A DNA stretch of 64,000 nucleotides from an uncultured Psychroserpens sp. Lineage in GTDB: Bacteria; Bacteroidota; Bacteroidia; Flavobacteriales; Flavobacteriaceae. Within the stretch, counting starts at the first letter, position 1. Every line of letters starts with the position of its first letter. Shown one piece after another: positions 1 to 64,000 of this stretch. Made by a program: the position numbers and the translations under genes. The stretch covers positions 124,001 to 188,000 of the forward strand of contig CANKZZ010000005.1 of the NCBI GenBank assembly GCA_947488655.1. The letters are read 5' to 3'. Below the pieces are notes generated by a model. That model was not told the origin of the DNA. It ran no database searches and saw nothing but the letters and a program-made list of their open reading frames with translations.

Positions 1-99
1 CACATGTCTGGTAAGCGCAATAGATATCCGTTAATTTGGAATCTTTTAGTATTAAAGCAATGGCTTAATAAAAACGGAAAAGGTTACTCAATAGTTTAA
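1..99 (+). CDS. C-terminal end of an upstream gene, possibly asparagine synthase (glutamine-hydrolysing)
   Basis: The first 32 codons of the window are open in frame 1 and end at TAA 97-99, two bases before the next start. The residual peptide contains SGKRN followed by a WNLL helix ending in a basic tail. This resembles the extreme C terminus of AsnB-type asparagine synthases that often occur in capsule and exopolysaccharide clusters. The fragment is too short to prove this. The near-zero spacing to the glycosyltransferase at 102 shows it belongs to the same operon. The gene is partial only because the window starts inside it. Confidence 0.45.
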   Translation, partial: HMSGKRNRYPLIWNLLVLKQWLNKNGKGYSIV

Positions 100-101
100 G
101 A

Positions 102-1199
102 ATGTCTACAAATAAAAATAGAATCAAAGTGCTTTTTGTGCTTCCTTCTTTAAAAGCTGGTGGTGCAGAACGCGTGATATCTTTTGTGTCACAAAATTTA
201 GACAAGTCTAAGTTTGAAAGTGTTCTAGTAATATTAGGTCACAAAAAGGATGCTATTTATAAGGTTGACAATATAGAAATTCATTATTTAAATAGACCTA
301 GACTTCTTAAAGCTATAAAACCGCTGTTTAAAATGATTGCGTCTCAAAAACCTAATATTGTAGTAGGCTCAATTGGTCATGTCAATTACATGCTTACACT
401 TTTTAGATTGTATTTTAGAAAAACTCTTTTTGTTGGCAGAGAGGCCAGTTTAAGTGGTGTTATATCCAAGTTTGTAGAAAATAAAGGATTTAAATTTTAT
501 AATTTATATAAAAATTATTTTAAAAATCTAGATCTTATAATTTGCCAATCTAAAGAAATGGCAGATAATTTAATGCAACGCTATAAGGTCTCTAAGAGTA
601 AAATAAGTGTCATTAATAATCCAATTTCTAGTAATCTACCTTTAAGAACTAATCCAATAAACAATGATGATACAAAACAACTCATTACAATTGGTCGATT
701 AAGTTTAGAAAAAGGACATAAAAGAGTTTTAGAAATCTTAGCAAAATTAGAAATACCATATAGATATACTATTATTGGAGATGGAGATCAAGAAGATGCA
801 CTTACCGAAGTAGCCAAAGACTTAAACATCTTAGACAAAATACGATATATAAAATACACAGATAATGTATCTAAATATTTATCTCAAAGCGATTTATTTT
901 TACAAGGATCTTTTGTAGAAGGATTTCCTAATGCGCTTTTAGAAAGCTGTGTTATTGGCACTCCAATAATAGCATTTAGAGCTCCTGGTGGCACACAAGA
1001 TATAGTTGAGCATGGTGTTAATGGTTATTTAGCCGAAAATGAACAAGAGTATTTATCCTATATACATAAAGCTTTGGCTCAAAAATGGGAACCTATAGAT
1101 ATTAGAGAATCAGTAATAAAGAAATTTAATAGTACTGTCATAATAGAACGCTACGAAACTGCTTTTGAAAATTTAATGCTTAAAAAAGGTAGTAGATAA
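102..1199 (+). CDS. GT4-family glycosyltransferase
   Basis: 365 residues, a normal length for a GT-B fold glycosyltransferase of family 4. The N-terminal Rossmann half opens with a hydrophobic strand and a GGAER loop (about residues 20-24). The C-terminal half has the IGRLSLEKGH donor-domain entry and the EX7E-type motif EGFPNALLE at 273-281, then the PGG(T)xD nucleotide-binding loop. It should transfer a sugar from a nucleotide-activated donor to a lipid-linked glycan on the cytoplasmic face of the membrane. Donor and acceptor cannot be read from sequence. It starts 2 nt after the preceding stop and ends 1 nt before the next ATG, so it is translated as part of the polysaccharide operon. Confidence 0.9.
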   Translation: MSTNKNRIKVLFVLPSLKAGGAERVISFVSQNLDKSKFESVLVILGHKKDAIYKVDNIEIHYLNRPRLLKAIKPLFKMIASQKPNIVVGSIGHVNYMLTLFRLYFRKTLFVGREASLSGVISKFVENKGFKFYNLYKNYFKNLDLIICQSKEMADNLMQRYKVSKSKISVINNPISSNLPLRTNPINNDDTKQLITIGRLSLEKGHKRVLEILAKLEIPYRYTIIGDGDQEDALTEVAKDLNILDKIRYIKYTDNVSKYLSQSDLFLQGSFVEGFPNALLESCVIGTPIIAFRAPGGTQDIVEHGVNGYLAENEQEYLSYIHKALAQKWEPIDIRESVIKKFNSTVIIERYETAFENLMLKKGSR

Positions 1200-1200
1200 A

Positions 1201-2283
1201 ATGAAAAAAATTCTAATCGTACTACCAACAGATTCATTAGGTGGAGCAGAAAACTATCTTAAAATGATAGCTATTCATTACAAAAACGATGATGTTGATG
1301 TTTATGGCTTTAAAAATGAAGAGAGAGGGTTATGGGATGATATTAGTGAGCATACAAATTTGAGGTTTATTTCTAAAAAGCATGAAATTTTAGGTTTAAT
1401 ACAATTTTGCTTCATTATGCTTTTTAAATTTAAAAAGTACGACTACACCTTTAGTTCACAAGTATATGCAAATGGACTTATAGGTATTTTAAAATCACTT
1501 GGCATAATAAGGTCTAAATATTTTATTGCCAGAGAGTCTACGTCAATCTTTTTAAGATTTAAAGGGAGAAAACTTAAAATTTATAAGTTTATTATAAACT
1601 TAGGTTATAGAAGTATGGATTTATTAATCTGTCAAACGGAAGAAATGAAAAAGCAATTTGCTGATCATTTTGAAAAAATTGAAAAACGTACAAAAATTTG
1701 TGTTATTCCAAATCCTATAGATTTAAAAGTATCACAATCACTCTCACAATTAAAATTAGATATAGACTTACCCAATGAGTTCATTATTTCTGCAGGTAGA
1801 TTTATAGAGCTTAAAGGCTATGATTTACTTATAGAATCATTTTCAAAACTTAAAACAAATTGTCCGGATTTGAAACTTATTTTATTGGGTGAAGGTGAAG
1901 AATTAGAAAATTATAAAACTCAAATTAAAGCACTTAATTTAGAAGATGAAGTCCTTTTTCCTGGTTTTACAAATAATGTGTATGCCTATTTTAAGGAGGC
2001 AAAAATGTGTGTAGTTTCTTCTCGTATTGAAGGTTTTCCTAATGTGCTTTTACAAATGATGTCACAAAATACAAAAGTGGTGAGCACGTTATGCGCAGGA
2101 GGTATTGAAAATATACAAGGCGTTTATACTTGTGAGACCCATAACCAACAAGCACTAACTATTGCAATGCAAAATTGTTTAAATAATGACACTTCTAAAA
2201 ACAGACAGATATTTGACGACTATCTTAATTCTAGAAGCATTGAAGCTTTTTTAGAAACTTTAAACAATAGAATAAAGAATTAG
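1201..2283 (+). CDS. GT4-family glycosyltransferase
   Basis: 360 residues with the same two-domain GT-B layout as its upstream neighbour: GGAEN loop near residue 17, ISAGRFIELKGYD at the start of the C-terminal domain, and EGFPNVLLQ at 277-285. The last position of the usual EX7E motif is Gln rather than Glu, a change also seen in the two other GT4 genes of this locus (2288 and 7470). The predicted role is one sugar-addition step in building the repeat unit of the surface polysaccharide. Spacing is 1 nt upstream and 4 nt downstream, consistent with one polycistronic message. Substrate unknown. Confidence 0.9.
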   Translation: MKKILIVLPTDSLGGAENYLKMIAIHYKNDDVDVYGFKNEERGLWDDISEHTNLRFISKKHEILGLIQFCFIMLFKFKKYDYTFSSQVYANGLIGILKSLGIIRSKYFIARESTSIFLRFKGRKLKIYKFIINLGYRSMDLLICQTEEMKKQFADHFEKIEKRTKICVIPNPIDLKVSQSLSQLKLDIDLPNEFIISAGRFIELKGYDLLIESFSKLKTNCPDLKLILLGEGEELENYKTQIKALNLEDEVLFPGFTNNVYAYFKEAKMCVVSSRIEGFPNVLLQMMSQNTKVVSTLCAGGIENIQGVYTCETHNQQALTIAMQNCLNNDTSKNRQIFDDYLNSRSIEAFLETLNNRIKN

Positions 2284-2287
2284 ATCT

Positions 2288-3433
2288 ATGAAAAAACTAA
2301 TTCGTATAACTACGGTTCCCTCCTCTTTAAGAACGCTTTTAAAAGGACAATTACAATTTATGAGTTCGCATTACAATGTTCTTGGTGTGTCTGGAGATGG
2401 TAATGCCTTAGCTGAGGTTAGACAAAATGAAGGTATAGAAACTCATGTCGTAGAAATGACTAGAACTATAACACCTTTTAAAGATTTAAAAGCCACATAT
2501 AAACTTTATAAATTATTTAAGGCCGAAAAGCCCTTTATCGTACATACGCATACACCAAAAGCTGGCACGCTTGGTATGCTAGCTGCAAAATTAGCAAAAG
2601 TGCCTCATCGTATACACACTATTGCCGGCTTACCACTTTTAGAAACTACAGGAAACAAACGTAGACTATTAGACGTTGTTGAAAAATTCACTTACAGCTG
2701 TGCCACTAAAATTTTACCTAATTCCTATGGTTTAGAAAAGATTGTTATAGATAACAATTATTGTAAGCCTCAAAAGCTATTAGTAATTTCAAAAGGTAGC
2801 TCTAATGGCATTAATACTGCGCATTATGATACCAGTTTGGTTTCCGAAGAAAAAAAAGAAAAAATAAAAAATGAACTTGGTATTAATGCAGAGGATACTG
2901 TCTTTATTTTTATTGGTAGAGTTGTTAAAGATAAAGGCATCAATGAATTAGTTAAAGCATTTGATCAACTTTCTAAACGAAACGATGCTGTTAAGTTAAT
3001 TTTGGTAGGTTCTAAAGAAAATCACTTAGATCCCATATTACCAGAAACCGAAGCTTTAATTTTAGAGAATAAGCATATCTTCGCAGTAGGAATGAAAAAA
3101 GATATAAGACCATACGTTGCAGTGTCACACGTATTAACTTTTCCTAGTTATAGAGAAGGTTTTCCTAACGTAGTATTGCAATGTAGTTGTATGGAGTTAC
3201 CTTGCATTGTCTCTAATATTAATGGATGTAATGAAGTGATAGAAAACGATGTTAATGGCTTAATTATACCTGTTAAAAATGAAATTGAATTAGAAAAAGC
3301 AATGCAGTACATGATAGATAATCCTGAAAAAAGACAGGTTATGAGTGCTAATTCTAGAGTTAAAATTATTGAGCGCTACGATCAATATCTCGTATGGAAT
3401 GAACTTTTAAAATTTTATAAAAGCCTAAATTAA
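2288..3433 (+). CDS. GT4-family glycosyltransferase (PglA/EpsD-like), paralogue of the gene at 7470
   Basis: 381 residues. It begins with a strand followed by a KGQL helix, then HTHTPKAG near residue 86, typical of PglA/EpsD/Cap-type GT4 enzymes that add the second sugar onto an undecaprenyl-diphosphate-linked sugar. The donor domain has IGRVVKDKGI and YREGFPNVVLQ with Glu290. It sits directly before the PglC-like initiating transferase with a 1-nt TAATG stop/start overlap. The protein at 7470 is the same length within two residues and identical over more than half of its length by eye, so these are duplicated genes. The sugar is not determinable. Confidence 0.9.
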   Translation: MKKLIRITTVPSSLRTLLKGQLQFMSSHYNVLGVSGDGNALAEVRQNEGIETHVVEMTRTITPFKDLKATYKLYKLFKAEKPFIVHTHTPKAGTLGMLAAKLAKVPHRIHTIAGLPLLETTGNKRRLLDVVEKFTYSCATKILPNSYGLEKIVIDNNYCKPQKLLVISKGSSNGINTAHYDTSLVSEEKKEKIKNELGINAEDTVFIFIGRVVKDKGINELVKAFDQLSKRNDAVKLILVGSKENHLDPILPETEALILENKHIFAVGMKKDIRPYVAVSHVLTFPSYREGFPNVVLQCSCMELPCIVSNINGCNEVIENDVNGLIIPVKNEIELEKAMQYMIDNPEKRQVMSANSRVKIIERYDQYLVWNELLKFYKSLN

Positions 3434-4053
3434 TGTCGTTATATAAAAACATAATAAAACCATTTTTTGATATACTTTCTGCAGGTATAGGATTCTTTCT
3501 ATTGTTTCCGTTTTTTGCTATCACATGGCTAATTTTAATGTTTAAAAACAACGGAAAAGCATTTTTTTACCAAGAAAGACCTGGAAAAAATGAACGTATT
3601 TTTAAAATAATAAAATTTAAGACCATGAATGACAAAACAGATAGTCATGGTGTTTTACTACCTGCACAACAGCGGTTAACAAAAACTGGTATTTTTATTC
3701 GGAAACATTCTTTAGATGAAATTCCTCAACTATTAAATGTCATCAAAGGCGATATGAGCTTAATTGGACCAAGACCTTTATTAATGAAATACCTACCAAT
3801 TTATAATAACGAACAGAAAAAACGTCACCATATAAAGCCAGGCATAACTGGTTGGGCTCAAGTAAATGGTAGAAATGCTATTAGCTGGGACAAAAAATTT
3901 GAATACGATGTGTGGTATGTTAACAACATGTCATTTTTACTAGATTTAAAAATTCTATTTTTAACAATTTATAAGGTCTTTAAAAAAGATGGCATTTACA
4001 GTGTAGATAATGATATTATGCCAGATTTTACAGGAACTAAAACAGATGAATAA
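3433..4053 (+). CDS. Sugar-1-phosphate transferase (PglC/bacterial sugar transferase family)
   Basis: 206 residues, the short monotopic form of the polyprenol-phosphate hexose-1-phosphate transferases rather than the long five-TM WcaJ form. An N-terminal hydrophobic re-entrant helix (about residues 12-36) is followed by the family signatures YQERPGK, FKTM, LDEIPQLLNVIKGDMSLIGP and the PGITGWAQVNGR segment. The enzyme should start glycan synthesis by moving a phospho-sugar from a UDP-sugar to undecaprenyl phosphate. With the PglE- and PglF-like genes at 22592 and 23713, a UDP-4-amino-4,6-dideoxy or diacetamido-trideoxy sugar is a plausible substrate. That is inference from context. Stop and next start abut exactly. 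Confidence 0.92.
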   Translation: MSLYKNIIKPFFDILSAGIGFFLLFPFFAITWLILMFKNNGKAFFYQERPGKNERIFKIIKFKTMNDKTDSHGVLLPAQQRLTKTGIFIRKHSLDEIPQLLNVIKGDMSLIGPRPLLMKYLPIYNNEQKKRHHIKPGITGWAQVNGRNAISWDKKFEYDVWYVNNMSFLLDLKILFLTIYKVFKKDGIYSVDNDIMPDFTGTKTDE

Positions 4054-5085
4054 ATGAATTTAAATATTTTATTTACATGCGCAGGAAGGCGCAATTATCT
4101 AATTAACTATTTCAAGAAAGCGCTTGATGGTAATGGGATAGTTTATGCAGCAGATATGAGTTTATCTGCTCCAGCTATGGTAGACGCAGATAAAGCTATT
4201 TTAGTACCTACTATTTATAGCGAAAACTATATAGATGAACTTAAAAAAATAATTACAGACTATAATATAAATGCTGTAATCTCTCTTAATGATTTAGAGT
4301 TACCTATTTTATCTAAACATAAAGCAGAGTTAGAAGCTTGTGGTGCAAAGGTTATTGTATCTAGCGAGAGAGTTATTGATATAACGTTTGATAAATTAGA
4401 GACATTTAATTTTATTAAAAGTATAGGCATAGACACTCCTCTTACCTATACCAACTTAGAAGATGCAAAAAAAGCTATTGAAAATAAAGAGTTAAATTTC
4501 CCACTAGTTGTAAAACCTCGTTGGGGAAGCGCTTCTATAGGTATAGATTTTCCAGATACGTTAGAAGAGTTAGATTTAGCTTTTAAACTGCAAAAAATAA
4601 AATTAAAAAAATCAATATTAAACACTGTAAGTAATCAAGATATTGACAACGCAATTCTTATTCAAGAAAAAATAGATGGTCAAGAATACGGTATGGATAT
4701 CGTAAATAATTTTAATGCCGATTATTTTGGGTCTTTTGTACGAGAAAAATATAGTATGCGTTGTGGTGAAACTGATAAAGCTATTTCTATAATTGAAGAT
4801 CGTTTCGAAAAATTAGGAGAAAAAATATCCAGTCACCTAAAACATGTTGGTACTTTAGATTGTGATATTTTTGTAACAGAGGATAAAGTTTATGTCTTAG
4901 AACTTAATCCAAGATTTGGAGGTGGTTACCCATTTTCTCATGAAGCTGGTATAAATACTGCTGCTATATATATAGAATGGTTAAAGGGTAATAATGATGT
5001 AAGTAAATTCAATAATTATCAACATGGTAGATTATTTTCTAAATGTGATAGAATTATTGAAATCCACACTCCAAAACAAACGTAA
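4054..5085 (+). CDS. ATP-grasp domain protein (carbamoyl-phosphate-synthase-like)
   Basis: 343 residues. The N-terminal Rossmann-like domain (FTCAGRRNYL) is followed by an ATP-grasp fold with FPLVVKPRWGSASIGI near residues 149-164, the QE(K)IDGQEYGMD loop near 207 and the metal-binding ELNPRFGGGYPF near 287-298. ATP-grasp enzymes join a carboxylate to an amine or thiol through an acyl phosphate. Members like this recur in capsule loci next to PglC-type transferases, where their substrate is generally not known. The gene follows the sugar transferase with no gap, in the position where a PglD-type acetyltransferase often sits. It is the last gene before a likely transcriptional break. Confidence 0.8.
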   Translation: MNLNILFTCAGRRNYLINYFKKALDGNGIVYAADMSLSAPAMVDADKAILVPTIYSENYIDELKKIITDYNINAVISLNDLELPILSKHKAELEACGAKVIVSSERVIDITFDKLETFNFIKSIGIDTPLTYTNLEDAKKAIENKELNFPLVVKPRWGSASIGIDFPDTLEELDLAFKLQKIKLKKSILNTVSNQDIDNAILIQEKIDGQEYGMDIVNNFNADYFGSFVREKYSMRCGETDKAISIIEDRFEKLGEKISSHLKHVGTLDCDIFVTEDKVYVLELNPRFGGGYPFSHEAGINTAAIYIEWLKGNNDVSKFNNYQHGRLFSKCDRIIEIHTPKQT

Positions 5086-5090
5086 AACAC

Positions 5091-5129
5091 TAATTAACAG
5101 ATACTTTGTTTAATATTTTTTGTTAATTA
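5091..5129 (+). terminator. Possible weak terminator or inverted repeat after the first operon
   Basis: TAATTAACA (5091-5099) and TGTTAATTA (5121-5129) form a perfect 9-bp inverted repeat with a 21-nt loop, six bases after the ATP-grasp stop codon. The stem is AT-rich and no clean T-run follows, so termination is plausible but unproven. It lies just upstream of a new promoter. Confidence 0.35.
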
Positions 5130-5134
5130 CCTCG

Positions 5135-5155
5135 AGTATCTTTTGTTAAGATACT
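5135..5155 (+). promoter_or_regulatory. Perfect dyad overlapping the -33 box (candidate operator)
   Basis: AGTATCTT (5135-5142) and AAGATACT (5148-5155) are perfect 8-bp inverted repeats around TTGTT. The -33 TTTG of the predicted promoter lies at the left-arm/loop boundary, so a bound dimer would cover it. A repressor site is the simplest reading. A small hairpin is the alternative. Confidence 0.45.
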
Positions 5156-5171
5156 GAAATTTCTATCTTTG
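5142..5171 (+). promoter_or_regulatory. Bacteroidota-type promoter for the operon starting at 5329
   Basis: TTTG at 5142-5145, an 18-nt spacer and TATCTTTG at 5164-5171 match the Bacteroidota primary sigma pattern TTTG-N19-TAnnTTTG almost exactly. The implied leader to the ATG at 5329 is about 150 nt and contains two near-identical stretches, AAAAATCAACCAATAATT (about 5248-5265) and AAAAATCGACCAAATAATT (5274-5292). Confidence 0.7.
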
Positions 5172-5328
5172 AGATATATTTATTTGAGTACTTTAAAAGG
5201 TATTCAAATTTGTAAGTTATTCTTAAAAAATCGTAGTAGAAATTTAAAAAAATCAACCAATAATTAAAGCTCAAAAAATCGACCAAATAATTTTAGATTT
5301 ACTGATTTTGTGCTTAGGGACATAAATT

Positions 5329-6345
5329 ATGATTCAAATAATTAGAAACAAAAAAGAGTGGGATTCATTTCTTGATAGTATTGTAAACTATGATTTTTAT
5401 CATACTTACGATTACCATGAATTATCAATTAAAGATGATGAAGAATCGCTTCTATTAGTTTATACCGAAAATGATATTATAATTGGCTTACCCTTTATTT
5501 TAAGACAAATTCCTAATACAAATTATAAAGATATAACTTCGGTATATGGGTATGCAGGACCAATTTCAAAAAATATTCCTGAAAATTTTGACAATCAAAA
5601 GTTCACCCAGGTTTTAAGTGCATGTTTACATGACCTAAATGTGGTATCTGTTTTTAGTAGATTAAATCCTTTTGTTGAAAAGCAACATCAAGTTTTAAAA
5701 AATATTGGTAAAACAAAGCATGTAGGGAGTATAGTTAACATAGATCTCACTAAACCTTTAGATTTACAAAGACAAGGCTACCAACGTAGAATAAAAACGC
5801 AAATTAATAAATCCAGACGCCTTTGTAATGTTAGAAAAGCAACTTCAAAAGAAGATTTGCTAGAGTTTATAAAGATTTATTATGAAAACATGGATAGAGT
5901 TGAAGCAAGAAGCTCTTACTATTTTAAGCAAGACTATTTCTTTAAGTTTTTAGAAAGTAAAACATTACAAACAGACTTACTATTGGCAACCTTAGATGGT
6001 ACAGACCAAATTATTGCAGGCGCAATGTTTATTAAAACCAATAATATAGTACAATACCATATCTCTGGTTGCTTAGAAGAACATTTAGATATAGCATCAG
6101 TTAAACTTTTAATTGACGAAATGCGCATTCTTGCAACTCAAGAAGGCTATAAATATTTTAACTTAGGTGGTGGTTACGGTGGTCAAAATGACTCTTTACT
6201 TCGTTTTAAATTATCATTCTCAAAACAATTAGTTGATTTTCACGTATGGAATTACGTAGTAAATGAAAATTTATATGCAGAGTTAACTACATCTAAAAAA
6301 GAAAAGCACTCAGATTACTTTCCAGAATACAGAGACCCAAACTAA
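5329..6345 (+). CDS. FemAB/GNAT-type acyltransferase
   Basis: 338 residues. The layout suits the FemAB-like peptidoglycan-bridge/GNAT superfamily: a first GNAT-like half up to about residue 130, then a basic helix region (YQRRIKTQINKSRR, about 150-163), then the second half with LLATLDG..IAGAMFIKTNN and the terminal YFNLGGGYGG motif near 277-286. FemAB-type enzymes transfer aminoacyl groups from tRNA. Relatives in polysaccharide loci are annotated as acetyl- or aminoacyl-transferases acting on sugars or lipid-linked glycans. It is the first gene after the predicted promoter. With synthetases at 10725 and 17608, it is one candidate for moving an acyl group onto the glycan, but this is speculative. 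Confidence 0.75.
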   Translation: MIQIIRNKKEWDSFLDSIVNYDFYHTYDYHELSIKDDEESLLLVYTENDIIIGLPFILRQIPNTNYKDITSVYGYAGPISKNIPENFDNQKFTQVLSACLHDLNVVSVFSRLNPFVEKQHQVLKNIGKTKHVGSIVNIDLTKPLDLQRQGYQRRIKTQINKSRRLCNVRKATSKEDLLEFIKIYYENMDRVEARSSYYFKQDYFFKFLESKTLQTDLLLATLDGTDQIIAGAMFIKTNNIVQYHISGCLEEHLDIASVKLLIDEMRILATQEGYKYFNLGGGYGGQNDSLLRFKLSFSKQLVDFHVWNYVVNENLYAELTTSKKEKHSDYFPEYRDPN

Positions 6346-6381
6346 TATTTTATTTACTTTTGAATAAAGAAAAATCAAGCA

Positions 6382-7386
6382 ATGGCAGGACATTTTGTTA
6401 TTTCATTAGATTATGAAATACATTGGGGAGTTTTTGATAAAAAATCTGTCAATGATTATCGTGAAAATTTAGAAAACGTAAGTTTAGTTATTGATAAGCT
6501 TATTGCTTTAAGTGACGCATATAATATTAAACTTACATTTGCTACAGTAGGTTTACTCTTTGCAAAAGACAAAAATGAAACTCTTAACTACAGCCCTCAA
6601 AATAAACCAACATATAAAAACAAAAATCTAGATCCTTATTCAATAATAGAATCTAATGGATTAAGTGAAGCAGATGACCCATTTCATTATGCACTTTCTA
6701 AAATATTAGAAATTAAAGACAACAGAAATCATGAAATTGGTACTCACACATTTTCTCATTTTTACTGTCATGCTATAGGGCAAACTGTTGAGCAGTTTAA
6801 TGCAGATATTTATGCAGCAAAAACAATTGCTAAACCATTAGATATTAATTTAAAAAGTATTGTTTTTCCTAAAAACCAGATAAATCCTGATGATGAGATA
6901 GATAAACCATATTTAGAGGTTTGTAAAACGCATGGTATTACTAGTTTTAGAGGAAAAGAAAAGTCTTTTATCTATAACATTCATAGCACTAAAAAATATC
7001 GTAATCTTTTAATTTTTAAAGCATTAAAACCATTAGATGCTTATTTTAATCTTACAGGAAGTAATACCTATAAGCTTAAAGAAATTAATAAAAATGCTAT
7101 TATTTGTAATATACCTTCTAGTCGTTTTTTAAGACCTTATAATTCTAAACTTAAAATATTAGAGCCACTTAAATTAAGAAGAATAAAAAAAGCAATGATT
7201 TATGCTGCTAAAAATGATGAAGTTTTTCATCTTTGGTGGCATCCACACAATTTTGGGTCTAACATTGAAGAAAATTTTAAAAACTTAGAAACCATCTTTA
7301 AAACCTACAAAAACCTAAATGAACGTTATGGCTTTCAAAGTCAAACCATGACTAGTCTTTCAAAAGATTTTAATAATCCTTCTTAA
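6382..7386 (+). CDS. Polysaccharide deacetylase (NodB homology) family protein
   Basis: 334 residues. The N terminus carries the NodB motif 1 strand with Asp10 (ISLDYEIHWG). Motif 2 is EIGTHTFSH with His122 and His126 as the metal-binding pair. A later WWHPHNFG segment (about residues 288-295) supplies the C-terminal catalytic-type His. There is no signal peptide, so it appears cytoplasmic, like the deacetylase-like genes of capsule loci that act on nucleotide- or lipid-linked sugars. It would remove an N- or O-acetyl group during glycan synthesis. It follows the FemAB-like gene by 36 nt and precedes a GT4 gene by 83 nt, probably in one operon. Confidence 0.85.
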   Translation: MAGHFVISLDYEIHWGVFDKKSVNDYRENLENVSLVIDKLIALSDAYNIKLTFATVGLLFAKDKNETLNYSPQNKPTYKNKNLDPYSIIESNGLSEADDPFHYALSKILEIKDNRNHEIGTHTFSHFYCHAIGQTVEQFNADIYAAKTIAKPLDINLKSIVFPKNQINPDDEIDKPYLEVCKTHGITSFRGKEKSFIYNIHSTKKYRNLLIFKALKPLDAYFNLTGSNTYKLKEINKNAIICNIPSSRFLRPYNSKLKILEPLKLRRIKKAMIYAAKNDEVFHLWWHPHNFGSNIEENFKNLETIFKTYKNLNERYGFQSQTMTSLSKDFNNPS

Positions 7387-7469
7387 GAATTTTAAATAAT
7401 GAGAATACTATGTTTTAAGCATAAAAATGAAACAACCAAATAGTAGTCTTATTCTGTAATAACATTTAA

Positions 7470-8609
7470 ATGCAAAAAATAATCAGAATCACCACCATTG
7501 CTGATTCCTTAAAGAGTTTACTTAAAGGACAACTTCGTTATATAAATCAATACTATGAAGTTGTTGGTATATCTAGTGATGGTGAGTCCCTAAATGATGT
7601 TAGAGAAAATGAAGGTATTAGAACAGAAGTTGTAGAAATGACCAGAAATATTTCTCCTCTTAAAGACCTAATAGCAGTATATAAACTTTATAAAATTCTC
7701 AAAAAAGAACAACCGCATATTGTGCACACTCACACGCCAAAGGCTGGTATTATTGGTATGATTGCTGCAAAATTAGCAGGAATTAAACATCGTTTTCATA
7801 CTGTTGCAGGAATGCCTTTATTAGTAGCTACAGGACCTAAGAGGACTTTATTAAATGTGGTAGAGAAAATAACGTATACATGTGCAACAAAGGTATTTCC
7901 TAACTCAAACGGATTAAAAGAAATTATTCTACAAGAAAAATTTACAACAGCGAAAAAGCTAAGTGTAATTGGTAAAGGCAGCAGTAATGGTATTGATGTT
8001 GATTATTTTAATAGATCTATATTCTCAAACGAGCAGCTCAAAAGTTTAAAAAAAGAATTAAATATAGATCAACAATTTACATTTGTCTACGTTGGTCGTT
8101 TAGTAACAGATAAAGGAATAAATGAGTTGGTTTCTGCTTTTAATGAGTTATCAAAAAATCATGAAGCTAAGCTCATTCTTGTTGGTTGGAGAGAAAATGA
8201 ATTAGATCCATTACTCAAAAACACCGAAACTATTTTAAAACAAAATAAAAACATTATTCAGGTTGGTTATCAACCAGATGTTCGACCATATTTTGCAATT
8301 TCAGATGTTTTAGTGTTTCCTAGTTATAGAGAAGGGTTTCCAAATGTAGTCTTACAAGCTGGAGCAATGCAAGTACCTAGTATTGTAACAAACATTAATG
8401 GGTGCAATGAGATAATAAAAGACAGAGAAAACGGTTTAATAATACCTGTTAAAGATGTATCAGCCTTATTAGACTCGATGATGTTTTTTATTAAAAACCC
8501 AGATCAATGCGATTTAATGCGCTCTAAATCGAGACAGAATATCGTGAGTAATTATAAAAATTCTTACATTTGGAAAGAATTATTAAAAGAGTATCAAAGT
8601 ACAAACTAA
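7470..8609 (+). CDS. GT4-family glycosyltransferase, paralogue of the gene at 2288
   Basis: 379 residues. It shares with the gene at 2288 the KGQL N-terminal helix, the HTHTPKAG motif, the GKGSSNGI segment, VGRLVTDKGINELV and YREGFPNVVLQ, and more than half of all positions by eye. As in the paralogue, the second acidic residue of EX7E is Gln. The role is addition of one sugar to the growing lipid-linked oligosaccharide. Two related but diverged copies in one locus suggest sequential transferases making similar linkages on different acceptors, or a locus built by duplication. Confidence 0.9.
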   Translation: MQKIIRITTIADSLKSLLKGQLRYINQYYEVVGISSDGESLNDVRENEGIRTEVVEMTRNISPLKDLIAVYKLYKILKKEQPHIVHTHTPKAGIIGMIAAKLAGIKHRFHTVAGMPLLVATGPKRTLLNVVEKITYTCATKVFPNSNGLKEIILQEKFTTAKKLSVIGKGSSNGIDVDYFNRSIFSNEQLKSLKKELNIDQQFTFVYVGRLVTDKGINELVSAFNELSKNHEAKLILVGWRENELDPLLKNTETILKQNKNIIQVGYQPDVRPYFAISDVLVFPSYREGFPNVVLQAGAMQVPSIVTNINGCNEIIKDRENGLIIPVKDVSALLDSMMFFIKNPDQCDLMRSKSRQNIVSNYKNSYIWKELLKEYQSTN

Positions 8610-8667
8610 TGTTATATTACAAAGTAGAAATATTAACGAGAACTAATCCATATATGGATAACTTTAA

Positions 8668-9450
8668 ATGATAGAATTTTTAAAAAAGTATGAAGTCTGG
8701 GTATTTCTTGTACTAGGACCTTTCATAAACATTTTTTTCGTTAATGCTAGAATACAAGGTTTTATGCCTAGTTATGTATATAACACTGGTCGTTTTTGCG
8801 TTTTAATACTACTACTAATAATCATATTAAAAATCACAAAAGGCAATAAAGCAATTGTTAATTTGTTTAGACCTATGCTAAAATGGAAAATCCACTTTAA
8901 GTGGTATTTTCTATGCCTAGTTTTAGGACCAATTGTAGCACTTATTATTTTATCAATTAAAGGTTTATATTTTAATCTTAATTACAATTCATTCATTACT
9001 ATTCGCTTTACAACGTTTAAAGGGTTCATAGCGCTACTGCTTTGGGCGTTTTTAGGAGAAGTCGTTTGGGTAAGCTATTGTATTCGAGAACTATCAAAAA
9101 TTACAAAACCATTTTACGCTGGGCTAATAGTTGCTGTCTTTTGGACATTATGGTTTATTCCTATAGTACTTCTTGGAGAAGGAGTTTTCCCAAAAATTCC
9201 AATTTATTCACTATTTATATATATCTTAGGTACTGCAGGCATGTGCGCTTTTATCTATAATCAAACTAAAAGCGGACTTTGCGTTTTACTTTTACAATAT
9301 ATGTTGAATTTAACTCTAGCATCTTTTCCTATTACACCAACAAATGGAGGCGCCAATACATTTACAGCTTTTGCTGTGCTTTATCTAGTAATTATGTTAA
9401 GTTTTGTTTACCTTAAAAATCTCAAACAAAAACATTACAAAAACCAATAG
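8668..9450 (+). CDS. CPBP (CAAX/bacteriocin-processing) family integral membrane protein, motif-degraded
   Basis: 260 residues with about seven or eight hydrophobic segments and the overall layout of CPBP/Abi intramembrane proteases. The usual motif 1 (EExxxR) is present only as GEVVWVSYCIREL, with Glu131 but Val at 132. The motif 2 position (FxxxH) reads FWTLWFIP with no His. The third motif reads QYMLNL, keeping the Asn but not the His. The metal-site His residues I would expect are therefore missing, and proteolysis is doubtful. It may be a structural or immunity-like membrane protein. It lies 58 nt after the GT4 gene and 22 nt before the methyltransferase, just ahead of the synthetase genes. 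Confidence 0.65.
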   Translation: MIEFLKKYEVWVFLVLGPFINIFFVNARIQGFMPSYVYNTGRFCVLILLLIIILKITKGNKAIVNLFRPMLKWKIHFKWYFLCLVLGPIVALIILSIKGLYFNLNYNSFITIRFTTFKGFIALLLWAFLGEVVWVSYCIRELSKITKPFYAGLIVAVFWTLWFIPIVLLGEGVFPKIPIYSLFIYILGTAGMCAFIYNQTKSGLCVLLLQYMLNLTLASFPITPTNGGANTFTAFAVLYLVIMLSFVYLKNLKQKHYKNQ

Positions 9451-9472
9451 AATTAATTTAAGATAAACTTAT

Positions 9473-10336
9473 ATGAGCACTAATGTTAACTCAAATATTA
9501 TTAAAAGTACAGCTAAGACATTAGGCAACATTCTTGTGTTTTTATTACCCAATAAAGCAAGAAAGTTATCAGAAAATCGAATAACTTTAATACACAAAAA
9601 CAAGGCTAACTTAAATATAATTGAGAGGTTAATGCGCTATGCGCTTGTTCAAAAGCTCGAAACTATTGAAGATCATAAAACCGTAGCTGCAAAAAATCGT
9701 GAATTTTGGGTTAAAAATGACGCAATAGAACTTTTTAAAGAGCGAGAAAACACTTTTACAACAGACTTTTTACCTAACTGCACATTTTTATTTGATTTGC
9801 TGAAAAAGGAATTATCAAATCAACCAGAGCAATTTAACACCCTTGTAGAAATTGGAACAGGTAATGGCGACACACTAAATTATTTAAGTTCAGAATTTCC
9901 AGAAGTTAATCGTTTTATCGGTATAGATCTTAGTCCAGACCAAATAAACATTAACAAAATAAAATATAAAGAGAATCAAAAATTAGAGTTCATAGCTGCT
10001 GATGCAGTAGATTGGGTTAAAAAACACGGGCAGTCAAATACCATCTTTGTGTCATCAAGAGGTGTATTAGAATATTTTCTAGAACAAAATTTACAAAACT
10101 TCTTGAAAGATGTTAGTCAATTGGGTAAAATATACTTTGTGGCAATTGAGCCCAATGCCTCGAATCATGATTTTAAAACCACTAAAGAAACACAACTTTA
10201 CGGTAATGAACCGTCTTTCTCGCACAATTACCCTTTTCTCTTTGAAAACGCAGGATTTAAATTATGGCATTCATCACAAAATTTCTTTGATCAAGGTGGA
10301 AGCGCCAGAACTTTTATTGGAGCAAAAAACTTTTAA
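9473..10336 (+). CDS. SAM-dependent class I methyltransferase
   Basis: 287 residues. Motif I, VEIGTGNGDTLNYL, has the acidic-GxGxG SAM-binding loop at residues 126-132. GIDLSPDQI with its acidic ribose-binding residue follows about 25 residues later, and AADAVDW looks like motif II. The N-terminal 100 residues are basic and helical and probably form a substrate cap. The acceptor could be a sugar of the glycan or the nearby peptide-polyketide product; sequence does not decide. It is the last gene of the operon that begins at 5329, with 388 nt before the synthetase start. Confidence 0.8.
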   Translation: MSTNVNSNIIKSTAKTLGNILVFLLPNKARKLSENRITLIHKNKANLNIIERLMRYALVQKLETIEDHKTVAAKNREFWVKNDAIELFKERENTFTTDFLPNCTFLFDLLKKELSNQPEQFNTLVEIGTGNGDTLNYLSSEFPEVNRFIGIDLSPDQININKIKYKENQKLEFIAADAVDWVKKHGQSNTIFVSSRGVLEYFLEQNLQNFLKDVSQLGKIYFVAIEPNASNHDFKTTKETQLYGNEPSFSHNYPFLFENAGFKLWHSSQNFFDQGGSARTFIGAKNF

Positions 10337-10724
10337 TAATTAATAGATATAAATATTAAAAAATTTAATCAAATCATTAAATAATTCTTAGAATTTACAA
10401 AGCACAACACATTGATGTCTAATTTTTTAATTTAATTATAACTAATTGCTCAAACAATTAAAATTTCATAAATAAAAACGTCTTTTTTGAATCCATAAGG
10501 TCCATCATTTTCATCCGAAAAAAAGGTCGTATAACTAATTTTTTTTAGGAGTGTAAAAATTAGCTTTATGTTTATTATACTTAAGTTTGCAAGCCCCAAA
10601 AAAATCCCTCAAAATTTTTAACTATAACAATAAAAGAAACGATAACTGGGTCTAAACTTTTATAAACTGTAGTGATTTTTAGTCATTACTAATTGAGTAT
10701 ATTTATTGTAAATTATTTTGAGTA
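10337..10724 (+). other. 388-nt non-coding region upstream of the synthetase
   Basis: No ORF of note. It is very AT-rich. A small hairpin TAATTG/CAATTA (10443-10460) could end the upstream message. A TAAGTTTG element at 10582-10589 matches the TAnnTTTG core, but no TTTG is found 18-20 nt upstream. It is followed by CCCC-A7-TCCCTC (10594-10610), and a similar CCC-A4-TCCCTC follows a TAAGTTTT element ahead of 22592. TATATTTA at 10698-10705 is an alternative -7 box closer to the ATG. The synthetase operon therefore probably has its own promoter here. Confidence 0.4.
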
Positions 10725-13700
10725 ATGAAGACATCCAATCTTACATATTTATTTTTTGAGCAGGCAGCAAAATTGTATCCCAATGACGACTGTTTAATCT
10801 CAAATAATACTCATGTAACCTACAGTCAATTAGAAGAAAAAGTGTCGCATGCTTATGGCAAAATTATAGAGCATGCAAATAATGATTATATCATTGGGTT
10901 GCCAACTACTCGTGGCATAGATCAAATAGTATTTATGCTGGCTATTTTAAAATCAGGTAAAGGATACCTTCCATTAGATTTTAATTACCCAAAGCATCGA
11001 CTTCAAAATATAATAAAAAATTCTAATCTTAATTTTTGCTTTACTACAGATTTAGAAACTGAGATTGCCAGAGAATTAAACCTGCAAATTTTAAATCATG
11101 ATAATGACTTAGCAGCTTTCAATTCAAAAAAGCAAGTTGCAATGTCTCAAAATTCAGCCTATATATTATACACTTCTGGTTCTACAGGAGAGCCAAAAGG
11201 CGTATGTATGGGTCAAGAAGCTGTTGCCAATCTCATTAAATGGCAAAATATAAATTCTAAAGCTTCAAAAGGAACACGTACAATACAATTTGCTCCTCTA
11301 AGTTTTGATGTTTCTTTTCAAGAAATTATGACCACCTTAAGTACAGGTGGTACACTTGTTTTAATAAATGAAGAGCAAAGGTTAGATGTTGTTTCACTTA
11401 TAAAACTTATAAACGACCAAGCTGTAAATAGACTGTTTTTACCATTTGTGGCTTTGCAAGCTCTTGCAGAAACTGCTGTTAGTTTCAATATATTTCCTTC
11501 TAGTTTACAAGAAATAATGACTGCTGGAGAACAATTAAAAATCACACCTCAAGTACGCTCATTTTTTGAAGGACTTAACAATTGTACCCTTTATAATCAA
11601 TATGGACCAACCGAGTGTCACGTTGTTACAGAATTAAAATTAGATGGTAATCCAACAAACTGGCCTGCTTTACCAAATATTGGCAAACCAATTGACAATA
11701 CAACTATTTACATTTTAGATAAGAATCAACAAATAGTATCAAAGGGAGAAACTGGAGAATTATGTATTACTGGTCAGTGTTTAGCCGAAGGTTATCTAGG
11801 CAAAGAAGACTTAACAAAAGAAAAATTTTCTACCCTTAAACTCAAAGATTCTAATGCTATTAGAATGTATAGAACTGGAGATATAGCACGCTATTTACCT
11901 GACGGTAACATAGAGTTTCTTGGTCGTGAAGATGAACAAGTTAAAATTAGTGGTCATAGAATAGAACTTGGAGAAGTAGAAATTGCACTTAATAAACTAC
12001 CAAACGTAAAGCAAGCGGTTGTTGTTGCAAGCACACAATTATCTGCTCAAGCACAATTAATTGCTTACCTGCAATCTAATGATAGCTCTACCGATGTTTC
12101 TAATTTTAAAGAGCAAGTAAGTACTATACTTCCAAATTATATGCTACCAAGCTATTATGTTTGGTTAGAAGAATTTCCGAAGACATCAAGCGGAAAGGTT
12201 AACAAAAAAGCATTACCTGTTCCTGAGTATAAGCGACCAGATACAGCTCCTTTATATAAAAAACCAGTTTCAAAGATTCAAAAAAACATAGCCAAAATAT
12301 GGTCTGATTTATTACGAATCCCAAAAATTGGAATATCAGATAATTTTTTTGAAATGGGAGGCACTTCTCTCCTAGCCCAAAAAACGGTATCAAATTTAAG
12401 ACAACATTATAATTATGAAATTCCTATAATAAAATTATATCAACATCCAACAATTATAGAATTATCTAGTTTTTTAGAGCCTAACAAAGAGACAAAACTT
12501 AATATAAACAATACTAAGAAAAACGCTAATGCATCTCAAGATGTTGCCATAATTGGTATGGCTGGACGGTTTCCTGGTGCAGATTCTATTCAAGAGTTAT
12601 GGGATGTCTTAAAAAACGGAAAAGAAACCATTTCTTTTTTTAAACCCGAAGAGTTAGATCCTAGTATATCTCAAACACATAAAACAGATCCACTTTACGT
12701 TAGCGCGAGAGGTGTTGTGCCATCTGTAAAAACATTTGATGCAGCCTTTTTTGGCATCAACCCAAAGGTGGCAGAAGCTATGGATCCTCAACAACGTTTA
12801 TTTTTAGAAATAGCTTGGGAAGCCTTGGAGCAATCAGGTCATCTACCAGCTCATTTTGATGGTACAATTGGAGTTTATGCTGGTACAGGAATGAATACGT
12901 ATTACAAAAATAATATACTAACTAATAAAAGTGTATTAGATCGTATTGGTAGTTTTCAAGCAAGTACCATTAACGAAAAAGATTACATAGCAACAAGAAC
13001 AGCTTATCATCTTAATCTAAAAGGTCCTGCAATTGCAGTACACGCTGCATGTTCTACCTCATTACTTGCCATTGCAGAGGCTACAAATGCAATTAGAGAT
13101 GGTCGCTGTAGTGTGGCTTTAGCTGGTGGTAGTAGTATTACAACGCCAATTAACAGTGGTCATTTGTATCAAGAAGGCTCAATAATGAGTCCAGATGGTC
13201 ATTGCAAACCATTTGATGAAAATGCAAAAGGAACCGTATTTAGTGATGGCGCAGGTGTGTTATTACTTAAGAGTCTCGAGGATGCAAAAAAAGATGGAGA
13301 TATTATACATGGTGTTATTAAAGGCGTTGGTATAAATAATGATGGTGGAGACAAAGGTAGTTTCACAGCACCAAGCGTAGAGGGTCAGGCTGGAGCTATT
13401 GCTAATGCCTTATATGACGCAGATATAAATGCTTCGGAAATTAGCTATATCGAAGCACACGGAACCGCAACACCTGTTGGAGATCCTATTGAAATTGAAG
13501 GCCTTAAACTAGCTTTTGGGAACCAAGATAAAAACCAGTATTGTGCAATTGGTTCTATTAAAAGTAATATGGGACACCTTACTGCAGCAGCAGGAGTTGC
13601 AGGTGTTATTAAAACTATTTTAGCTTTAAAGCATCAACAAATTCCGCCATCATTGGGATTTGAAAAACCTAACCCGTCAATAGATTTTAGTGAGAGTCCG

Positions 13701-16700
13701 TTTTATGTAAATAATACATTAAACAATTGGAGTTCTGATAGCCCAAGAAAAGCAGGAATTAGCTCCTTTGGTGTTGGAGGCACAAACGTACATGTCATCG
13801 TCGAAGAATATCAAAATCAACAACATAAGTCTGATATAGAACGACCATTACAACTTATAACCTGGTCTGCCAAATCAGCAAATAGTTTAGAAGGCTACCA
13901 GGAAGTATTAGGTGAATTTTTAAATTCATCATCTAATATTTCATTGGTTGATGTTGCTCATTCTTTAAATCATACTAGAGCATCTTTTGCACATAGAAGT
14001 TTTACTATAGCAAGCAATACTAATGAAGCTCAACAAGTACTAGTTTCAAAAAATCATAAACAAATTAAAAGTAAGGAGCTTAAATTAGAACCAAGTGAAC
14101 TTGCTTTTCTTTTTCCAGGCCAAGGATCTCAATATCTTCAAATGGGTAAATCTCTTTATAAAGAAGAAAAGGTCTTTAAAGACGCTGTAGATGAATGTGC
14201 TGAGTTATTAAAAACAGATTTAAAGATAGATATCAGAACTATTATTTATCCTGAAACTAATTCCGAAGAAAATGAAAATCAATTAAAGGATACAAAGTTT
14301 ACTCAACCTGCACTATTTGTTATAGAATATGCACTTGCCAAACTTTGGATGAGTTGGGATATTAAACCAACATTGCTCTGCGGACATAGTATTGGAGAAT
14401 TTGTGGCTGCTCATCTTGCAGGAGTTTTGAATTTAAAAGACGCCTTGCATTTAATTGCAATGCGAGGAAAATTAGTTAGCGAACTACCAGGTGGCAGCAT
14501 GTTATCGGTAAGGTCTACAATTGATGAGCTTAAAAATTTAATACCATCAAGCTTGTCTATAGCTGCAATAAACTCTGATAAATTAATAGTCATTTCTGGA
14601 CCAGACGCAGATGTAGAAACATTTGTTAAAACTCTAGACCAGGAAAAAATCCCTAATAAATTATTATTAACAAGTCATGCGTTTCATTCCACAATGATGG
14701 ATCCTGTACTTGATGTTTTTGAAGCAGAAGTTAAAAAAGTAACTCTTAATGTACCTCGACTTCCTATAGTCTCTACAGTAACAGGTACATGGCTTACAGA
14801 TGATGAGGCTACTAGTGCTACTTACTGGTCTAATCATTTAAGAGCAGCTGTCAATTTTTCTGGAGCAATGGAAACCGTTTTAGGTTTAGACGACCCTGTT
14901 TTATTAGAAGTTGGTCCTGGACGTGCATTAACCACATTGTCAATGCAAAAGCAAGGCTTAAAATCTATAGCTTCAATTTCTAGTTTGACATTTCCGAAAG
15001 AAAATGAAACCGCTCATCATACTGTTTTAACTGCATTAGGAGATTTATGGATTAATGGTGTAGAGCCTAATTGGAGTTCATTTTACAATAATCAATCTAA
15101 ACAAAAAGTATGGTTACCATCTTATGTTTTTGATCGCAAACCCTGTTGGATTGATCCAGTTATAGCTGAGCCAATAATTAATACTACACAAAATAATTAC
15201 AATATGGCTACAGCGCAATTGCCTGAAGCCTCAATATCAAATGACAATACAACGTTTATGAGAAAGCCCATTATCCTTAATAAAATAGCAGAGATAATTG
15301 AAGAAAACTCTGGTTTTGAAATTAAAGACAGTGAATATAATCAAAGCTTTTTAGAGCTTGGTTTAGATTCTCTTGTTCTTACTCAAATGGCTATAAACTT
15401 AAAAAATGAGTTTAACACACCCATTTCATTTAGACAATTAAATGATGAATTTGGATCTCCAAATCTATTGGCAGAGCATCTTGATAAGGCATTACCTAAA
15501 GAGATTTTAGCTCCTGCACCTACGGTAAATCACACTCAGGTATCTACGCAAAATGTAAATGCAGTAAATCCCGTTTCTCAAAGTTTAAATTCTGAAACTC
15601 AAAATACAGCATTACATCTAATTGCTCAACAAATACAATTATTAGGTAAACAAATAGAATTAATGCAAGGCAATGGAAATACTATAACCCATACTCCATC
15701 GTCTCTTGATTCAAAGCCAGTAATGGCAACTGCTCCCACTCATTCTAAAAATGAAACTTCTGAAATACTCTCTGAAGAAGAAAAAATAGAACACCAAAAA
15801 CCATTTGGTGCAACACCTAGAATAGAAAAACTATCTACTGAGCTTAATAGCGATCAAAAAGATTTCTTAGATAATCTTATTTCGAGATATAATTCTAAAA
15901 CAGCTGGAAGCAAAGCTTATTCTCAAAAGCATCGTGCTCATATGTCAGACCCAAGAGTTGTGTCTGGATTTAAACCTTTAACCAAAGAGCTGGTATATCC
16001 TATCGTGGTAGATAAATCTTCTGGTAGTCGTTTATGGGATATTGATGGTAACGAATATTTAGATGTTTTAAATAGTTTTGGAGCTTGTCTATTTGGTCAC
16101 CAACCCGATTTTATTAAAGAAGCTATACACGAACAAGTTGAACATGGTTTTGAGGTTGGTCCTCAACATCCTTTAGCTGGTGAGGTGTGTGAGTTACTTT
16201 GCGAATTCACAAACCAAGACCGAGCTGCATTATGTAATACAGGATCTGAAGCAGTTTTAGGCGCTATGCGTATAGCAAGAACAGTAACAGGACGCTCACT
16301 AATTGTAGCTTTTACAACATCATACCATGGTATTAATGATGAAGTATTAGTTAGAGGTTCTAAAAAATTAAAATCGTTTCCTGCAGCATCTGGTATTTTA
16401 CCAGAAGCGGTTCAAAATATGTTGATTTTAGATTATGGTACCGAAGAAAGTTTAAATATTATTAAAGAAAGAGCACATGAAATTGCTGCAGTACTTGTAG
16501 AACCAGTGCAAAGTAGACGTCCAGATTTTAGACCTATTGAATTTTTAAAAGAAGTAAGAGAAATAACTAAACAATCTCAATCTGTATTAATTTTTGATGA
16601 AATTATAACAGGATTTAGAATGCATCCTGGTGGTGCTCAAGCACTTTTTGGAATTAAAGCAGATATTGGTACCTACGGAAAAGTGATTGGTGGAGGAATT

Positions 16701-17351
16701 TCTATAGGTGCAATTGTAGGTAGTAAATGGTGTATGGATTCGCTAGATGGCGGATTTTGGCAGTATGGAGATGACTCGTTCCCAGAAGCTGGTGTTACTT
16801 ATTTTGCAGGTACATTTGTACGTCATCCATTAGCACTTGCCACATGTAAAGCATCATTATTACATATGAAAGAGCAAGGTGAAGCGTTACAGGATGAATT
16901 AGCTAGAAAAATTGATGTGTTTGCCTCAGAAATTAATGATTACTTTAAATCTAATAATTTACCAATGGAAATTATGCATTATCGATCATTATGGAAATTG
17001 AGAATGCTAGAAGATGTACCTTATGCAGAGTTACTATTTGTTTTAATGAGAGAAAAAGGAATTCATGTTTGGGATGGTTTCCCATGTTATATGACTGCTG
17101 CTTATACCGAAGATGATTTAACACGTTTAATAAATACATTTAAAGACTGTGTTGACGAGCTCATCTCAGCTAGCTTTTTTGGATCAGATTCAAAAATAAA
17201 TTCAACTAATAACTCCTCAAAAAAACTTACTAATCAATTAAATCAACCTCCAATTAAAGGTGCGCGATTAGGTATGGATAAACTTGGAAATCCTGCATGG
17301 TTTGTTCCTGACGCAGAACAAGTTGGCAAGTTTATACAAATTGATTTATAA
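10725..17351 (+). CDS. Hybrid NRPS-PKS with C-terminal aminotransferase: A-T-KS-AT-ACP-AMT
   Basis: 2208 residues. The adenylation domain (about 1-500) has YTSGSTGEPKG near 148, YGPTE near 291, YRTGD near 382 and SSGKVNKKAL near 487. The first carrier has GGTS with Ser548. The ketosynthase (about 604-1030) has Cys776, His912 and His951. The acyltransferase (about 1125-1430) has GHSIGE with Ser1222 and HAFH at 1318-1321, the malonyl-type signature. The second carrier has GLDS with Ser1549. A Gln/Asn/Thr-rich linker leads to a class III PLP aminotransferase (about 1700-2150) with Lys1986 in GKVIGGG. There is no condensation domain, so this is a loading/extension protein: activate an amino acid, extend it with malonate, then convert the beta-keto to a beta-amino group. 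No ketoreductase or dehydratase is present. All catalytic residues looked for are intact. Confidence 0.95.
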   Translation: MKTSNLTYLFFEQAAKLYPNDDCLISNNTHVTYSQLEEKVSHAYGKIIEHANNDYIIGLPTTRGIDQIVFMLAILKSGKGYLPLDFNYPKHRLQNIIKNSNLNFCFTTDLETEIARELNLQILNHDNDLAAFNSKKQVAMSQNSAYILYTSGSTGEPKGVCMGQEAVANLIKWQNINSKASKGTRTIQFAPLSFDVSFQEIMTTLSTGGTLVLINEEQRLDVVSLIKLINDQAVNRLFLPFVALQALAETAVSFNIFPSSLQEIMTAGEQLKITPQVRSFFEGLNNCTLYNQYGPTECHVVTELKLDGNPTNWPALPNIGKPIDNTTIYILDKNQQIVSKGETGELCITGQCLAEGYLGKEDLTKEKFSTLKLKDSNAIRMYRTGDIARYLPDGNIEFLGREDEQVKISGHRIELGEVEIALNKLPNVKQAVVVASTQLSAQAQLIAYLQSNDSSTDVSNFKEQVSTILPNYMLPSYYVWLEEFPKTSSGKVNKKALPVPEYKRPDTAPLYKKPVSKIQKNIAKIWSDLLRIPKIGISDNFFEMGGTSLLAQKTVSNLRQHYNYEIPIIKLYQHPTIIELSSFLEPNKETKLNINNTKKNANASQDVAIIGMAGRFPGADSIQELWDVLKNGKETISFFKPEELDPSISQTHKTDPLYVSARGVVPSVKTFDAAFFGINPKVAEAMDPQQRLFLEIAWEALEQSGHLPAHFDGTIGVYAGTGMNTYYKNNILTNKSVLDRIGSFQASTINEKDYIATRTAYHLNLKGPAIAVHAACSTSLLAIAEATNAIRDGRCSVALAGGSSITTPINSGHLYQEGSIMSPDGHCKPFDENAKGTVFSDGAGVLLLKSLEDAKKDGDIIHGVIKGVGINNDGGDKGSFTAPSVEGQAGAIANALYDADINASEISYIEAHGTATPVGDPIEIEGLKLAFGNQDKNQYCAIGSIKSNMGHLTAAAGVAGVIKTILALKHQQIPPSLGFEKPNPSIDFSESPFYVNNTLNNWSSDSPRKAGISSFGVGGTNVHVIVEEYQNQQHKSDIERPLQLITWSAKSANSLEGYQEVLGEFLNSSSNISLVDVAHSLNHTRASFAHRSFTIASNTNEAQQVLVSKNHKQIKSKELKLEPSELAFLFPGQGSQYLQMGKSLYKEEKVFKDAVDECAELLKTDLKIDIRTIIYPETNSEENENQLKDTKFTQPALFVIEYALAKLWMSWDIKPTLLCGHSIGEFVAAHLAGVLNLKDALHLIAMRGKLVSELPGGSMLSVRSTIDELKNLIPSSLSIAAINSDKLIVISGPDADVETFVKTLDQEKIPNKLLLTSHAFHSTMMDPVLDVFEAEVKKVTLNVPRLPIVSTVTGTWLTDDEATSATYWSNHLRAAVNFSGAMETVLGLDDPVLLEVGPGRALTTLSMQKQGLKSIASISSLTFPKENETAHHTVLTALGDLWINGVEPNWSSFYNNQSKQKVWLPSYVFDRKPCWIDPVIAEPIINTTQNNYNMATAQLPEASISNDNTTFMRKPIILNKIAEIIEENSGFEIKDSEYNQSFLELGLDSLVLTQMAINLKNEFNTPISFRQLNDEFGSPNLLAEHLDKALPKEILAPAPTVNHTQVSTQNVNAVNPVSQSLNSETQNTALHLIAQQIQLLGKQIELMQGNGNTITHTPSSLDSKPVMATAPTHSKNETSEILSEEEKIEHQKPFGATPRIEKLSTELNSDQKDFLDNLISRYNSKTAGSKAYSQKHRAHMSDPRVVSGFKPLTKELVYPIVVDKSSGSRLWDIDGNEYLDVLNSFGACLFGHQPDFIKEAIHEQVEHGFEVGPQHPLAGEVCELLCEFTNQDRAALCNTGSEAVLGAMRIARTVTGRSLIVAFTTSYHGINDEVLVRGSKKLKSFPAASGILPEAVQNMLILDYGTEESLNIIKERAHEIAAVLVEPVQSRRPDFRPIEFLKEVREITKQSQSVLIFDEIITGFRMHPGGAQALFGIKADIGTYGKVIGGGISIGAIVGSKWCMDSLDGGFWQYGDDSFPEAGVTYFAGTFVRHPLALATCKASLLHMKEQGEALQDELARKIDVFASEINDYFKSNNLPMEIMHYRSLWKLRMLEDVPYAELLFVLMREKGIHVWDGFPCYMTAAYTEDDLTRLINTFKDCVDELISASFFGSDSKINSTNNSSKKLTNQLNQPPIKGARLGMDKLGNPAWFVPDAEQVGKFIQIDL

Positions 17352-17363
17352 ACATAAAATACT

Positions 17364-17438
17364 ATGGCAGCCGAAGTTATAGAATTAGTCAATAACGGAA
17401 AAATCTCGGTAGTGAAAAAAAACAGGAATGATTTATAA
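17364..17438 (+). pseudogene. 24-codon ORF between the synthetases, possibly a docking-domain remnant
   Basis: ATG 17364 opens 24 codons ending at TAA 17436-17438. The peptide begins MAAEVIELVNNGKIS, which faintly resembles the first helix and strand of TubC-type N-terminal docking domains found ahead of condensation domains. An A8 run at 17415-17422 lies inside. Losing one A would extend the frame to TGA at 17497-17499 (44 residues). It could be a decayed docking domain detached from the next gene, or chance. The rest of the 256-nt gap shows nothing else recognisable. Confidence 0.25.
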
Positions 17439-17607
17439 AGAGTTTAAAAAAAATCATCTCTATGGTAATCACCCGGTTTTCTTACCAAGTTTTAGCTGAC
17501 AATATATTAGGCAAGTCATAAAATAGTATTTGGAATATTACATATTTAAATTGAAAAGCATAAAGATTATTGCGTTACTAATTACACATTTTTTTTAATT
17601 TCACTTA

Positions 17608-20600
17608 ATGAAACAAAACACCACTTTAAATACTACAATAGATTTTAATCCTTTTACAGGACCAAGTATTGAAAAAGTAATTCATACTACTGCTTCACAA
17701 GCAGAAATATGGATTGCTTGTAAATTAGGTGGTGATGATGCTAATAGAGCTTACAATGAATCTATAACATTGATTTTTAATGGCGAATTAGATACTAAAG
17801 CATTAGATCATGCAGTTTTTCAAATGGCAAACAGACATGAGTCATTAAGAGCTGTTTTTAGTGCAGATGGTCGCTTTATGAGTATCCTAAACGAGACCTC
17901 TATAACGCTTAACCAAATTGATTTAACTCAAAAATCTTTAGAAGAAAAACAACAATATGCATCTCAATATATTGTAGATGATGCCAATCATATTTTTGAT
18001 TTATTAAATGGTCCATTATTTAAATTTGGACTTTTAAAGTTTTCAAATAATGAGCATCATTTAATTATTACAGGTCATCATATTGTTTGTGATGGATGGT
18101 CCTTAGGAACAATTTTATATGAATTAGGTGCTTTATACTCTGCTCATGTTTCTGGCACTAACCACGACCTTCCTACGGTGAATAGTTTTAGTTCTTACGC
18201 AGATGACGTACAGAACTACACTGGTAGTGAAGCGCATATTAAAACCGAAAAATTTTGGCTAAATCAATATAAAGAATCTATTCCAGAGCTTACTTTACCT
18301 ACAGATTTTCCGAGACCAGAATTAAGAACTCATAAAAGTGAGCGTTTAGATTTTAAAATAAACCAAGATGTTTTAGCTAAGTTAAAAAAGGTTGGTATAC
18401 AATCAGGATCTAGCTTTGTCACCACGTTAATGGCTGCGTTTGAAATTTTCTTGTTTAAACAATCTGGTCAAAATGATATTACCCTAGGTTTACCTGCAGC
18501 AGGACAATCTGTAACAGGTAAAACTCAATTAATTGGCCATTGTGTTAATCTCTTACCGCTACGAAGTAAATTAGATAACAATGATACGTTTAGCACGTAT
18601 TTGAAAAGTAGAAAATCATCAATATTTGATGCTTATGACCATCAACAATTAAGTTTTGGAGAATTACTACAAAAGTTAAAAATTAAAAGAGATCCATCTC
18701 GAGTACCACTTGTTCCAATTGTTTTTAACATAGATATGGGAATGACTAATAGGGTGAATTTTAAGGATTTAGACTACGAACTCTTAAGTAACCCTAGAAC
18801 TTATGAAACTTTTGAGATTTTCTTAAATGCAACAGGTACAGAGACAAATTTTGTTTTAGAATGGTCCTTTAACACTCAATTATTTAAACCTTCAACTATT
18901 AGCATGATGATGGATGAGTTTAAAACTATTTTAGAAAAAATAGTTGAAAATCCAAACGTTAGGATTGCAAAAATTATAGAAGCAGATGTCTCTACTTATA
19001 GTTTATTAAATGATACGTCTAAAGATTACCCTAGACAACCCCTTAATGAGTTACTATCTGCTCAAGCACAACAATCATCTAAACAAATAGCCTTAAAATT
19101 TGGTGAGCGTACGATTTCTTATGAAGCTTTAGAAGAACAAGTACAGCAATTAGCACATAGCTTAACTTCTAAAGGGTTGCAACATGGCAATTTCGTCGGT
19201 GTTTGCTTACCTAAATCTATTGAGTTAATTGTAACGTTGAGAGCAATTATGCAATGTGGTGCTGCCTATATACCGTTAGATCCAAATTATCCGACTCAGC
19301 GATTAGATTATATGTTAGAAGATTCGGGTGCACAATATTTAATTACTACCACCTCGATTGGTTCTAAATTAACAACAAAAGCTCAGGTATTAATTCAGGA
19401 TGATTTATTTTCAAACCTTTCTCAGTTTCCAATACAGCCAATTTCCGTAGATATAAAACTAGATGATATTGTTTATTTACTATATACATCTGGTTCTACA
19501 GGAAAACCAAAAGGTGTTCCTATCACTCATAAAAACCTTGTTAACCTCTTATATAGTTTCATAGAGACGCCTGGTATTGAGCAATCAGACACTTTAATAT
19601 CTATTACGACAATTTCGTTTGATATTGCTATGGCAGAGCTATTTGCACCTTTACTTAGAGGCGCAAAACTTGTGTTAACAAACGAAGAAACAGCTAAAGA
19701 TACACGCTTGCTTTTAGATGTAATGACAAACGAAGCTGTTACAATGATGCAAGCTACACCAGCAACTTGGCAAATGCTATTAGATTCTGGTTGGGACGAA
19801 CATTTACCCATAAGAGCCATTTCTACAGGTGAGGCATTACCATTAGAATTAGCAAAGAAAATATTAAAAAGAGTAAATCAACTTTGGAATTTATACGGAC
19901 CAACTGAAACTACTATTTGGTCTGCAATGACACAAATTAATAGTACAGACACTATAATACCAATAGGTAAACCCGTAGCTAATACACAATTATATATTGT
20001 TAACGAACAAAATAATTTAGTGGCTCCTGGTATGGTAGGTGAACTCTGTATTGCAGGAGATGGTGTTGCATGTGGGTATTGGAAACGTCCAGATTTAACT
20101 TCTGAAAAATTTATAGAAAATCAATTTAATACTAACCACAAAACGAATCTCTATAAAACAGGTGATTTAGCTAAATTATTACCATCTGGAAATGTACAGT
20201 GTTTAGGACGAATTGACAATCAAGTTAAAATTCGAGGTCAACGTATTGAGCTTGGTGAAATTGAACAGGCCATAGATGCCTTAAACGGAGTACAAGCATC
20301 GGTTGTACTGCTCAACGACGATAAATTGATGGTGCATATTATTTCTTCGGAATTAGAAAATGATAATAGTAACCAGATTAATAATTGGAAGACTGCTTTA
20401 AAAGAACAACTTCCAGCTCATATGATTCCGCAGCAATTTAATTTGCTTAAAGAATTTCCAGTAACACTAAATGGTAAAATAGATCGCAAAGCATTACACA
20501 ATTTAACTTCAACTCAAACCAATACATCAATTTTCACTGAAGCTTCTACTCCATCTGAGAAAATTATTTTAGACATTTGGAAAGAATGTCTCAATCTAGA

Positions 20601-21603
20601 TAAAATAGACGTAAACAGCGATTATTTTGAAATTGGTGGCCACTCACTAGTAGGTGTCAAAGTAATGGCAAAATTAGAAAAGGCTACTGGTAACAGAGTA
20701 CCGTTAGTAGCATTGTTAAAACATTCTACTATTAAAAAGTTAGCTGCTTTTATGGATAGTGAGTTCTATACTTGGGATTCTTTAGTTCCCTTAAAACCAG
20801 AAGGCTCAAAACCTCCATTATATATAGTGCATGGTGCAAATCATCATGTTTTAATTTTTAATGAATTAGCACAACGATTAGACAAAAATCAACCCGTATA
20901 TGGCTTACAATCTAGAGGTTTAAATGGTATTGACGAACCTCATAGTTCTATAGATGAAATGGCTGCAGACTATATTAAAGAAATTGTTGCATCTAATCCA
21001 GATGGACCGTACGCGCTTGCAGGTTTTTCATATGGTGGAATTGTAGCTTATGAAATGGCAAGACAGTTAAAAGCTCAAGGTAAAGAGGTGAAAATTCTCG
21101 CTCAATTTGATACCTATGTTTTTCCTGAGTACTACCATAGTAAACCATTAAAAAAGAAGCTTTTATCTACGCTATATTTAACGGGTAAAATGGGCTATCT
21201 TATTTTAAACATGTTTAGTAGTAAAAAGAATTTTAATAGAAGGGTTGAACTTATAAAACTACAAATAAAAGGTCTTAAACTGAGATTAAAACATGGCAAG
21301 GAGAAGCAATATGAAATGCAGTTTAACGTCTCTTCAAAATTACCAGCAAATCACAACATTGCGACGTCAAACTACACAATAACTCCTCAAGATATTGTTA
21401 TAGATTTATTTAGAGCAAGAGAAGAAGTTAATTTTGTACATGATCATAAATATTTAGGATGGAAAAACATGGCACTTAAAGGTATTCGTAAACATATGGT
21501 ATCTGGTAATCATGTAGATATGTTTGAAGCCGAAAATATAGATGATTTTGCAACGAGTCTTCAACACATTTTAGACCATCATAATTCTAACAGTTATGAG
21601 TAA
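17608..21603 (+). CDS. Nonribosomal peptide synthetase module with release domain: C-A-T-TE
   Basis: 1331 residues. The condensation domain (about 25-450) keeps HHIVCDG at 157-163, with the catalytic His158. The adenylation domain has LYTSGSTGKPKG near 625, YGPTETTIW near 762, RIELGEIE near 879 and LNGKIDRKAL near 953. The carrier has GGHS with Ser1013. The thioesterase (about 1069-1331) has GFSYGG with Ser1141, Asp1168 and His1302 as a likely triad. The enzyme would join the amine of its own loaded amino acid to the beta-amino acyl chain from the first synthetase, then free the product by hydrolysis or cyclisation. The stop overlaps the PPTase start by 8 nt, indicating translational coupling. 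By eye it is a complete terminal module. Confidence 0.95.
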   Translation: MKQNTTLNTTIDFNPFTGPSIEKVIHTTASQAEIWIACKLGGDDANRAYNESITLIFNGELDTKALDHAVFQMANRHESLRAVFSADGRFMSILNETSITLNQIDLTQKSLEEKQQYASQYIVDDANHIFDLLNGPLFKFGLLKFSNNEHHLIITGHHIVCDGWSLGTILYELGALYSAHVSGTNHDLPTVNSFSSYADDVQNYTGSEAHIKTEKFWLNQYKESIPELTLPTDFPRPELRTHKSERLDFKINQDVLAKLKKVGIQSGSSFVTTLMAAFEIFLFKQSGQNDITLGLPAAGQSVTGKTQLIGHCVNLLPLRSKLDNNDTFSTYLKSRKSSIFDAYDHQQLSFGELLQKLKIKRDPSRVPLVPIVFNIDMGMTNRVNFKDLDYELLSNPRTYETFEIFLNATGTETNFVLEWSFNTQLFKPSTISMMMDEFKTILEKIVENPNVRIAKIIEADVSTYSLLNDTSKDYPRQPLNELLSAQAQQSSKQIALKFGERTISYEALEEQVQQLAHSLTSKGLQHGNFVGVCLPKSIELIVTLRAIMQCGAAYIPLDPNYPTQRLDYMLEDSGAQYLITTTSIGSKLTTKAQVLIQDDLFSNLSQFPIQPISVDIKLDDIVYLLYTSGSTGKPKGVPITHKNLVNLLYSFIETPGIEQSDTLISITTISFDIAMAELFAPLLRGAKLVLTNEETAKDTRLLLDVMTNEAVTMMQATPATWQMLLDSGWDEHLPIRAISTGEALPLELAKKILKRVNQLWNLYGPTETTIWSAMTQINSTDTIIPIGKPVANTQLYIVNEQNNLVAPGMVGELCIAGDGVACGYWKRPDLTSEKFIENQFNTNHKTNLYKTGDLAKLLPSGNVQCLGRIDNQVKIRGQRIELGEIEQAIDALNGVQASVVLLNDDKLMVHIISSELENDNSNQINNWKTALKEQLPAHMIPQQFNLLKEFPVTLNGKIDRKALHNLTSTQTNTSIFTEASTPSEKIILDIWKECLNLDKIDVNSDYFEIGGHSLVGVKVMAKLEKATGNRVPLVALLKHSTIKKLAAFMDSEFYTWDSLVPLKPEGSKPPLYIVHGANHHVLIFNELAQRLDKNQPVYGLQSRGLNGIDEPHSSIDEMAADYIKEIVASNPDGPYALAGFSYGGIVAYEMARQLKAQGKEVKILAQFDTYVFPEYYHSKPLKKKLLSTLYLTGKMGYLILNMFSSKKNFNRRVELIKLQIKGLKLRLKHGKEKQYEMQFNVSSKLPANHNIATSNYTITPQDIVIDLFRAREEVNFVHDHKYLGWKNMALKGIRKHMVSGNHVDMFEAENIDDFATSLQHILDHHNSNSYE

Positions 21604-22378
21604 ACTGTTTTGTGCCTCAATTAATGTAATTAACGCTAATTTTGATACTATACATATAGATAAATCTAATTATAAACTCTTTAAGATCAAACTCTCCTCC
21701 TATTACAAGTTGGTGCCAAAACTTACCAACTATTTAAATGATACCGAAAAATTACGCGCTAAAAAGTATCATTTTGATAAAGATAGAAACCAATTTATAA
21801 TTACTAGAAGTTTACTAAAATTCATACTTGCCCAACGTGCAGGATTAAGTATTACTAATATTCATATTGAAATAGATACCAACAGAAAACCTTATCTTAC
21901 TACGAATCAATCTATTTGCTTTAACGTTACTCACGCTAATGATTATGCACTCATTTTAGTACGAGATGATAAAAATGTCGGTATCGATGTAGAGTATTTA
22001 AATGCAGATTTTAATTTTACTGAAATGTTAAAAGACATTTACAGTGATCTGGAAATTGATACTGTATTACATTCTACTTATAAAACACATTCATTTTTTA
22101 AATTATGGACTAGAAAAGAAGCCATTGTTAAAGCTATTGGTACTGGAATTAGCGACGACCTTCCTCAACTAATAGCATTAGATGGTCAGCATAATATAGA
22201 TCCTAAATTATTAGAAAATTATAGTTATATGAGTGTATATACATTTAATTTAAATGATAGTTATATAGCATCTATTGCACTTTGTGATGATAATTTAGAT
22301 AAAGATGATATCTTGGTGTACGAACTTCCAAAATCTATAGAAGATTTAGTAAAATTCTCCAATAATTACAAAACATAA
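21596..22378 (+). CDS. Sfp-type 4'-phosphopantetheinyl transferase
   Basis: 260 residues. The two family signatures are present: VGIDVE with Asp131 and Glu133, and FFKLWTRKEAIVKAIG with Trp171, Lys174, Glu175 and Lys179. The acidic residues bind the metal and CoA. The enzyme moves the phosphopantetheine arm of CoA onto carrier-protein serines. Its 8-nt overlap with the synthetase gene, and the three carrier domains (Ser548 and Ser1549 of the first synthetase, Ser1013 of the second), make those its obvious substrates. Having its own PPTase makes the cassette self-sufficient, a common sign of a mobile or horizontally acquired biosynthetic unit, although no mobility gene is seen. Confidence 0.92.
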   Translation: MSKLFCASINVINANFDTIHIDKSNYKLFKIKLSSYYKLVPKLTNYLNDTEKLRAKKYHFDKDRNQFIITRSLLKFILAQRAGLSITNIHIEIDTNRKPYLTTNQSICFNVTHANDYALILVRDDKNVGIDVEYLNADFNFTEMLKDIYSDLEIDTVLHSTYKTHSFFKLWTRKEAIVKAIGTGISDDLPQLIALDGQHNIDPKLLENYSYMSVYTFNLNDSYIASIALCDDNLDKDDILVYELPKSIEDLVKFSNNYKT

Positions 22379-22394
22379 ATACAGGTTATGAAGT

Positions 22395-22406
22395 TTAACC
22401 GGTTAA
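22395..22406. repeat. Perfect 12-nt palindrome TTAACCGGTTAA
   Basis: TTAACC/GGTTAA is a perfect palindrome 17 nt after the PPTase stop codon, in the 213-nt gap before the aminotransferase gene. It could be an operator. No T-run follows, so it is not an intrinsic terminator. The rest of the gap has a weak TTTT-N18-TAAGTTTT promoter-like pair (22497-22526) followed by CCCAAAATCCCTC (22535-22547). Confidence 0.3.
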
Positions 22407-22591
22407 TGAAACATTATCATTATATCAACGTGAAAAAATGTGTTTTATCGTGTTTATTTGGTAGGTTAAACGTTATTGATGGATATTTATCCAGAATTTT
22501 AACTTCGACCTAAAAGTATAAGTTTTAAATTCGTCCCAAAATCCCTCGCTAGACAATAATATTGAATAGTACGAAACTTAACGTATAAACT

Positions 22592-23716
22592 ATGGAATCA
22601 AAAATTTGGTTGTCATCTCCGCATATGAGCGGGAAAGAGCAATCTTATGTTAATAACGCCTTTGAAACTAATTGGATTGCTCCATTAGGTCCACATGTAA
22701 ATGGTTTCGAAAACGCAATTCAAGATTACTTACAAGAAAATAGTCACGTAGCTGCATTAAGTTCTGGCACAGCTGCTATACACTTAGGTCTTATTTTATT
22801 AGATGTTGGTTTGGGAGACGAAGTTATTTGTCAAAGTAAAACGTTCTCAGCATCGGCAAATCCAATTGCATATCAAGGCGCTACTCCTATATTTGTTGAT
22901 AGCGAAATGGATACCTGGAATATTTGTCCGGAGCAGCTAGAGATTGCAATTAAAGATCGTATTAAAAAAGGAAAAAAACCAAAAGCTATCATTTCTGTAC
23001 ATCTATATGGTATGCCATATAAGGTTGACGAAGTTCATGCAATTGCAAAAGCTTATAACATACCTATATTAGAAGACAGTGCAGAGTCTTTAGGAAGCAC
23101 CTACAAATCTATTAAATGTGGGACATTTGGTGATATAGCTGCGCTCTCATTTAATGGGAATAAAATTATAACTACATCAGGTGGTGGTGCTTTAGTTACT
23201 AAAAATATTAAATTTAAAGAAAAGGCTATTTTTTTAGCTACACAAGCAAGAGATAAGGCTGTAGAATATTTACATTCATCTATAGGCTATAATTATAGAT
23301 TATCTAATGTATTAGCTGGAATTGGCAGAGGCCAAATGGAAGTGATAGATGATCGCGTAAGTGCGAGAAGAGCAAATTATGATTTTTACAAAGAAAGTTT
23401 TAAGAGCATAAATGAGCTACAGTTTGTTGATGAGCCAGATGGCTATTTTTCTAATCGTTGGCTATCGTGTATGTTAACACCTTCGGAAGAGATTAGAGAA
23501 GGTATTAGAATAAGTTTAGAAGCGTTAAACATAGAAACAAGACCACTTTGGAAACCATTACACCAGCAACCTGTTTTTAAAGATGCGCCAAGATATCTCA
23601 ATGGTGTTTCAGACAAATTATTTGAAAAAGGCTTATGTTTGCCTAGTGGTTCTAATTTAACCAATCAGGATTTAGATAGAGTAACATCTGCAATAAAAAC
23701 GTATTTTAGAGCATGA
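22592..23716 (+). CDS. DegT/DnrJ/EryC1/StrS aminotransferase (PglE-like)
   Basis: 374 residues of the PLP-dependent sugar aminotransferase family. It has the SSGTAAIHLGL entry near residue 57, EDSAESLGS near 161-169 and SFNGNKIITTSGGG with the Schiff-base Lys191. The C-terminal SNRWLSCM and PLWKPLHQQPVF segments are typical of PglE/PseC-like enzymes. It should aminate a UDP-4-keto-6-deoxy sugar with glutamate as donor. The stop overlaps the start of the PglF-like dehydratase gene by 4 nt (ATGA), so the two consecutive steps of the UDP-4-amino-sugar pathway are translationally coupled. No PglD-like acetyltransferase is present in the window. Confidence 0.9.
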   Translation: MESKIWLSSPHMSGKEQSYVNNAFETNWIAPLGPHVNGFENAIQDYLQENSHVAALSSGTAAIHLGLILLDVGLGDEVICQSKTFSASANPIAYQGATPIFVDSEMDTWNICPEQLEIAIKDRIKKGKKPKAIISVHLYGMPYKVDEVHAIAKAYNIPILEDSAESLGSTYKSIKCGTFGDIAALSFNGNKIITTSGGGALVTKNIKFKEKAIFLATQARDKAVEYLHSSIGYNYRLSNVLAGIGRGQMEVIDDRVSARRANYDFYKESFKSINELQFVDEPDGYFSNRWLSCMLTPSEEIREGIRISLEALNIETRPLWKPLHQQPVFKDAPRYLNGVSDKLFEKGLCLPSGSNLTNQDLDRVTSAIKTYFRA

Positions 23717-25605
23717 TTAAAAAATTACTGCAAGACATATCGAATAAATACGCTTCTAAGTGGCTCGTAATGCTTTTTGACTTAAGCATTGTCGCTTGTA
23801 CTTTTATTGCTGCATATGTAATTCGTTTTAATTTTATTATAAGCTTCGACTGGGTTGTCATGTTTAAGCAAATACCATTTGTATTCTTAGCTGCACTTAT
23901 AAGTTTTGTTGTAGTTGGCTCGTACAAAGGTGTTGTTAGATTTACCGGTTTTAAAGATGTTATTAACATCATTATAGGTGTTAATATTTTAGCTACTATA
24001 TTAATCGTCTCTACTTTTTTTAGCCGAAGACTTAACTATGAAAGTATCTTTAACATTTCTGGCTCTATAATTTATATTCATTTATTACTTAATATTCTTT
24101 TTCTAGTAGGCTCTAAGCTTTTTATAAAATCTGTATACAATAAGTTAATGCAAGACTTTAAAACTCAAAAACGAGTTTTAATTTTTGGAGCAGGAAATGC
24201 AGGTATGATTACTTATGATGCTATTTCCAATGATCCAACAAACAGTCATAAAGTAATTGGTTTTATTGATGATAATGAAAGTAAAGTTGGTAAAAAAATT
24301 AACACACTAGCAGTCTACAACCTAGACAAAATAACACCAGAACTTGTTCAGAAATTTGGTATAGAAGAGGTAATTATATCAGTACAAAACATAGATTCTT
24401 CTAGATTACTTCAAATATCAGGACTTCTTTTTGAACTTGGCCTAAAAGTAAAAATTGTACCTCCTGTTCAAAACTGGATAGATGGAGATTTAAGCGTTGG
24501 GCAAATTAAAGAAGTAAATATAGAAGACCTTCTCGGTAGAGATCCAATTTCTATAACCAACCCAGCTCTTGTAGACGAATATGATAATCAAATTATTTTA
24601 ATCACTGGTGCTGCAGGCTCTATTGGTAGTGAAATTGCCAGAAAAACAACCAATTACAACTTTAAAAAATTAATTCTTGTTGATACTGCAGAGTCTCCTC
24701 TCTATGAATTACAGCAAGAATTTGTACAAAGCGGAATTAAAAATTTCATAGCAATTGTATCAGATGTGAGAGATTTTAGACGCATGGAAAAATTGTTTCA
24801 GCAATATAAACCAAATATGGTATTTCATGCTGCTGCTTATAAGCACGTACCGCTTATGGAAAATAATCCATTTGAGGCAGTGAGTGTAAATATAGGAGGC
24901 ACACGTCATATGGCAAGTTTATCTGTAAAGTATGGTGTCAATAAATTTGTGCTTATATCTACAGATAAAGCGGTTAACCCAACTAACGTAATGGGTGCAA
25001 CCAAACGTATAGCAGAGTTATACGTAAACTGTTTACAAGGAAAAGGCAAAACTAAATTTATTACTACGCGCTTCGGAAATGTGCTTGGTTCAAATGGTTC
25101 TGTCATTCCATTATTTAAAAAACAAATCGAAAACGGTGGACCTCTAACTGTTACTCACAAAGACATCACGCGTTATTTTATGACGATTTCCGAAGCATGT
25201 CAACTTGTATTAGAAGCTGCTACAATGGGTAATGGTGGTGAAATATTTGTATTTGATATGGGTGAGTCTGTAAAGATATTTGACTTAGCAAAAAATATGA
25301 TTATTCTCTCCGGACTTAGATATCCAGAAGATATAGATATTAAATTTACAGGATTAAGACCTGGAGAAAAAATCTACGAAGAGTTACTAGCTGATGGAGA
25401 AAATACCAGACCAACCTATCATGAAAAAATAATGATTGCTAGAACAAAACAAATTGATATATTAACTATTAGCGATAAGATTTCTAATTTATGTGCTGCT
25501 AACTCTAAATCACAAAATTTAGAAATTGTAGCTCTTATTAAAGAAATCATTCCAGAATACATATCAAATAATTCAAAATACGAGGTTTTAGACTCAAAAA
25601 AATAA
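23713..25605 (+). CDS. Membrane-bound nucleotide-sugar 4,6-dehydratase (PglF/CapD family)
   Basis: 630 residues. About four N-terminal membrane helices (residues 15-140) are followed by a first Rossmann domain with IFGAGNAGM near 157. The catalytic SDR domain has ITGAAGSIGSEIA starting at 297 and STDK at 416-419, the altered active-site motif of PglF/WbpM-type UDP-GlcNAc 4,6-dehydratases. ATKRIAELY follows, and the C terminus has RPGEKIYEELL. It produces the UDP-4-keto-6-deoxy sugar used by the preceding aminotransferase. Length and layout match the family. It overlaps the aminotransferase by 4 nt and precedes the export lipoprotein by 24 nt. Confidence 0.92.
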   Translation: MIKKLLQDISNKYASKWLVMLFDLSIVACTFIAAYVIRFNFIISFDWVVMFKQIPFVFLAALISFVVVGSYKGVVRFTGFKDVINIIIGVNILATILIVSTFFSRRLNYESIFNISGSIIYIHLLLNILFLVGSKLFIKSVYNKLMQDFKTQKRVLIFGAGNAGMITYDAISNDPTNSHKVIGFIDDNESKVGKKINTLAVYNLDKITPELVQKFGIEEVIISVQNIDSSRLLQISGLLFELGLKVKIVPPVQNWIDGDLSVGQIKEVNIEDLLGRDPISITNPALVDEYDNQIILITGAAGSIGSEIARKTTNYNFKKLILVDTAESPLYELQQEFVQSGIKNFIAIVSDVRDFRRMEKLFQQYKPNMVFHAAAYKHVPLMENNPFEAVSVNIGGTRHMASLSVKYGVNKFVLISTDKAVNPTNVMGATKRIAELYVNCLQGKGKTKFITTRFGNVLGSNGSVIPLFKKQIENGGPLTVTHKDITRYFMTISEACQLVLEAATMGNGGEIFVFDMGESVKIFDLAKNMIILSGLRYPEDIDIKFTGLRPGEKIYEELLADGENTRPTYHEKIMIARTKQIDILTISDKISNLCAANSKSQNLEIVALIKEIIPEYISNNSKYEVLDSKK

Positions 25606-25629
25606 GCATAATAAAATCAAACTCTATCT

Positions 25630-26433
25630 ATGATGCGTCAACATTTAAATTACATATTAAAGTCAATAGTTATCTTAACATGTATGATACTTTTATCATC
25701 GTGTGGTACTAGAAAAGACTTAGTTTATTTTCAAGATGAACCTATAACAGATCAAAGCTTAAGCGAATTAGACAATACTTATGAAATAGTATATAAGCCA
25801 AATGATATTTTAACTATTGATGTTTCTGCCGAAGTATCTGAGTCTGTTGCTGCTTTTAATCTTCCTGCTGTTGCTTATAATACAAATGCTGGAGCTGCAA
25901 ATCAACCAACAGTTTTAAGACAAACTTATTTATTAGACCCACAAGGAAATATTGAATTTCCTGTTTTAGGAACCGTAAAAATGGGAGGCCTTACAAGAGC
26001 TGAAGCAACTGCTATGCTAAAAGAAAAAATTGGCGTATATGTAAAAGAATTTATTGTAAATATTAGATTAATTAACTTTACAATCACGGTTTTAGGTGAG
26101 GTTAATAGACCTGGAGCTTATACTGTACAAGGTGAACGAATTTCATTAACTCAAGCATTAGGATTAGCTGGAGATTTAACTATATATGGAAAACGAAACA
26201 ACGTGTTTTTAGTTCGTGAAGTCGATGGAAAAAAGAAATATGCCAAATACGATTTAACATCTATAAACGTTGTTAATTCGCCAGTTTATTATCTTTCTCA
26301 AAATGATTTAATTTATGTTGAGCCAAATAATGCTAGAGTTAAGTCGTCTAGCTTTAACCCAAATACAGGTGTTTTAATTTCGGCGATATCAACTTTGGCT
26401 ACAATTGCAGCTATATTTATATTTAGAAACTAA
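25630..26433 (+). CDS. Outer-membrane polysaccharide export lipoprotein (Wza/BexD family)
   Basis: 267 residues. A signal sequence ends in a lipobox, LLSSCG, with lipidated Cys near residue 25. The Poly_export region follows (YKPNDILTIDVSAE, about 55-70), then GNIEFPVLGTVKMGGLT and a SLBB-like domain (VLGEVNRPGAYTV, about 156-168). A hydrophobic segment at the very C terminus (about 244-264) could cross a membrane. The protein should form the periplasmic/outer-membrane conduit for the polysaccharide with the Wzc-like kinase that starts 5 nt downstream. A second Met directly follows the first, so the start could be 25633. Confidence 0.92.
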   Translation: MMRQHLNYILKSIVILTCMILLSSCGTRKDLVYFQDEPITDQSLSELDNTYEIVYKPNDILTIDVSAEVSESVAAFNLPAVAYNTNAGAANQPTVLRQTYLLDPQGNIEFPVLGTVKMGGLTRAEATAMLKEKIGVYVKEFIVNIRLINFTITVLGEVNRPGAYTVQGERISLTQALGLAGDLTIYGKRNNVFLVREVDGKKKYAKYDLTSINVVNSPVYYLSQNDLIYVEPNNARVKSSSFNPNTGVLISAISTLATIAAIFIFRN

Positions 26434-26437
26434 TACA

Positions 26438-28795
26438 ATGTCTCAAAATACACTTACAAATAAAGACTCAATAATTAATTTAGTTGAGTTGTACTTATCA
26501 AAATGGAAACTCATTTTGCTTTGCTTATTTATAGCTCTAGCAGTGGCTTTTATAAAAATTAGATACAGTACTTTTTTATACCAAGCAAATGCTACAATAA
26601 AACTCAAAGAAGATGAAAATTCTCGAAGCTTATCTGAGATTTCATCTTTACAAAATGGTGGTTTAAATACTACGTTACCAAATGTAATTGATGAGATAGA
26701 GGTTATCAAATCTAGATCTATAATTACTGAGGTTGTTAAAGACCTTAAGTTAAATACAAGATATTTTGTAACTGGTAAAGTAAAAAAAGAAGAGGTTTAT
26801 TTAAACCCACCTGTTAACATCAATTTTTTTATGAGTGATACCGTTGTTGAAAATATCAACACGTCTTTATTTATAAAAATACTTTCGGCTCAAAAATATG
26901 AACTTTCAAAAGTAAATACCAATGAGTTATTTCAGTTTAAAGATGGTGACACATCAACTCATAATTTTGGTGAAAAAGTAAAAACCTCATATGGAGAATT
27001 TGTAATTACACCTAACTTAGGTACTTATGGCTCTAGTCCTAATTCTTTTATAGAAGTTAATATAAGACCAGTGCATAGTGTTGTAGAATCTTACCTAGCT
27101 GGAATTGTAATTAGTACTACAGAAAAGTCTAATGTCATTAAATTATCACTTAATGAAAGTATTAAGGAGAAAGCACGCTTAATCCTAAATAAGGTTATAG
27201 AAAAGTACAATGAAGATGTTATTAAAGACAAAGAGAAAATTGTTGAAATAACATCAGAGTTTATTACTAATAGACTTAACGTTGTCTCTAATGAATTAGA
27301 GCAAGTAGATTTTACTGCCGAAAAACTTCAAAAAGACAACAGACTTACAGCTTTAGGCTCGCAATCAAATATTTTTTTAGAAAGCGAAAGAGAAACTGGT
27401 AGCAGAATAAACCAAACTAGCACACAATTACAGTTAGCACAGTTTATGAGTGAACGTCTTAAAAATAATGATAGTGATACAGATTTGTTACCTGCAGATA
27501 TTGGTCTTACAGATAGTAATGTTGGCGAAATAACTAAAAACTATAATGCTCTTGTACAACAACGTGACCGAATACTAAAAAACTCTAGCGATAAAAACCC
27601 AACTGTAATTAATTTGAACAATCAAATTAATGCACTTAAAGGCAACCTAGATCAAAGTATTAATAATATTATTTCTTCTAACGAAATTACGCTTAACAAT
27701 TTAAATAGAGAGAATTCTAGAATAAGAGGACAAATTTACTCTGCTCCTACTAAAGAAAGACAGTTTAGAGACATTAAGCGTCAACAAGATATTAAGGAGT
27801 CTTTATACTTATACCTTTTAGAGAAGCGCGAAGAAACTGCAATTACATTAGGTATGTCAACTGCAAATGCAAAAGTTATAGATTTAGCTTATACAAATGA
27901 TGACCCTGTATCGCCAAAGAAGAAAGTAATATACTTAGCAGCAATGCTTATTGGTTTATTTATACCAGTTTCTCTTATATATGCTAGAGATTTAATAGAC
28001 AATAAAGTACATACCAAAGATGATGTTTTACGTCTTATAAAGGCTCCATTTATTGGCGACATACCAAAAGGTGAAGGAAAACTTCAAGTAGTTAAAAAGG
28101 TAGATTATTCTCCAAAGGCTGAAGCATTTAGAATCATTAGAACAAATATTGATTTTATGCTTCAAAAAAATGATAAACCTTCTAAAACTATTTTTGTTAC
28201 ATCAACAACAGCGCAAGAGGGAAAATCTCATACAACCACTAACTTAGCGAGTTCTTTCTCTTTTTCAGAACAAAAAGTTTTATTGATTGAAACAGATATT
28301 CGTGTTCCAAGAGTTAATGATTACTTAAAAATTACTGCTAAAAAAGGTCTTACAGATTTTATTTCAGATAAAAGCTTATCGATTAAAGATGTTACTGTAA
28401 ACTCTACAGAAAATCCATTTTTAGACGTTATCCCATCTGGGACAATACCACCAAATCCTGCAGAGCTTTTAATGAGTGATCGTGTTAACTATCTTTTTGA
28501 AAATGTAAAGAAAGAATATGACTATATCATTGTAGATACAGCAGCTGTAGGTCTAGTTACAGATACGCTTTTAATAAGTGAACATGCAGATTTGTTTATA
28601 TACGTGGTAAGCGCTAATAATATTGACAAACGTCAATTGCATATCGCACAAACTATGTACGAAGAAAAAAGACTACCAAATATGGTAACGTTACTAAACG
28701 GTAGTATTAAAAAGAAAGGTTATGGCTATGGATATGGAAATAATCCTGGTGTTAAAAAAACTTGGCTTGGTAAGCTAAAAAGCTTAGTGAAATAA
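26438..28795 (+). CDS. Polysaccharide co-polymerase with bacterial tyrosine kinase domain (Wzc-like)
   Basis: 785 residues from ATG 26438. I chose this start because it follows the lipoprotein stop by 4 nt, whereas the upstream in-frame start would overlap it. The Wzz-type N terminus has a membrane helix near residues 25-45, a long coiled-coil periplasmic region to about 490 and a second helix near 500-520. The cytoplasmic BY-kinase domain has TSTTAQEGKS with Lys596 (Walker A), VLLIETDIRVPRV (Walker A') and YDYIIVDTAA (Walker B). A small C-terminal tyrosine cluster, YGYGYG (762-767), is the likely autophosphorylation site. It controls chain length and export. It is the last gene of the locus and ends in a strong terminator. 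Confidence 0.93.
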   Translation: MSQNTLTNKDSIINLVELYLSKWKLILLCLFIALAVAFIKIRYSTFLYQANATIKLKEDENSRSLSEISSLQNGGLNTTLPNVIDEIEVIKSRSIITEVVKDLKLNTRYFVTGKVKKEEVYLNPPVNINFFMSDTVVENINTSLFIKILSAQKYELSKVNTNELFQFKDGDTSTHNFGEKVKTSYGEFVITPNLGTYGSSPNSFIEVNIRPVHSVVESYLAGIVISTTEKSNVIKLSLNESIKEKARLILNKVIEKYNEDVIKDKEKIVEITSEFITNRLNVVSNELEQVDFTAEKLQKDNRLTALGSQSNIFLESERETGSRINQTSTQLQLAQFMSERLKNNDSDTDLLPADIGLTDSNVGEITKNYNALVQQRDRILKNSSDKNPTVINLNNQINALKGNLDQSINNIISSNEITLNNLNRENSRIRGQIYSAPTKERQFRDIKRQQDIKESLYLYLLEKREETAITLGMSTANAKVIDLAYTNDDPVSPKKKVIYLAAMLIGLFIPVSLIYARDLIDNKVHTKDDVLRLIKAPFIGDIPKGEGKLQVVKKVDYSPKAEAFRIIRTNIDFMLQKNDKPSKTIFVTSTTAQEGKSHTTTNLASSFSFSEQKVLLIETDIRVPRVNDYLKITAKKGLTDFISDKSLSIKDVTVNSTENPFLDVIPSGTIPPNPAELLMSDRVNYLFENVKKEYDYIIVDTAAVGLVTDTLLISEHADLFIYVVSANNIDKRQLHIAQTMYEEKRLPNMVTLLNGSIKKKGYGYGYGNNPGVKKTWLGKLKSLVK

Positions 28796-28800
28796 ATTAA

Positions 28801-28833
28801 AAAAAATCTGCAATATTAAATTGCAGATTTTTT
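28801..28833. terminator. Bidirectional intrinsic terminator
   Basis: AAAAAATCTGCAAT (28801-28814) and ATTGCAGATTTTTT (28820-28833) are perfect inverted repeats around ATTAA, followed by more T on the plus strand and flanked by A on the other side. It sits between the convergent Wzc-like gene and proline dehydrogenase gene and should stop both. Confidence 0.92.
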
Positions 28834-28848
28834 TTTTTAATAATACTC

Positions 28849-30021
28849 TTAAATTTTGCGACGTTTCTTTTCAGCTTTTAATAAGTTAAGCTCTCTACTT
28901 GTTTGTCCAGCCACTGATGTATTTTCTTCAGCTCTTCTAATTAAATAAGGCATAACATCTTTTACCGGTCCAAATGGCACATATTTAGCTACATTATAGC
29001 CTTGTTTTGCTAAATTATAACTTATGTGATCACTCATACCATACAGTTGTCCAAACCAAACGTTATTATCTGTTTTTTCTATACCTAAATCTGCCATCAT
29101 TTGCATTGCTAAATAACAACTTTGTTCATTATGCGTGCCTATAAATAATGAAATATCATTTAAGTTATTAAAAATATAACTCATGCAGGTATCAAAATTA
29201 TTATCTGTAGCCAATTTGTTTTCACATATTGGAGAATCATACCCTTTCTCCTCTGCTCTATTTCGTTCTTTTTCCATATATGCGCCACGCACGATCTTAA
29301 AACCTACTTTAAAATTATTAGCTTTTGCACGTTCATGTATCGCTTTTAAATACTCTAATCTGTCCCAACGATAAGTTTGCAAGGTATTATATACTATAGG
29401 TTTTTCAGTATTATACTTCCTCATCATAGTTTCACAAAGATCATCTGCTGCATCTTGCATCCAACTCTCTTCTCCATCAATTAAAACTTCTACATCTTTC
29501 TCTTTTGCCAGTGCACAAACTGCATCAAAACGAGAGACAATTCGTTCCCATTCTTGTTGTTCTTTATCAGTTAGTGCTTTTCCTTCACCTAGTTTTTGAT
29601 ATAAATAAAAGCGTCCAAAACCAGTTGGTTTAAACACGACAATTGGCATAGCTTCTTTTTCATCTGCAAATTTGATAATTTTAAGAATTTTATCTCTTGC
29701 CTCATCAAATGTAGACTCATCCTCTTTGCCCTCTACAGAGTAATCTAAAACTGCGCTTACACCTTTAGTATACATATTATCAATAACAGGTAAACAATCT
29801 TCCTCATTTACTCCACCACAAAAGTGATCAAAAACCGTAGAGCGTATTAAGCCTTCTACTGGTAAATGTGCTTTCAATGCAAAGTTAGTTGCTGCTGTAC
29901 CTATACGTACCATAGGTTGGTAAGAAATCATTTTAAACAAAAAATAAGCGCGTTCTAACTGCGAGTCATTTTTGAGTGCAAAAGCAACTTCTGTATTATC
30001 AAAAAGAGTGGTTGTATTCAT
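28849..30021 (-). CDS. Proline dehydrogenase
   Basis: 390 residues, the length of monofunctional flavobacterial proline dehydrogenases. The FAD-binding TIM barrel is suggested by GVSAVLDYSVEGKE near 89-102, MPIVVFKPTGFGR near 131-143 and VLIDGEESWMQDA near 189-201. KVGFKIVRGAYMEKER near 250-265 and FGTHNEQS-like GTHNEQSC near 307 carry the conserved barrel residues. The C-terminal YLIRRAEENT segment binds the substrate carboxylate in this family. It oxidises L-proline to pyrroline-5-carboxylate and passes electrons to quinone. No P5C dehydrogenase lies beside it. It is transcribed divergently from aroB. Confidence 0.93.
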   Translation of the reverse strand: MNTTTLFDNTEVAFALKNDSQLERAYFLFKMISYQPMVRIGTAATNFALKAHLPVEGLIRSTVFDHFCGGVNEEDCLPVIDNMYTKGVSAVLDYSVEGKEDESTFDEARDKILKIIKFADEKEAMPIVVFKPTGFGRFYLYQKLGEGKALTDKEQQEWERIVSRFDAVCALAKEKDVEVLIDGEESWMQDAADDLCETMMRKYNTEKPIVYNTLQTYRWDRLEYLKAIHERAKANNFKVGFKIVRGAYMEKERNRAEEKGYDSPICENKLATDNNFDTCMSYIFNNLNDISLFIGTHNEQSCYLAMQMMADLGIEKTDNNVWFGQLYGMSDHISYNLAKQGYNVAKYVPFGPVKDVMPYLIRRAEENTSVAGQTSRELNLLKAEKKRRKI

Positions 30022-30038
30022 TTAGTAAAAATATATAA

Positions 30039-30046
30039 CAAAAATA
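30039..30046 (-). promoter_or_regulatory. -7 box for proline dehydrogenase
   Basis: On the minus strand this reads TATTTTTG, matching TAnnTTTG, 17 nt before the ATG. No good TTTG is seen 19 nt upstream, so the match is partial. Confidence 0.4.
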
Positions 30047-30091
30047 ATTATTCGGTAGGTAATATGTTATTAAAAGTTGCTAATTTTCGGC

Positions 30092-31162
30092 ATGAATTCT
30101 ATAGAAACAAAAACATACAAGGTGCATTTTAATGCAAAGGCATATTTAGAGCTTAATAACTATATAGAAAACCATCAGTTTTCAAAGATTTTCATACTTG
30201 TAGATTCTAATACACATAATCATTGCTTGGCTAAATTTATGGCACAATTAGAGACAAGTATTATAATTGAAGTCATAGAAATAGAAGCTGGTGAGCAATA
30301 CAAAACCATAGAAACTTGTGTAGGTGTATGGAATGCGCTATCAAATCTTGGTGCAGACCGTAAGAGTCTTATGCTTAATTTAGGTGGTGGAGTTGTTACA
30401 GATCTTGGAGGCTTTGTAGCTTGTACTTTTAAGCGAGGCATAAAGTATATCAATATACCAACGTCATTATTAGCCATGGTTGATGCTTCTGTTGGCGGAA
30501 AAACTGGTGTAGATCTTGGTGCAATTAAAAATCAAGTAGGCGTTATTAGTTCAGGTGATATGGTTATTATTGACACCTCCTATTTAGATACCTTACCACA
30601 AAATCAAATGAAATCTGGTTTAGCCGAAATGTTAAAACATGGTCTCATCGTCGATAAAGCTTATTTTGATAAACTAACAAATTTATCTCAACTTACATTA
30701 AATGATTTAGATGCATTAATTCATGAGTCTGTAGAAATAAAGAAAACTATTGTTACCAAAGATCCTTTTGAAAAAAACGAGCGTAAACATCTCAATTTCG
30801 GACATACTTTAGGTCATGCAATCGAATCTTATTTTTTAAGCCAACCAGAAAAAGTAGAATTACTACATGGCGAAGCTATTGCTATAGGTATGATTTTAGA
30901 ATGTTTTATTTCTTCGGAAATGTTAAACCTAACAAAACAAGATCTAGAATATATTTCTCAATCGCTGAGTAACATTTATAAACCCGTATCCATTGAAACT
31001 TCAGATTATGATGCTATCATAGAGCTTTTAAAATACGATAAGAAAAATGAGCATGGCAATATCAATTTCGTTTTACTTAACACTATTGGTCAACCTAAAA
31101 TTGATTGTTTAGTTGAAAATGATTTAATAAGAGAAAGTTTTGAATATTATAAAAACCTCTAG
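30092..31162 (+). CDS. aroB: 3-dehydroquinate synthase
   Basis: 356 residues from ATG 30092. An in-frame TTG lies 15 nt upstream, but the ATG fits the family N terminus better. The NAD-binding NLGGGVVTDLGGFVA motif, the GGKTGVD loop, the KHGLIVD metal-ligand region and FGHTLGHAIE with its zinc-binding His residues are all present in order. The enzyme makes 3-dehydroquinate from DAHP, the second step of the shikimate pathway. No other shikimate gene is adjacent. It is transcribed divergently from proline dehydrogenase across a gap of about 70 nt. A long non-coding stretch follows it. Confidence 0.96.
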   Translation: MNSIETKTYKVHFNAKAYLELNNYIENHQFSKIFILVDSNTHNHCLAKFMAQLETSIIIEVIEIEAGEQYKTIETCVGVWNALSNLGADRKSLMLNLGGGVVTDLGGFVACTFKRGIKYINIPTSLLAMVDASVGGKTGVDLGAIKNQVGVISSGDMVIIDTSYLDTLPQNQMKSGLAEMLKHGLIVDKAYFDKLTNLSQLTLNDLDALIHESVEIKKTIVTKDPFEKNERKHLNFGHTLGHAIESYFLSQPEKVELLHGEAIAIGMILECFISSEMLNLTKQDLEYISQSLSNIYKPVSIETSDYDAIIELLKYDKKNEHGNINFVLLNTIGQPKIDCLVENDLIRESFEYYKNL

Positions 31163-31548
31163 AATATAATCTTCAGTGTTGCTCTTAATTTAAATTATAT
31201 ACAAACTACTTGTTTTTATAATCTTTAAATGAAAGCTGTAAGCTAATGATCAAATAGATTATGCCAAGTCGATTTTTTCTATAATAGAGTTGAAATCATA
31301 GTTTTAAAAAAATGGTGTTATAGGCTTTACAGGAATTGGCACTTCTTATTTCAGAAAAGATAATAAAAGGGGTTATAGTCTATTAAATTTTATTCATGTT
31401 TTTGAAGACGGTGATTTTTTTTCTATAAGTTTTAAATATCCATTTTACAAAAACCAGACATAAACTAGTTAATAACTCTATATAATTCTGCTACAAAAAA
31501 CACTTACATTTTCATATTTTGCAATGCAATTTACAATACAGTGCATTT
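31163..31548 (+). other. Gene-free stretch with a decayed coding remnant
   Basis: About 385 nt between aroB and the next secreted protein. It holds no intact gene. The second half contains a 49-codon coding-like remnant (31314-31463, separate entry). The first half has only short AT palindromes such as TAATTTAAATTA and nothing recognisable. A CATATTTTG element close to 31519 may be part of the next gene's promoter. Confidence 0.5.
31314..31463 (+). pseudogene. Remnant of the C-terminal end of a lost gene
   Basis: 49 codons free of stops end at TAA 31461-31463, with no start codon; an in-frame TAA lies 7 nt upstream of 31314. The peptide alternates aromatic and polar residues (GVIGFTGIGTSYF, then NFIHVFEDGDFFSISFKY), like beta-strands of a secreted or outer-membrane protein. 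Composition and length suggest a 3' gene fragment rather than random sequence, but the family is not recognised. Confidence 0.35.
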
Positions 31549-32133
31549 ATGAAAATATCGTTGGTCATTTTATTATTTTTTTCAACCATATTGGTATATG
31601 CTCAAAAGGAACATGGCACCATATACTTTAAAGACGGAACGTTAAAAAAAGGGTTAGTTAAAATTAAAAATAACCACGAATTAAAATTTAAAGAAAATAA
31701 AGACACTAAAGAGGCCATCATATATACATTTGCTACGGTGAAAAAAGTACAAATAGAAGGTTTTCAAATGAGGTATTACAAAAAAACCAACGAAGCATTT
31801 CAACCTAATAGGCTTGTTTACAAATTAATTGATGGTAAAGTAAATCTCTATATGGATGAAGTTAGTACTACAAATTCTCAAGGTATGGTTGGAGGCACTG
31901 CCCTAAAATATTATGTAGATAAAGAAAATGAAGATGTCGTACAAATATATCCAGGTACACCTTTAGGTAAAAGTTCAGATAGAATTATAGCAGAGTATTT
32001 TAAAGATTGTCCTAAACTTATAGCGTTGCTGGATCGAGATGCTTTTAGAAAAAGTGTAAAAATGAGAAAAGGTCGAAGATCTCAATTTAGACTAGAAGAA
32101 ATCGTTAAATATTACAACGAAAATTGCAATTGA
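31549..32133 (+). CDS. Secreted protein of unknown function
   Basis: 194 residues from ATG 31549, chosen because a clear signal peptide (MKISLVILLFFSTILVYA) begins there; the frame is also open from a TTG at 31519. The mature part starts with GTIYFKDGTLKKG and is rich in Lys and Glu, with predicted beta-strands to about residue 115 and a basic helical C terminus (SVKMRKGRRSQFR). The pattern FKDGxxxKG followed by a lysine-rich strand is common in small exported flavobacterial proteins, but I cannot assign a function. It stands alone between aroB and topB. Confidence 0.7.
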   Translation: MKISLVILLFFSTILVYAQKEHGTIYFKDGTLKKGLVKIKNNHELKFKENKDTKEAIIYTFATVKKVQIEGFQMRYYKKTNEAFQPNRLVYKLIDGKVNLYMDEVSTTNSQGMVGGTALKYYVDKENEDVVQIYPGTPLGKSSDRIIAEYFKDCPKLIALLDRDAFRKSVKMRKGRRSQFRLEEIVKYYNENCN

Positions 32134-32182
32134 ATATAAAGTTACATTTCTAAAATTTTAATCCGCTAAAATAATTTAAATT

Positions 32183-34507
32183 TTGAAAGTTTGTATAGCC
32201 GAAAAGCCTAGTGTAGCGCGAGAAATCGCTCAAGTTCTTGGTGCCAATTCAAAACGAGATGGTTACTATGAAGGTAATGGTTATGCAGTAACCTATACGT
32301 TTGGTCATCTCTGTACATTGATGGAGCCAAATGATTATAAATCGTATTGGAAAAGCTGGGATCTCAATAATCTTCCTATGTTACCAGAAAAATTTAAGAC
32401 CAAAGTCACAAATAACTCTGGTATTAAAAAGCAATTTAATATCGTAAAATCTTTATTTGACAAGGCAGATGTAGTGATTAACTGTGGTGATGCTGGTACA
32501 GAGGGAGAACTGATTCAACGTTGGGTTTTAGACCAAGCTAATTATAAAGGCAAAGTTCAGCGTTTATGGATTTCGTCACTTACAACAGAGGCCATTAAAG
32601 AGGGATTTCAAAATCTTAAATCCTCTAAAGATTATGACAATTTATATTATGCAGGATTTTCTCGTGCTATTGGAGATTGGTTATTAGGTATGAATGCAAC
32701 ACGATTATATACCGTAAAGCATGGTGGTTACAAGCAAGTACTCTCTGTAGGTAGAGTACAAACACCAACATTGGCAATGGTTGTAAATCGTTTTAAAGAA
32801 ATCGAAAATTTTAAGCCTCAACCCTATTGGGAACTCCAAACTATGTATAGAGAAACACTATTTGCATATGAAGATGGTAGATTTCTCAAAATGGAAGATG
32901 GAGAAATTCTTGCTAACAAAGTTAAAGAAGACGATTTTGAAATTGTATCAATAACAAAAAAGAAGGGTAAAGAGTATGCGCCAAAACTTTTTGACCTAAC
33001 AGGTTTACAGGTCTATTGCAATACCAAATTTGGATTTTCTGCAGATGAAACCTTAAAGATAGTACAAAAACTATATGAGCAAAAAGTAGTAACCTACCCT
33101 AGAGTAGATACCACTTTTTTACCAAATGACGTCTATCCTAAAGTGCATGGTATTTTAGCAAAACTTTCAAAATACACTCAGATTACACAACCATTATTAG
33201 GTAAAAAAATTAAAAAGTCTGCAAAAGTTTTTAATGATAAAAAGGTAACAGATCACCACGCTATTATACCAACAGGTATCGAAATTAATTTACAGTATAA
33301 CCAGCAACAAGTTTATGACATTATTGTAAAACGCTTTATTGCGGTCTTTTATCCAGATTGTGAAGTGTCAAACACAACTGTAATTGGTAAAGCTGCAGAT
33401 GTTAATTTTAAAACCACCGGAAAAGAAATTTTAAAAGATGGTTGGAAGGTTGTATTTAAATTCGGAAAATCGCCAGCTTCAAACACTTCAGATAAAGACA
33501 CACTTCCAAAATTTGAAAAAGGCGAAAAAGGACCTCACGAACCATCGTTTTTAGAGAAACAAACGAAGCCACCAAATCAATTTACAGAAGCTTCACTCCT
33601 ACGTGCTATGGAAACTGCAGGCAAACAAGTTGATGATGATGAACTGCGCGATTTAATGAAAGAAAACGGTATTGGCAGACCATCAACACGTGCCAATATT
33701 ATTGAGACCTTATTTAAACGACAGTACATCAAACGAAATAAAAAGCAATTGCTTCCAACCGTTACAGGTGTTGCACTTATTGATACGATTCAAAACGAAT
33801 TATTGAAATCTGCAGAGCTCACAGGTCTTTGGGAAAAGCAACTTAAAGACATAGAAAAAGGAGATTATAGTGCAAGCCTTTTCATCAAAAACATGAAAAA
33901 AATGGTTGACGACTTGGTGTACGAAGTGCGTAGTGAAACCAATCGTGCTAATATCTCACAAGCAACTGTGGTTAAACAACGACAAGCAAAAACGAAGACA
34001 AAAAAAGCTGCAGGTATTACTTCGGAAAATTGTCCAAAATGCAAAAATGGTCATATTTTAAAAGGAAAATCTGCTTATGGTTGCTCAGCCTTTAAATCTG
34101 GTTGTGATTTTGTAATGTCTTTTGAAAACTACGGAAAGAAAATATCTGAGAAACAATTTATTAGATTGCTACAAAAAGGCTCTACAGTAAATTTAAAAGG
34201 TTTTACTTCGGAAACTGGAGTAACCGAAGGTTTATTGCGTTTTGATGATAATTACAAACTTGTTTTAGAAGCAAAAAAAGGAAAGGTTAAAATTTCCGAA
34301 GATAAAAAAAGTGATACGTCAAATGATCAACTTAAATGTCCTAAATGTAAAAACGGAACTGTAATGAGAGGCAAAACAGCATATGGCTGCAGCGATTATA
34401 AATCAGGTTGTGATTTTAGAATGACTTTTGATAGCATTAGAGAAAAAGCAAAAGATAGGCAACTTACTAAAGATTTGGTCTACTCTATTTTAAAGGGCAA
34501 TAATTAA
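32183..34507 (+). CDS. topB: DNA topoisomerase III
   Basis: 774 residues with a TTG start (KVCIAEKPSVAREIA directly follows, the standard N terminus of type IA topoisomerases). The Toprim acidic residues are in NCGDAGTEGELIQR near 97-110. The catalytic Tyr305 is in TYPRVDTTFLP. The central gate has TEASLLRAME and GIGRPSTRA. The C terminus has two zinc-ribbon-like repeats, each with CPKCKNG and a later YGC, around 619 and 714. The enzyme passes single strands to decatenate DNA and process recombination intermediates. It ends 1 nt before the pseudouridine synthase gene. Confidence 0.95.
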   Translation: MKVCIAEKPSVAREIAQVLGANSKRDGYYEGNGYAVTYTFGHLCTLMEPNDYKSYWKSWDLNNLPMLPEKFKTKVTNNSGIKKQFNIVKSLFDKADVVINCGDAGTEGELIQRWVLDQANYKGKVQRLWISSLTTEAIKEGFQNLKSSKDYDNLYYAGFSRAIGDWLLGMNATRLYTVKHGGYKQVLSVGRVQTPTLAMVVNRFKEIENFKPQPYWELQTMYRETLFAYEDGRFLKMEDGEILANKVKEDDFEIVSITKKKGKEYAPKLFDLTGLQVYCNTKFGFSADETLKIVQKLYEQKVVTYPRVDTTFLPNDVYPKVHGILAKLSKYTQITQPLLGKKIKKSAKVFNDKKVTDHHAIIPTGIEINLQYNQQQVYDIIVKRFIAVFYPDCEVSNTTVIGKAADVNFKTTGKEILKDGWKVVFKFGKSPASNTSDKDTLPKFEKGEKGPHEPSFLEKQTKPPNQFTEASLLRAMETAGKQVDDDELRDLMKENGIGRPSTRANIIETLFKRQYIKRNKKQLLPTVTGVALIDTIQNELLKSAELTGLWEKQLKDIEKGDYSASLFIKNMKKMVDDLVYEVRSETNRANISQATVVKQRQAKTKTKKAAGITSENCPKCKNGHILKGKSAYGCSAFKSGCDFVMSFENYGKKISEKQFIRLLQKGSTVNLKGFTSETGVTEGLLRFDDNYKLVLEAKKGKVKISEDKKSDTSNDQLKCPKCKNGTVMRGKTAYGCSDYKSGCDFRMTFDSIREKAKDRQLTKDLVYSILKGNN

Positions 34508-34508
34508 T

Positions 34509-35084
34509 ATGCAACATCGGTATTTTAAGCTTTTTAAACCTTATGGGTATTTAAGTCAATTTCAAACCAACGCCAAACATGAAGTTAATAAAAATTTCTT
34601 GGGAGAATTATATAATTTTCCTCAAGGTACAATGGCTATAGGTAGATTAGATAAAGACTCTGAAGGTTTATTATTACTCACTACAAATGGTAAAGTAAGT
34701 TATGAAATAACGAGTTCTAAAACCCAAAAAGAATATTATGTGCAGGTGGATGGAGACATTACAGACGATGCCATATTTAAATTACAAAATGGTGTTAATA
34801 TTAGTCATAAAAGCGAAATTTACTTGACCAAACCTTGCCAGGTGTTTAAACTTAAAAGCACACCAATTTTTCCGCCTCGTGTTAAAAAAATAAGGGATGA
34901 GCGACATGGAAAAACCTCTTGGATCTCTATAACGATTAACGAGGGTAAATTTAGACAGGTACGTAAAATGACTGCTGTAGTTGGTTTTCCAACTTTAAGA
35001 TTAGTAAGAGTACGTGTAGGACAAATTACTTTAGACGATTTAAAAATGGGAGACGTAAAGGAGATTATAAATCCTTTATCTTAA
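34509..35084 (+). CDS. RluE-type 23S rRNA pseudouridine synthase
   Basis: 191 residues, the short RsuA-family form without an S4 RNA-binding domain. GRLDKDSEGLLLLT contains the catalytic Asp48. The EYYVQVDG strand, the WISITINEGKFRQVRKM segment and the terminal LRLVRVRVG follow in family order. It should isomerise a single uridine in 23S rRNA. It starts 1 nt after topB and is probably co-transcribed. Its last 20 nt overlap the convergent gene on the other strand. Confidence 0.9.
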   Translation: MQHRYFKLFKPYGYLSQFQTNAKHEVNKNFLGELYNFPQGTMAIGRLDKDSEGLLLLTTNGKVSYEITSSKTQKEYYVQVDGDITDDAIFKLQNGVNISHKSEIYLTKPCQVFKLKSTPIFPPRVKKIRDERHGKTSWISITINEGKFRQVRKMTAVVGFPTLRLVRVRVGQITLDDLKMGDVKEIINPLS

Positions 35085-35451
35085 CCATTTGCATGCTAAC
35101 TTGTAATTTGTTGTTAACTACTTTTCTACAAACAATTGTATCGCCTTTAATGGCAGTAATTTGAATTGTATATTTTGTTCCAATTAAAGGTTGAAACTTA
35201 GCATCGTTAACTTTATAATATTCAAATTCGTATCTACAATTTGACAACCACTTTAAACGACTTGTAGCCTCAAAGTTTGATGTCTCACTGTATGTATCTA
35301 TTTGTGAAGAATCTGTTCTAATAGTTAGCAAATCAGCATAACTTTTATCCAAATATTTAAAGTGTCCTGTTTTAAAACTAGAACAATCTATATTTTGAGC
35401 AAAAGAATTTGCTGATGCTAATATTACTATTAATAACGATAAAATTTTCAA
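35065..35451 (-). CDS. Small exported protein of unknown function
   Basis: 128 residues with a signal peptide (MKILSLLIVILASANSFAQ). The mature part has two cysteines (CSSFKTGHFKYLD near 23 and LSNCRYEFEYY near 71). It consists of beta-strands ending in VSMQMVKIKDL. The order 'GxFxYxD, then a WLSNCRYEFEYY strand, then a TxIxxIKGDTIVC strand' is seen in small secreted flavobacterial proteins with no known role. It follows the cold-shock-domain gene by 10 nt on the same strand, so the two probably share a message. Its 3' end overlaps the pseudouridine synthase by 20 nt. Confidence 0.7.
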   Translation of the reverse strand: MKILSLLIVILASANSFAQNIDCSSFKTGHFKYLDKSYADLLTIRTDSSQIDTYSETSNFEATSRLKWLSNCRYEFEYYKVNDAKFQPLIGTKYTIQITAIKGDTIVCRKVVNNKLQVSMQMVKIKDL

Positions 35452-35461
35452 TAAGGAGTGT

Positions 35462-35920
35462 TTAAATAACTTTTACACGAACCGCATTCATACCACGATT
35501 CCCTTTTTCTAATTCAAACTGTACTTTGTCGTTTTCGTTAATTTCGTCAATTAATCCACTAACGTGGCAAAAGTATTTTTCTTGATCTTCGGTATCTATA
35601 ATAAAACCAAAACCTTTAGAGTGATCAAAGAATGATACTTTACCTTTTCTAATTGGGTCGTATTCTTCTTCTTCGATGTCTTCTTTTTTAGGCACACCTA
35701 GCACGATGTTCTTTGCCTTAACTTTTACTTTATCTGCTGGATCTGGAGGTGTATCTGTTAGATTTCCAAATTGGTCTACATACGCAAAAGGTATGCTTTC
35801 TCCTCCATTTTCTTCTTTTTCTAACTTACGCGCTTCCATTTTTTTACGTTTGTCCTCGCGCTTTTTTAAACGTTTCTTTTCTTTTTCACTTTTACTAAAT
35901 GTCTGTTGCGACTTTGCCAT
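35462..35920 (-). CDS. Cold-shock-domain protein with basic N-terminal extension
   Basis: 152 residues. The first 40 are almost all Lys, Arg, Glu and Ser and likely helical or disordered (KSEKEKKRLKKREDKRKK). The C-terminal 65 residues are a cold-shock domain: KGKVSFFDHSKGFGFI with RNP1 KGFGFI, and YFCHVS in place of the more usual VFVHFS RNP2. It should bind single-stranded RNA or DNA and melt secondary structure. The long charged leader is characteristic of the larger Bacteroidota CSD proteins rather than the 70-residue CspA type. Confidence 0.9.
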   Translation of the reverse strand: MAKSQQTFSKSEKEKKRLKKREDKRKKMEARKLEKEENGGESIPFAYVDQFGNLTDTPPDPADKVKVKAKNIVLGVPKKEDIEEEEYDPIRKGKVSFFDHSKGFGFIIDTEDQEKYFCHVSGLIDEINENDKVQFELEKGNRGMNAVRVKVI

Positions 35921-36059
35921 TCTTTATTTTCTGTTGTTTTAATTATTAAAGACGTGTTACCGCCAATTCTCAAAGATACGCTATTCTGTTAATTTATCAA
36001 AGTACTTAAAAAATATAGTTAATAAATGTTAATTTTTCAATACCTAATAGTATTACTAT

Positions 36060-36067
36060 TATCTTTG
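36060..36067 (+). promoter_or_regulatory. -7 box TATCTTTG for the tetR-family operon
   Basis: TATCTTTG matches TAnnTTTG exactly and lies 18 nt before ATG 36086. The upstream box is a weak TTTC about 21 nt away. Its position makes translation from the further-upstream in-frame start at 36026 unlikely. Confidence 0.55.
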
Positions 36068-36085
36068 CGTGTAAATTATATTAAA

Positions 36086-36760
36086 ATGAAAACTTTACTT
36101 TCAAATTTAAAAATTGAAATCAATCAAAATATCTATTTAAAGGATCCAGAATCTTCAGATCTTGGCAAACGTATTATAGAGCATAGCATCAAACTTATTG
36201 ATGATATTGGATTTGATAGTTTTACGTTTAAAAAACTTGGGGTTATAATAGGCTCCAACGAAAGCTCTATTTACAGGTATTTTGATAGTAAGCATAAACT
36301 CCTACTCTATTTAACTTCGTGGTATTGGGGCTGGTTAGAGTATCAGTTAGTATTTTCTACTACCAATATATCTAAAGCTTCAAAAAAGCTAGAAAAGGCA
36401 ATTAGCATATTAACAAGAACCATCGAGTCTGACTCTACCTTCTCTCATATAGATGAAGTTACACTAAGTCGTGTGGTAATTAATGAGTATTCTAAATCGT
36501 ATTTAACTAAAGAAGTAGATGAAGAGAATAAAGAGGGTTATTTCGCTATTTACAAGCGTTTAGTAACACGCTTGCATGATATAATTATAGAAGTTAATGC
36601 GTCCTACAAATTTCCGCATAGTCTTGCAAGTACAGTAATTGATGGTGCTTTACACCAACATTTTTTAAAAGATCATTTTAAATCTTTAACAGATTGTAAT
36701 GACAAAATTCAACCATCTGATTATTTCACACATTTAGTAACTAACGCTTTAAAAAAGTAA
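36086..36760 (+). CDS. TetR-family transcriptional regulator
   Basis: 224 residues from ATG 36086. An in-frame start at 36026 would lie upstream of the predicted promoter and add a non-homologous hydrophobic leader, so I reject it. The N-terminal helix-turn-helix is clear: RIIEHSIKLIDDIGFDSFTF, then GSNESSIYRYFDSKHKLLLYL, the usual SxxxxYRYFxxKxxLL signature. The C-terminal ligand domain is not assignable. It lies 3 nt before the ABC gene of the export operon, so it is probably an autoregulator of that operon. Confidence 0.88.
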   Translation: MKTLLSNLKIEINQNIYLKDPESSDLGKRIIEHSIKLIDDIGFDSFTFKKLGVIIGSNESSIYRYFDSKHKLLLYLTSWYWGWLEYQLVFSTTNISKASKKLEKAISILTRTIESDSTFSHIDEVTLSRVVINEYSKSYLTKEVDEENKEGYFAIYKRLVTRLHDIIIEVNASYKFPHSLASTVIDGALHQHFLKDHFKSLTDCNDKIQPSDYFTHLVTNALKK

Positions 36761-36763
36761 CTA

Positions 36764-38428
36764 ATGACAAAAACTGTATTAACGTCTTGGCAACGCCTCA
36801 TTGGCCTTTTAAAATTAGACAAAAAAGATATTAGACAAGTTTTTTACTATGCTATTTTTGCTGGTATTGTAAATTTATCTCTTCCTTTAGGGATACAAGC
36901 TATAATCAATCTACTTCAAGGTGCTCAAATAAGCAGTTCTTGGATAGTATTGGTCATTTTGGTAACGCTTGGTGTTGCGTTTGTTGGTGTATTACAACTC
37001 ATGCAAATGCGAATAATTGAAAACGTTCAGCAAAAGGTTTTTACACGTTCGTCGTTTGAATTTGCTTATCGTTTTCCGAAGATAAAAATGAGCGAGTTAC
37101 GCAATTATTATCCGCCAGAATTAGCTAATCGTTTTTTTGATACATTAACTGTACAAAAAGGTTTGTCTAAGATATTAATAGATATTCCTGCTGCTCTATT
37201 ACAAATCATTTTTGGGTTAATGCTACTTTCTCTTTATCATCCATTTTTTATTATTTACGGGATGTTGCTTATACTTTTAATTTATGTTGTTTTTAAGTTT
37301 TCGGCACAACGTGGTTTAGATACAAGTTTAGATGAGTCTAAGCAAAAATATAAAGTAGCGCACTGGCTACAAGAGGTAGCACGTTCTATTTTAAGTTTTA
37401 AACTCTCTGGACGAACAAGCTTGGCACTTCAAAAAAATGATGAGTTAGTGTCTAATTATCTAGATGCTCGTGAGAGTCATTTTAGAGTTTTAGTACAGCA
37501 ATTTATTAAGCTTATAGGCTTTAAAATCTTAGTAACCGCAGGTCTTTTGGTCATTGGAGGTTTTTTAGTACTCAATCAAGAAATGAATATTGGTCAATTT
37601 GTAGCTGCAGAGATTATTATTTTATTGGTTATTAACTCTGTAGAAAAATTAATCTTAGGTCTAGAATCATTTTATGATGTGTTAACATCTATTGAGAAAC
37701 TCGGACAAGTTGTTGACAAAGAATTAGAAACTCAAGATGGTGGAGAAATTAGTACTAATAAAACATTTTTAGTAGAATTAGATAGTCTAAGTTATTTGGT
37801 GCCAGATATGATGAAACCAATTATAAGTGATGTATCTTTTACTATAAATCCTAAAGATCGTATTTTGATTCATGGGTCGCATGGCTCAGGAAAATCTACA
37901 TTACTAAAATTAATTGCAGGTATAAATCAACCTACATCTGGTGTATTGTACATAAATGATGTGGCATTGCAAGGGATTAAATTAAATGAGTATAGAGCCA
38001 ATATTGGTCAATCTCTACCAGAAGAATCACCTTTTGAAGGCACAGTTAGAGAGAATTTAACTTTTGGAGATCCTAATATAACTGATGATCATATACATTT
38101 TGTGCTAGAAAAAGTAAAGCTTGTAAATTTTGTAAAATCTCAAGCAAGAGGTTTAAATACGATGCTTTATCCTGAAGGTCAAAGACTATCATCTACAGTC
38201 TCTAAAAAAATTGTTTTAGCTCGAAGTATTCTTAAAAATCCAAAACTATTATTACTAAAAGATCCATTAGAACAATTTGAAGAAAAAGAGGCTCAAAGTA
38301 TTATGGAATATTTGACAGATATTAATAACCCTTGGTCACTTGTAGTAGTGAGTTACAATATGAAATGGAAAACATACTGTAAGAGAATCATCAATTTAGA
38401 AAAAGGTAAAATCGTACTAAATAATTAA
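36764..38428 (+). CDS. ABC exporter (TMD-NBD fusion) with degraded ATPase motifs
   Basis: 554 residues: about six membrane helices (residues 25-290) followed by one nucleotide-binding domain, the layout of type I secretion or peptide exporters without a peptidase domain. Walker A is intact (GSHGSGKST, 371-379, Lys377). The signature LSGGQ is replaced by LSSTVS (475-480). The Walker B region reads LLLLKDPLE (495-503), with Lys where Asp is expected and Asp where the catalytic Glu is expected. The H-loop position reads VVSYNMKW with no His. ATP may bind, but hydrolysis in a canonical way looks unlikely. The gene sits between tetR and the HlyD-type adaptor, both within 6 nt. Confidence 0.88.
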   Translation: MTKTVLTSWQRLIGLLKLDKKDIRQVFYYAIFAGIVNLSLPLGIQAIINLLQGAQISSSWIVLVILVTLGVAFVGVLQLMQMRIIENVQQKVFTRSSFEFAYRFPKIKMSELRNYYPPELANRFFDTLTVQKGLSKILIDIPAALLQIIFGLMLLSLYHPFFIIYGMLLILLIYVVFKFSAQRGLDTSLDESKQKYKVAHWLQEVARSILSFKLSGRTSLALQKNDELVSNYLDARESHFRVLVQQFIKLIGFKILVTAGLLVIGGFLVLNQEMNIGQFVAAEIIILLVINSVEKLILGLESFYDVLTSIEKLGQVVDKELETQDGGEISTNKTFLVELDSLSYLVPDMMKPIISDVSFTINPKDRILIHGSHGSGKSTLLKLIAGINQPTSGVLYINDVALQGIKLNEYRANIGQSLPEESPFEGTVRENLTFGDPNITDDHIHFVLEKVKLVNFVKSQARGLNTMLYPEGQRLSSTVSKKIVLARSILKNPKLLLLKDPLEQFEEKEAQSIMEYLTDINNPWSLVVVSYNMKWKTYCKRIINLEKGKIVLNN

Positions 38429-38433
38429 TAAAC

Positions 38434-39786
38434 ATGCTTAATATTTCTAACAATAAATTGAATAAAAAAGTTGATTTATCTAGTTATAAATCGGTACAAA
38501 AGGTGTTTCATAAAAGACATTTTAAACATTTTAATCGCTTTCTATTAGTATTTGCTATTGTGGTTTTCATAGTTATGTTTTTACCATGGACTCAAAACAT
38601 TAATAGTCGTGGTAGTGTGACTACATTAACACCAGATCAAAGACCACAAACTATTCAATCTCCAATTCCTGGACGAATAGAAAAATGGTACGTTAGAGAA
38701 GGTGATTTTGTAAAAAAGGGTGATACAATTTTATTTATTTCTGAAATAAAAAATGAATATTTTGATCCTAACCTAGTTAACCGAACAGGTGAGCAAATAA
38801 AGGCAAAAGAAGCCTCTGTAGTATCATATGGCTCTAAAGTTAATGCACTTAACAATCAAATCGGAGCGTTAAGTCGAGAACGTGAGTTAAAACTAGAACA
38901 AGCGCAAAACAAATTACTACAATCTAAATTAAAAGTAAAGAGTGATAGTATTGATTTAGAAGCTGTTAAAATTAATCTAGGTATTGCCGAACGACAAGTT
39001 GGTGCTACAGAAAAATTATATGAAGAAGGTCTTAAATCTTTAACCCAATTAGAAGAAAAACGCTCTAAATATCAAGAATCACAGTCTAAATTAATCTCTC
39101 AGGAAAACAAATTTTTAGCTTCAAAAAATGAAGTTATTAATGCTATGGTAGAAATAAATCGTGTGAGAGCAGAATATGCAGACAAAATTTCAAAAGCTCA
39201 AAGCGACAAGTTTACAGCAGAGTCAAATGGCTATGATGCAGAAGCTCAAGTAACAAAACTAGAAAGTGATTTTACCAATTACGAAATGCGTAATGCCATG
39301 TATTATATAAAAGCACCTCAAAATGGCTATATAAATAAAGCCATCGTTGGTGGTATTGGTGAGACATTTAAAGAGGGTCAACAATTAGTTGGTATCATGC
39401 CAGCTAATTATGATCTGGCTGTAGAAACCTATGTAAACCCTTTAGATTTACCACTTATTCATCTTAACGAAAAAGTACGTGTACAATTTGATGGTTGGCC
39501 AGCTATAGTATTTAGTGGTTGGCCAAATGTGTCTTATGGTACTTATGGAGCAAAAGTAGTTGCCATAGAAAATTTTATTAGCCCTAACGGAAAGTTTAGA
39601 ATCCTGTTAGCTCCAGATGAAACAGATTACGAATGGCCAGAAGCTATTAGAGTTGGCTCTGGAGCCAAAACAATTGCACTTTTAGAAGATGTTCCTATTT
39701 GGTTTGAATTGTGGAGAAATTTAAATGGGTTTCCTCCTAATTACTATCAGCCAATTGGAGCCACTAATACCAAAAATGACAAATAG
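38434..39786 (+). CDS. HlyD-family membrane fusion protein
   Basis: 450 residues. There is one N-terminal membrane helix (about 32-50), then a biotinyl/lipoyl-like hairpin half (QSPIPGRIEKWYVREGDFVK, about 73-92). A long coiled coil with EREL and KLEQAQNK repeats (about 120-270) follows, then the second lipoyl half (YIKAPQNGYINKAIVGGIG) and a beta-barrel domain. This is the periplasmic adaptor joining the inner-membrane ABC protein to the TolC-like channel encoded 3 nt downstream. At 450 residues it is in the HlyD range rather than the shorter RND-adaptor range. Confidence 0.92.
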   Translation: MLNISNNKLNKKVDLSSYKSVQKVFHKRHFKHFNRFLLVFAIVVFIVMFLPWTQNINSRGSVTTLTPDQRPQTIQSPIPGRIEKWYVREGDFVKKGDTILFISEIKNEYFDPNLVNRTGEQIKAKEASVVSYGSKVNALNNQIGALSRERELKLEQAQNKLLQSKLKVKSDSIDLEAVKINLGIAERQVGATEKLYEEGLKSLTQLEEKRSKYQESQSKLISQENKFLASKNEVINAMVEINRVRAEYADKISKAQSDKFTAESNGYDAEAQVTKLESDFTNYEMRNAMYYIKAPQNGYINKAIVGGIGETFKEGQQLVGIMPANYDLAVETYVNPLDLPLIHLNEKVRVQFDGWPAIVFSGWPNVSYGTYGAKVVAIENFISPNGKFRILLAPDETDYEWPEAIRVGSGAKTIALLEDVPIWFELWRNLNGFPPNYYQPIGATNTKNDK

Positions 39787-39788
39787 AA

Positions 39789-41192
39789 ATGAGAACGTTT
39801 TTAATACTATTATTTATAAGTATTGCACCTTTAACCTTTGCGCAAACTCAAGATACCATAATATTAAGTTTTAGTGAGTACTTAGGCTATGTTAAAAAAT
39901 ACCATCCTATAGCCAAGCAAGCCAATTTAACTATTAAAATAGGTCAGGCTAATTTAATGAAAGCTCGTGGTGCGTTTGATCCAAAAATTGAAGTAGATAA
40001 TAACCGTAAAGTATTTAAAAACTTAGAATACTACGACCAGCTTAATGCTACTTTTAAAATCCCAACTTGGTATGGTATAGAACTCAAAGGAAATTTTGAG
40101 CAAAATGAAGGTGTATTTTTAAACCCACAAGCAACTGTTCCTGATGATGGTTTATATAGTGCAGGAATTTCTGCATCCTTAGGTCAAGGCCTCTTTATTA
40201 ATAAGCGTATGGCAGATTTAAAAAAGGCAAAATATTTTATAGAGCAAACCGCTGCAGATAGAGAAATACTTATAAATCAAATATTATACGATGCTTCTCT
40301 TGCCTATTTTAATTGGTTACAAGCTCATAACGAAATTCTCATTTATAGCCAGTTTTTAGAAAATTCTAAAATAAGGTTTGATGGTGTAAAACGTAGTGTA
40401 GAAAATGGAGACAAGGCTGCTATCGATTCTATCGAAGCAGGTATTGTTGTTAAAAACAGAGCACTTGGATTAGAGCAATCTAATGTAAAGTTGATGAAAG
40501 CTTCGTTAGAATTATCTACATTTTTATGGTTAGACAACAATATTCCGGTAGAAATACAACCTAATGTAATACCAGACTCATTAATTGAAGAAACGGTTGA
40601 TAATGTACTAGAAATTGCTGGAATACCACTTACAGATTTTGTACTAGAAACGCATCCAAAACTTAGGTCTTTAAACTACAAATTCAAAGGATTAGAAGTA
40701 GATAAGCAACTCAAAGCAAATAAGTTATTACCAAAAATAGATGTGCAGTACAATTTTTTAACACAGGATCCAGATCTCGCAAGATCATTTAATACAAATC
40801 AATTTAAGGGTGGATTTAGTATTTCTTTTCCTCTTTTTCTTCGGAAAGAACGCGGTGATTTAAAACTTGCTAAATATAAACTTCAAGATACTCAATTTGA
40901 TATAAGCAACGCAAAAATAACTATTCAGAATAAAGTATTATCGCTTTATAGAGAGTTAGAATCATTTAAAACTCAAAACGAGTTAATTACCAAAATTGTG
41001 AAAGATTATACGACAATGCTCAATGCAGAAGAGCGCAAATTCAGTTTTGGCGAAAGCTCATTATTTTTAATAAATTCTCGTGAAAAAAGCCTCATAGACT
41101 CACAATTAAAAGCCATTGAAGTTCAAAATAAATTTTTAAAAGCTAAGGCTAAATTATTTAATAGCTTATCTAGAGATTTAGAAAACCTTTAA
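39789..41192 (+). CDS. TolC-family outer-membrane efflux protein
   Basis: 467 residues with a signal peptide (MRTFLILLFISIAPLTFAQ). Two outer-membrane-efflux repeats are visible. The first starts at YLGYVKKYHPIAKQANL and the second at VLETHPKLRSLNYKFKGLE (about residue 289). Each has the long amphipathic helices of TolC and a short beta segment such as GFSISFPLFLRKERGDLKLA. It provides the outer-membrane duct for the ABC/HlyD pair. The stop codon overlaps the stop of the convergent minus-strand gene (41189-41192). Confidence 0.92.
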   Translation: MRTFLILLFISIAPLTFAQTQDTIILSFSEYLGYVKKYHPIAKQANLTIKIGQANLMKARGAFDPKIEVDNNRKVFKNLEYYDQLNATFKIPTWYGIELKGNFEQNEGVFLNPQATVPDDGLYSAGISASLGQGLFINKRMADLKKAKYFIEQTAADREILINQILYDASLAYFNWLQAHNEILIYSQFLENSKIRFDGVKRSVENGDKAAIDSIEAGIVVKNRALGLEQSNVKLMKASLELSTFLWLDNNIPVEIQPNVIPDSLIEETVDNVLEIAGIPLTDFVLETHPKLRSLNYKFKGLEVDKQLKANKLLPKIDVQYNFLTQDPDLARSFNTNQFKGGFSISFPLFLRKERGDLKLAKYKLQDTQFDISNAKITIQNKVLSLYRELESFKTQNELITKIVKDYTTMLNAEERKFSFGESSLFLINSREKSLIDSQLKAIEVQNKFLKAKAKLFNSLSRDLENL

Positions 41193-41905
41193 TTTTGATT
41201 AGGATTTTTCTCTGTTATAGGATTAGCATCCTTAATAACCATTATTGTAGCCTTAACACCTGTGAGAAGATTCCATTTTTTGGAAGACACAAGGTTACCA
41301 TTATCATCATACACAATAAACTCTGCAGTATTTGGGCCAGAATCTCCTTGATTTAAAGCCAAAAATTCAATTTTATTACTTCCAGGAATTAAAGTTACAT
41401 TAAAACCTTTGTAGCCTCCAGTTAATAAAAGTCTAGGTACAATAATATCGTCATTAACCCTAACTTGTACCAAGTCACCATCTGGATACTCATGGTCTCT
41501 ACAAACGATTCTAACAAAGGCTCCATTATTTTTAATTTCTCCTAAAAATACATCTGCCATGGTTTCAATTTTGAGACCTTGCTCTACAGCAACTTTATTA
41601 AATCGTTGCTCAAACATCTCACCAGGATTTCTCAACCCATTATCATCTATCATTGAGAATTCTTTTTGCGGTTTGGCTATAGAAACTTTCTTTTCTTTAG
41701 GGATAGTAATACCTGCAATATTCTTTTTTGTTTTGGTAATCCCAATTTTAGAATTGGGTTTTATGTCTAATTTTACTTGAGTTGTATCCTTTTTCTCGGT
41801 TTCTTTTGCTGGTATTTTTATTGATTTTTTCTCATTAGTATCTGGTTGCGCATACACTTGTATAGCAAATATTGAAAAAAGCAGTAAGATGATTTTATGT
41901 TTCAT
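41189..41905 (-). CDS. Exported protein of unknown function
   Basis: 238 residues from the Met at 41905 (MKHKIILLLFSIFAIQVYAQ, a clear signal peptide). The Met just before it would serve equally, and an upstream in-frame start gives a poorer N terminus. A Lys/Thr/Pro-rich low-complexity linker (about 20-75) leads to a conserved-looking domain with DNGLRNPGEMFEQRFN, ADVFLGEIKNNGAFVRIVCRD and an Ig-like series of strands (GYKGFNVTLIPGSNKIEFLA). It looks like a periplasmic or cell-surface beta-sandwich protein. Function is not known to me. Confidence 0.75.
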   Translation of the reverse strand: MKHKIILLLFSIFAIQVYAQPDTNEKKSIKIPAKETEKKDTTQVKLDIKPNSKIGITKTKKNIAGITIPKEKKVSIAKPQKEFSMIDDNGLRNPGEMFEQRFNKVAVEQGLKIETMADVFLGEIKNNGAFVRIVCRDHEYPDGDLVQVRVNDDIIVPRLLLTGGYKGFNVTLIPGSNKIEFLALNQGDSGPNTAEFIVYDDNGNLVSSKKWNLLTGVKATIMVIKDANPITEKNPNQN

Positions 41906-42001
41906 CATTAGAATGTTTGATACGGTATATTCAAAAACTATACCTAATACCATATAATCTCAAAAGTAACGTGTTAAAATCTTAATTATTTAAAAAATAC
42001 G

Positions 42002-43516
42002 TTAAAATTTTCCGTTGAAACTCAAACGAAGTTTACGTGTATACTCCTCTAAGAGCCACTCTTTATAATTTTTTGTGCTATTCATTATACAATAACAATA
42101 TTGTTTAATGCGGTAACAAATATCATCATGCAACAGTTTAGATAACTCTCTAGCTTCAAAAACATCTGTACTATTAGCGATAACTAATTGAGAGTGTTGA
42201 GCTATGCTATTTTCTATAGCTTGCATTGATTTATGACCTTCTCGTGTCACTTTTTTATATTCTTTTTTAATATCAAAATCATCATTAGGATTTTTCTTAA
42301 AACGCTTTTTTAGGGAGTCTGGCATTGCATAGACAAATTCTCTTTCTATATCTTCATCATTGCGCAAATTTTCTAAATAAAAATCTGGATTTTTAAAAAT
42401 ATGTTGCCAATCTACAGGTTGACTCCAAGGACCAAATCTTATAGCATTATTTCCTAAGTCTATAACTTTAAATGTAGTTTTATCTCCTTTAATTCTCGAT
42501 CCTCTCCCTATCATTTGGAAATATAAGGTCAATGATCGGGTCGCACGATTTAGAATTATAGCCTCTACTGTTGGCTCATCAAAACCCGTAGTTAAAATAC
42601 TTACTGAAGTTAAAATTCCGTTTGGCGTATTTTTAAACCATTTTAGTATTTCTTTTCGCTCTTGTTTACTACAGGTGTTATCTAAATGACGTACATCATA
42701 ACCTGCACGCTTAAAAGTATAGTATACTTCTTTTGAGGTATTTATACCGTTGTTAAATATAAGTGTCTTTTTTCCTTTAGAAAGCTCTTCATAGGCAAAT
42801 AATAGTTTGCCTTGCATAGCAGAGTTAGTGTATAAAGCTTCAGATGATTTTACAGTGTAATCTCCGTTTATACCAATTTTTAATGTATTTAACTCCACGT
42901 CGTAGTTATATATTTCCGCAGAGGCTAAAAAGCCATTTTTTATTAATGTAGAAATATTATCTCCAACAATTAACTCTTTGTAATTGTCTTTCATAGGTAA
43001 TTTAATATTACTACTTAAAGGTGTTGCTGTAACGCCTAAAATGAAGCAATTTTCAAAAAAACCAAACAATTTTCTAAATGAATTATAATGGGCTTCATCT
43101 ATAATTACTAACCCAATATCTTCTAAATTAAGTTTACCATCATTGAGTCTATTATTTAAAGTCTCTACCATGGCCACAAAACATTCGTATTGATCTTGGT
43201 CTGGCAACTCTTTAACTTTACTATTAATAATTTTATTATTAACACCAAAATTGTGCAACACTTTTGAGGTTTGTTTACACAACTCAATACGATGCGTTAA
43301 GATGACTACTTTCTTTTTATGCTTTTTAATGTATTGTCTAACGATTTCAGAAAATATAACAGTTTTACCACCACCTGTTGGTAATTGATATAACAAATTA
43401 TAATTATTAGGCGCTGCATCAAAGACTTCAAAAATGCGCTTTAAATCGGCAATTTGATAGTCATATAGTCGTTTTTTAGACTCTTTATTTAATGTTAAAT
43501 CGAGGGTTTGAGACAT
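42002..43516 (-). CDS. Superfamily 2 DEAD/DEAH-box helicase
   Basis: 504 residues from ATG 43516; a GTG 33 nt upstream is in frame but less likely. Helicase motifs in order: Q-like RLYDYQIADL, Walker A LPTGGGKT with Lys51, motif Ia LTHRIEL, motif II DEAH (IIDEAHYN), motif III VTATP, and motif VI QMIGRGSR. The layout is that of the ResIII/type III restriction-like helicases (RecQ-unrelated, UvrB-like core) with a helical C-terminal tail. No restriction or modification subunit lies nearby, so a stand-alone role in DNA or RNA unwinding is most likely. Confidence 0.9.
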   Translation of the reverse strand: MSQTLDLTLNKESKKRLYDYQIADLKRIFEVFDAAPNNYNLLYQLPTGGGKTVIFSEIVRQYIKKHKKKVVILTHRIELCKQTSKVLHNFGVNNKIINSKVKELPDQDQYECFVAMVETLNNRLNDGKLNLEDIGLVIIDEAHYNSFRKLFGFFENCFILGVTATPLSSNIKLPMKDNYKELIVGDNISTLIKNGFLASAEIYNYDVELNTLKIGINGDYTVKSSEALYTNSAMQGKLLFAYEELSKGKKTLIFNNGINTSKEVYYTFKRAGYDVRHLDNTCSKQERKEILKWFKNTPNGILTSVSILTTGFDEPTVEAIILNRATRSLTLYFQMIGRGSRIKGDKTTFKVIDLGNNAIRFGPWSQPVDWQHIFKNPDFYLENLRNDEDIEREFVYAMPDSLKKRFKKNPNDDFDIKKEYKKVTREGHKSMQAIENSIAQHSQLVIANSTDVFEARELSKLLHDDICYRIKQYCYCIMNSTKNYKEWLLEEYTRKLRLSFNGKF

Positions 43517-43641
43517 ACAGTTAATAGCTTCTGAAAAAAAAATTCTCACAAAATTAACTCATTATAAGGTTATTTGGGCATAATGTTCACAACATTTGAA
43601 AAGTTCTACCCCTCTTTTTATGTTAAAATATGTTAAATAAC

Positions 43642-43660
43642 TACTATGTAATACAAAGTA
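43642..43660. promoter_or_regulatory. Imperfect dyad upstream of the micro-ORF array (candidate operator)
   Basis: TACTATGT (43642-43649) AAT ACAAAGTA (43653-43660): arms of 8 bp with one mismatch. It lies 64 nt before the first micro-ORF, where an operator or promoter would be expected. The ATGT...ACA core recalls PadR-type sites, but no PadR gene is in the window. Confidence 0.35.
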
Positions 43661-43723
43661 CTGTAACAAATCTTAATGACCCTCGTCTTTATAGTATAAC
43701 ATCAATCATTAAAATCAATTATT

Positions 43724-43810
43724 ATGAGAACTTTAAACACCAATCAACTATCAAGTACAGTAAGTGAATCTAAGATTTATACCTGGAACAAAAAGAGACG
43801 ATATAGATAA
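43724..43810 (+). CDS. Micropeptide 1 (28 aa), basic C terminus
   Basis: ATG 43724 to TAA 43808-43810. The peptide starts MRTLNTNQ and ends TYNWKK-like: more exactly, YTWNKKRRYR at residues 19-28. It matches the next ORF at 19 of 28 positions with no gap, and most other changes are conservative. Five shared residues use different synonymous codons, which points to selection on the peptide. It has no signal sequence or membrane helix; the C terminus is strongly basic and aromatic. Function is unknown; leader peptide, regulatory peptide or small RNA-binding protein are all possible. Confidence 0.55.
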   Translation: MRTLNTNQLSSTVSESKIYTWNKKRRYR

Positions 43811-43859
43811 TTAATCTAGCGTCAAAAAATTATCATCAATCAATTAAAATCAAAATATC

Positions 43860-43946
43860 ATGAGAACATTAAACAGCAATCAAATTACAAGTACCAATAC
43901 CGAAACAAGAATTTTTACTTGGAATCAAAAAAGACGATATAGATAA
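43860..43946 (+). CDS. Micropeptide 2 (28 aa), paralogue of micropeptide 1
   Basis: ATG 43860 to TAA 43944-43946. It starts MRTLNSNQ and ends FTWNQKRRYR. Length is identical to the first micropeptide and the last five residues KRRYR are invariant. Differences are mainly T/S, L/I, K/R and Y/F. It begins 49 nt after the first stop, after its own copy of the leader repeat. The tandem arrangement indicates duplication within one transcription unit. Confidence 0.55.
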   Translation: MRTLNSNQITSTNTETRIFTWNQKRRYR

Positions 43947-43983
43947 TATATATCCATTCATCAATCAAAAAAATCAATCTACC

Positions 43984-44052
43984 ATGAAGGCATTAACTAG
44001 AATTATAAATACAACACATACAACAAACGATGACTTAGAAACGTTACGTTAG
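43984..44052 (+). CDS. Micropeptide 3 (22 aa), possible diverged relative
   Basis: ATG 43984 to TAG 44050-44052. It encodes MKALTRIINTTHTTNDDLETLR. The start resembles the other two (M-basic-small-Leu) and it has the same leader repeat upstream, but the TWN..KRRYR tail is missing. Its status as a real gene rests mainly on its position and leader. Confidence 0.35.
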   Translation: MKALTRIINTTHTTNDDLETLR

Positions 44053-44120
44053 TGTTATAATTAAAATATTCATCAATCAACAATAGGTATTGAAATCTAT
44101 TTCAATATAAAATCAAAAAA

Positions 44121-44152
44121 GACCAGCAAACAATATGTTCGCTGGTCTTTTT
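44121..44152 (+). terminator. Strong intrinsic terminator of the micro-ORF unit
   Basis: GACCAGCAAAC (44121-44131), loop AATAT, GTTCGCTGGTC (44137-44147), then TTTTT: an 11-bp stem with one mismatch. It is also preceded by A6, so it may work on both strands. Confidence 0.88.
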
Positions 44153-44250
44153 GCTTTAACAAAATATTATGGTATCGTTTTTGTGACTTGATTAGAATTA
44201 TTAATCATCTTTTTTACTGAAAAGTATTTGGGATTTAAACACTCACTATT

Positions 44251-44817
44251 ATGAAAAGTTCAAGACGAGATTACCCAGAAGTTAATGCAGGATCTATGGC
44301 AGATATTGCATTTTTATTGCTTATTTTTTTCTTAGTAACCGCAGTTATACCCAAAGACAAAGGAATAAATAGAATATTGCCACCTCCTTGTCCTCCAAAT
44401 ACAATTTGTAATGATATTCCTGTTCACCAGCGAAATATTCTAGAAATAAAAGTCAATGCCAGCAACGAATTACTGTTAGAAAATGAACTTATTTCTATTG
44501 ACGAACTTAAAGACATCACTAAAGAATTCTTGACAAATAATGGTGATGGCTCATGTAATTATTGTGTAGGTTTAGCTAATAAAGAATCATCAGACAATCC
44601 AAAAAAAGCAGTTGTATCATTAGCTAACGACTATGAAACATCTTATAATTTTTACATTAGAGTACAAGATGAAATTACAAAAGCCTATTATGAATTAAGA
44701 AGCGACTACGCACTTGATGTTTTTAAGAAAACTTCTAATGAATTAACTCAAGAAGAACTTCAGGAGGTAAAAAAGGCCTACCCTTTTATTTTGTCTGAAG
44801 CTGAAATTAAAAATTAG
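44251..44817 (+). CDS. ExbD/TolR-family biopolymer transport protein
   Basis: 188 residues with one N-terminal membrane helix (about 16-33, MADIAFLLLIFFLVTAV) containing the conserved Asp18. This Asp is the proton-carrying residue of ExbD/TolR proteins. The periplasmic part has a Cys/Pro-rich segment (LPPPCPPNTICND) and an ExbD-like fold in which VVSLANDYETSYNFYIRVQD corresponds to the dimer domain. It should work with ExbB (TolQ-like) and TonB to energise outer-membrane receptors. No exbB or tonB is beside it, so it is an orphan here. ExbD in Bacteroidota is often present in several copies. Confidence 0.85.
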   Translation: MKSSRRDYPEVNAGSMADIAFLLLIFFLVTAVIPKDKGINRILPPPCPPNTICNDIPVHQRNILEIKVNASNELLLENELISIDELKDITKEFLTNNGDGSCNYCVGLANKESSDNPKKAVVSLANDYETSYNFYIRVQDEITKAYYELRSDYALDVFKKTSNELTQEELQEVKKAYPFILSEAEIKN

Positions 44818-44818
44818 T

Positions 44819-44835
44819 TAGTAATGTCATTACTA
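44819..44835. repeat. Perfect 8-bp inverted repeat after exbD
   Basis: TAGTAATG T CATTACTA directly follows the ExbD stop. A 1-nt centre and no T-run argue against a terminator. It may be a protein-binding dyad or chance. Confidence 0.3.
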
Positions 44836-44899
44836 CAAAAGCAGAAATCTATTTCAAAAATAAAAAGTGGAATATTGACTGCGTAGCCATGTCAACTAG

Positions 44900-45331
44900 C
44901 TATTTATTTTTAATCGAATCTTTATTTATTTCAACTCTATAACTGATGTTAACTTTGCGTCTGCCCCATTTTCTAGCAGCTTTAACATCAGTTCCCATGT
45001 ATAAATCAATTTTATTTCTAAAACGTCTATTCATTTTATCTTTTACTAAATAGGTACCTTCTAACCCATCTACTTTTACCAAAGTGTTATGCTCTAAACC
45101 CTTTTTTAGTAAATCTCTGGACACTGCAATATATTTAAGACCTGGTTTTAAACTATCGCCAAATGCAGTTATATGCGGATTTGAATTGGTTTGATACGCC
45201 AAAGAGTTGTATGCTGTTGCTGTAACTTCTATCGTTTTCCATTCATAAGGATTTAACTCCTCTTTTTTGCAACCAAGCAAAGCCAAGAATGCCAACACTA
45301 TAACTATCTGAAATGCTTGCGAGAAATTCAT
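44900..45331 (-). CDS. 3D-domain (MltA/RlpA-like barrel) lipoprotein
   Basis: 143 residues. A signal sequence with lipobox LALLGC places lipidated Cys near residue 21. The rest is a 3D domain: VTATAYNSLAYQT, AFGDSLKPGLKYIAVS, the GTYLVKDKMN strand and KIDLYMG supply the three conserved Asp residues of this double-psi beta-barrel. Such proteins bind or cut glycan strands of peptidoglycan (as in MltA and the YuiC/Rpf-like group). Here it is a small outer-membrane-anchored version without a second domain. It is transcribed divergently from the dipeptidase at 45383, which could also act in wall turnover. Confidence 0.85.
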   Translation of the reverse strand: MNFSQAFQIVIVLAFLALLGCKKEELNPYEWKTIEVTATAYNSLAYQTNSNPHITAFGDSLKPGLKYIAVSRDLLKKGLEHNTLVKVDGLEGTYLVKDKMNRRFRNKIDLYMGTDVKAARKWGRRKVNISYRVEINKDSIKNK

Positions 45332-45382
45332 TTTTAAATATAAGATTTTGTAACTTCACAATCAAAATGAAATTTAAAATTT

Positions 45383-46696
45383 ATGAAAACCTTCTCAATC
45401 GCTTTATGCTTTTTACTCCTAGTAACATCTTGTAAATTTGATAATAAACCACATGATATGAATTCTGATAAGGCTAATACTATTGCGCTCGTAGAACGTG
45501 CAAAAGCCATTCATGAAAGAGTAATTACGCTAGACACACACTGCGACATAAATGTGAAAAATTTTACAGACTCTATAAACTATACTCAAAATTTAGAGTC
45601 TCAGGTTAATTTACCAAAAATGAATGCAGGTGGACTGGATGTAGCTTGGTTTATTGTTTATACTGGACAAGACTCTCTTAATGATGAAGGTTTTAAAAAG
45701 GCTTACGATAATGCTATGTCTAAGTTTAATGCCATTAACAAATTGGTAAAAGACATTGCTCCAGACCAAATTGAGTTAGCTGTCACATCTGATGATGTAA
45801 GGCGAATTTCCGCAGAAGGAAAAAAAGTAGCCATGATAGGCATAGAAAATGGGTATCCTGTTGGGACAGATATTTCTAATGTCGAAAAATTTTACAATTT
45901 GGGAGCACGTTATATGTCATTATCTCATAACGGTCATAGTCAATTATGTGATAGTAATACAGGAGAAGAAAACGATGATTGGTTGCACGATGGATTAAGC
46001 GATTTAGGTAAAGACGTTATTAAAGAAATGAACCGTTTAGGGATGATGATAGATGTGTCACATCCTTCAAAAGAATCTATGAAACAAATGATCGAATTAA
46101 GTGAAGCTCCAATTATAGCGTCACATTCTTCGGCTAGAGCCTTGTGTGATCATAGTAGAAATTTAGATGATGAACAATTAGAATGGATGAAAAAAAATGG
46201 AGGTGTTATACAAACTGTGGCTTTTCAAACCTATACTAATACCGAAAAAAATGACATTAGAAATAAAGCAATCAGAGAGATTAGAGAAGAAATAGCAGCA
46301 TCTCTAGATACTAAATGGTATGATTGGAGTGAACTGAAAACCTTATCTAAAGAAGAAAAAGATGCGTTTTATGAAATAAGAGCAAAGATTATAAAACTAG
46401 CAGATGAAAAAGCAGTACAAATTGAGGACTTTCCATCTAAGGTAAATGTTGCAGATTTTGTAGATCATATAGATTATATGGTCGAAAAAATTGGACTCAA
46501 ACATGTAGGTATTAGTAGCGATTTTGATGGTGGTGGCGGAGTTGATGGCTGGAGTGATGCTTCAGAAACCTTTAATGTCACTTTAGAGTTGGTGAAACGA
46601 GGATACACCGAAAAAGAAATCGAACAATTATGGAGTGGTAATTTATTGAGAGTTTTGGATGAAGTTCAGGCTGTAGCTAAGAAAATGCAATCTTAA
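45383..46696 (+). CDS. Membrane dipeptidase, peptidase family M19, lipoprotein
   Basis: 437 residues with a lipoprotein signal (LLLVTSC, Cys near 17). TLDTHCDINVK carries the HxD metal ligands. GIENGYP with the bridging Glu, MSLSHNGHSQLCD, and later VSHPS, IIASHSSARALCDHSRN and GISSDFDGGGG are the ordered motifs of renal-dipeptidase-like enzymes. It should cleave dipeptides in the periplasm, possibly including D-amino-acid peptides from peptidoglycan. The family uses two zinc ions bound by the residues listed. It stands in a single-gene unit, divergent from the 3D-domain lipoprotein. Confidence 0.93.
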   Translation: MKTFSIALCFLLLVTSCKFDNKPHDMNSDKANTIALVERAKAIHERVITLDTHCDINVKNFTDSINYTQNLESQVNLPKMNAGGLDVAWFIVYTGQDSLNDEGFKKAYDNAMSKFNAINKLVKDIAPDQIELAVTSDDVRRISAEGKKVAMIGIENGYPVGTDISNVEKFYNLGARYMSLSHNGHSQLCDSNTGEENDDWLHDGLSDLGKDVIKEMNRLGMMIDVSHPSKESMKQMIELSEAPIIASHSSARALCDHSRNLDDEQLEWMKKNGGVIQTVAFQTYTNTEKNDIRNKAIREIREEIAASLDTKWYDWSELKTLSKEEKDAFYEIRAKIIKLADEKAVQIEDFPSKVNVADFVDHIDYMVEKIGLKHVGISSDFDGGGGVDGWSDASETFNVTLELVKRGYTEKEIEQLWSGNLLRVLDEVQAVAKKMQS

Positions 46697-46735
46697 CGTA
46701 ATATACAATGAGTTGAATGGACTAAAACTAGCACG

Positions 46736-47047
46736 TTAAAAATCATAAATATCTGTGACGTTTGCTATAACAACACCAATTAGGATTAAAGTAAAAATAG
46801 ACGCAACACATAATCCAATTATTTTTTTTACTGAAATTGGCTCCCTTAACCCTTTTATACTATAAATAAAACCAGCTATTACTGCCACAAAAATTATAGA
46901 TAACATAAAACTGCTTGCGTAAGTGTAGATGTCTTCGGAAATATTATTATTTGCAGCAAGAAACTGAAACAGCACAAATATTAAAACACTCACAATAGTG
47001 ATTATTGCGAATTGGAAGGATTTGTTTGAGTTTTTATTTGGGTTCAT
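46736..47047 (-). CDS. Small integral membrane protein, unknown
   Basis: 103 residues with three hydrophobic helices (about 12-31, 44-63 and 76-96) and a polar Asn/Ser/Lys-rich N terminus. The loop after helix 2 is YSIKGLREPISVKKIIG, positively charged and so probably cytoplasmic. No family is recognised. It lies 41 nt downstream of the next membrane protein on the same strand and may be co-transcribed. Confidence 0.6.
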   Translation of the reverse strand: MNPNKNSNKSFQFAIITIVSVLIFVLFQFLAANNNISEDIYTYASSFMLSIIFVAVIAGFIYSIKGLREPISVKKIIGLCVASIFTLILIGVVIANVTDIYDF

Positions 47048-47088
47048 TTTATTAATTTACGGTTTTGACTTTAGTTATTCTATTGATT

Positions 47089-47406
47089 TTAAAAACCAAA
47101 TCTATAATTATAAACATATCTCGAATTTTTTATAAAAATCAAAGCAATAGGAACATCAGCCAAAACAAGTAATATAACCTTACCAAATATCACTCTTTTA
47201 CTTTTTCTCAAAACCCATAGAAATACCAATTGTATTAGCGTCATTCCATTTGCAAGAATTGCAAATAAGGCAAATAAAAACCCAAAAGCAGCTATACTTT
47301 CAACGTTCAAAATTAAGAATACTAAGAAAATTAGACTCCCAATAATGAAGGAAGCATATGCAATTTTTTTTGAATAATTAATTATGTCTGTTTCGTACTC
47401 AGTCAT
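47089..47406 (-). CDS. Small integral membrane protein, unknown
   Basis: 105 residues with three hydrophobic segments (about 15-35, 37-65 and 74-93) and basic loops (LRKSKRVIFGK). The N terminus MTEYETDIINYSKK is polar. The gene starts 26 nt after the stop of the E1 gene on the same strand and precedes a similar small membrane protein. It looks like an accessory pair of unknown function. Confidence 0.6.
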   Translation of the reverse strand: MTEYETDIINYSKKIAYASFIIGSLIFLVFLILNVESIAAFGFLFALFAILANGMTLIQLVFLWVLRKSKRVIFGKVILLVLADVPIALIFIKNSRYVYNYRFGF

Positions 47407-47432
47407 TCAACTTATTAAAGTTAAATTGATAG

Positions 47433-49433
47433 TTAATAAGCTAGTAAGGCAATCAATGCCTCTTCAAATCTTCCCTTTGCCATGTATTGTTCTTCCAACT
47501 GTCCAATAAAAGGAATAGGTGTTTCCATACTCGCTACACGTCTTACAGGTGCGTCTAATTGCTCAAAGCAGTTTTCCATAATTAGTGAAGAAATATCACT
47601 GGCAATACCTCCAAAAAGTGAATCTTCTTGTAATACAACTGCTCTACCAGTTTTTTTAACAGATGTATATATAGCATCAGTATCTAAAGGCTGTAAACTT
47701 CTTAAATCTATAAGGTCTGCATTAATATCTGGATTGTTTTCTAATGTCTCTAAAGCCCAATGTACTCCTGCACCATAAGTAATTATAGTAACGTCTTTAC
47801 CTTCGCTAAGTAAAGCTGCTTTTCCTAAAGGAATAGTGTAATAATTAATTGGCACCTCTTGTCTAATACTTCTGTACAAAGCCTTATGTTCAAAATATAG
47901 CACAGGATTTGGATCTTCTATTGCTGTGGCTAATAAACCTTTTGCATCATAAGGAAATGCAGGGTAAACTACTTTTAAACCTGGTGTTTTTGTAAACCAA
48001 GCCTCATTTGTTTGAGAATGAAATGGACCTGCAGCTACTCCTCCTCCACAAGGCATTCTTATCACTACATCTGCTTGTTGGTTCCATCGATAATGCGATT
48101 TTGCTAAATAATTTACTATAGGATTAAAGCCCGAAGTTGCAAAATCTGCAAATTGCATTTCCATTACAGCTTTCATACCAGCTATTGACAATCCCATTGC
48201 GGTTTCTACAATAGCAGATTCGCAAATTGGTGTATTTCTAACACGTTCTTTTCCAAACGCATTTACAAAACCTTCGGTGATTTTAAAAACACCTCCATAC
48301 TCTGCAATATCTTGTCCCATAATGACCAAATCATTATGTTTTTCCATAGACTGTTTTAAACCTTGAGAAATAGCATCAATAAGTCTTAAACTTTCAGTCT
48401 TTGGGCTTGGAGTTGACTCCTTAAATTCAAAATCTTTGTAGATATCGTTTAATTCGGTTTCTATATTAGGTACTATAGCTTCTTCATCATAAGCTAATTG
48501 CAAATGTTCGTTAATCTCATCAAGAATGGTCTCCCTAAGATTTATATCATCCTTCTCTGTCAATAACCTTTGCTCCATTAAATAAGCTCTAAAATTATCA
48601 ACTGGATCTTTTTTAGCCCAATCCTTCATCAATTTCTCAGGTACATATTTTGTACCACTAGCCTCTTCATGACCACGCATCCTAAAGGTTTTAAACTCAA
48701 TTAAAATTGGTCTTGGACGCTTACGAATACTTTCGGCTAATTTTTGAATCTTTACATAAACCTCAAGTATATTATTTCCGTCGAGTACAAAAGACTCCAT
48801 CCCATAACCCTTACCTCTATCTGCTAAGTCCTTACAGTTATACTGCTCGCTAGTAGGTGTTGACAATCCGTAACCATTATTTTCTATACAAAACAAAACT
48901 GGCAGTTGCCAAACAGAAGCAACATTTAATGCCTCATGAAAATCACCTTCGCTTGTACCTCCTTCTCCTGTAAAAACTGCAGTAACTGCTTTCTTGTTCT
49001 TTAACAAGCTAGCTAATGCAATCCCATCTGCAACACCCAATTGTGGTCCTAAATGTGAAATCATCCCAACAAGATTAAATTCTTGCGTACCAAAATGGAA
49101 AGATCGATCTCTACCTTTAGTAAACCCATTTGCCTTACCTTGCCATTGACTAAATAGACGATGTAATGGGATTTTGCGTGTTGTAAAAACACCCAAATTT
49201 CTGTGCATAGGTAAGATATATTCATCATTATCTAAAGCCATTGTAACACCAACCGAAATCGCTTCTTGGCCAATTCCAGAAAACCATTTAGAAATTTTTC
49301 CCTGACGCAGTAGAATGAGCATTTTCTCTTCTATCATGCGAGGTTTTAGCATGTTTTTATAAAGTTCTAGAAGCGTATTATCTTGTAAATTTTTCTTATC
49401 GTAGGCGATTAGACTCTTGGTTGAGGTTAGCAT
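47433..49433 (-). CDS. Fused alpha/beta E1 component of a 2-oxoacid dehydrogenase complex
   Basis: 666 residues. The first half is an E1-alpha: IGQEAISVGVTMAL, then the TPP/Mg motif FTGEGGTSEGDFHEALN...NNGYG. Further on comes the phosphorylation-loop-like region FRMRGHEEASGT. The second half, from about residue 345, is an E1-beta: LRLIDAISQGLKQSM, MGQDIAEYGGVFKITEGF, MQFADFATSGFNPIVN and LEQLDAPVRRV-like FEQLDAPVRRVASMETP. This single-chain arrangement is common in Flavobacteriia and is usually called the branched-chain/2-oxoisovalerate type. E2 and E3 are not in the window. Confidence 0.93.
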   Translation of the reverse strand: MLTSTKSLIAYDKKNLQDNTLLELYKNMLKPRMIEEKMLILLRQGKISKWFSGIGQEAISVGVTMALDNDEYILPMHRNLGVFTTRKIPLHRLFSQWQGKANGFTKGRDRSFHFGTQEFNLVGMISHLGPQLGVADGIALASLLKNKKAVTAVFTGEGGTSEGDFHEALNVASVWQLPVLFCIENNGYGLSTPTSEQYNCKDLADRGKGYGMESFVLDGNNILEVYVKIQKLAESIRKRPRPILIEFKTFRMRGHEEASGTKYVPEKLMKDWAKKDPVDNFRAYLMEQRLLTEKDDINLRETILDEINEHLQLAYDEEAIVPNIETELNDIYKDFEFKESTPSPKTESLRLIDAISQGLKQSMEKHNDLVIMGQDIAEYGGVFKITEGFVNAFGKERVRNTPICESAIVETAMGLSIAGMKAVMEMQFADFATSGFNPIVNYLAKSHYRWNQQADVVIRMPCGGGVAAGPFHSQTNEAWFTKTPGLKVVYPAFPYDAKGLLATAIEDPNPVLYFEHKALYRSIRQEVPINYYTIPLGKAALLSEGKDVTIITYGAGVHWALETLENNPDINADLIDLRSLQPLDTDAIYTSVKKTGRAVVLQEDSLFGGIASDISSLIMENCFEQLDAPVRRVASMETPIPFIGQLEEQYMAKGRFEEALIALLAY

Positions 49434-49477
49434 TATTAGAATTATTACGTTTGTAAATCAAATGTAAATAAAAATTG

Positions 49478-49507
49478 AGTGTTATAGAGCCTAACACTGT
49501 TTTTTTT
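49478..49507 (+). terminator. Hairpin with T8 tail on the plus strand
   Basis: AGTGTTA (49478-49484), loop TAGAGCC, TAACACT (49492-49498), G, then T8. No plus-strand gene ends just before it. It would block read-through into the oxygenase gene. On the minus strand the same hairpin is followed by CAATTTTTATTT in the E1 leader. Confidence 0.6.
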
Positions 49508-49523
49508 AAGTCTATGTGAAATC

Positions 49524-49554
49524 TGTGATTTTAGGACAATTTTCGTTATTTTTG
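49524..49554 (+). promoter_or_regulatory. Promoter for the 2OG-Fe(II) oxygenase gene
   Basis: TGTG (49524-49527; one mismatch to TTTG), a 19-nt spacer and TATTTTTG (49547-49554). The ATG is 33 nt downstream. The upstream terminator hairpin supports a fresh start here. Confidence 0.5.
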
Positions 49555-49586
49555 TTATCTTGACGTATAATTAAATCAATTTTAGA

Positions 49587-50534
49587 ATGAATAGAATACC
49601 AAGCGTAAACCTTCAGGATTTTCTTTCTGGAGATGCAAATAGAAAGCAAAAATTTATTGATGAAATAGGCAAAGCATACGAAGAAATTGGTTTTGTTGCT
49701 TTAAAAGGTCATTTTTTAGATGATAAACTTGTAGACAATTTATATAGTGAAGTAAAGAATTTTTTCGATTTACCCGTAGAAACCAAGCGTAGTTATGAAA
49801 TTGAGGGTATTGGAGGTCAACGTGGTTATATTTCCTTCGGAAAAGAAAGCGCTAAAGGTAAAAAAGAAGGCGATTTAAAAGAATTTTGGCATTTTGGACA
49901 ATATGTAGAAGACGATCCAGAACGTGCTAAAGAATATCCTGAAAACGTTACAGTTAAAGAACTTGATAATTTCAATAAAATTGGTAAAGAAACATACCAA
50001 ATGCTAGAAAAAACAGCTAAGTACGTATTACGTGCCCTTGCATTGTATCTAGATTTGGACGAAAATTATTTTGATAATTACATACATAATGGTAACTCTA
50101 TTTTAAGACCTATTCATTATCCACCAATTCTTGAAGAGCCAGAAAATGCTGTTCGTGCAGCAGCTCATGGTGATATCAATTTAATCACCTTATTAATGGG
50201 TGCGCAAGGACGTGGACTTCAAGTACAAAATCATAAAGGCGAATGGATTGACGCTATGGCAGAGCCAGACGAGCTTATGATTAATGTTGGCGATATGTTA
50301 TCAAGACACACGAATAATAAACTAAAATCTACAATACATAGAGTTGTTAATCCACCAAGAGAATTATGGGGAACGTCTCGTTACTCTATTCCGTTTTTTA
50401 TGCACCCAATTAGCGAAATGAAATTAGACGTGCTTGAGAGTTGTATAGATGAAAACAATCCTAAGCAATATGAGGATATAACAGCTGGTGAGTTCTTAAA
50501 TGAACGTTTAATTGAACTTGGACTAAAAAAGTAG
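49587..50534 (+). CDS. Isopenicillin-N-synthase-like 2-oxoglutarate/Fe(II) oxygenase
   Basis: 315 residues. The N-terminal DIOX_N part begins IPSVNLQDF and contains GFVALKGH. The catalytic jelly roll has the HxD...H triad: His194 and Asp196 in AAHGDINLITLL, and His251 in STIHRVVNPP. The co-substrate-binding RxS is Arg265/Ser267 in RYSIPFF. These are complete for an iron oxygenase of the IPNS/flavone-synthase superfamily. Bacterial members with this layout are widespread and their substrates are mostly unknown. Nothing links it to the synthetases 27 kb away. It is a single-gene unit. Confidence 0.9.
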   Translation: MNRIPSVNLQDFLSGDANRKQKFIDEIGKAYEEIGFVALKGHFLDDKLVDNLYSEVKNFFDLPVETKRSYEIEGIGGQRGYISFGKESAKGKKEGDLKEFWHFGQYVEDDPERAKEYPENVTVKELDNFNKIGKETYQMLEKTAKYVLRALALYLDLDENYFDNYIHNGNSILRPIHYPPILEEPENAVRAAAHGDINLITLLMGAQGRGLQVQNHKGEWIDAMAEPDELMINVGDMLSRHTNNKLKSTIHRVVNPPRELWGTSRYSIPFFMHPISEMKLDVLESCIDENNPKQYEDITAGEFLNERLIELGLKK

Positions 50535-50545
50535 TTAGCAGTTGG

Positions 50546-50610
50546 CAGTATTCAGTTTGGCTTTACTCAAACGCATTACTGATAAACTGAAGACTTAGAA
50601 CTGAAGACTT
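50546..50610. repeat. Intergenic repeat with inverted and direct copies
   Basis: CAGTATTCAGTTT (50546-50558) is inverted as AAACTGAAGACTT (50584-50596, one mismatch). AACTGAAGACTT is then repeated directly at 50599-50610. The whole 65-nt unit fills the gap between the oxygenase and SUI1 genes and looks like a dispersed flavobacterial intergenic repeat. Confidence 0.5.
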
Positions 50611-50616
50611 TAAATA

Positions 50617-50949
50617 ATGGATTTACAAGATCAATTAAAAAATCTTTTCCCAGATCATGTGGAGAAAGAAGTTTCCGAAGAAAAAGAAACTAAAGAGAAG
50701 AACATTTGGTTACAAGATGACCCAATAATTTGTAAGTACGAAAAGCGTAAAGGTAAACCTATTACTATCTTAGAAGGCTATACTGGTGCAACCGACGATT
50801 TTAAAAAATTGGCTAAAGAACTTAAACAAAAACTTAGTGTTGGTGGTAGTTTTAAAGACGATAAAATCATCATACAAGGAGATTATAGGGACAAAATAAT
50901 GCAAATTTTAAAAGATAAAGGGTTTAATGTAAAACGTGTTGGTGGATGA
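50617..50949 (+). CDS. SUI1/eIF1-like translation factor (YciH family)
   Basis: 110 residues. A charged N terminus (KEVSEEKETKEKNI) is followed by the SUI1 domain: KRKGKPITILEGYTG near 44-58, LAKELKQKLSVGGSFKDDK near 66-84, IIQGDYRDKIMQILKDKGF near 85-103. These match the bacterial YciH/eIF1-like fold that sits on the small ribosomal subunit and affects start-codon choice. The stop overlaps the next ATG by 4 nt, so it heads a tight operon with the DUF1835 gene. Confidence 0.88.
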   Translation: MDLQDQLKNLFPDHVEKEVSEEKETKEKNIWLQDDPIICKYEKRKGKPITILEGYTGATDDFKKLAKELKQKLSVGGSFKDDKIIIQGDYRDKIMQILKDKGFNVKRVGG

Positions 50950-51893
50950 GTAAAACAACTTTGCATATCACCAACGGAAACGCCCTAACAGATTACCTCC
51001 TACAACTTGATATAGTTACAAACGAAAATGTGATTTCGTGGCAAGAAACACTTTGCGTGGGACCAACCGTAGAAGAGGTAGCATCTGAAGCTTTTATAAA
51101 CACTAGAAAATCTTTTTTTAAGTCATTTTATGACATAAGATTAAGTAAAAAAGAAATCACTAGCGAACTCAAAAAGTTAGATAATATCTCAAACTTTACA
51201 GAGATAGTTTTATGGTTTGAATATGATTTATTTTGTCATATTAATATGGTTGCTGTTATAAGCCTGCTAGAACAAAAGAAAATATTCTTACCTATTTATC
51301 TTGTGTGTAGTGGTCGTGTTGAAGGAGAAAAAGGCTTAAAGGCCCTAGGAGAATTAAAACCAAAACAGTTACAAGCACATTACGATGATAGAGTAAAACT
51401 CAATGTTGATGATATTTCATTGGCAAAAAATGTTTGGAAAATTTACTGCGGAAATGATCATAACTTACTAAAACCGTTAATTATAAGATCTTCATCATTT
51501 AAGTATATGAGTAATTGTTTAAAGGCTCATATAAAACGTTTTCCTGATATGCGTAGTGGTATTAGCACTTTAGAATATAATATACTAAATCTTGTAAAAG
51601 AGAATACAATAACATCTCGACGTCATTTAGTTGGCTATACACTTCATTATCAAGGCTATTACGGTTATGGAGATTTACAACTAGAGCGTGTTATAAATTT
51701 ATTGTCTATGTTTTTTACAGAAACCGAAGAGTCTTTGACCTTAAATAGAAAAGGGCATTTAGCGTTAGAACATCAACATAACTACCAAACAGAGATGAAT
51801 AATACAATCTATTTTGGAGGTGTACGTGCTATAGATTATATATTCGATAAAAAACAAAATAAACTCATTAAAACAATCATAAATGCCAATTAA
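50946..51893 (+). CDS. DUF1835 domain protein
   Basis: 315 residues. The N-terminal segment (TLHITNGNALTDYLLQL, then WQETLCVGPT) and the EIVLWFEYDLFCHINM motif near residue 81 match my memory of DUF1835 proteins. The C-terminal half is helical and begins after LGELKPKQLQAHYDD. The biochemical role of this family is not known to me. It overlaps the upstream SUI1-like gene by 4 nt and the downstream nucleoside phosphorylase by 11 nt, so all three are translationally coupled. A link to nucleotide or RNA metabolism is only an inference from neighbours. Confidence 0.75.
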   Translation: MSKTTLHITNGNALTDYLLQLDIVTNENVISWQETLCVGPTVEEVASEAFINTRKSFFKSFYDIRLSKKEITSELKKLDNISNFTEIVLWFEYDLFCHINMVAVISLLEQKKIFLPIYLVCSGRVEGEKGLKALGELKPKQLQAHYDDRVKLNVDDISLAKNVWKIYCGNDHNLLKPLIIRSSSFKYMSNCLKAHIKRFPDMRSGISTLEYNILNLVKENTITSRRHLVGYTLHYQGYYGYGDLQLERVINLLSMFFTETEESLTLNRKGHLALEHQHNYQTEMNNTIYFGGVRAIDYIFDKKQNKLIKTIINAN

Positions 51894-52758
51894 AGCATCT
51901 GAATTAATATTAAATCCAGACGGTAGTGTTTATCACTTAAATTTACGTCCAGAGCATATAGCATCCACCATAATAACTGTTGGTGATCCTGATCGTGTAC
52001 CTAGTGTTACTAAACATTTTGATAGCATAGAGTTTACGACACATAAAAGAGAATTTCATACGCAAACAGGCATCTACAAAGGAAAAAAGATTACGGTAAT
52101 TTCTACAGGAATTGGCACAGATAACATTGATATTGTTTTTAATGAGTTAGATGCTTTAGTCAATATAGATTTAGAGAAAAGAGAAATTAAAACAAAATTA
52201 ACATCCCTTGATATTATTAGAATAGGAACTTCTGGTTCGATTCAAAAAGATATCCCTATCGATTCGTTTTTAATTAGCGAATATGCTGCAGGATTTGATA
52301 GTTTACTGCATTTTTATGACAGCGAACATGTGCAATATTTTGAAATTTCCGAAGCATTAAAAGCTCAAACTAATTGGTTTGACAAAAAATCTGATCCATA
52401 CGTTGTAAAATGCAGCGATAAATTATTAAAAAAACTATCTAGCAATAAAACTGTTACTGGTTTTACTGCTACTAATGTTGGTTTTTATGGTCCGCAAGGT
52501 CGAATTTTACGTTTACCAATACAGGATAACAACCTAAATGATAAACTGGCAAATTTTAGCTATGATGGTAAATCTATAACCAATTTGGAAATGGAAACTG
52601 CTGGAATTTATGGTATTTCTAATTTACTCGGTCATAACTCCTTATCTATGAATGCTATCATTGCAAATAGAGCAACAGGAGAGTTTAGCAATGATCCAAA
52701 AAATATAGTTGACAAACTCATTTTATATACTTTAGACGCTATTGTAGCCAAAGATTAA
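51883..52758 (+). CDS. Nucleoside phosphorylase (uridine/purine type)
   Basis: 291 residues. LRPEHIASTIITVGDPDRV near the N terminus, GIGTDNIDIV near 70-79 and RIGTSGSIQKD near 110-120 give the phosphate- and base-binding loops of the PNP/UDP family. NLEMETAGIYGISNL near 235 has the Met-Glu ribose-binding pair. Such enzymes split nucleosides with phosphate into base and ribose-1-phosphate. The exact base is unclear; the length exceeds E. coli Udp by about 40 residues because of an insertion around 130-180. It overlaps the DUF1835 gene by 11 nt. Confidence 0.88.
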   Translation: MPIKASELILNPDGSVYHLNLRPEHIASTIITVGDPDRVPSVTKHFDSIEFTTHKREFHTQTGIYKGKKITVISTGIGTDNIDIVFNELDALVNIDLEKREIKTKLTSLDIIRIGTSGSIQKDIPIDSFLISEYAAGFDSLLHFYDSEHVQYFEISEALKAQTNWFDKKSDPYVVKCSDKLLKKLSSNKTVTGFTATNVGFYGPQGRILRLPIQDNNLNDKLANFSYDGKSITNLEMETAGIYGISNLLGHNSLSMNAIIANRATGEFSNDPKNIVDKLILYTLDAIVAKD

Positions 52759-52775
52759 TTTTAAGACAAATAACA

Positions 52776-53633
52776 TTGAAACAAATAAATATAGGAGGCG
52801 TTCCTGAACATTTTAACCTCGCTTGGTATCTAACCTTAAAAAATGGTGAATACAAGGATGAAAATATAAATCTTCGCTGGAAAGATTATTTTGGAGGAAC
52901 AGGTGCAATGAACAAAGCGCTTAGAGAGGGAGAAATTGACATGGCTGTTATTCTTACCGAAGGCGTTATTAGAGATATTATAGATGGAAATCCAACCAAA
53001 ATAGTACAAACCTTTGTACAATCTCCATTAATTTGGGGAATTCATGTGGCAAATGATTCTCAATTTAAAACAGTAAATGATTTAAAAGGTACGAGAGCTG
53101 CTATTAGCCGATATGGTTCTGGTTCTCACTTAATGGCATATATTAATGCCGAAAATCATAATTGGGACACAGAAAAAGATTTAAATTTTGAAGTCATTAA
53201 AAATCTTGATGGAGCTGTAGAAGGTCTAACCAATGGAGATGCAGATTATTTTATGTGGGAGAAGTTTACCACTAAACCAATTGTAGATGATGGCGTTTTT
53301 AGAAGAATTAGCAACTGCCCTACACCTTGGCCTTGTTTTGTAATTGCGGTAAGAGAAGATTTTTTAGATACAAATCTAGAAGATGTAAAAACCATCTTAA
53401 ATATTATAAATAATACCACAAGTGAGTTTAAAGAAATCCCTAGTATAGATAAAACAATTGCAAACAGGTATGATCAAAAATTAGAAGATGTTCAAGAATG
53501 GTTGTCATTAACAGAGTGGTCTCAAGAGGTAATTGATGAAACCACAATAAATACGATACAAGAGAAACTATTAAGTCTAGATATTATACCTAAGAAAGTA
53601 GATTATAAAACCTTAGTAAAAAAAATATTATAG
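52776..53633 (+). CDS. Type 2 substrate-binding-domain protein without signal peptide (NMT1/ThiY-like)
   Basis: 285 residues with a TTG start (KQINIGGVPEHFNLAWY follows). Two alpha/beta lobes of the periplasmic-binding type 2 fold are suggested by MNKALREGEIDMAVILTEG, FVQSPLIWGIHVAND, LKGTRAAISRYGSGSH and DADYFMWEKFTTKP. This resembles NMT1/SsuA-like proteins that bind small organic substrates. No signal peptide or lipobox is seen, so it may be cytoplasmic or misassigned at the start. No ABC permease or ATPase lies beside it. It follows the phosphorylase by 17 nt and ends the operon. Confidence 0.75.
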   Translation: MKQINIGGVPEHFNLAWYLTLKNGEYKDENINLRWKDYFGGTGAMNKALREGEIDMAVILTEGVIRDIIDGNPTKIVQTFVQSPLIWGIHVANDSQFKTVNDLKGTRAAISRYGSGSHLMAYINAENHNWDTEKDLNFEVIKNLDGAVEGLTNGDADYFMWEKFTTKPIVDDGVFRRISNCPTPWPCFVIAVREDFLDTNLEDVKTILNIINNTTSEFKEIPSIDKTIANRYDQKLEDVQEWLSLTEWSQEVIDETTINTIQEKLLSLDIIPKKVDYKTLVKKIL

Positions 53634-53690
53634 TTAAGAGGTAGGAAAAAAATCTATTTAAATGTTATAATAATAGTGATTTATAGCTGT

Positions 53691-53715
53691 AAACAGTAGG
53701 TAAATTTACCTGTTT
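53691..53715 (+). terminator. Terminator built on a perfect 14-nt palindrome
   Basis: AAACAGT-AGGTAAATTTACCT-GTTTT: the central 14 nt are perfectly palindromic and the flanks extend pairing. It is followed by TTTTTATTTT and lies 57 nt after the substrate-binding gene. Confidence 0.7.
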
Positions 53716-53803
53716 TTATTTTATAACTTTCTATTTATCAAATTTTTAATTACATTAGCACTACCAAATCTAATAAACTAACTTAACTTAAATTATTTTT
53801 TAT

Positions 53804-53989
53804 ATGATAATAACAATTACTCTAGCGATTTCTTTTTTAGTTGCATTAAACTTTTTGTTATTGATTTTTAGCTGTAACAAGAACACAAAAAAGGTTCAAA
53901 AAGAATCAAATCTTGTTATAAAATCCAAGTCACCTAAAATTAGAACAGAGCAACTCTCTGTCAACCATTTAGCTCCAACAGGAAGCTAA
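53804..53989 (+). CDS. Small membrane-anchored protein, unknown
   Basis: 61 residues. One N-terminal hydrophobic helix (about 2-25, ITITLAISFLVALNFLLLIF) ends in SC, then a Lys/Ser-rich soluble tail with KSKSPKIRTEQLSVNHLAPTGS. It could be a single-pass anchor, or a poor lipoprotein with the Cys at about residue 28. The ATG follows an AT-rich leader. Coding is supported by composition and position only. It converges on ung, 4 nt away. Confidence 0.5.
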   Translation: MIITITLAISFLVALNFLLLIFSCNKNTKKVQKESNLVIKSKSPKIRTEQLSVNHLAPTGS

Positions 53990-53993
53990 ATAA

Positions 53994-54659
53994 TTACCAT
54001 TTAATTTCTTTTTTATTCGTAGAATTTAAGATTTTATTTGTTTTACTAAAATGTTTGTTGCCAAACCAATATCCTCTATTTGCGCTTAATGGCGACGGAT
54101 GACCAGAGGTTAAGACGGTATGTTTTTTAGTATCTATTAATTTAACTTTTTTCTTTGCAAATCCTCCCCAAAGTAAAAAAACAATATCCTTTTTTTCTTG
54201 GCTAATTTGATGTATCACAAAATCTGTAAATATTTCCCATCCTTTTTTTTGATGACTACCAGCTTGATGAGCTCTTACTGTTAGTGTCGCATTTAATAAC
54301 AAAACACCTTGTCTCGCTAAGTGCTCTAAATTACCCGATTTTGGATAACCTTTACCTATATCTGTTTCAATCTCTTTAAAAATGTTTATCAATGAAGGTG
54401 GGTGAGCAATCCCATTTGCAACCGAAAAACATAATCCATTTGCTTGTTCGTCTCCATGATATGGATCTTGTCCAATGATAACAACCTTCACATCATCAAA
54501 TGTACATAAATTAAAGGCAGAAAAAATTTGTGATTTTTCTGGATAGCATTTGTATTGAGAATACTCGTTATCTACAAATTGCATCAAATCCTTAAAATAC
54601 GGTTTCTCAAATTCGCTTTTAAGTATTGTTGCCCAACTAGGATGTAAATTTATGTTCAT
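53994..54659 (-). CDS. ung: Uracil-DNA glycosylase, family 1
   Basis: 221 residues, the normal length. The water-activating motif GQDPYH is at 63-68 with catalytic Asp65. GLCFSVANGIAHPPSL binds the backbone. LLLNATLTVRAHQAGSH contains the uracil-binding region. HPSPLSANRGYWFG is the leucine/histidine DNA-intercalation loop. It removes uracil from DNA as the first step of base excision repair. It faces the small membrane protein at 53804 and is divergent from the MutS2-like gene. Confidence 0.96.
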   Translation of the reverse strand: MNINLHPSWATILKSEFEKPYFKDLMQFVDNEYSQYKCYPEKSQIFSAFNLCTFDDVKVVIIGQDPYHGDEQANGLCFSVANGIAHPPSLINIFKEIETDIGKGYPKSGNLEHLARQGVLLLNATLTVRAHQAGSHQKKGWEIFTDFVIHQISQEKKDIVFLLWGGFAKKKVKLIDTKKHTVLTSGHPSPLSANRGYWFGNKHFSKTNKILNSTNKKEIKW

Positions 54660-54775
54660 GTAATCTAAAATATAAGTTTCTAAATTAGCAATAATGAACT
54701 AAACTAAAACTTATAATTATCCTAAATTTCAAATTACAGACTTTTAAAACATTTTAATACTACATCTTTAATAAG

Positions 54776-54783
54776 TACATTTG
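54776..54783 (+). promoter_or_regulatory. -7 box TACATTTG for the mutS2-like gene
   Basis: An exact TAnnTTTG match, with TTTT 20 nt upstream in place of TTTG. The ATG is 29 nt downstream. Confidence 0.55.
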
Positions 54784-54812
54784 CAATCCTTAACAACGAG
54801 AGGCAGCTATTA

Positions 54813-56978
54813 ATGATTAATATTCACGAAAAGACGTTACAAGATGTAGAGTTTTACACTGTTTTACAACAAGTGTCAGAGCTTTGTATCACAGATTTAG
54901 GTCGTGTAGAATCATTAAAAATCAAACCATTAAGCACTAGAGAGCATGTGCTTAAATCTTTAGATTATACAAATGAGTATATTTCTTCATTTTATAATGA
55001 TAATAGAATACCTAATCACGGTTTTGAGCCTATTACTAAAGAAATTAAGTTATTAAGGATTGAAAACTCTTATTTAGATACTAAAAGTTTTAAAAAAATT
55101 GCTTCTATTACACTAACTATTAGCGATATAATCAATTTTTTAAAAAAGTTTAAAGAATATTACCCTACGCTACATACAACATCTACAAACCTAGAAGTTG
55201 TTTCTCATGTCGTTACAGAGATTGATGCCATTATAGATCGTTTTGGAGATATTAAAGACAATGCTACAGATACGTTGTATCAATTACGTCAATCTATAAA
55301 CTCAATACGAGGCAAAATTAATATTAGTTTTAATGCTGCACTCACACAATACCATAATTTAGACTATCTAGATGACATAAGAGAATCTGTCGTAGAGAAC
55401 AAACGAGTACTTGCAGTAAAAGCAATGTATAGACGTAAAGTTAAAGGTAGTATTATGGGTGGAAGTAGAACGGGTAGCATCGTTTACATACAGCCAGAAC
55501 AAACATTTCAATATGCTAGAGAACTTAACAATTTAGAGTTTGATGAAAGCGAAGAAATAGACAAAATACTTAGAAATTTAACCGAGTACATACGTCCATA
55601 TACAACGCTATTAAACCAATATCAAGAGTTTTTGCTAAAATTAGATGTCATTTATGCCAAAGCAAAACATGCACAATCTATTAATGGTATTCTACCAACT
55701 ATAAATGATGAAAAGGTATATAATGCCATAGATGCGTATCATCCTTTGCTCTATTTATCTAATAAATTAGAAGGCAAGAAAACACATCCTCAGTCAATCG
55801 TATTACATCCAGAAAATAGAATCATTGTCATTTCTGGACCTAATGCAGGTGGAAAAAGTATCACGCTAAAAACAATTGGTTTAATGCAAGTGATGCTACA
55901 AAGCGGACTCTTAATACCTGTTCATGAAAAAAGTAGCCTATGTCTTTTTGACCGCATTATTAGTGATATTGGAGATAATCAATCTATAGAAAACCACCTA
56001 AGTACCTATAGTTACCGTTTAAAACAAATGAACTTTTTTCTTCGGAAATGTAACAAGAACACCCTATTTCTTATAGATGAATTTGGTACAGGATCTGATC
56101 CAGAACTTGGAGGCGCTTTAGCCGAAACGTTTTTAGAAGAATTTTATCATCGAGAAGCCTTTGGTATTATAACCACCCACTACTCCAACCTTAAAGTTTT
56201 AGCAAACGAATTACCGTTTATGCAAAATGCAAATATGATGTTTGATGAGAAAAGTTTGGAGCCTATGTTCAAATTGGCATTAGGTCAAGCAGGTAGTTCA
56301 TTTACATTTGAGGTTGCGCAAAAAAACGGGATTCCTTATAGCCTTATAAATCGAGCAAAAAAGAAAATAGAACGTGGTAAAGTTAGGTTTGATGCAACTA
56401 TTGCAAAACTCCAAAAGGAACGAAGTAAATTAGAAAAGACTGAGCGTTCACTTAAAGAAAACGAGAAGAAAAAACAAACTGAAGCAGATAAGCTAGAAGA
56501 AGTTAATGCAAAGGTTCAAAAAAAACTGGAGAGTTTTCAAGAACTTTACGATTCTAATCAACGCTTAATTTATTTAGGGCAAAAAGTCAACGATATTTCT
56601 GAGAAATATTTTGAAGACAAGAAAAAGCGAGAGTTAATGGCAGAGCTATTTAAGTTGGTTCAAATAGAAAACTCTAAACGCAAGAAAATTTCCGCGAAAC
56701 AAAAAAGAGCCGAAAAACATAAAGAAAAGCAGATAAAACAAGAGGCAGAGAAAAAAGTAGATGTTATTCGTAAAAAGAAAAAAGCTGCTAAAATAAAAGC
56801 AAAACCTGTAGAGAAGCCTAAGCCAATTCTTAAGTTAGGCGATCGTGTAAGAATGCATGATGGTCGTGCTGTTGGGACTATTGATAAAATAGAAAAAAAC
56901 AAAGCAGTTGTTAATTATGGTATGTTTACTACTAATGTAAGTATGGAGCAGTTAGAGTTGGTGGAAGCTAAAAAGTAA
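54813..56978 (+). CDS. MutS2-like DNA-binding ATPase lacking the Smr domain
   Basis: 721 residues. The lever/clamp region precedes a MutS-type ATPase with Walker A GPNAGGKS (342-349, Lys348), then FLIDEFGTGSDPELGG (Walker B) and IITTHYSNLK. A long coiled coil rich in Lys and Glu (about 520-640) follows, then a KOW-like tail (LKLGDRVRMHDGRAVGTIDK). Canonical MutS2 ends in an Smr nuclease domain of about 75 residues; none is seen here. The protein probably binds branched DNA or collided ribosomes using ATP, without nicking. A decayed regulator gene lies directly downstream. Confidence 0.88.
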   Translation: MINIHEKTLQDVEFYTVLQQVSELCITDLGRVESLKIKPLSTREHVLKSLDYTNEYISSFYNDNRIPNHGFEPITKEIKLLRIENSYLDTKSFKKIASITLTISDIINFLKKFKEYYPTLHTTSTNLEVVSHVVTEIDAIIDRFGDIKDNATDTLYQLRQSINSIRGKINISFNAALTQYHNLDYLDDIRESVVENKRVLAVKAMYRRKVKGSIMGGSRTGSIVYIQPEQTFQYARELNNLEFDESEEIDKILRNLTEYIRPYTTLLNQYQEFLLKLDVIYAKAKHAQSINGILPTINDEKVYNAIDAYHPLLYLSNKLEGKKTHPQSIVLHPENRIIVISGPNAGGKSITLKTIGLMQVMLQSGLLIPVHEKSSLCLFDRIISDIGDNQSIENHLSTYSYRLKQMNFFLRKCNKNTLFLIDEFGTGSDPELGGALAETFLEEFYHREAFGIITTHYSNLKVLANELPFMQNANMMFDEKSLEPMFKLALGQAGSSFTFEVAQKNGIPYSLINRAKKKIERGKVRFDATIAKLQKERSKLEKTERSLKENEKKKQTEADKLEEVNAKVQKKLESFQELYDSNQRLIYLGQKVNDISEKYFEDKKKRELMAELFKLVQIENSKRKKISAKQKRAEKHKEKQIKQEAEKKVDVIRKKKKAAKIKAKPVEKPKPILKLGDRVRMHDGRAVGTIDKIEKNKAVVNYGMFTTNVSMEQLELVEAKK

Positions 56979-56988
56979 CCAGCCTTAA

Positions 56989-57219
56989 ATCAAAAGCGCA
57001 AAAGATAAAGACTGGGAAGTATTTAAATCTTATTTCTCTGAAGTGCACCACAATTTTAACAACAAAGTAAAAACTTTATCTGAAGATATCACAGAAAAAG
57101 AAATTGCTTAAATGCCTAATGTCCTACTAGATAATCTGCTTAAATCCAAATTAAGGCTAAAAAAGAAATTACAATTAAACAAAGATGATGATTTAACTCA
57201 ATTTTTAAATACATTATAA
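56989..57219 (+). pseudogene. Decayed C-terminal end of a LuxR-type (HTH) regulator
   Basis: One frame from 56989 to TAA 57217-57219 is broken by a single in-frame TAA at 57109-57111. Before the stop it reads KDWEVFKSYFSEVHHNF and EKEIA. After the stop it reads KSKLRLKKKLQLNKDDDL and QFL. This is the register of Bacteroidota regulators that end WxxFxxYFxxVHpdFxxxL...KEIAxLL...SRYRLRKKLxL...dLxxFL, with 21 positions between KEIA and the last KKL in both. The central LTxxExxLCaxixLnL stretch and the N-terminal sensor are gone. Confidence 0.7.
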
Positions 57220-57229
57220 CGGGTTATAT

Positions 57230-57237
57230 TATCTTTG
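57230..57237 (+). promoter_or_regulatory. -7 box TATCTTTG, almost touching the GTG start
   Basis: An exact TAnnTTTG match only 4 nt before GTG 57242. Transcription from it would give a leaderless or nearly leaderless message. No good TTTG is seen 19 nt upstream. Confidence 0.45.
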
Positions 57238-57241
57238 TAAC

Positions 57242-57658
57242 GTGATAGAATCCTTACCAAAAAACAAACAATTAATTCTCTTTGATGGTGTTTGCAATCT
57301 TTGCAATAGTTCCATTCAATATGTTATTAAACATGATAAAAAGAATTTGTTCATGTTTGCGCCTTTACAGAGCGAAATTGGTCAAACAATTATTAAGAAA
57401 TACAATATAGATACTGAAAAAACAGATTCTATTCTTCTCTACTCCAATGAAAACGGACTATCAGTTAAGTCTTCAGCTGCTTTAAAAGTGGCGAAACATC
57501 TAAGATTTCCTAGAAATTTGATGTTTGTATTTTATATTATTCCTGTAAGTATTAGAAATTGGGTATATGATTATATAGCTAAAAATCGATACAAATGGTA
57601 TGGTAAACAAGAAGCATGCATGATACCAACTCCAGAGTTAAAATCTAAGTTTTTGTAA
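57242..57658 (+). CDS. DCC-family (DUF393) thiol-disulfide oxidoreductase-like protein
   Basis: 138 residues with a GTG start. LILFDGVCNLCNSSIQYVIKHD near 11-32 has the DxxCxxC motif typical of the DCC family, with Cys18 and Cys21. FAPLQSE and SSAALKVAKHL follow, then a hydrophobic stretch (about 97-110). The family has a thioredoxin-like fold and is presumed to act in thiol redox chemistry; substrates are not known. No alternative start fits, since the family's conserved N terminus begins within a few residues of the GTG. Confidence 0.88.
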   Translation: MIESLPKNKQLILFDGVCNLCNSSIQYVIKHDKKNLFMFAPLQSEIGQTIIKKYNIDTEKTDSILLYSNENGLSVKSSAALKVAKHLRFPRNLMFVFYIIPVSIRNWVYDYIAKNRYKWYGKQEACMIPTPELKSKFL

Positions 57659-57673
57659 AATTTAGACATAAAA

Positions 57674-57700
57674 AAAGTCCTTTCGGGAAAAAAGGACTTT
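57674..57700. terminator. Intrinsic terminator after the DCC gene
   Basis: AAAGTCCTTT (57674-57683), loop CGGGAAA, AAAGGACTTT (57691-57700): a perfect 10-bp stem. The A-run upstream gives a U-tract on the minus strand, so the hairpin may act in both directions. Confidence 0.8.
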
Positions 57701-57942
57701 AATAATTAACAACTAATTAAAACTTAATTTAACTATAAAATAATTTTTAATCAAAGAGGGATTATCTAATGATATTTTGATTAATAGCACATTATTTATA
57801 CTGTAAATTTACCCTAACTACTCCTCGCACCACAATAATATCGTTGTAAACCCAAAAAAAAATGTTTAATCAACATGACGTGCAAAAAACATCTATAAGA
57901 TGCATATATTCATTTAAAAAATTGCAAAACTCACTCAAAGTA

Positions 57943-57972
57943 TAGGTTAACTAATTCATAGCTTAGGTTCAC
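57943..57972 (+). promoter_or_regulatory. Direct-repeat pair with LytTR-site geometry
   Basis: TAGGTTAAC (57943-57951), 12 nt, TAGGTTCAC (57964-57972). LytTR-domain response regulators bind two 9-bp direct repeats of the form [TA][AC][CA]GTTN[AG][TG] separated by 12-13 bp. The spacing is exact and each repeat fits 7 of 9 positions. The pair ends 12 nt before the predicted -33 box, where an activator would sit. Confidence 0.45.
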
Positions 57973-57984
57973 TCATACTAAGTA

Positions 57985-58013
57985 TTTAATCATGTAACAT
58001 TCTTATACGTTTA
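57985..58013 (+). promoter_or_regulatory. Promoter candidate for the DUF4139/plug gene
   Basis: TTTA (57985-57988), a 17-nt spacer and TACGTTTA (58006-58013). Each box has one mismatch to TTTG/TAnnTTTG. The ATG is 22 nt downstream. A weak promoter behind an activator-like repeat pair makes sense. Confidence 0.4.
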
Positions 58014-58035
58014 CATAAAATAAAACCAATATACT

Positions 58036-60117
58036 ATGAGACTTATTACGCTATTGCTATTTTTTAATTCGCTAATATCATTTGCTGGTACTGGCAAAGA
58101 CGATATTAAAAATACAGCAACCACATTAAAAAAAGTTACAGTTTACCTTAGTGGTGCTCAAATTGAACGTTCTGCAAATATTACTTTAGAAAAAGGTACA
58201 CGAGAATTTGTTTTTAATAAACTCTCACCAAATATTGAAGAAAGTAGTATTCAAATTTCCGGACTTAAAAACGCGTCGATTTTATCTGTTAATTTTGGAA
58301 TAAATTATTTATCAAAACAAGATACATCTTCAGAAGTTGAAACAATTAAAGCGCAAATTGAAAAATTAAATAACCAGTATATAAGCCAAGATAATATTAT
58401 TATGGGTTATAATGAAGAGCTTTACCTCATTCAACAAAACAGATCTCTTGGCAATACGACTCAAGTGGTAAGCTTAGAGAAACTTCAAAAATTTTCAACC
58501 TATTTTAGAACGAGAATTACAGAGATTAAAGAGAAGATCCAAGAATCTACAAATGCTAAAAATAATCTAAGTGCTCAAATTTCAGATTTAAAAAAACAAC
58601 TCAATGAGCTTAATGTGGACGAAAAAGTCCAAACTGGAGAAATTAAAATTAAGCTAAATACAGAAATTACAACAGATCTAAACTTAATCATTAAGTATAA
58701 TGTTAGTGAGGCTGGCTGGTTTCCTATATATGATATTAAGGCAAAAAAAATTAATGAGCCTTTACAATTAACTTATAAAGCACATGTCTATCAAAATACA
58801 GGTAACGATTGGAATAATGTAAAATTAACGCTGTCTACAAGTGATCCAAACACAAACAATATAAAGCCAAGTATTGATCCTAAGTATTTAAATTTTATAA
58901 GTAAGTACAGTAACTACGACAATAGTAGAGCAACAAAAAGTTATAACTATAAGTACAACCCACTAGTAAAAACAGTAACTGGAGTAGTAACTGCATCTAG
59001 TGATGGTTTACCGTTGCCAGGAGTAAGTGTTATAGAAAAAGGGACAACTAATGGTGTTCAAACAGATTTTGATGGCAACTACACCATAAAAACTCAAAAT
59101 GGTAAGGATTTACAATACTCATTTGTTGGTATGCAAAATGAAACTTTGCCAATTCACTCCAGTATTATGAATGTAACTATGATAGAAGATTTAAACGATT
59201 TAGACGAAGTGGTTATAACTGGTTATAGTGGAGCTACTTCCAGTAGCAAAATACGTGGTCAAGCTGCAGGAGTGAACGTTAGAGGCAGTAATTCGCTTAA
59301 TGAAGATGTTGAGCCTTTATTTATAATTGATGGTTTACCTGTTGGCCAAAATGAATTTAGCGCATTAAGTCAAAGTGACATCAAGGACATGCAGGTAATT
59401 AAAAATGCACAAGCTACAGCACTATATGGCACCAGAGGTGCTGGAGGAGTTGTTTTAATTTCTACAAAAGAGGGTAATTTTACCTCTAATGGTGATTTTA
59501 TGGAGGAAGGTATTACAAATACACGTTTTGAAATTAGTAAACTTCACACCATACCAAATAATAACGATGTCACGGTAATTGAAATAGAAAATTATGAAGT
59601 ACCAGCAAACTACTCTTATTTTTCAGCACCTGTTTTAAATGAGAACGTATTTTTAACTGCGGAAATTGAAAATTGGGAACAATACAATCTCTTACCTGCA
59701 GAAGCAAACGTCTATTTTGAGGGCAGTTATTCTGGGAAAACAAATATCAACCCTCAAAGCACGACAGAGAAATTAACAATCTCGTTAGGTGTAGATCCAA
59801 ATGTTGTAGTAAAACGAACACAACCAACAAATTTTAAAAGGAATGCCTTTATTGGTAGTAATAAGATTATTGCAAAGAATTATGAAATTGAAGTAAAGAA
59901 TAACAAATCGTCTGCAATTGACTTGGTATTATATGATCGCATTCCTATTAGTCAAAACAGAGATATAAAAATTGACGATATAGAAACGGGTAATTCTATT
60001 TACGATGATAAGAAGGGGATTTTAAAATGGACTTTAAAATTGGATGCAAATGTTAAAGAAACTCATAAATTTTCATACACAGTAAAATACCCAAAATACA
60101 AACGTGTAAATTTGTAA
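58036..60117 (+). CDS. DUF4140/DUF4139 protein with embedded CarboxypepD-like and TonB-plug modules
   Basis: 693 residues with a signal peptide (about 1-18). The DUF4140 part (KKVTVYLSGAQIERSA, about 33-100) is followed by a coiled coil (about 100-195) and the first strands of DUF4139 (EAGWFPIYDIKA near 230). At about 315 an insert begins: VTGVVTASSDGLPLPGVSV, the CarboxypepD-regulatory-like fold of SusC-type receptors. A plug-like stretch follows, with VNVRGSNSL, EPLFIIDGLPV, LYGTRGAGGVVLIST (about 415-480). The rest of DUF4139 resumes at about 490 and ends KFSYTVKYPK. There is no receptor barrel. It is probably an outer-membrane or periplasmic protein that couples to TonB-type or receptor partners; the role is unknown. 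Confidence 0.85.
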   Translation: MRLITLLLFFNSLISFAGTGKDDIKNTATTLKKVTVYLSGAQIERSANITLEKGTREFVFNKLSPNIEESSIQISGLKNASILSVNFGINYLSKQDTSSEVETIKAQIEKLNNQYISQDNIIMGYNEELYLIQQNRSLGNTTQVVSLEKLQKFSTYFRTRITEIKEKIQESTNAKNNLSAQISDLKKQLNELNVDEKVQTGEIKIKLNTEITTDLNLIIKYNVSEAGWFPIYDIKAKKINEPLQLTYKAHVYQNTGNDWNNVKLTLSTSDPNTNNIKPSIDPKYLNFISKYSNYDNSRATKSYNYKYNPLVKTVTGVVTASSDGLPLPGVSVIEKGTTNGVQTDFDGNYTIKTQNGKDLQYSFVGMQNETLPIHSSIMNVTMIEDLNDLDEVVITGYSGATSSSKIRGQAAGVNVRGSNSLNEDVEPLFIIDGLPVGQNEFSALSQSDIKDMQVIKNAQATALYGTRGAGGVVLISTKEGNFTSNGDFMEEGITNTRFEISKLHTIPNNNDVTVIEIENYEVPANYSYFSAPVLNENVFLTAEIENWEQYNLLPAEANVYFEGSYSGKTNINPQSTTEKLTISLGVDPNVVVKRTQPTNFKRNAFIGSNKIIAKNYEIEVKNNKSSAIDLVLYDRIPISQNRDIKIDDIETGNSIYDDKKGILKWTLKLDANVKETHKFSYTVKYPKYKRVNL

Positions 60118-60128
60118 AAATTAAAACC

Positions 60129-60272
60129 GAAAGCCTTAAAGCAACATGTTTAACTTGAGCCTAACTTCAGTTAGTTAGGAATGTATCAAGTTCTTATTAA
60201 CTGTATTAGTCTAACATGTAATGAGTATCAAACTTAAAAAGTTTGATAGAATACTAAAGTTTTAAGGCTTTC
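60129..60272. repeat. 144-nt nested inverted-repeat element (three-way-junction capable)
   Basis: Outer arms GAAAGCCTTAAA (60129-60140) and TTTAAGGCTTTC (60261-60272) pair perfectly. Inside are a stacked arm with ACATGTT/AACATGT (60144-60150, 60213-60219), AACTTGA/TCAAGTT (60152-60158, 60186-60192) and CCTAACT/AGTTAGG (60160-60166, 60173-60179), and a hairpin TATCAAACTT/AAGTTTGATA (60226-60235, 60239-60248). The element fills the gap between two convergent genes. It could be a terminator, a structured RNA or a small palindromic mobile element. Confidence 0.65.
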
Positions 60273-60275
60273 TTA

Positions 60276-61316
60276 TTATAAAGTTGCTAATCTACTATTA
60301 AACAAATAGTCATCGTACATCGCTTTATAATGAACCTTTTTTTCTATAGCCTCAATTACTGGAACCGAAAAGTCCACACCATACATATCTCCCATCACAT
60401 TTAAACCACCTGGACTAAAAACGTTGATCTCCATAAGTTTGTTACCAACAATATCAATACCAACTAAAAACATACCATCTTGCACTAATTTTGGTCTTAC
60501 AATATCTGCCAGCTCCATTATTTGATCTGTCATTTTAGCTTTTTCTGGACGACCACCAGCATGAATATTACTCCTTATATCACCAGAAGCATTGACACGT
60601 TGCATCATAGCATACTGGCCATCAACCTGTAATGGTAAGCCATTTAATAAAAATAACCTTGTATCTCCATTTTTAGCTTCGGTGAGATATTCTTGAGCAA
60701 TTACAAAACCGTCACGACAAATAGCATCAATAGTTTGAGATAAGTTATGTTCATTTTTTTTATCCATCATAAACACATTAGTACCTCCAGAACCTTGCAA
60801 AGGTTTCAAAATCATTTTTCGTTTTTGCTTTTCAAAAAAGTCTTTAACTTCTTGATGATCTCTTGTGATTACTGTTTTTGGTCTTAATATTTCAGGAAAA
60901 TGTTGAAAATACATTTTATTAACAGCACCAGCCAGACTATTTGGGTGGTTTAAAACAATTACACCATTTCTCATAGCTATTTCACCAAAAATAAAAGCTG
61001 CATTTTGAGCCCAGTCTCGCTCATTGATTTCATCTGCAGGATTATTTCTTAAAAACAAAACATCTAAATTTTCAGATGATACAGTGGTAAACTCTTCTTT
61101 TTGTACTGCCTTAAAAAATGTGTCTTGACTTTTAAAAGATTGGTCTTTTATAGTCTTAGCTCTCACAGACAGATGTCCTTTAGAAGCATAAGACAACTCA
61201 CCTACACCAATGAAGTAAACATCATGACCACGTTTGTATGCAGTGTAACCTAATAAAGGTGTTGTGTAATTTGACTTTTCGGTATTGTGATCGTTTATAA
61301 TAAATGCTATTTTCAT
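60276..61316 (-). CDS. GshB-like ATP-grasp ligase
   Basis: 346 residues. The N-terminal domain begins KIAFIINDHN and has LFLRNNPADEI, as in prokaryotic glutathione synthetases. The ATP-grasp part has KMILKPLQGSGGTNVF near 166-181, EYLTEAKNGDTR near 211-222, and the magnesium-binding MEINVFSPGGLN near 293-304. It should couple ATP hydrolysis to formation of a peptide-like bond. True glutathione synthesis needs a glutamate-cysteine ligase, which is not here. It is the third gene of a minus-strand trio with the QEGLA and N-formylglutamate amidohydrolase-like genes, which argues for a different peptide substrate. Confidence 0.85.
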   Translation of the reverse strand: MKIAFIINDHNTEKSNYTTPLLGYTAYKRGHDVYFIGVGELSYASKGHLSVRAKTIKDQSFKSQDTFFKAVQKEEFTTVSSENLDVLFLRNNPADEINERDWAQNAAFIFGEIAMRNGVIVLNHPNSLAGAVNKMYFQHFPEILRPKTVITRDHQEVKDFFEKQKRKMILKPLQGSGGTNVFMMDKKNEHNLSQTIDAICRDGFVIAQEYLTEAKNGDTRLFLLNGLPLQVDGQYAMMQRVNASGDIRSNIHAGGRPEKAKMTDQIMELADIVRPKLVQDGMFLVGIDIVGNKLMEINVFSPGGLNVMGDMYGVDFSVPVIEAIEKKVHYKAMYDDYLFNSRLATL

Positions 61317-61327
61317 GGTAACGTTTT

Positions 61328-63169
61328 TTAATTAACTAATTGGGTGATATCTATACCTTCCCTTAGCTTCTTTAAACGTTTTTGTACACTTTTGCGCTCG
61401 AGAAAACGTGGTAGCTCAGGTTTTTTTAGTACATCTCTGTAAACGAGTTCGTTAATTAATTCAATGTGTGTAATATTAAATTTACCAGTGTATAAATTTT
61501 CTAAATTTCCACCTTGTTTTAAGTAATCCATTAAATCTATAAGTCCTGCTAGATAAACTGCATCTTTTGTAAGACCTCCTCCTCTGTAAACTCGCATAGA
61601 GATATAATAGGCAATACGATTACTAAAACCGTACTTATCGCAAAGTAAATCAAATGTTTCTATAAAGCTTGACCCATTTACCATAGATTCTACCGCAATT
61701 ACACGACCAGCCAATAATCTTAATCTATTTATTGTTAAACCACCAACCAAATACTCTGCAATAACCGCCAGACCTTCTTGCAGTTGATCATAACCTTCAA
61801 AGCCTTCATACATTTGCCTTAGTGGTTGTCTTCTACCGTTACAATATGTTAATATATGCGTACCTATTTCGTGTTGTATTAAAGCATCACAACGATCTTT
61901 ATCTAAGTTTACTTCATTGTTGATTAACAGTTTAGTTTTAGACACCATTATACCTGCCACATCATCTCTAATTTCTAAAGACAAATTACAATCTGGAAAT
62001 TTAGTATTGTAATAATCTAACTCCTTTTGAGCATGTGCTGCAAATTCATGACAATTATAACGTTCTAGACTTTTTTTGTTCTCTCGCTTAGGGTATGTTT
62101 TTAAAATATGCTTGGCTTGTGCCAGTAATTTTTTCTTAATTACACCATAAAGACTCTCGCCAACAAATCTAAAATTTTTAGTCCCACGCTCTTCTAACAT
62201 GGTTAACTGCTTTTCTATTTCTAGACGTTTTCCGCGGAGAATAAAAGCTATGGTAGGATCATCAACCTGATCAATTGGTATATTATATAATTTTCTTTTC
62301 TCTTGCTCAGGATCTAGTGCTATTAATCTGTATTTAAAATTTGGTGTTTTTTTAAACTTATTCTCTTTAAAATTAATCCACTCTTCGTTACTATTAACTG
62401 GTGTTGTTCTCAATAAAAAAGACATACCTTCACTAATCTCTGCAAGTTCGGTATCTGCCTGTATTGTAACAGCATCAATATTTGTTTTCCCTAACATTAA
62501 GAAGTTTTCAAAACTATCTTTGGTTTGCACTCTTATAAACTCAAAAACTGCACGTTTAATAGTTTCTGAAAAAACCGAATAAAATTTTCTAAAAAACAAT
62601 GAGAACAACTCATTCGTTTCGTTGTTCTTATATAAAACTGGTATTGTTAATCCAATAACCAAGGTTCCTTTCTTTTTAGATTTTTCAACATTTAAAAGTG
62701 GTTGTAAATGTTCAGGATGTCTATTTATAGTATCTTTAACCTTAATACTAATATTTGGATAAAAATCTTTTAACTCTGTAAACCCTTCTTTTAAGGCATT
62801 TATAGTACCTGGAGCTTTCTCCTTAGGACAAGAAATTTGAAATTTATGGCTTCCAGAATTTGTATCTGGCATACATTCTAGAACTAAAAAAGTTCCAAAT
62901 TGTTTAGACATTATCAGTCTTATTGCCTCTAATAAATGAGAAACATCTATGCGTTCATCAACGATAAGATAAGATGCTTGGGTTTTTAGTACTCTAGAAA
63001 AATAAAAATCTGGGTCTTTAAAACGATATACACAAATAAAAGGTAATACTTTGTCTATATGCAAAATACCACTATTTGGTATCTCTTGGTTTACTGGTTT
63101 ATTTTTAGTGAGTTGCTCGCAAATTTTAGTTATTAAATCTGATTCTATATGGTACTTACTATTTGTCAT
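61328..63169 (-). CDS. DUF1704 / QEGLA-motif metallopeptidase-like protein
   Basis: 613 residues. HEIGTH (433-438) and QEGLA (464-468) are the signature of the family first named 'flavohemoglobin expression-modulating QEGLA motif protein' and now seen as related to tyrosine-carboxypeptidase (MATCAP-like) zinc enzymes. His433, Glu434 and His438 with Glu465 would make the metal site. The first 280 residues form a separate, mixed alpha/beta domain of unknown function. The start overlaps the stop of the upstream amidohydrolase-like gene by 4 nt and the gene ends 12 nt before the GshB-like gene. Its substrate in bacteria is unknown. Confidence 0.88.
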   Translation of the reverse strand: MTNSKYHIESDLITKICEQLTKNKPVNQEIPNSGILHIDKVLPFICVYRFKDPDFYFSRVLKTQASYLIVDERIDVSHLLEAIRLIMSKQFGTFLVLECMPDTNSGSHKFQISCPKEKAPGTINALKEGFTELKDFYPNISIKVKDTINRHPEHLQPLLNVEKSKKKGTLVIGLTIPVLYKNNETNELFSLFFRKFYSVFSETIKRAVFEFIRVQTKDSFENFLMLGKTNIDAVTIQADTELAEISEGMSFLLRTTPVNSNEEWINFKENKFKKTPNFKYRLIALDPEQEKRKLYNIPIDQVDDPTIAFILRGKRLEIEKQLTMLEERGTKNFRFVGESLYGVIKKKLLAQAKHILKTYPKRENKKSLERYNCHEFAAHAQKELDYYNTKFPDCNLSLEIRDDVAGIMVSKTKLLINNEVNLDKDRCDALIQHEIGTHILTYCNGRRQPLRQMYEGFEGYDQLQEGLAVIAEYLVGGLTINRLRLLAGRVIAVESMVNGSSFIETFDLLCDKYGFSNRIAYYISMRVYRGGGLTKDAVYLAGLIDLMDYLKQGGNLENLYTGKFNITHIELINELVYRDVLKKPELPRFLERKSVQKRLKKLREGIDITQLVN

Positions 63170-63999
63170 TTTGTTGAATGTCGTTTATAAAATTCTTTGG
63201 CATGCTCGGGTAATTTTAATTGTAATTTTTTGTCTACGATAGATACAATTTCGGGAAAAATAATCTGTGTCAACTCATCACAATATACCTTAGCAATTTC
63301 GGTTGCCAAAACTAAGGTGTTTTTAAAGTTTTGCGTAATATATTTTAAAAAATATCCATTACCTTGAAATGTGTCATTAACTAATGCTGTAGATGCTATT
63401 GGCTTCGGAAATTGGATTCCTTCCAAACTTTGTCTCCATAATTCTATATCGTCTCCAAATCTATCATTATCAACATTAGAGGTGCCTAAATTCCATGTTG
63501 GCACTTCCCTATCCCAACGTTTCCAGTTATAGCTATGCATATCATAAACTATGGCTACACCAAATTTTTCTTCTAACTTAGAAATTAAAGCATGCGTAAC
63601 TTTATAAAAATTTGCATGCTTTGCTAAACTTTTATTTATCATTTCTTGTGATAGAGGTTTATGCCATAATTCTTTTCCCCAAGCAGTCTCAAAAACTGCA
63701 TTTTCAGGATCGCGATTTAAATCATACTCAAAACGAGAATCACATCCTGCAATTACAATTGGATGTGAATGAACCATTTGTTTAGTTTCTGGATCTTCTT
63801 CATACCAGCGCTCATACTCCGTATGTATACAATTAGCCCAAAGCTCTTTTCTAAATTGATGACCATCATGCACAGCTGCACAAGCGTAATGCACATAATT
63901 ATCAATTTTTATAGTTAATGAATAATCATCTGCAACAGCATGAAAAATCTCTTCATTGTTTATTTTGGCAATAATGTCTGTAATGGATAATTTCTGCAT
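63166..63999 (-). CDS. N-formylglutamate amidohydrolase-like protein
   Basis: 277 residues with the ATG only 1 nt from the window edge, so its promoter is not visible. VHSHPIVIAGCDSRFEYDLNR near 76-96, ENAVFETAWGK near 99-109 and VYDMHSYNWKR near 150-160 match the FGase/HutG-type amidohydrolase fold with its zinc-binding acidic and His residues. In the histidine pathway this enzyme frees glutamate from N-formylglutamate. No hut gene is near, so a modified amide substrate is more likely. It leads the trio and overlaps the QEGLA gene by 4 nt. Confidence 0.85.
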   Translation of the reverse strand: MQKLSITDIIAKINNEEIFHAVADDYSLTIKIDNYVHYACAAVHDGHQFRKELWANCIHTEYERWYEEDPETKQMVHSHPIVIAGCDSRFEYDLNRDPENAVFETAWGKELWHKPLSQEMINKSLAKHANFYKVTHALISKLEEKFGVAIVYDMHSYNWKRWDREVPTWNLGTSNVDNDRFGDDIELWRQSLEGIQFPKPIASTALVNDTFQGNGYFLKYITQNFKNTLVLATEIAKVYCDELTQIIFPEIVSIVDKKLQLKLPEHAKEFYKRHSTK

Positions 64000-64000
64000 A

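Follow-up and report, generated by a model that had tools for sequence, protein, structure and literature searches.

Tandem arrays of basic micropeptide genes with a predicted ECF-type promoter and an abutting PadR-type operator in Flavobacteriaceae

The window (the whole 64,000-nucleotide stretch of uncultured Psychroserpens sp. DNA that was analysed) contains a micropeptide operon of approximately 450 nt, in which two open reading frames (ORFs) of 28 amino acids (aa) and one of 22 aa follow each other in tandem (Table 1). The three ORFs are as the initial annotation had described them. ORF1 and ORF2, whose products are called A peptides here, are alike at 19 of 28 residues (68 per cent) without gaps and form a 95-nt direct repeat at 77 per cent identity; the same leader motif stands ahead of each ORF and, a fourth time, without an ORF after it. 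Two details of that description required amendment: the dyad upstream is present, but its nature as the operator of the promoter had been missed, and the terminator that ends the unit has arms of 17 nt (94 per cent complementary) rather than the 11 bp given.

Table 1. Features of the micropeptide array and the gene that follows it; positions are those of the window.
Feature	Position	Strand	Basis or remark
Direct repeat TGTTAA-N4-TGTTAA, candidate activator site	43621..43636	+	Upstream of the operator; putative function
PadR-type operator TACT-N11-AGTA, TACTATGTAATACAAAGTA (the upstream dyad)	43642..43660	.	Palindrome; fits the cdPadR1 site as given in the cited part of its source
Predicted ECF-type promoter GTAAC-N16-CGTCT	43663..43688	+	Conserved boxes and spacer; abuts the operator
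Leader motif ATCAATCA before ORF1	43701..43708	+	
ORF1, A peptide, 28 aa, MRTLNTNQLSSTVSESKIYTWNKKRRYR	43724..43810	+	Family, purifying selection
Leader motif ATCAATCA before ORF2	43835..43842	+	
ORF2, A peptide, 28 aa, MRTLNSNQITSTNTETRIFTWNQKRRYR	43860..43946	+	Likeness to ORF1, selection
Leader motif ATCAATCA before ORF3	43960..43967	+	
ORF3, short B peptide, 22 aa, MKALTRIINTTHTTNDDLETLR	43984..44052	+	Selection, position at array end
Fourth leader motif ATCAATCA, without an ORF after it	44072..44079	+	
Intrinsic terminator	44116..44152	+	Arms 44116-44132 / 44136-44152
exbD	44251-44817		Next gene after the array

The search for homologs in Flavobacteriaceae that the initial annotation had proposed was positive. 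A profile of the A family, built from the 28-mers (A1) with sequences supplied by a few of the 299 genomes searched, matches 99 of these genomes at a best E-value ≤ 1e-5 (count of result rows) and 136 at E ≤ 0.1, a per-genome threshold at which weak chance matches are expected. Of the 23 genomes examined in the genus, the window's own included, 22 contain relatives of A. The same four genomes match at E ≤ 0.001 in a sample of the order (246 genomes) and in one of the phylum (247 genomes), and all four belong to Flavobacteriaceae; g146, a large genus of the family, has no match at that threshold in these two samples. Within the window's own genome, just the two copies in the window match, and the array is the sole place where the codon pattern WN.KRR[YF] is found.

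For comparison of the peptides, we used 140 A copies (122 distinct sequences), picked by a loose regular expression from 81 chosen loci, namely the window and 80 stretches selected from the matches, some of them from one genome; loci L184-L190 do not form part of the analysis. Their pattern is MRTLxxN...WNxKRRYR with a variable middle. W21, N22, R25 and R26 are invariant across the distinct sequences, and position 24 is K in 120 of the 122. The 140 copies have a net charge of +4 to +9, a mean GRAVY of -1.51 and a highest 10-aa window of 0.86; a hydrophobic membrane helix, the mark of type I toxins, was sought in them and is absent. Pooled within the genus, dN/dS is 0.27 for the first A (22 sequences), 0.17 for the second A (13 sequences) and 0.14 for the ORF3 type (21 sequences), whereas shifting the reading frame of the first A to +1 and +2 yields pN/pS of 2.05 and 0.60; as the pairs are related and non-independent, only the direction of these values is firm. 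This comparison, also proposed earlier, thus places all three ORF types below 1 and, set against the out-of-frame controls, upholds the claim of selection on very small peptides: the pattern indicates that within the genus the amino acids are under purifying selection. The array is kept among relatives and selected in frame, confirming, at the level of sequence, that it is more than a chance repeat.

Slightly more than half of the loci (51/81) occupy a shared, syntenic position. It is flanked on one side by a helicase or by a protein without a Pfam match that is secreted by the look of its start, and on the other by ExbD, an unassigned protein of 138-143 aa or an E1 dehydrogenase. As a separate observation, a protein without a Pfam match is encoded at 41189-41953 (minus strand) in the window, and its family (cluster 0) lies beside the array in 55 of the 81 loci. 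Arrays hold one to four A copies and once nine. At the shared locus, the A copies are followed by a further peptide, B, in 50 of 51 arrays, with lengths of 22-25 aa in 13 arrays and 43-45 aa in 37; on the opposite strand, used as a control, 4 of 51 ORFs fall within these length classes. The long, basic B (43-45 aa; for example, MKSIVKISRHF...SIWKGTKRYAH) also closes the array in many other genera, and its end resembles the end of A. The short ORF3-type B is found in Winogradskyella, Gelidibacter and Ichthyenterobacterium as well. Between genera, the sequence of B diverges strongly. The nine-copy array, also from Psychroserpens (L138:8213-9706; G020:C7), consists of three repeats of approximately 578 nt with three A ORFs each and is a recent amplification in one genome.

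Upstream of the arrays, we searched the 81 loci for GTAAC followed by CGTC with a spacing of 14-18 nt allowed. The pair is present in 70 of 81 loci, and its spacer is 16 nt in all 70. In 61 of these 70 promoters, the operator TACTWTGYNNNRCAWAGTA abuts GTAAC with at most two mismatches, the other nine having no operator; the aligned 70 also share the consensus gTTAAAAt.TGTTAA upstream of the operator. Eleven loci lack the promoter as searched: three of them (L110, L125 and L135) look by eye like near variants or a missed first ORF, and eight are the paralogues ahead of other operons described below. In the window's own genome, 8 of the 11 copies of GTAAC-N16-CGTCT, the one at the array among them, lie between genes, compared to 0 of 13 for the same boxes at other spacers. 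The evidence for a promoter therefore lies in spacing and place and not in number, because the genome-wide total of GTAAC-N14-18-CGTCT does not exceed that of a reversed control (24 versus 46). Copies of GTAAC-N16-CGTCT are also located ahead of genes at L159, L162, L163, L167, L171, L177 and L179; these genes encode two proteins with TonB-receptor plug domains (L159 and L171), an ABC ATPase, a DUF456 protein, an ankyrin protein, a rhodanese and, at L179, a protein without a Pfam match. The sites possibly constitute an ECF regulon.

SM6 promoters of F. psychrophilum, as described in the cited part of their source, contain a CGT box that is attributed to an ECF factor; their targets include a rhodanese, an ABC ATPase and the RNA Rfp11 (PMC9723704). 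The array promoter has CGTC at -10 with a fixed spacing to a -35 element, and the likeness to SM6 extends to the CGT box, to rhodanese and ABC ATPase targets and to one small RNA among the SM6 targets; the comparison is by CGT box and targets, the -35 element being outside the compared text (PMC9723704). We classify the array promoter as ECF-type, with a predicted dependence on such a sigma factor.

The converse scan started from DNA. Across named genomes, operator plus GTAAC, with CGTC not required, yielded at least 117 loci; among the matches listed, 114 are testable and three are too short. Still among the matches listed, CGTC lies exactly 16 nt on in 112 of 114 testable loci, an A peptide is detected by regular expression in 101 of 114, and a micro-ORF with a W-N..R-R motif (preset expression) in 109 of 114. 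The other five loci (L277, L280, L285, L298 and L299) have ORFs of 22-44 aa with W-x3-R-[RNH]-[YF], such as MRTTIFNNSKRVRWSAHRNYAIKS, so that, among the matches listed, all 114 hold a basic micro-ORF with a W...R-[RNH]-[YF] end region (net charge +4 to +12, with the expression widened after the five exceptions). The narrower motif occurs at 0 of 1146 random control positions, drawn from 80 of the loci; the motif expressions were written after examples had been seen. One of the five, L280 from Lutimonas halocynthiae, carries the same switch ahead of five tandem copies of a 22-24-aa peptide that has diverged strongly. Of 395 genomes of the order, 8 have operator, GTAAC and CGTC jointly (count of result rows); all eight are among the 76 Flavobacteriaceae genomes and none among the 319 of other families, although this exact composite pattern overlooks some arrays identified at the protein level (e.g. 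in genome G198). In genome G218, one of the eight, which has no A peptide by profile, the site precedes a 41-aa peptide ending in KYWNSLRRYHS. The composite operator/-35 sites therefore appear to be dedicated to these micropeptides. Because the operator sequence predicts micropeptides even where the A profile failed, as in G218, regulon and effector are directly testable together.

Which protein binds the operator was approached through its other occurrences. In the window's own genome, exact operator matches number 2, compared to 0 in the control, and sites with at most two mismatches are hardly above the control (31 versus 24 per strand). Five sites have at most one mismatch. One is at the array, one at the end of a coding ORF and one at a DUF4870-PadR-PspC operon, and the remaining two flank an operon with an HTH_34 regulator. 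The exact match at the coding-ORF end (C4:71158) was taken as chance. Thirty PadR loci of approximately 3.2 kb were then compared from 20 genomes, with one further PadR place (G239) lacking a locus; 14 of these genomes have A and six have no profile match, G218 with its diverged peptide being one of the six. The operator, with at most two mismatches, is present in all 16 PadR loci that have a PspC-like motif and in 3 of the 14 others (Fisher P-value = 7e-6), against a background at two mismatches of approximately 0.03 sites per 3.2 kb, and it is found at PadR loci also in genomes without an A match. The corresponding operon of the window's genome encodes PadR (112 aa), PspC and HAAS below cut-off and carries the operator with one mismatch. 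TACT-N11-AGTA with an AT-rich spacer thus lies both in the array promoter and at the PadR operon. The HTH_34 regulator operon is flanked by two TACTTTG-N5-CAAAGTA palindromes (L311 and L312, positions 1501-1519 of each). From the counts at PspC-PadR loci and the likeness to the cdPadR1 site, we consider PadR the first candidate for the predicted operator binder and the HTH_34 regulator the second.

Several published systems resemble parts of this arrangement. According to the part of the report cited, cdPadR1 binds TACT(N11-12)AGTA with an AT-rich spacer in its own promoter; it comes from Clostridium and has no link to micropeptides in that text (PMC5050560). For the HAAS-PadR/PspC (phage shock) system, proposed in 2024, the likeness is that the same operator stands before the array and before the DUF4870-PadR-PspC operon, whereas the partners named in the cited portion are proteins with named domains, micropeptides being unmentioned there (PMC11237479). 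In Listeria, LstR (a PadR) and the ECF sigma factor sigma C jointly control one promoter, likewise combining repression by PadR with an ECF-like sigma factor; as far as the cited excerpt goes, LstR controls its own operon, which includes an FtsW/RodA homolog, and no micropeptides (PMC6624303).

The peptides have no family above cut-off in Pfam or NCBIfam. In PHROGs, which has no cut-off, the best match is PHROG_31774 (E = 0.016), and one B peptide matches Pfam bPH_1 below cut-off (E = 0.073). Solved structures gave no convincing match (E = 2.2 and 1.8). Low-confidence AlphaFold models suggest that A (pLDDT 70.5, pTM 0.30) and B (pLDDT 65.8, pTM 0.27) form helices. A phage, viral or plasmid origin was considered and set aside, since neither one DNA pattern nor the one A query used returned a match. 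Four of the peptide strings were found in no paper of the open-access literature searched, nor did a description of the micropeptide family turn up there. The genes of this family are so short that standard gene calling likely misses them. Stress-induced small proteins are already known, and in enterobacteria an ECF sigma factor drives very short products, namely small proteins of the envelope-stress response and the sigma-E small RNAs. By this general description, the array resembles the enterobacterial sigma-E products in being very short and under a predicted ECF sigma factor. We know of no tandem arrays of near-identical peptides in those systems and, to our knowledge, of no other tandem micropeptide array of this type. 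The array adds a conserved micropeptide gene family to a large bacterial family.

Comparison across the loci shows a promoter of predicted ECF type with an abutting PadR-type operator, followed by tandem A ORFs, with B as the last peptide where the locus is the shared one. We interpret it, with a probability of roughly 0.67, as a micropeptide operon whose peptides act in trans and whose expression is under the joint control of PadR and an ECF sigma factor. Repression would come from the PadR encoded in the HAAS/PspC-PadR operon and transcription from an ECF sigma factor; envelope stress, sensed by HAAS/PspC, would release PadR while the ECF factor is active, and the array would switch on. The resulting burst of basic peptides might act in trans in the cytoplasm, given that A has no hydrophobic stretch and a net charge of +4 to +9. 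The most plausible mode is docking of the W-N-x-K-R-R-[YF]-R end on an acidic partner such as the inner membrane surface or RNA/the ribosome, a guess prompted by the charge and the invariant Trp, and the tandem copies might raise the peptide dose. The broader proposal, which we advance tentatively and with more doubt than conviction, is that the arrays are an unrecognised arm of the PSP/PadR envelope-stress response. Its output at this promoter would be very small, basic peptides, dosed by copy number and carrying W-N-x-K-R-R-[YF] at their end, and a closing peptide of kept length (43-45 aa) but genus-divergent sequence, as if it had a lineage-specific partner. The array is a concrete candidate output for the HAAS-PadR/PspC system. 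Of the readings in the initial annotation, the tandem micropeptide gene family agrees with the family-wide conservation, the purifying selection and the dedicated promoter.

The transcript may have a role of its own as RNA. That this role is the principal one, with a dual-function small RNA base pairing via its repeated AUCAAUCA leaders and the peptides secondary, seems unlikely to us, though it deserves to be weighed. ATCAATYA occurs within 45 nt upstream of 81 of the 140 A ORFs, compared to 2.2 in mononucleotide shuffles (a count over related, non-independent copies), and the fourth leader without an ORF would suit such an RNA. So would the array's fold, which with the terminator included is better than that of 99 of 100 shuffles (z = -2.6), and the SM6 promoter ahead of RNA Rfp11 in the cited part of the F. 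psychrophilum study (PMC9723704). However, the window RNA has no Rfam match above the gathering score, conservation acts on amino acids rather than bases, and the leader also precedes the long coding genes with TonB-receptor plug domains (L159 and L171), which makes it fit a role as a translation leader. The peptide-encoding small RNA of the initial annotation is conceivable as an addition to the peptides. A leader-peptide regulator, also suggested there, would here be an attenuator of exbD, and we judge it improbable. In 30 of the 51 syntenic loci, the array is followed directly by a co-directional exbD gene, and the conserved C-terminal part of A recalls arrest peptides, whose C-terminal part is conserved. 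Yet in the other 21 loci ExbD does not follow in that way, so that a fixed downstream gene is lacking and the exbD leader reading was rejected for most genera; at L082, the gene after the array is convergent. Tandem copies and a B peptide would, moreover, be superfluous for a leader, and in the window a terminator separates the array from exbD, although none is visible at L087 and L105. The array's own terminator, claimed initially, holds for the window and many other loci, not for all, because a strict finder detects it in 32 of 81 (33 with a second strict finder). Among six folded loci, it is present in L082, L137 and L148 and not visible in L087, L101 and L105; a consensus terminator scan lists the window hairpin solely on the minus strand.

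A leader role is possible for eight single A paralogues without the ECF/PadR promoter (none in the upstream 125 nt), each located immediately ahead of or inside another operon. The copies at L114, L143 and L144 precede a gene pair for a histidine kinase and a response regulator, those at L102, L104 and L140 lie between a DUF1348 gene and a hydrolase or CMD gene, and those at L141 and L153 precede an ABC gene that is partnered by an M1-peptidase gene. Their distance of approximately 35-120 nt to the ABC/M1, CMD, hydrolase or histidine kinase operons would suit an attenuator. A link of these paralogues to capsule clusters, which the gene clusters had suggested at first sight, did not survive Pfam annotation. 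Secreted signals, bacteriocins or RiPP precursors are very improbable in our estimation, even though the peptides are short and multi-copy with a variable middle, B diverges between genera, and a TetR, ABC exporter, HlyD and TolC-type set (36026-41192) lies 2.5 kb ahead of the array. Of this set, the HlyD and TolC clusters are present in 10 of the 81 fetched stretches and absent from 71, the exporter ABC protein has no peptidase domain in Pfam, and the part of the neighbourhood that was scanned holds no recognisable modification enzyme; the database results for the peptides give this reading no known family either (none above cut-off in Pfam or NCBIfam, best PHROGs E = 0.016). Chance ORFs in a repeated non-coding stretch can be practically dismissed: very short ORFs are common in the AT-rich DNA here, but the spread of the family, the selection, the B peptide at the shared locus and the operator scan contradict this explanation.

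A minor observation concerns the gene that follows the array. ATGGTATCGTTTTTGTGA is located at 44169-44186, before exbD, and, of the 41 exbD genes in the loci, 15 have its form ATGGTAYYGTTTTTG in the 200 nt ahead of them; ATGGTATCGTTTTTGTGA is perhaps exbD's own promoter.
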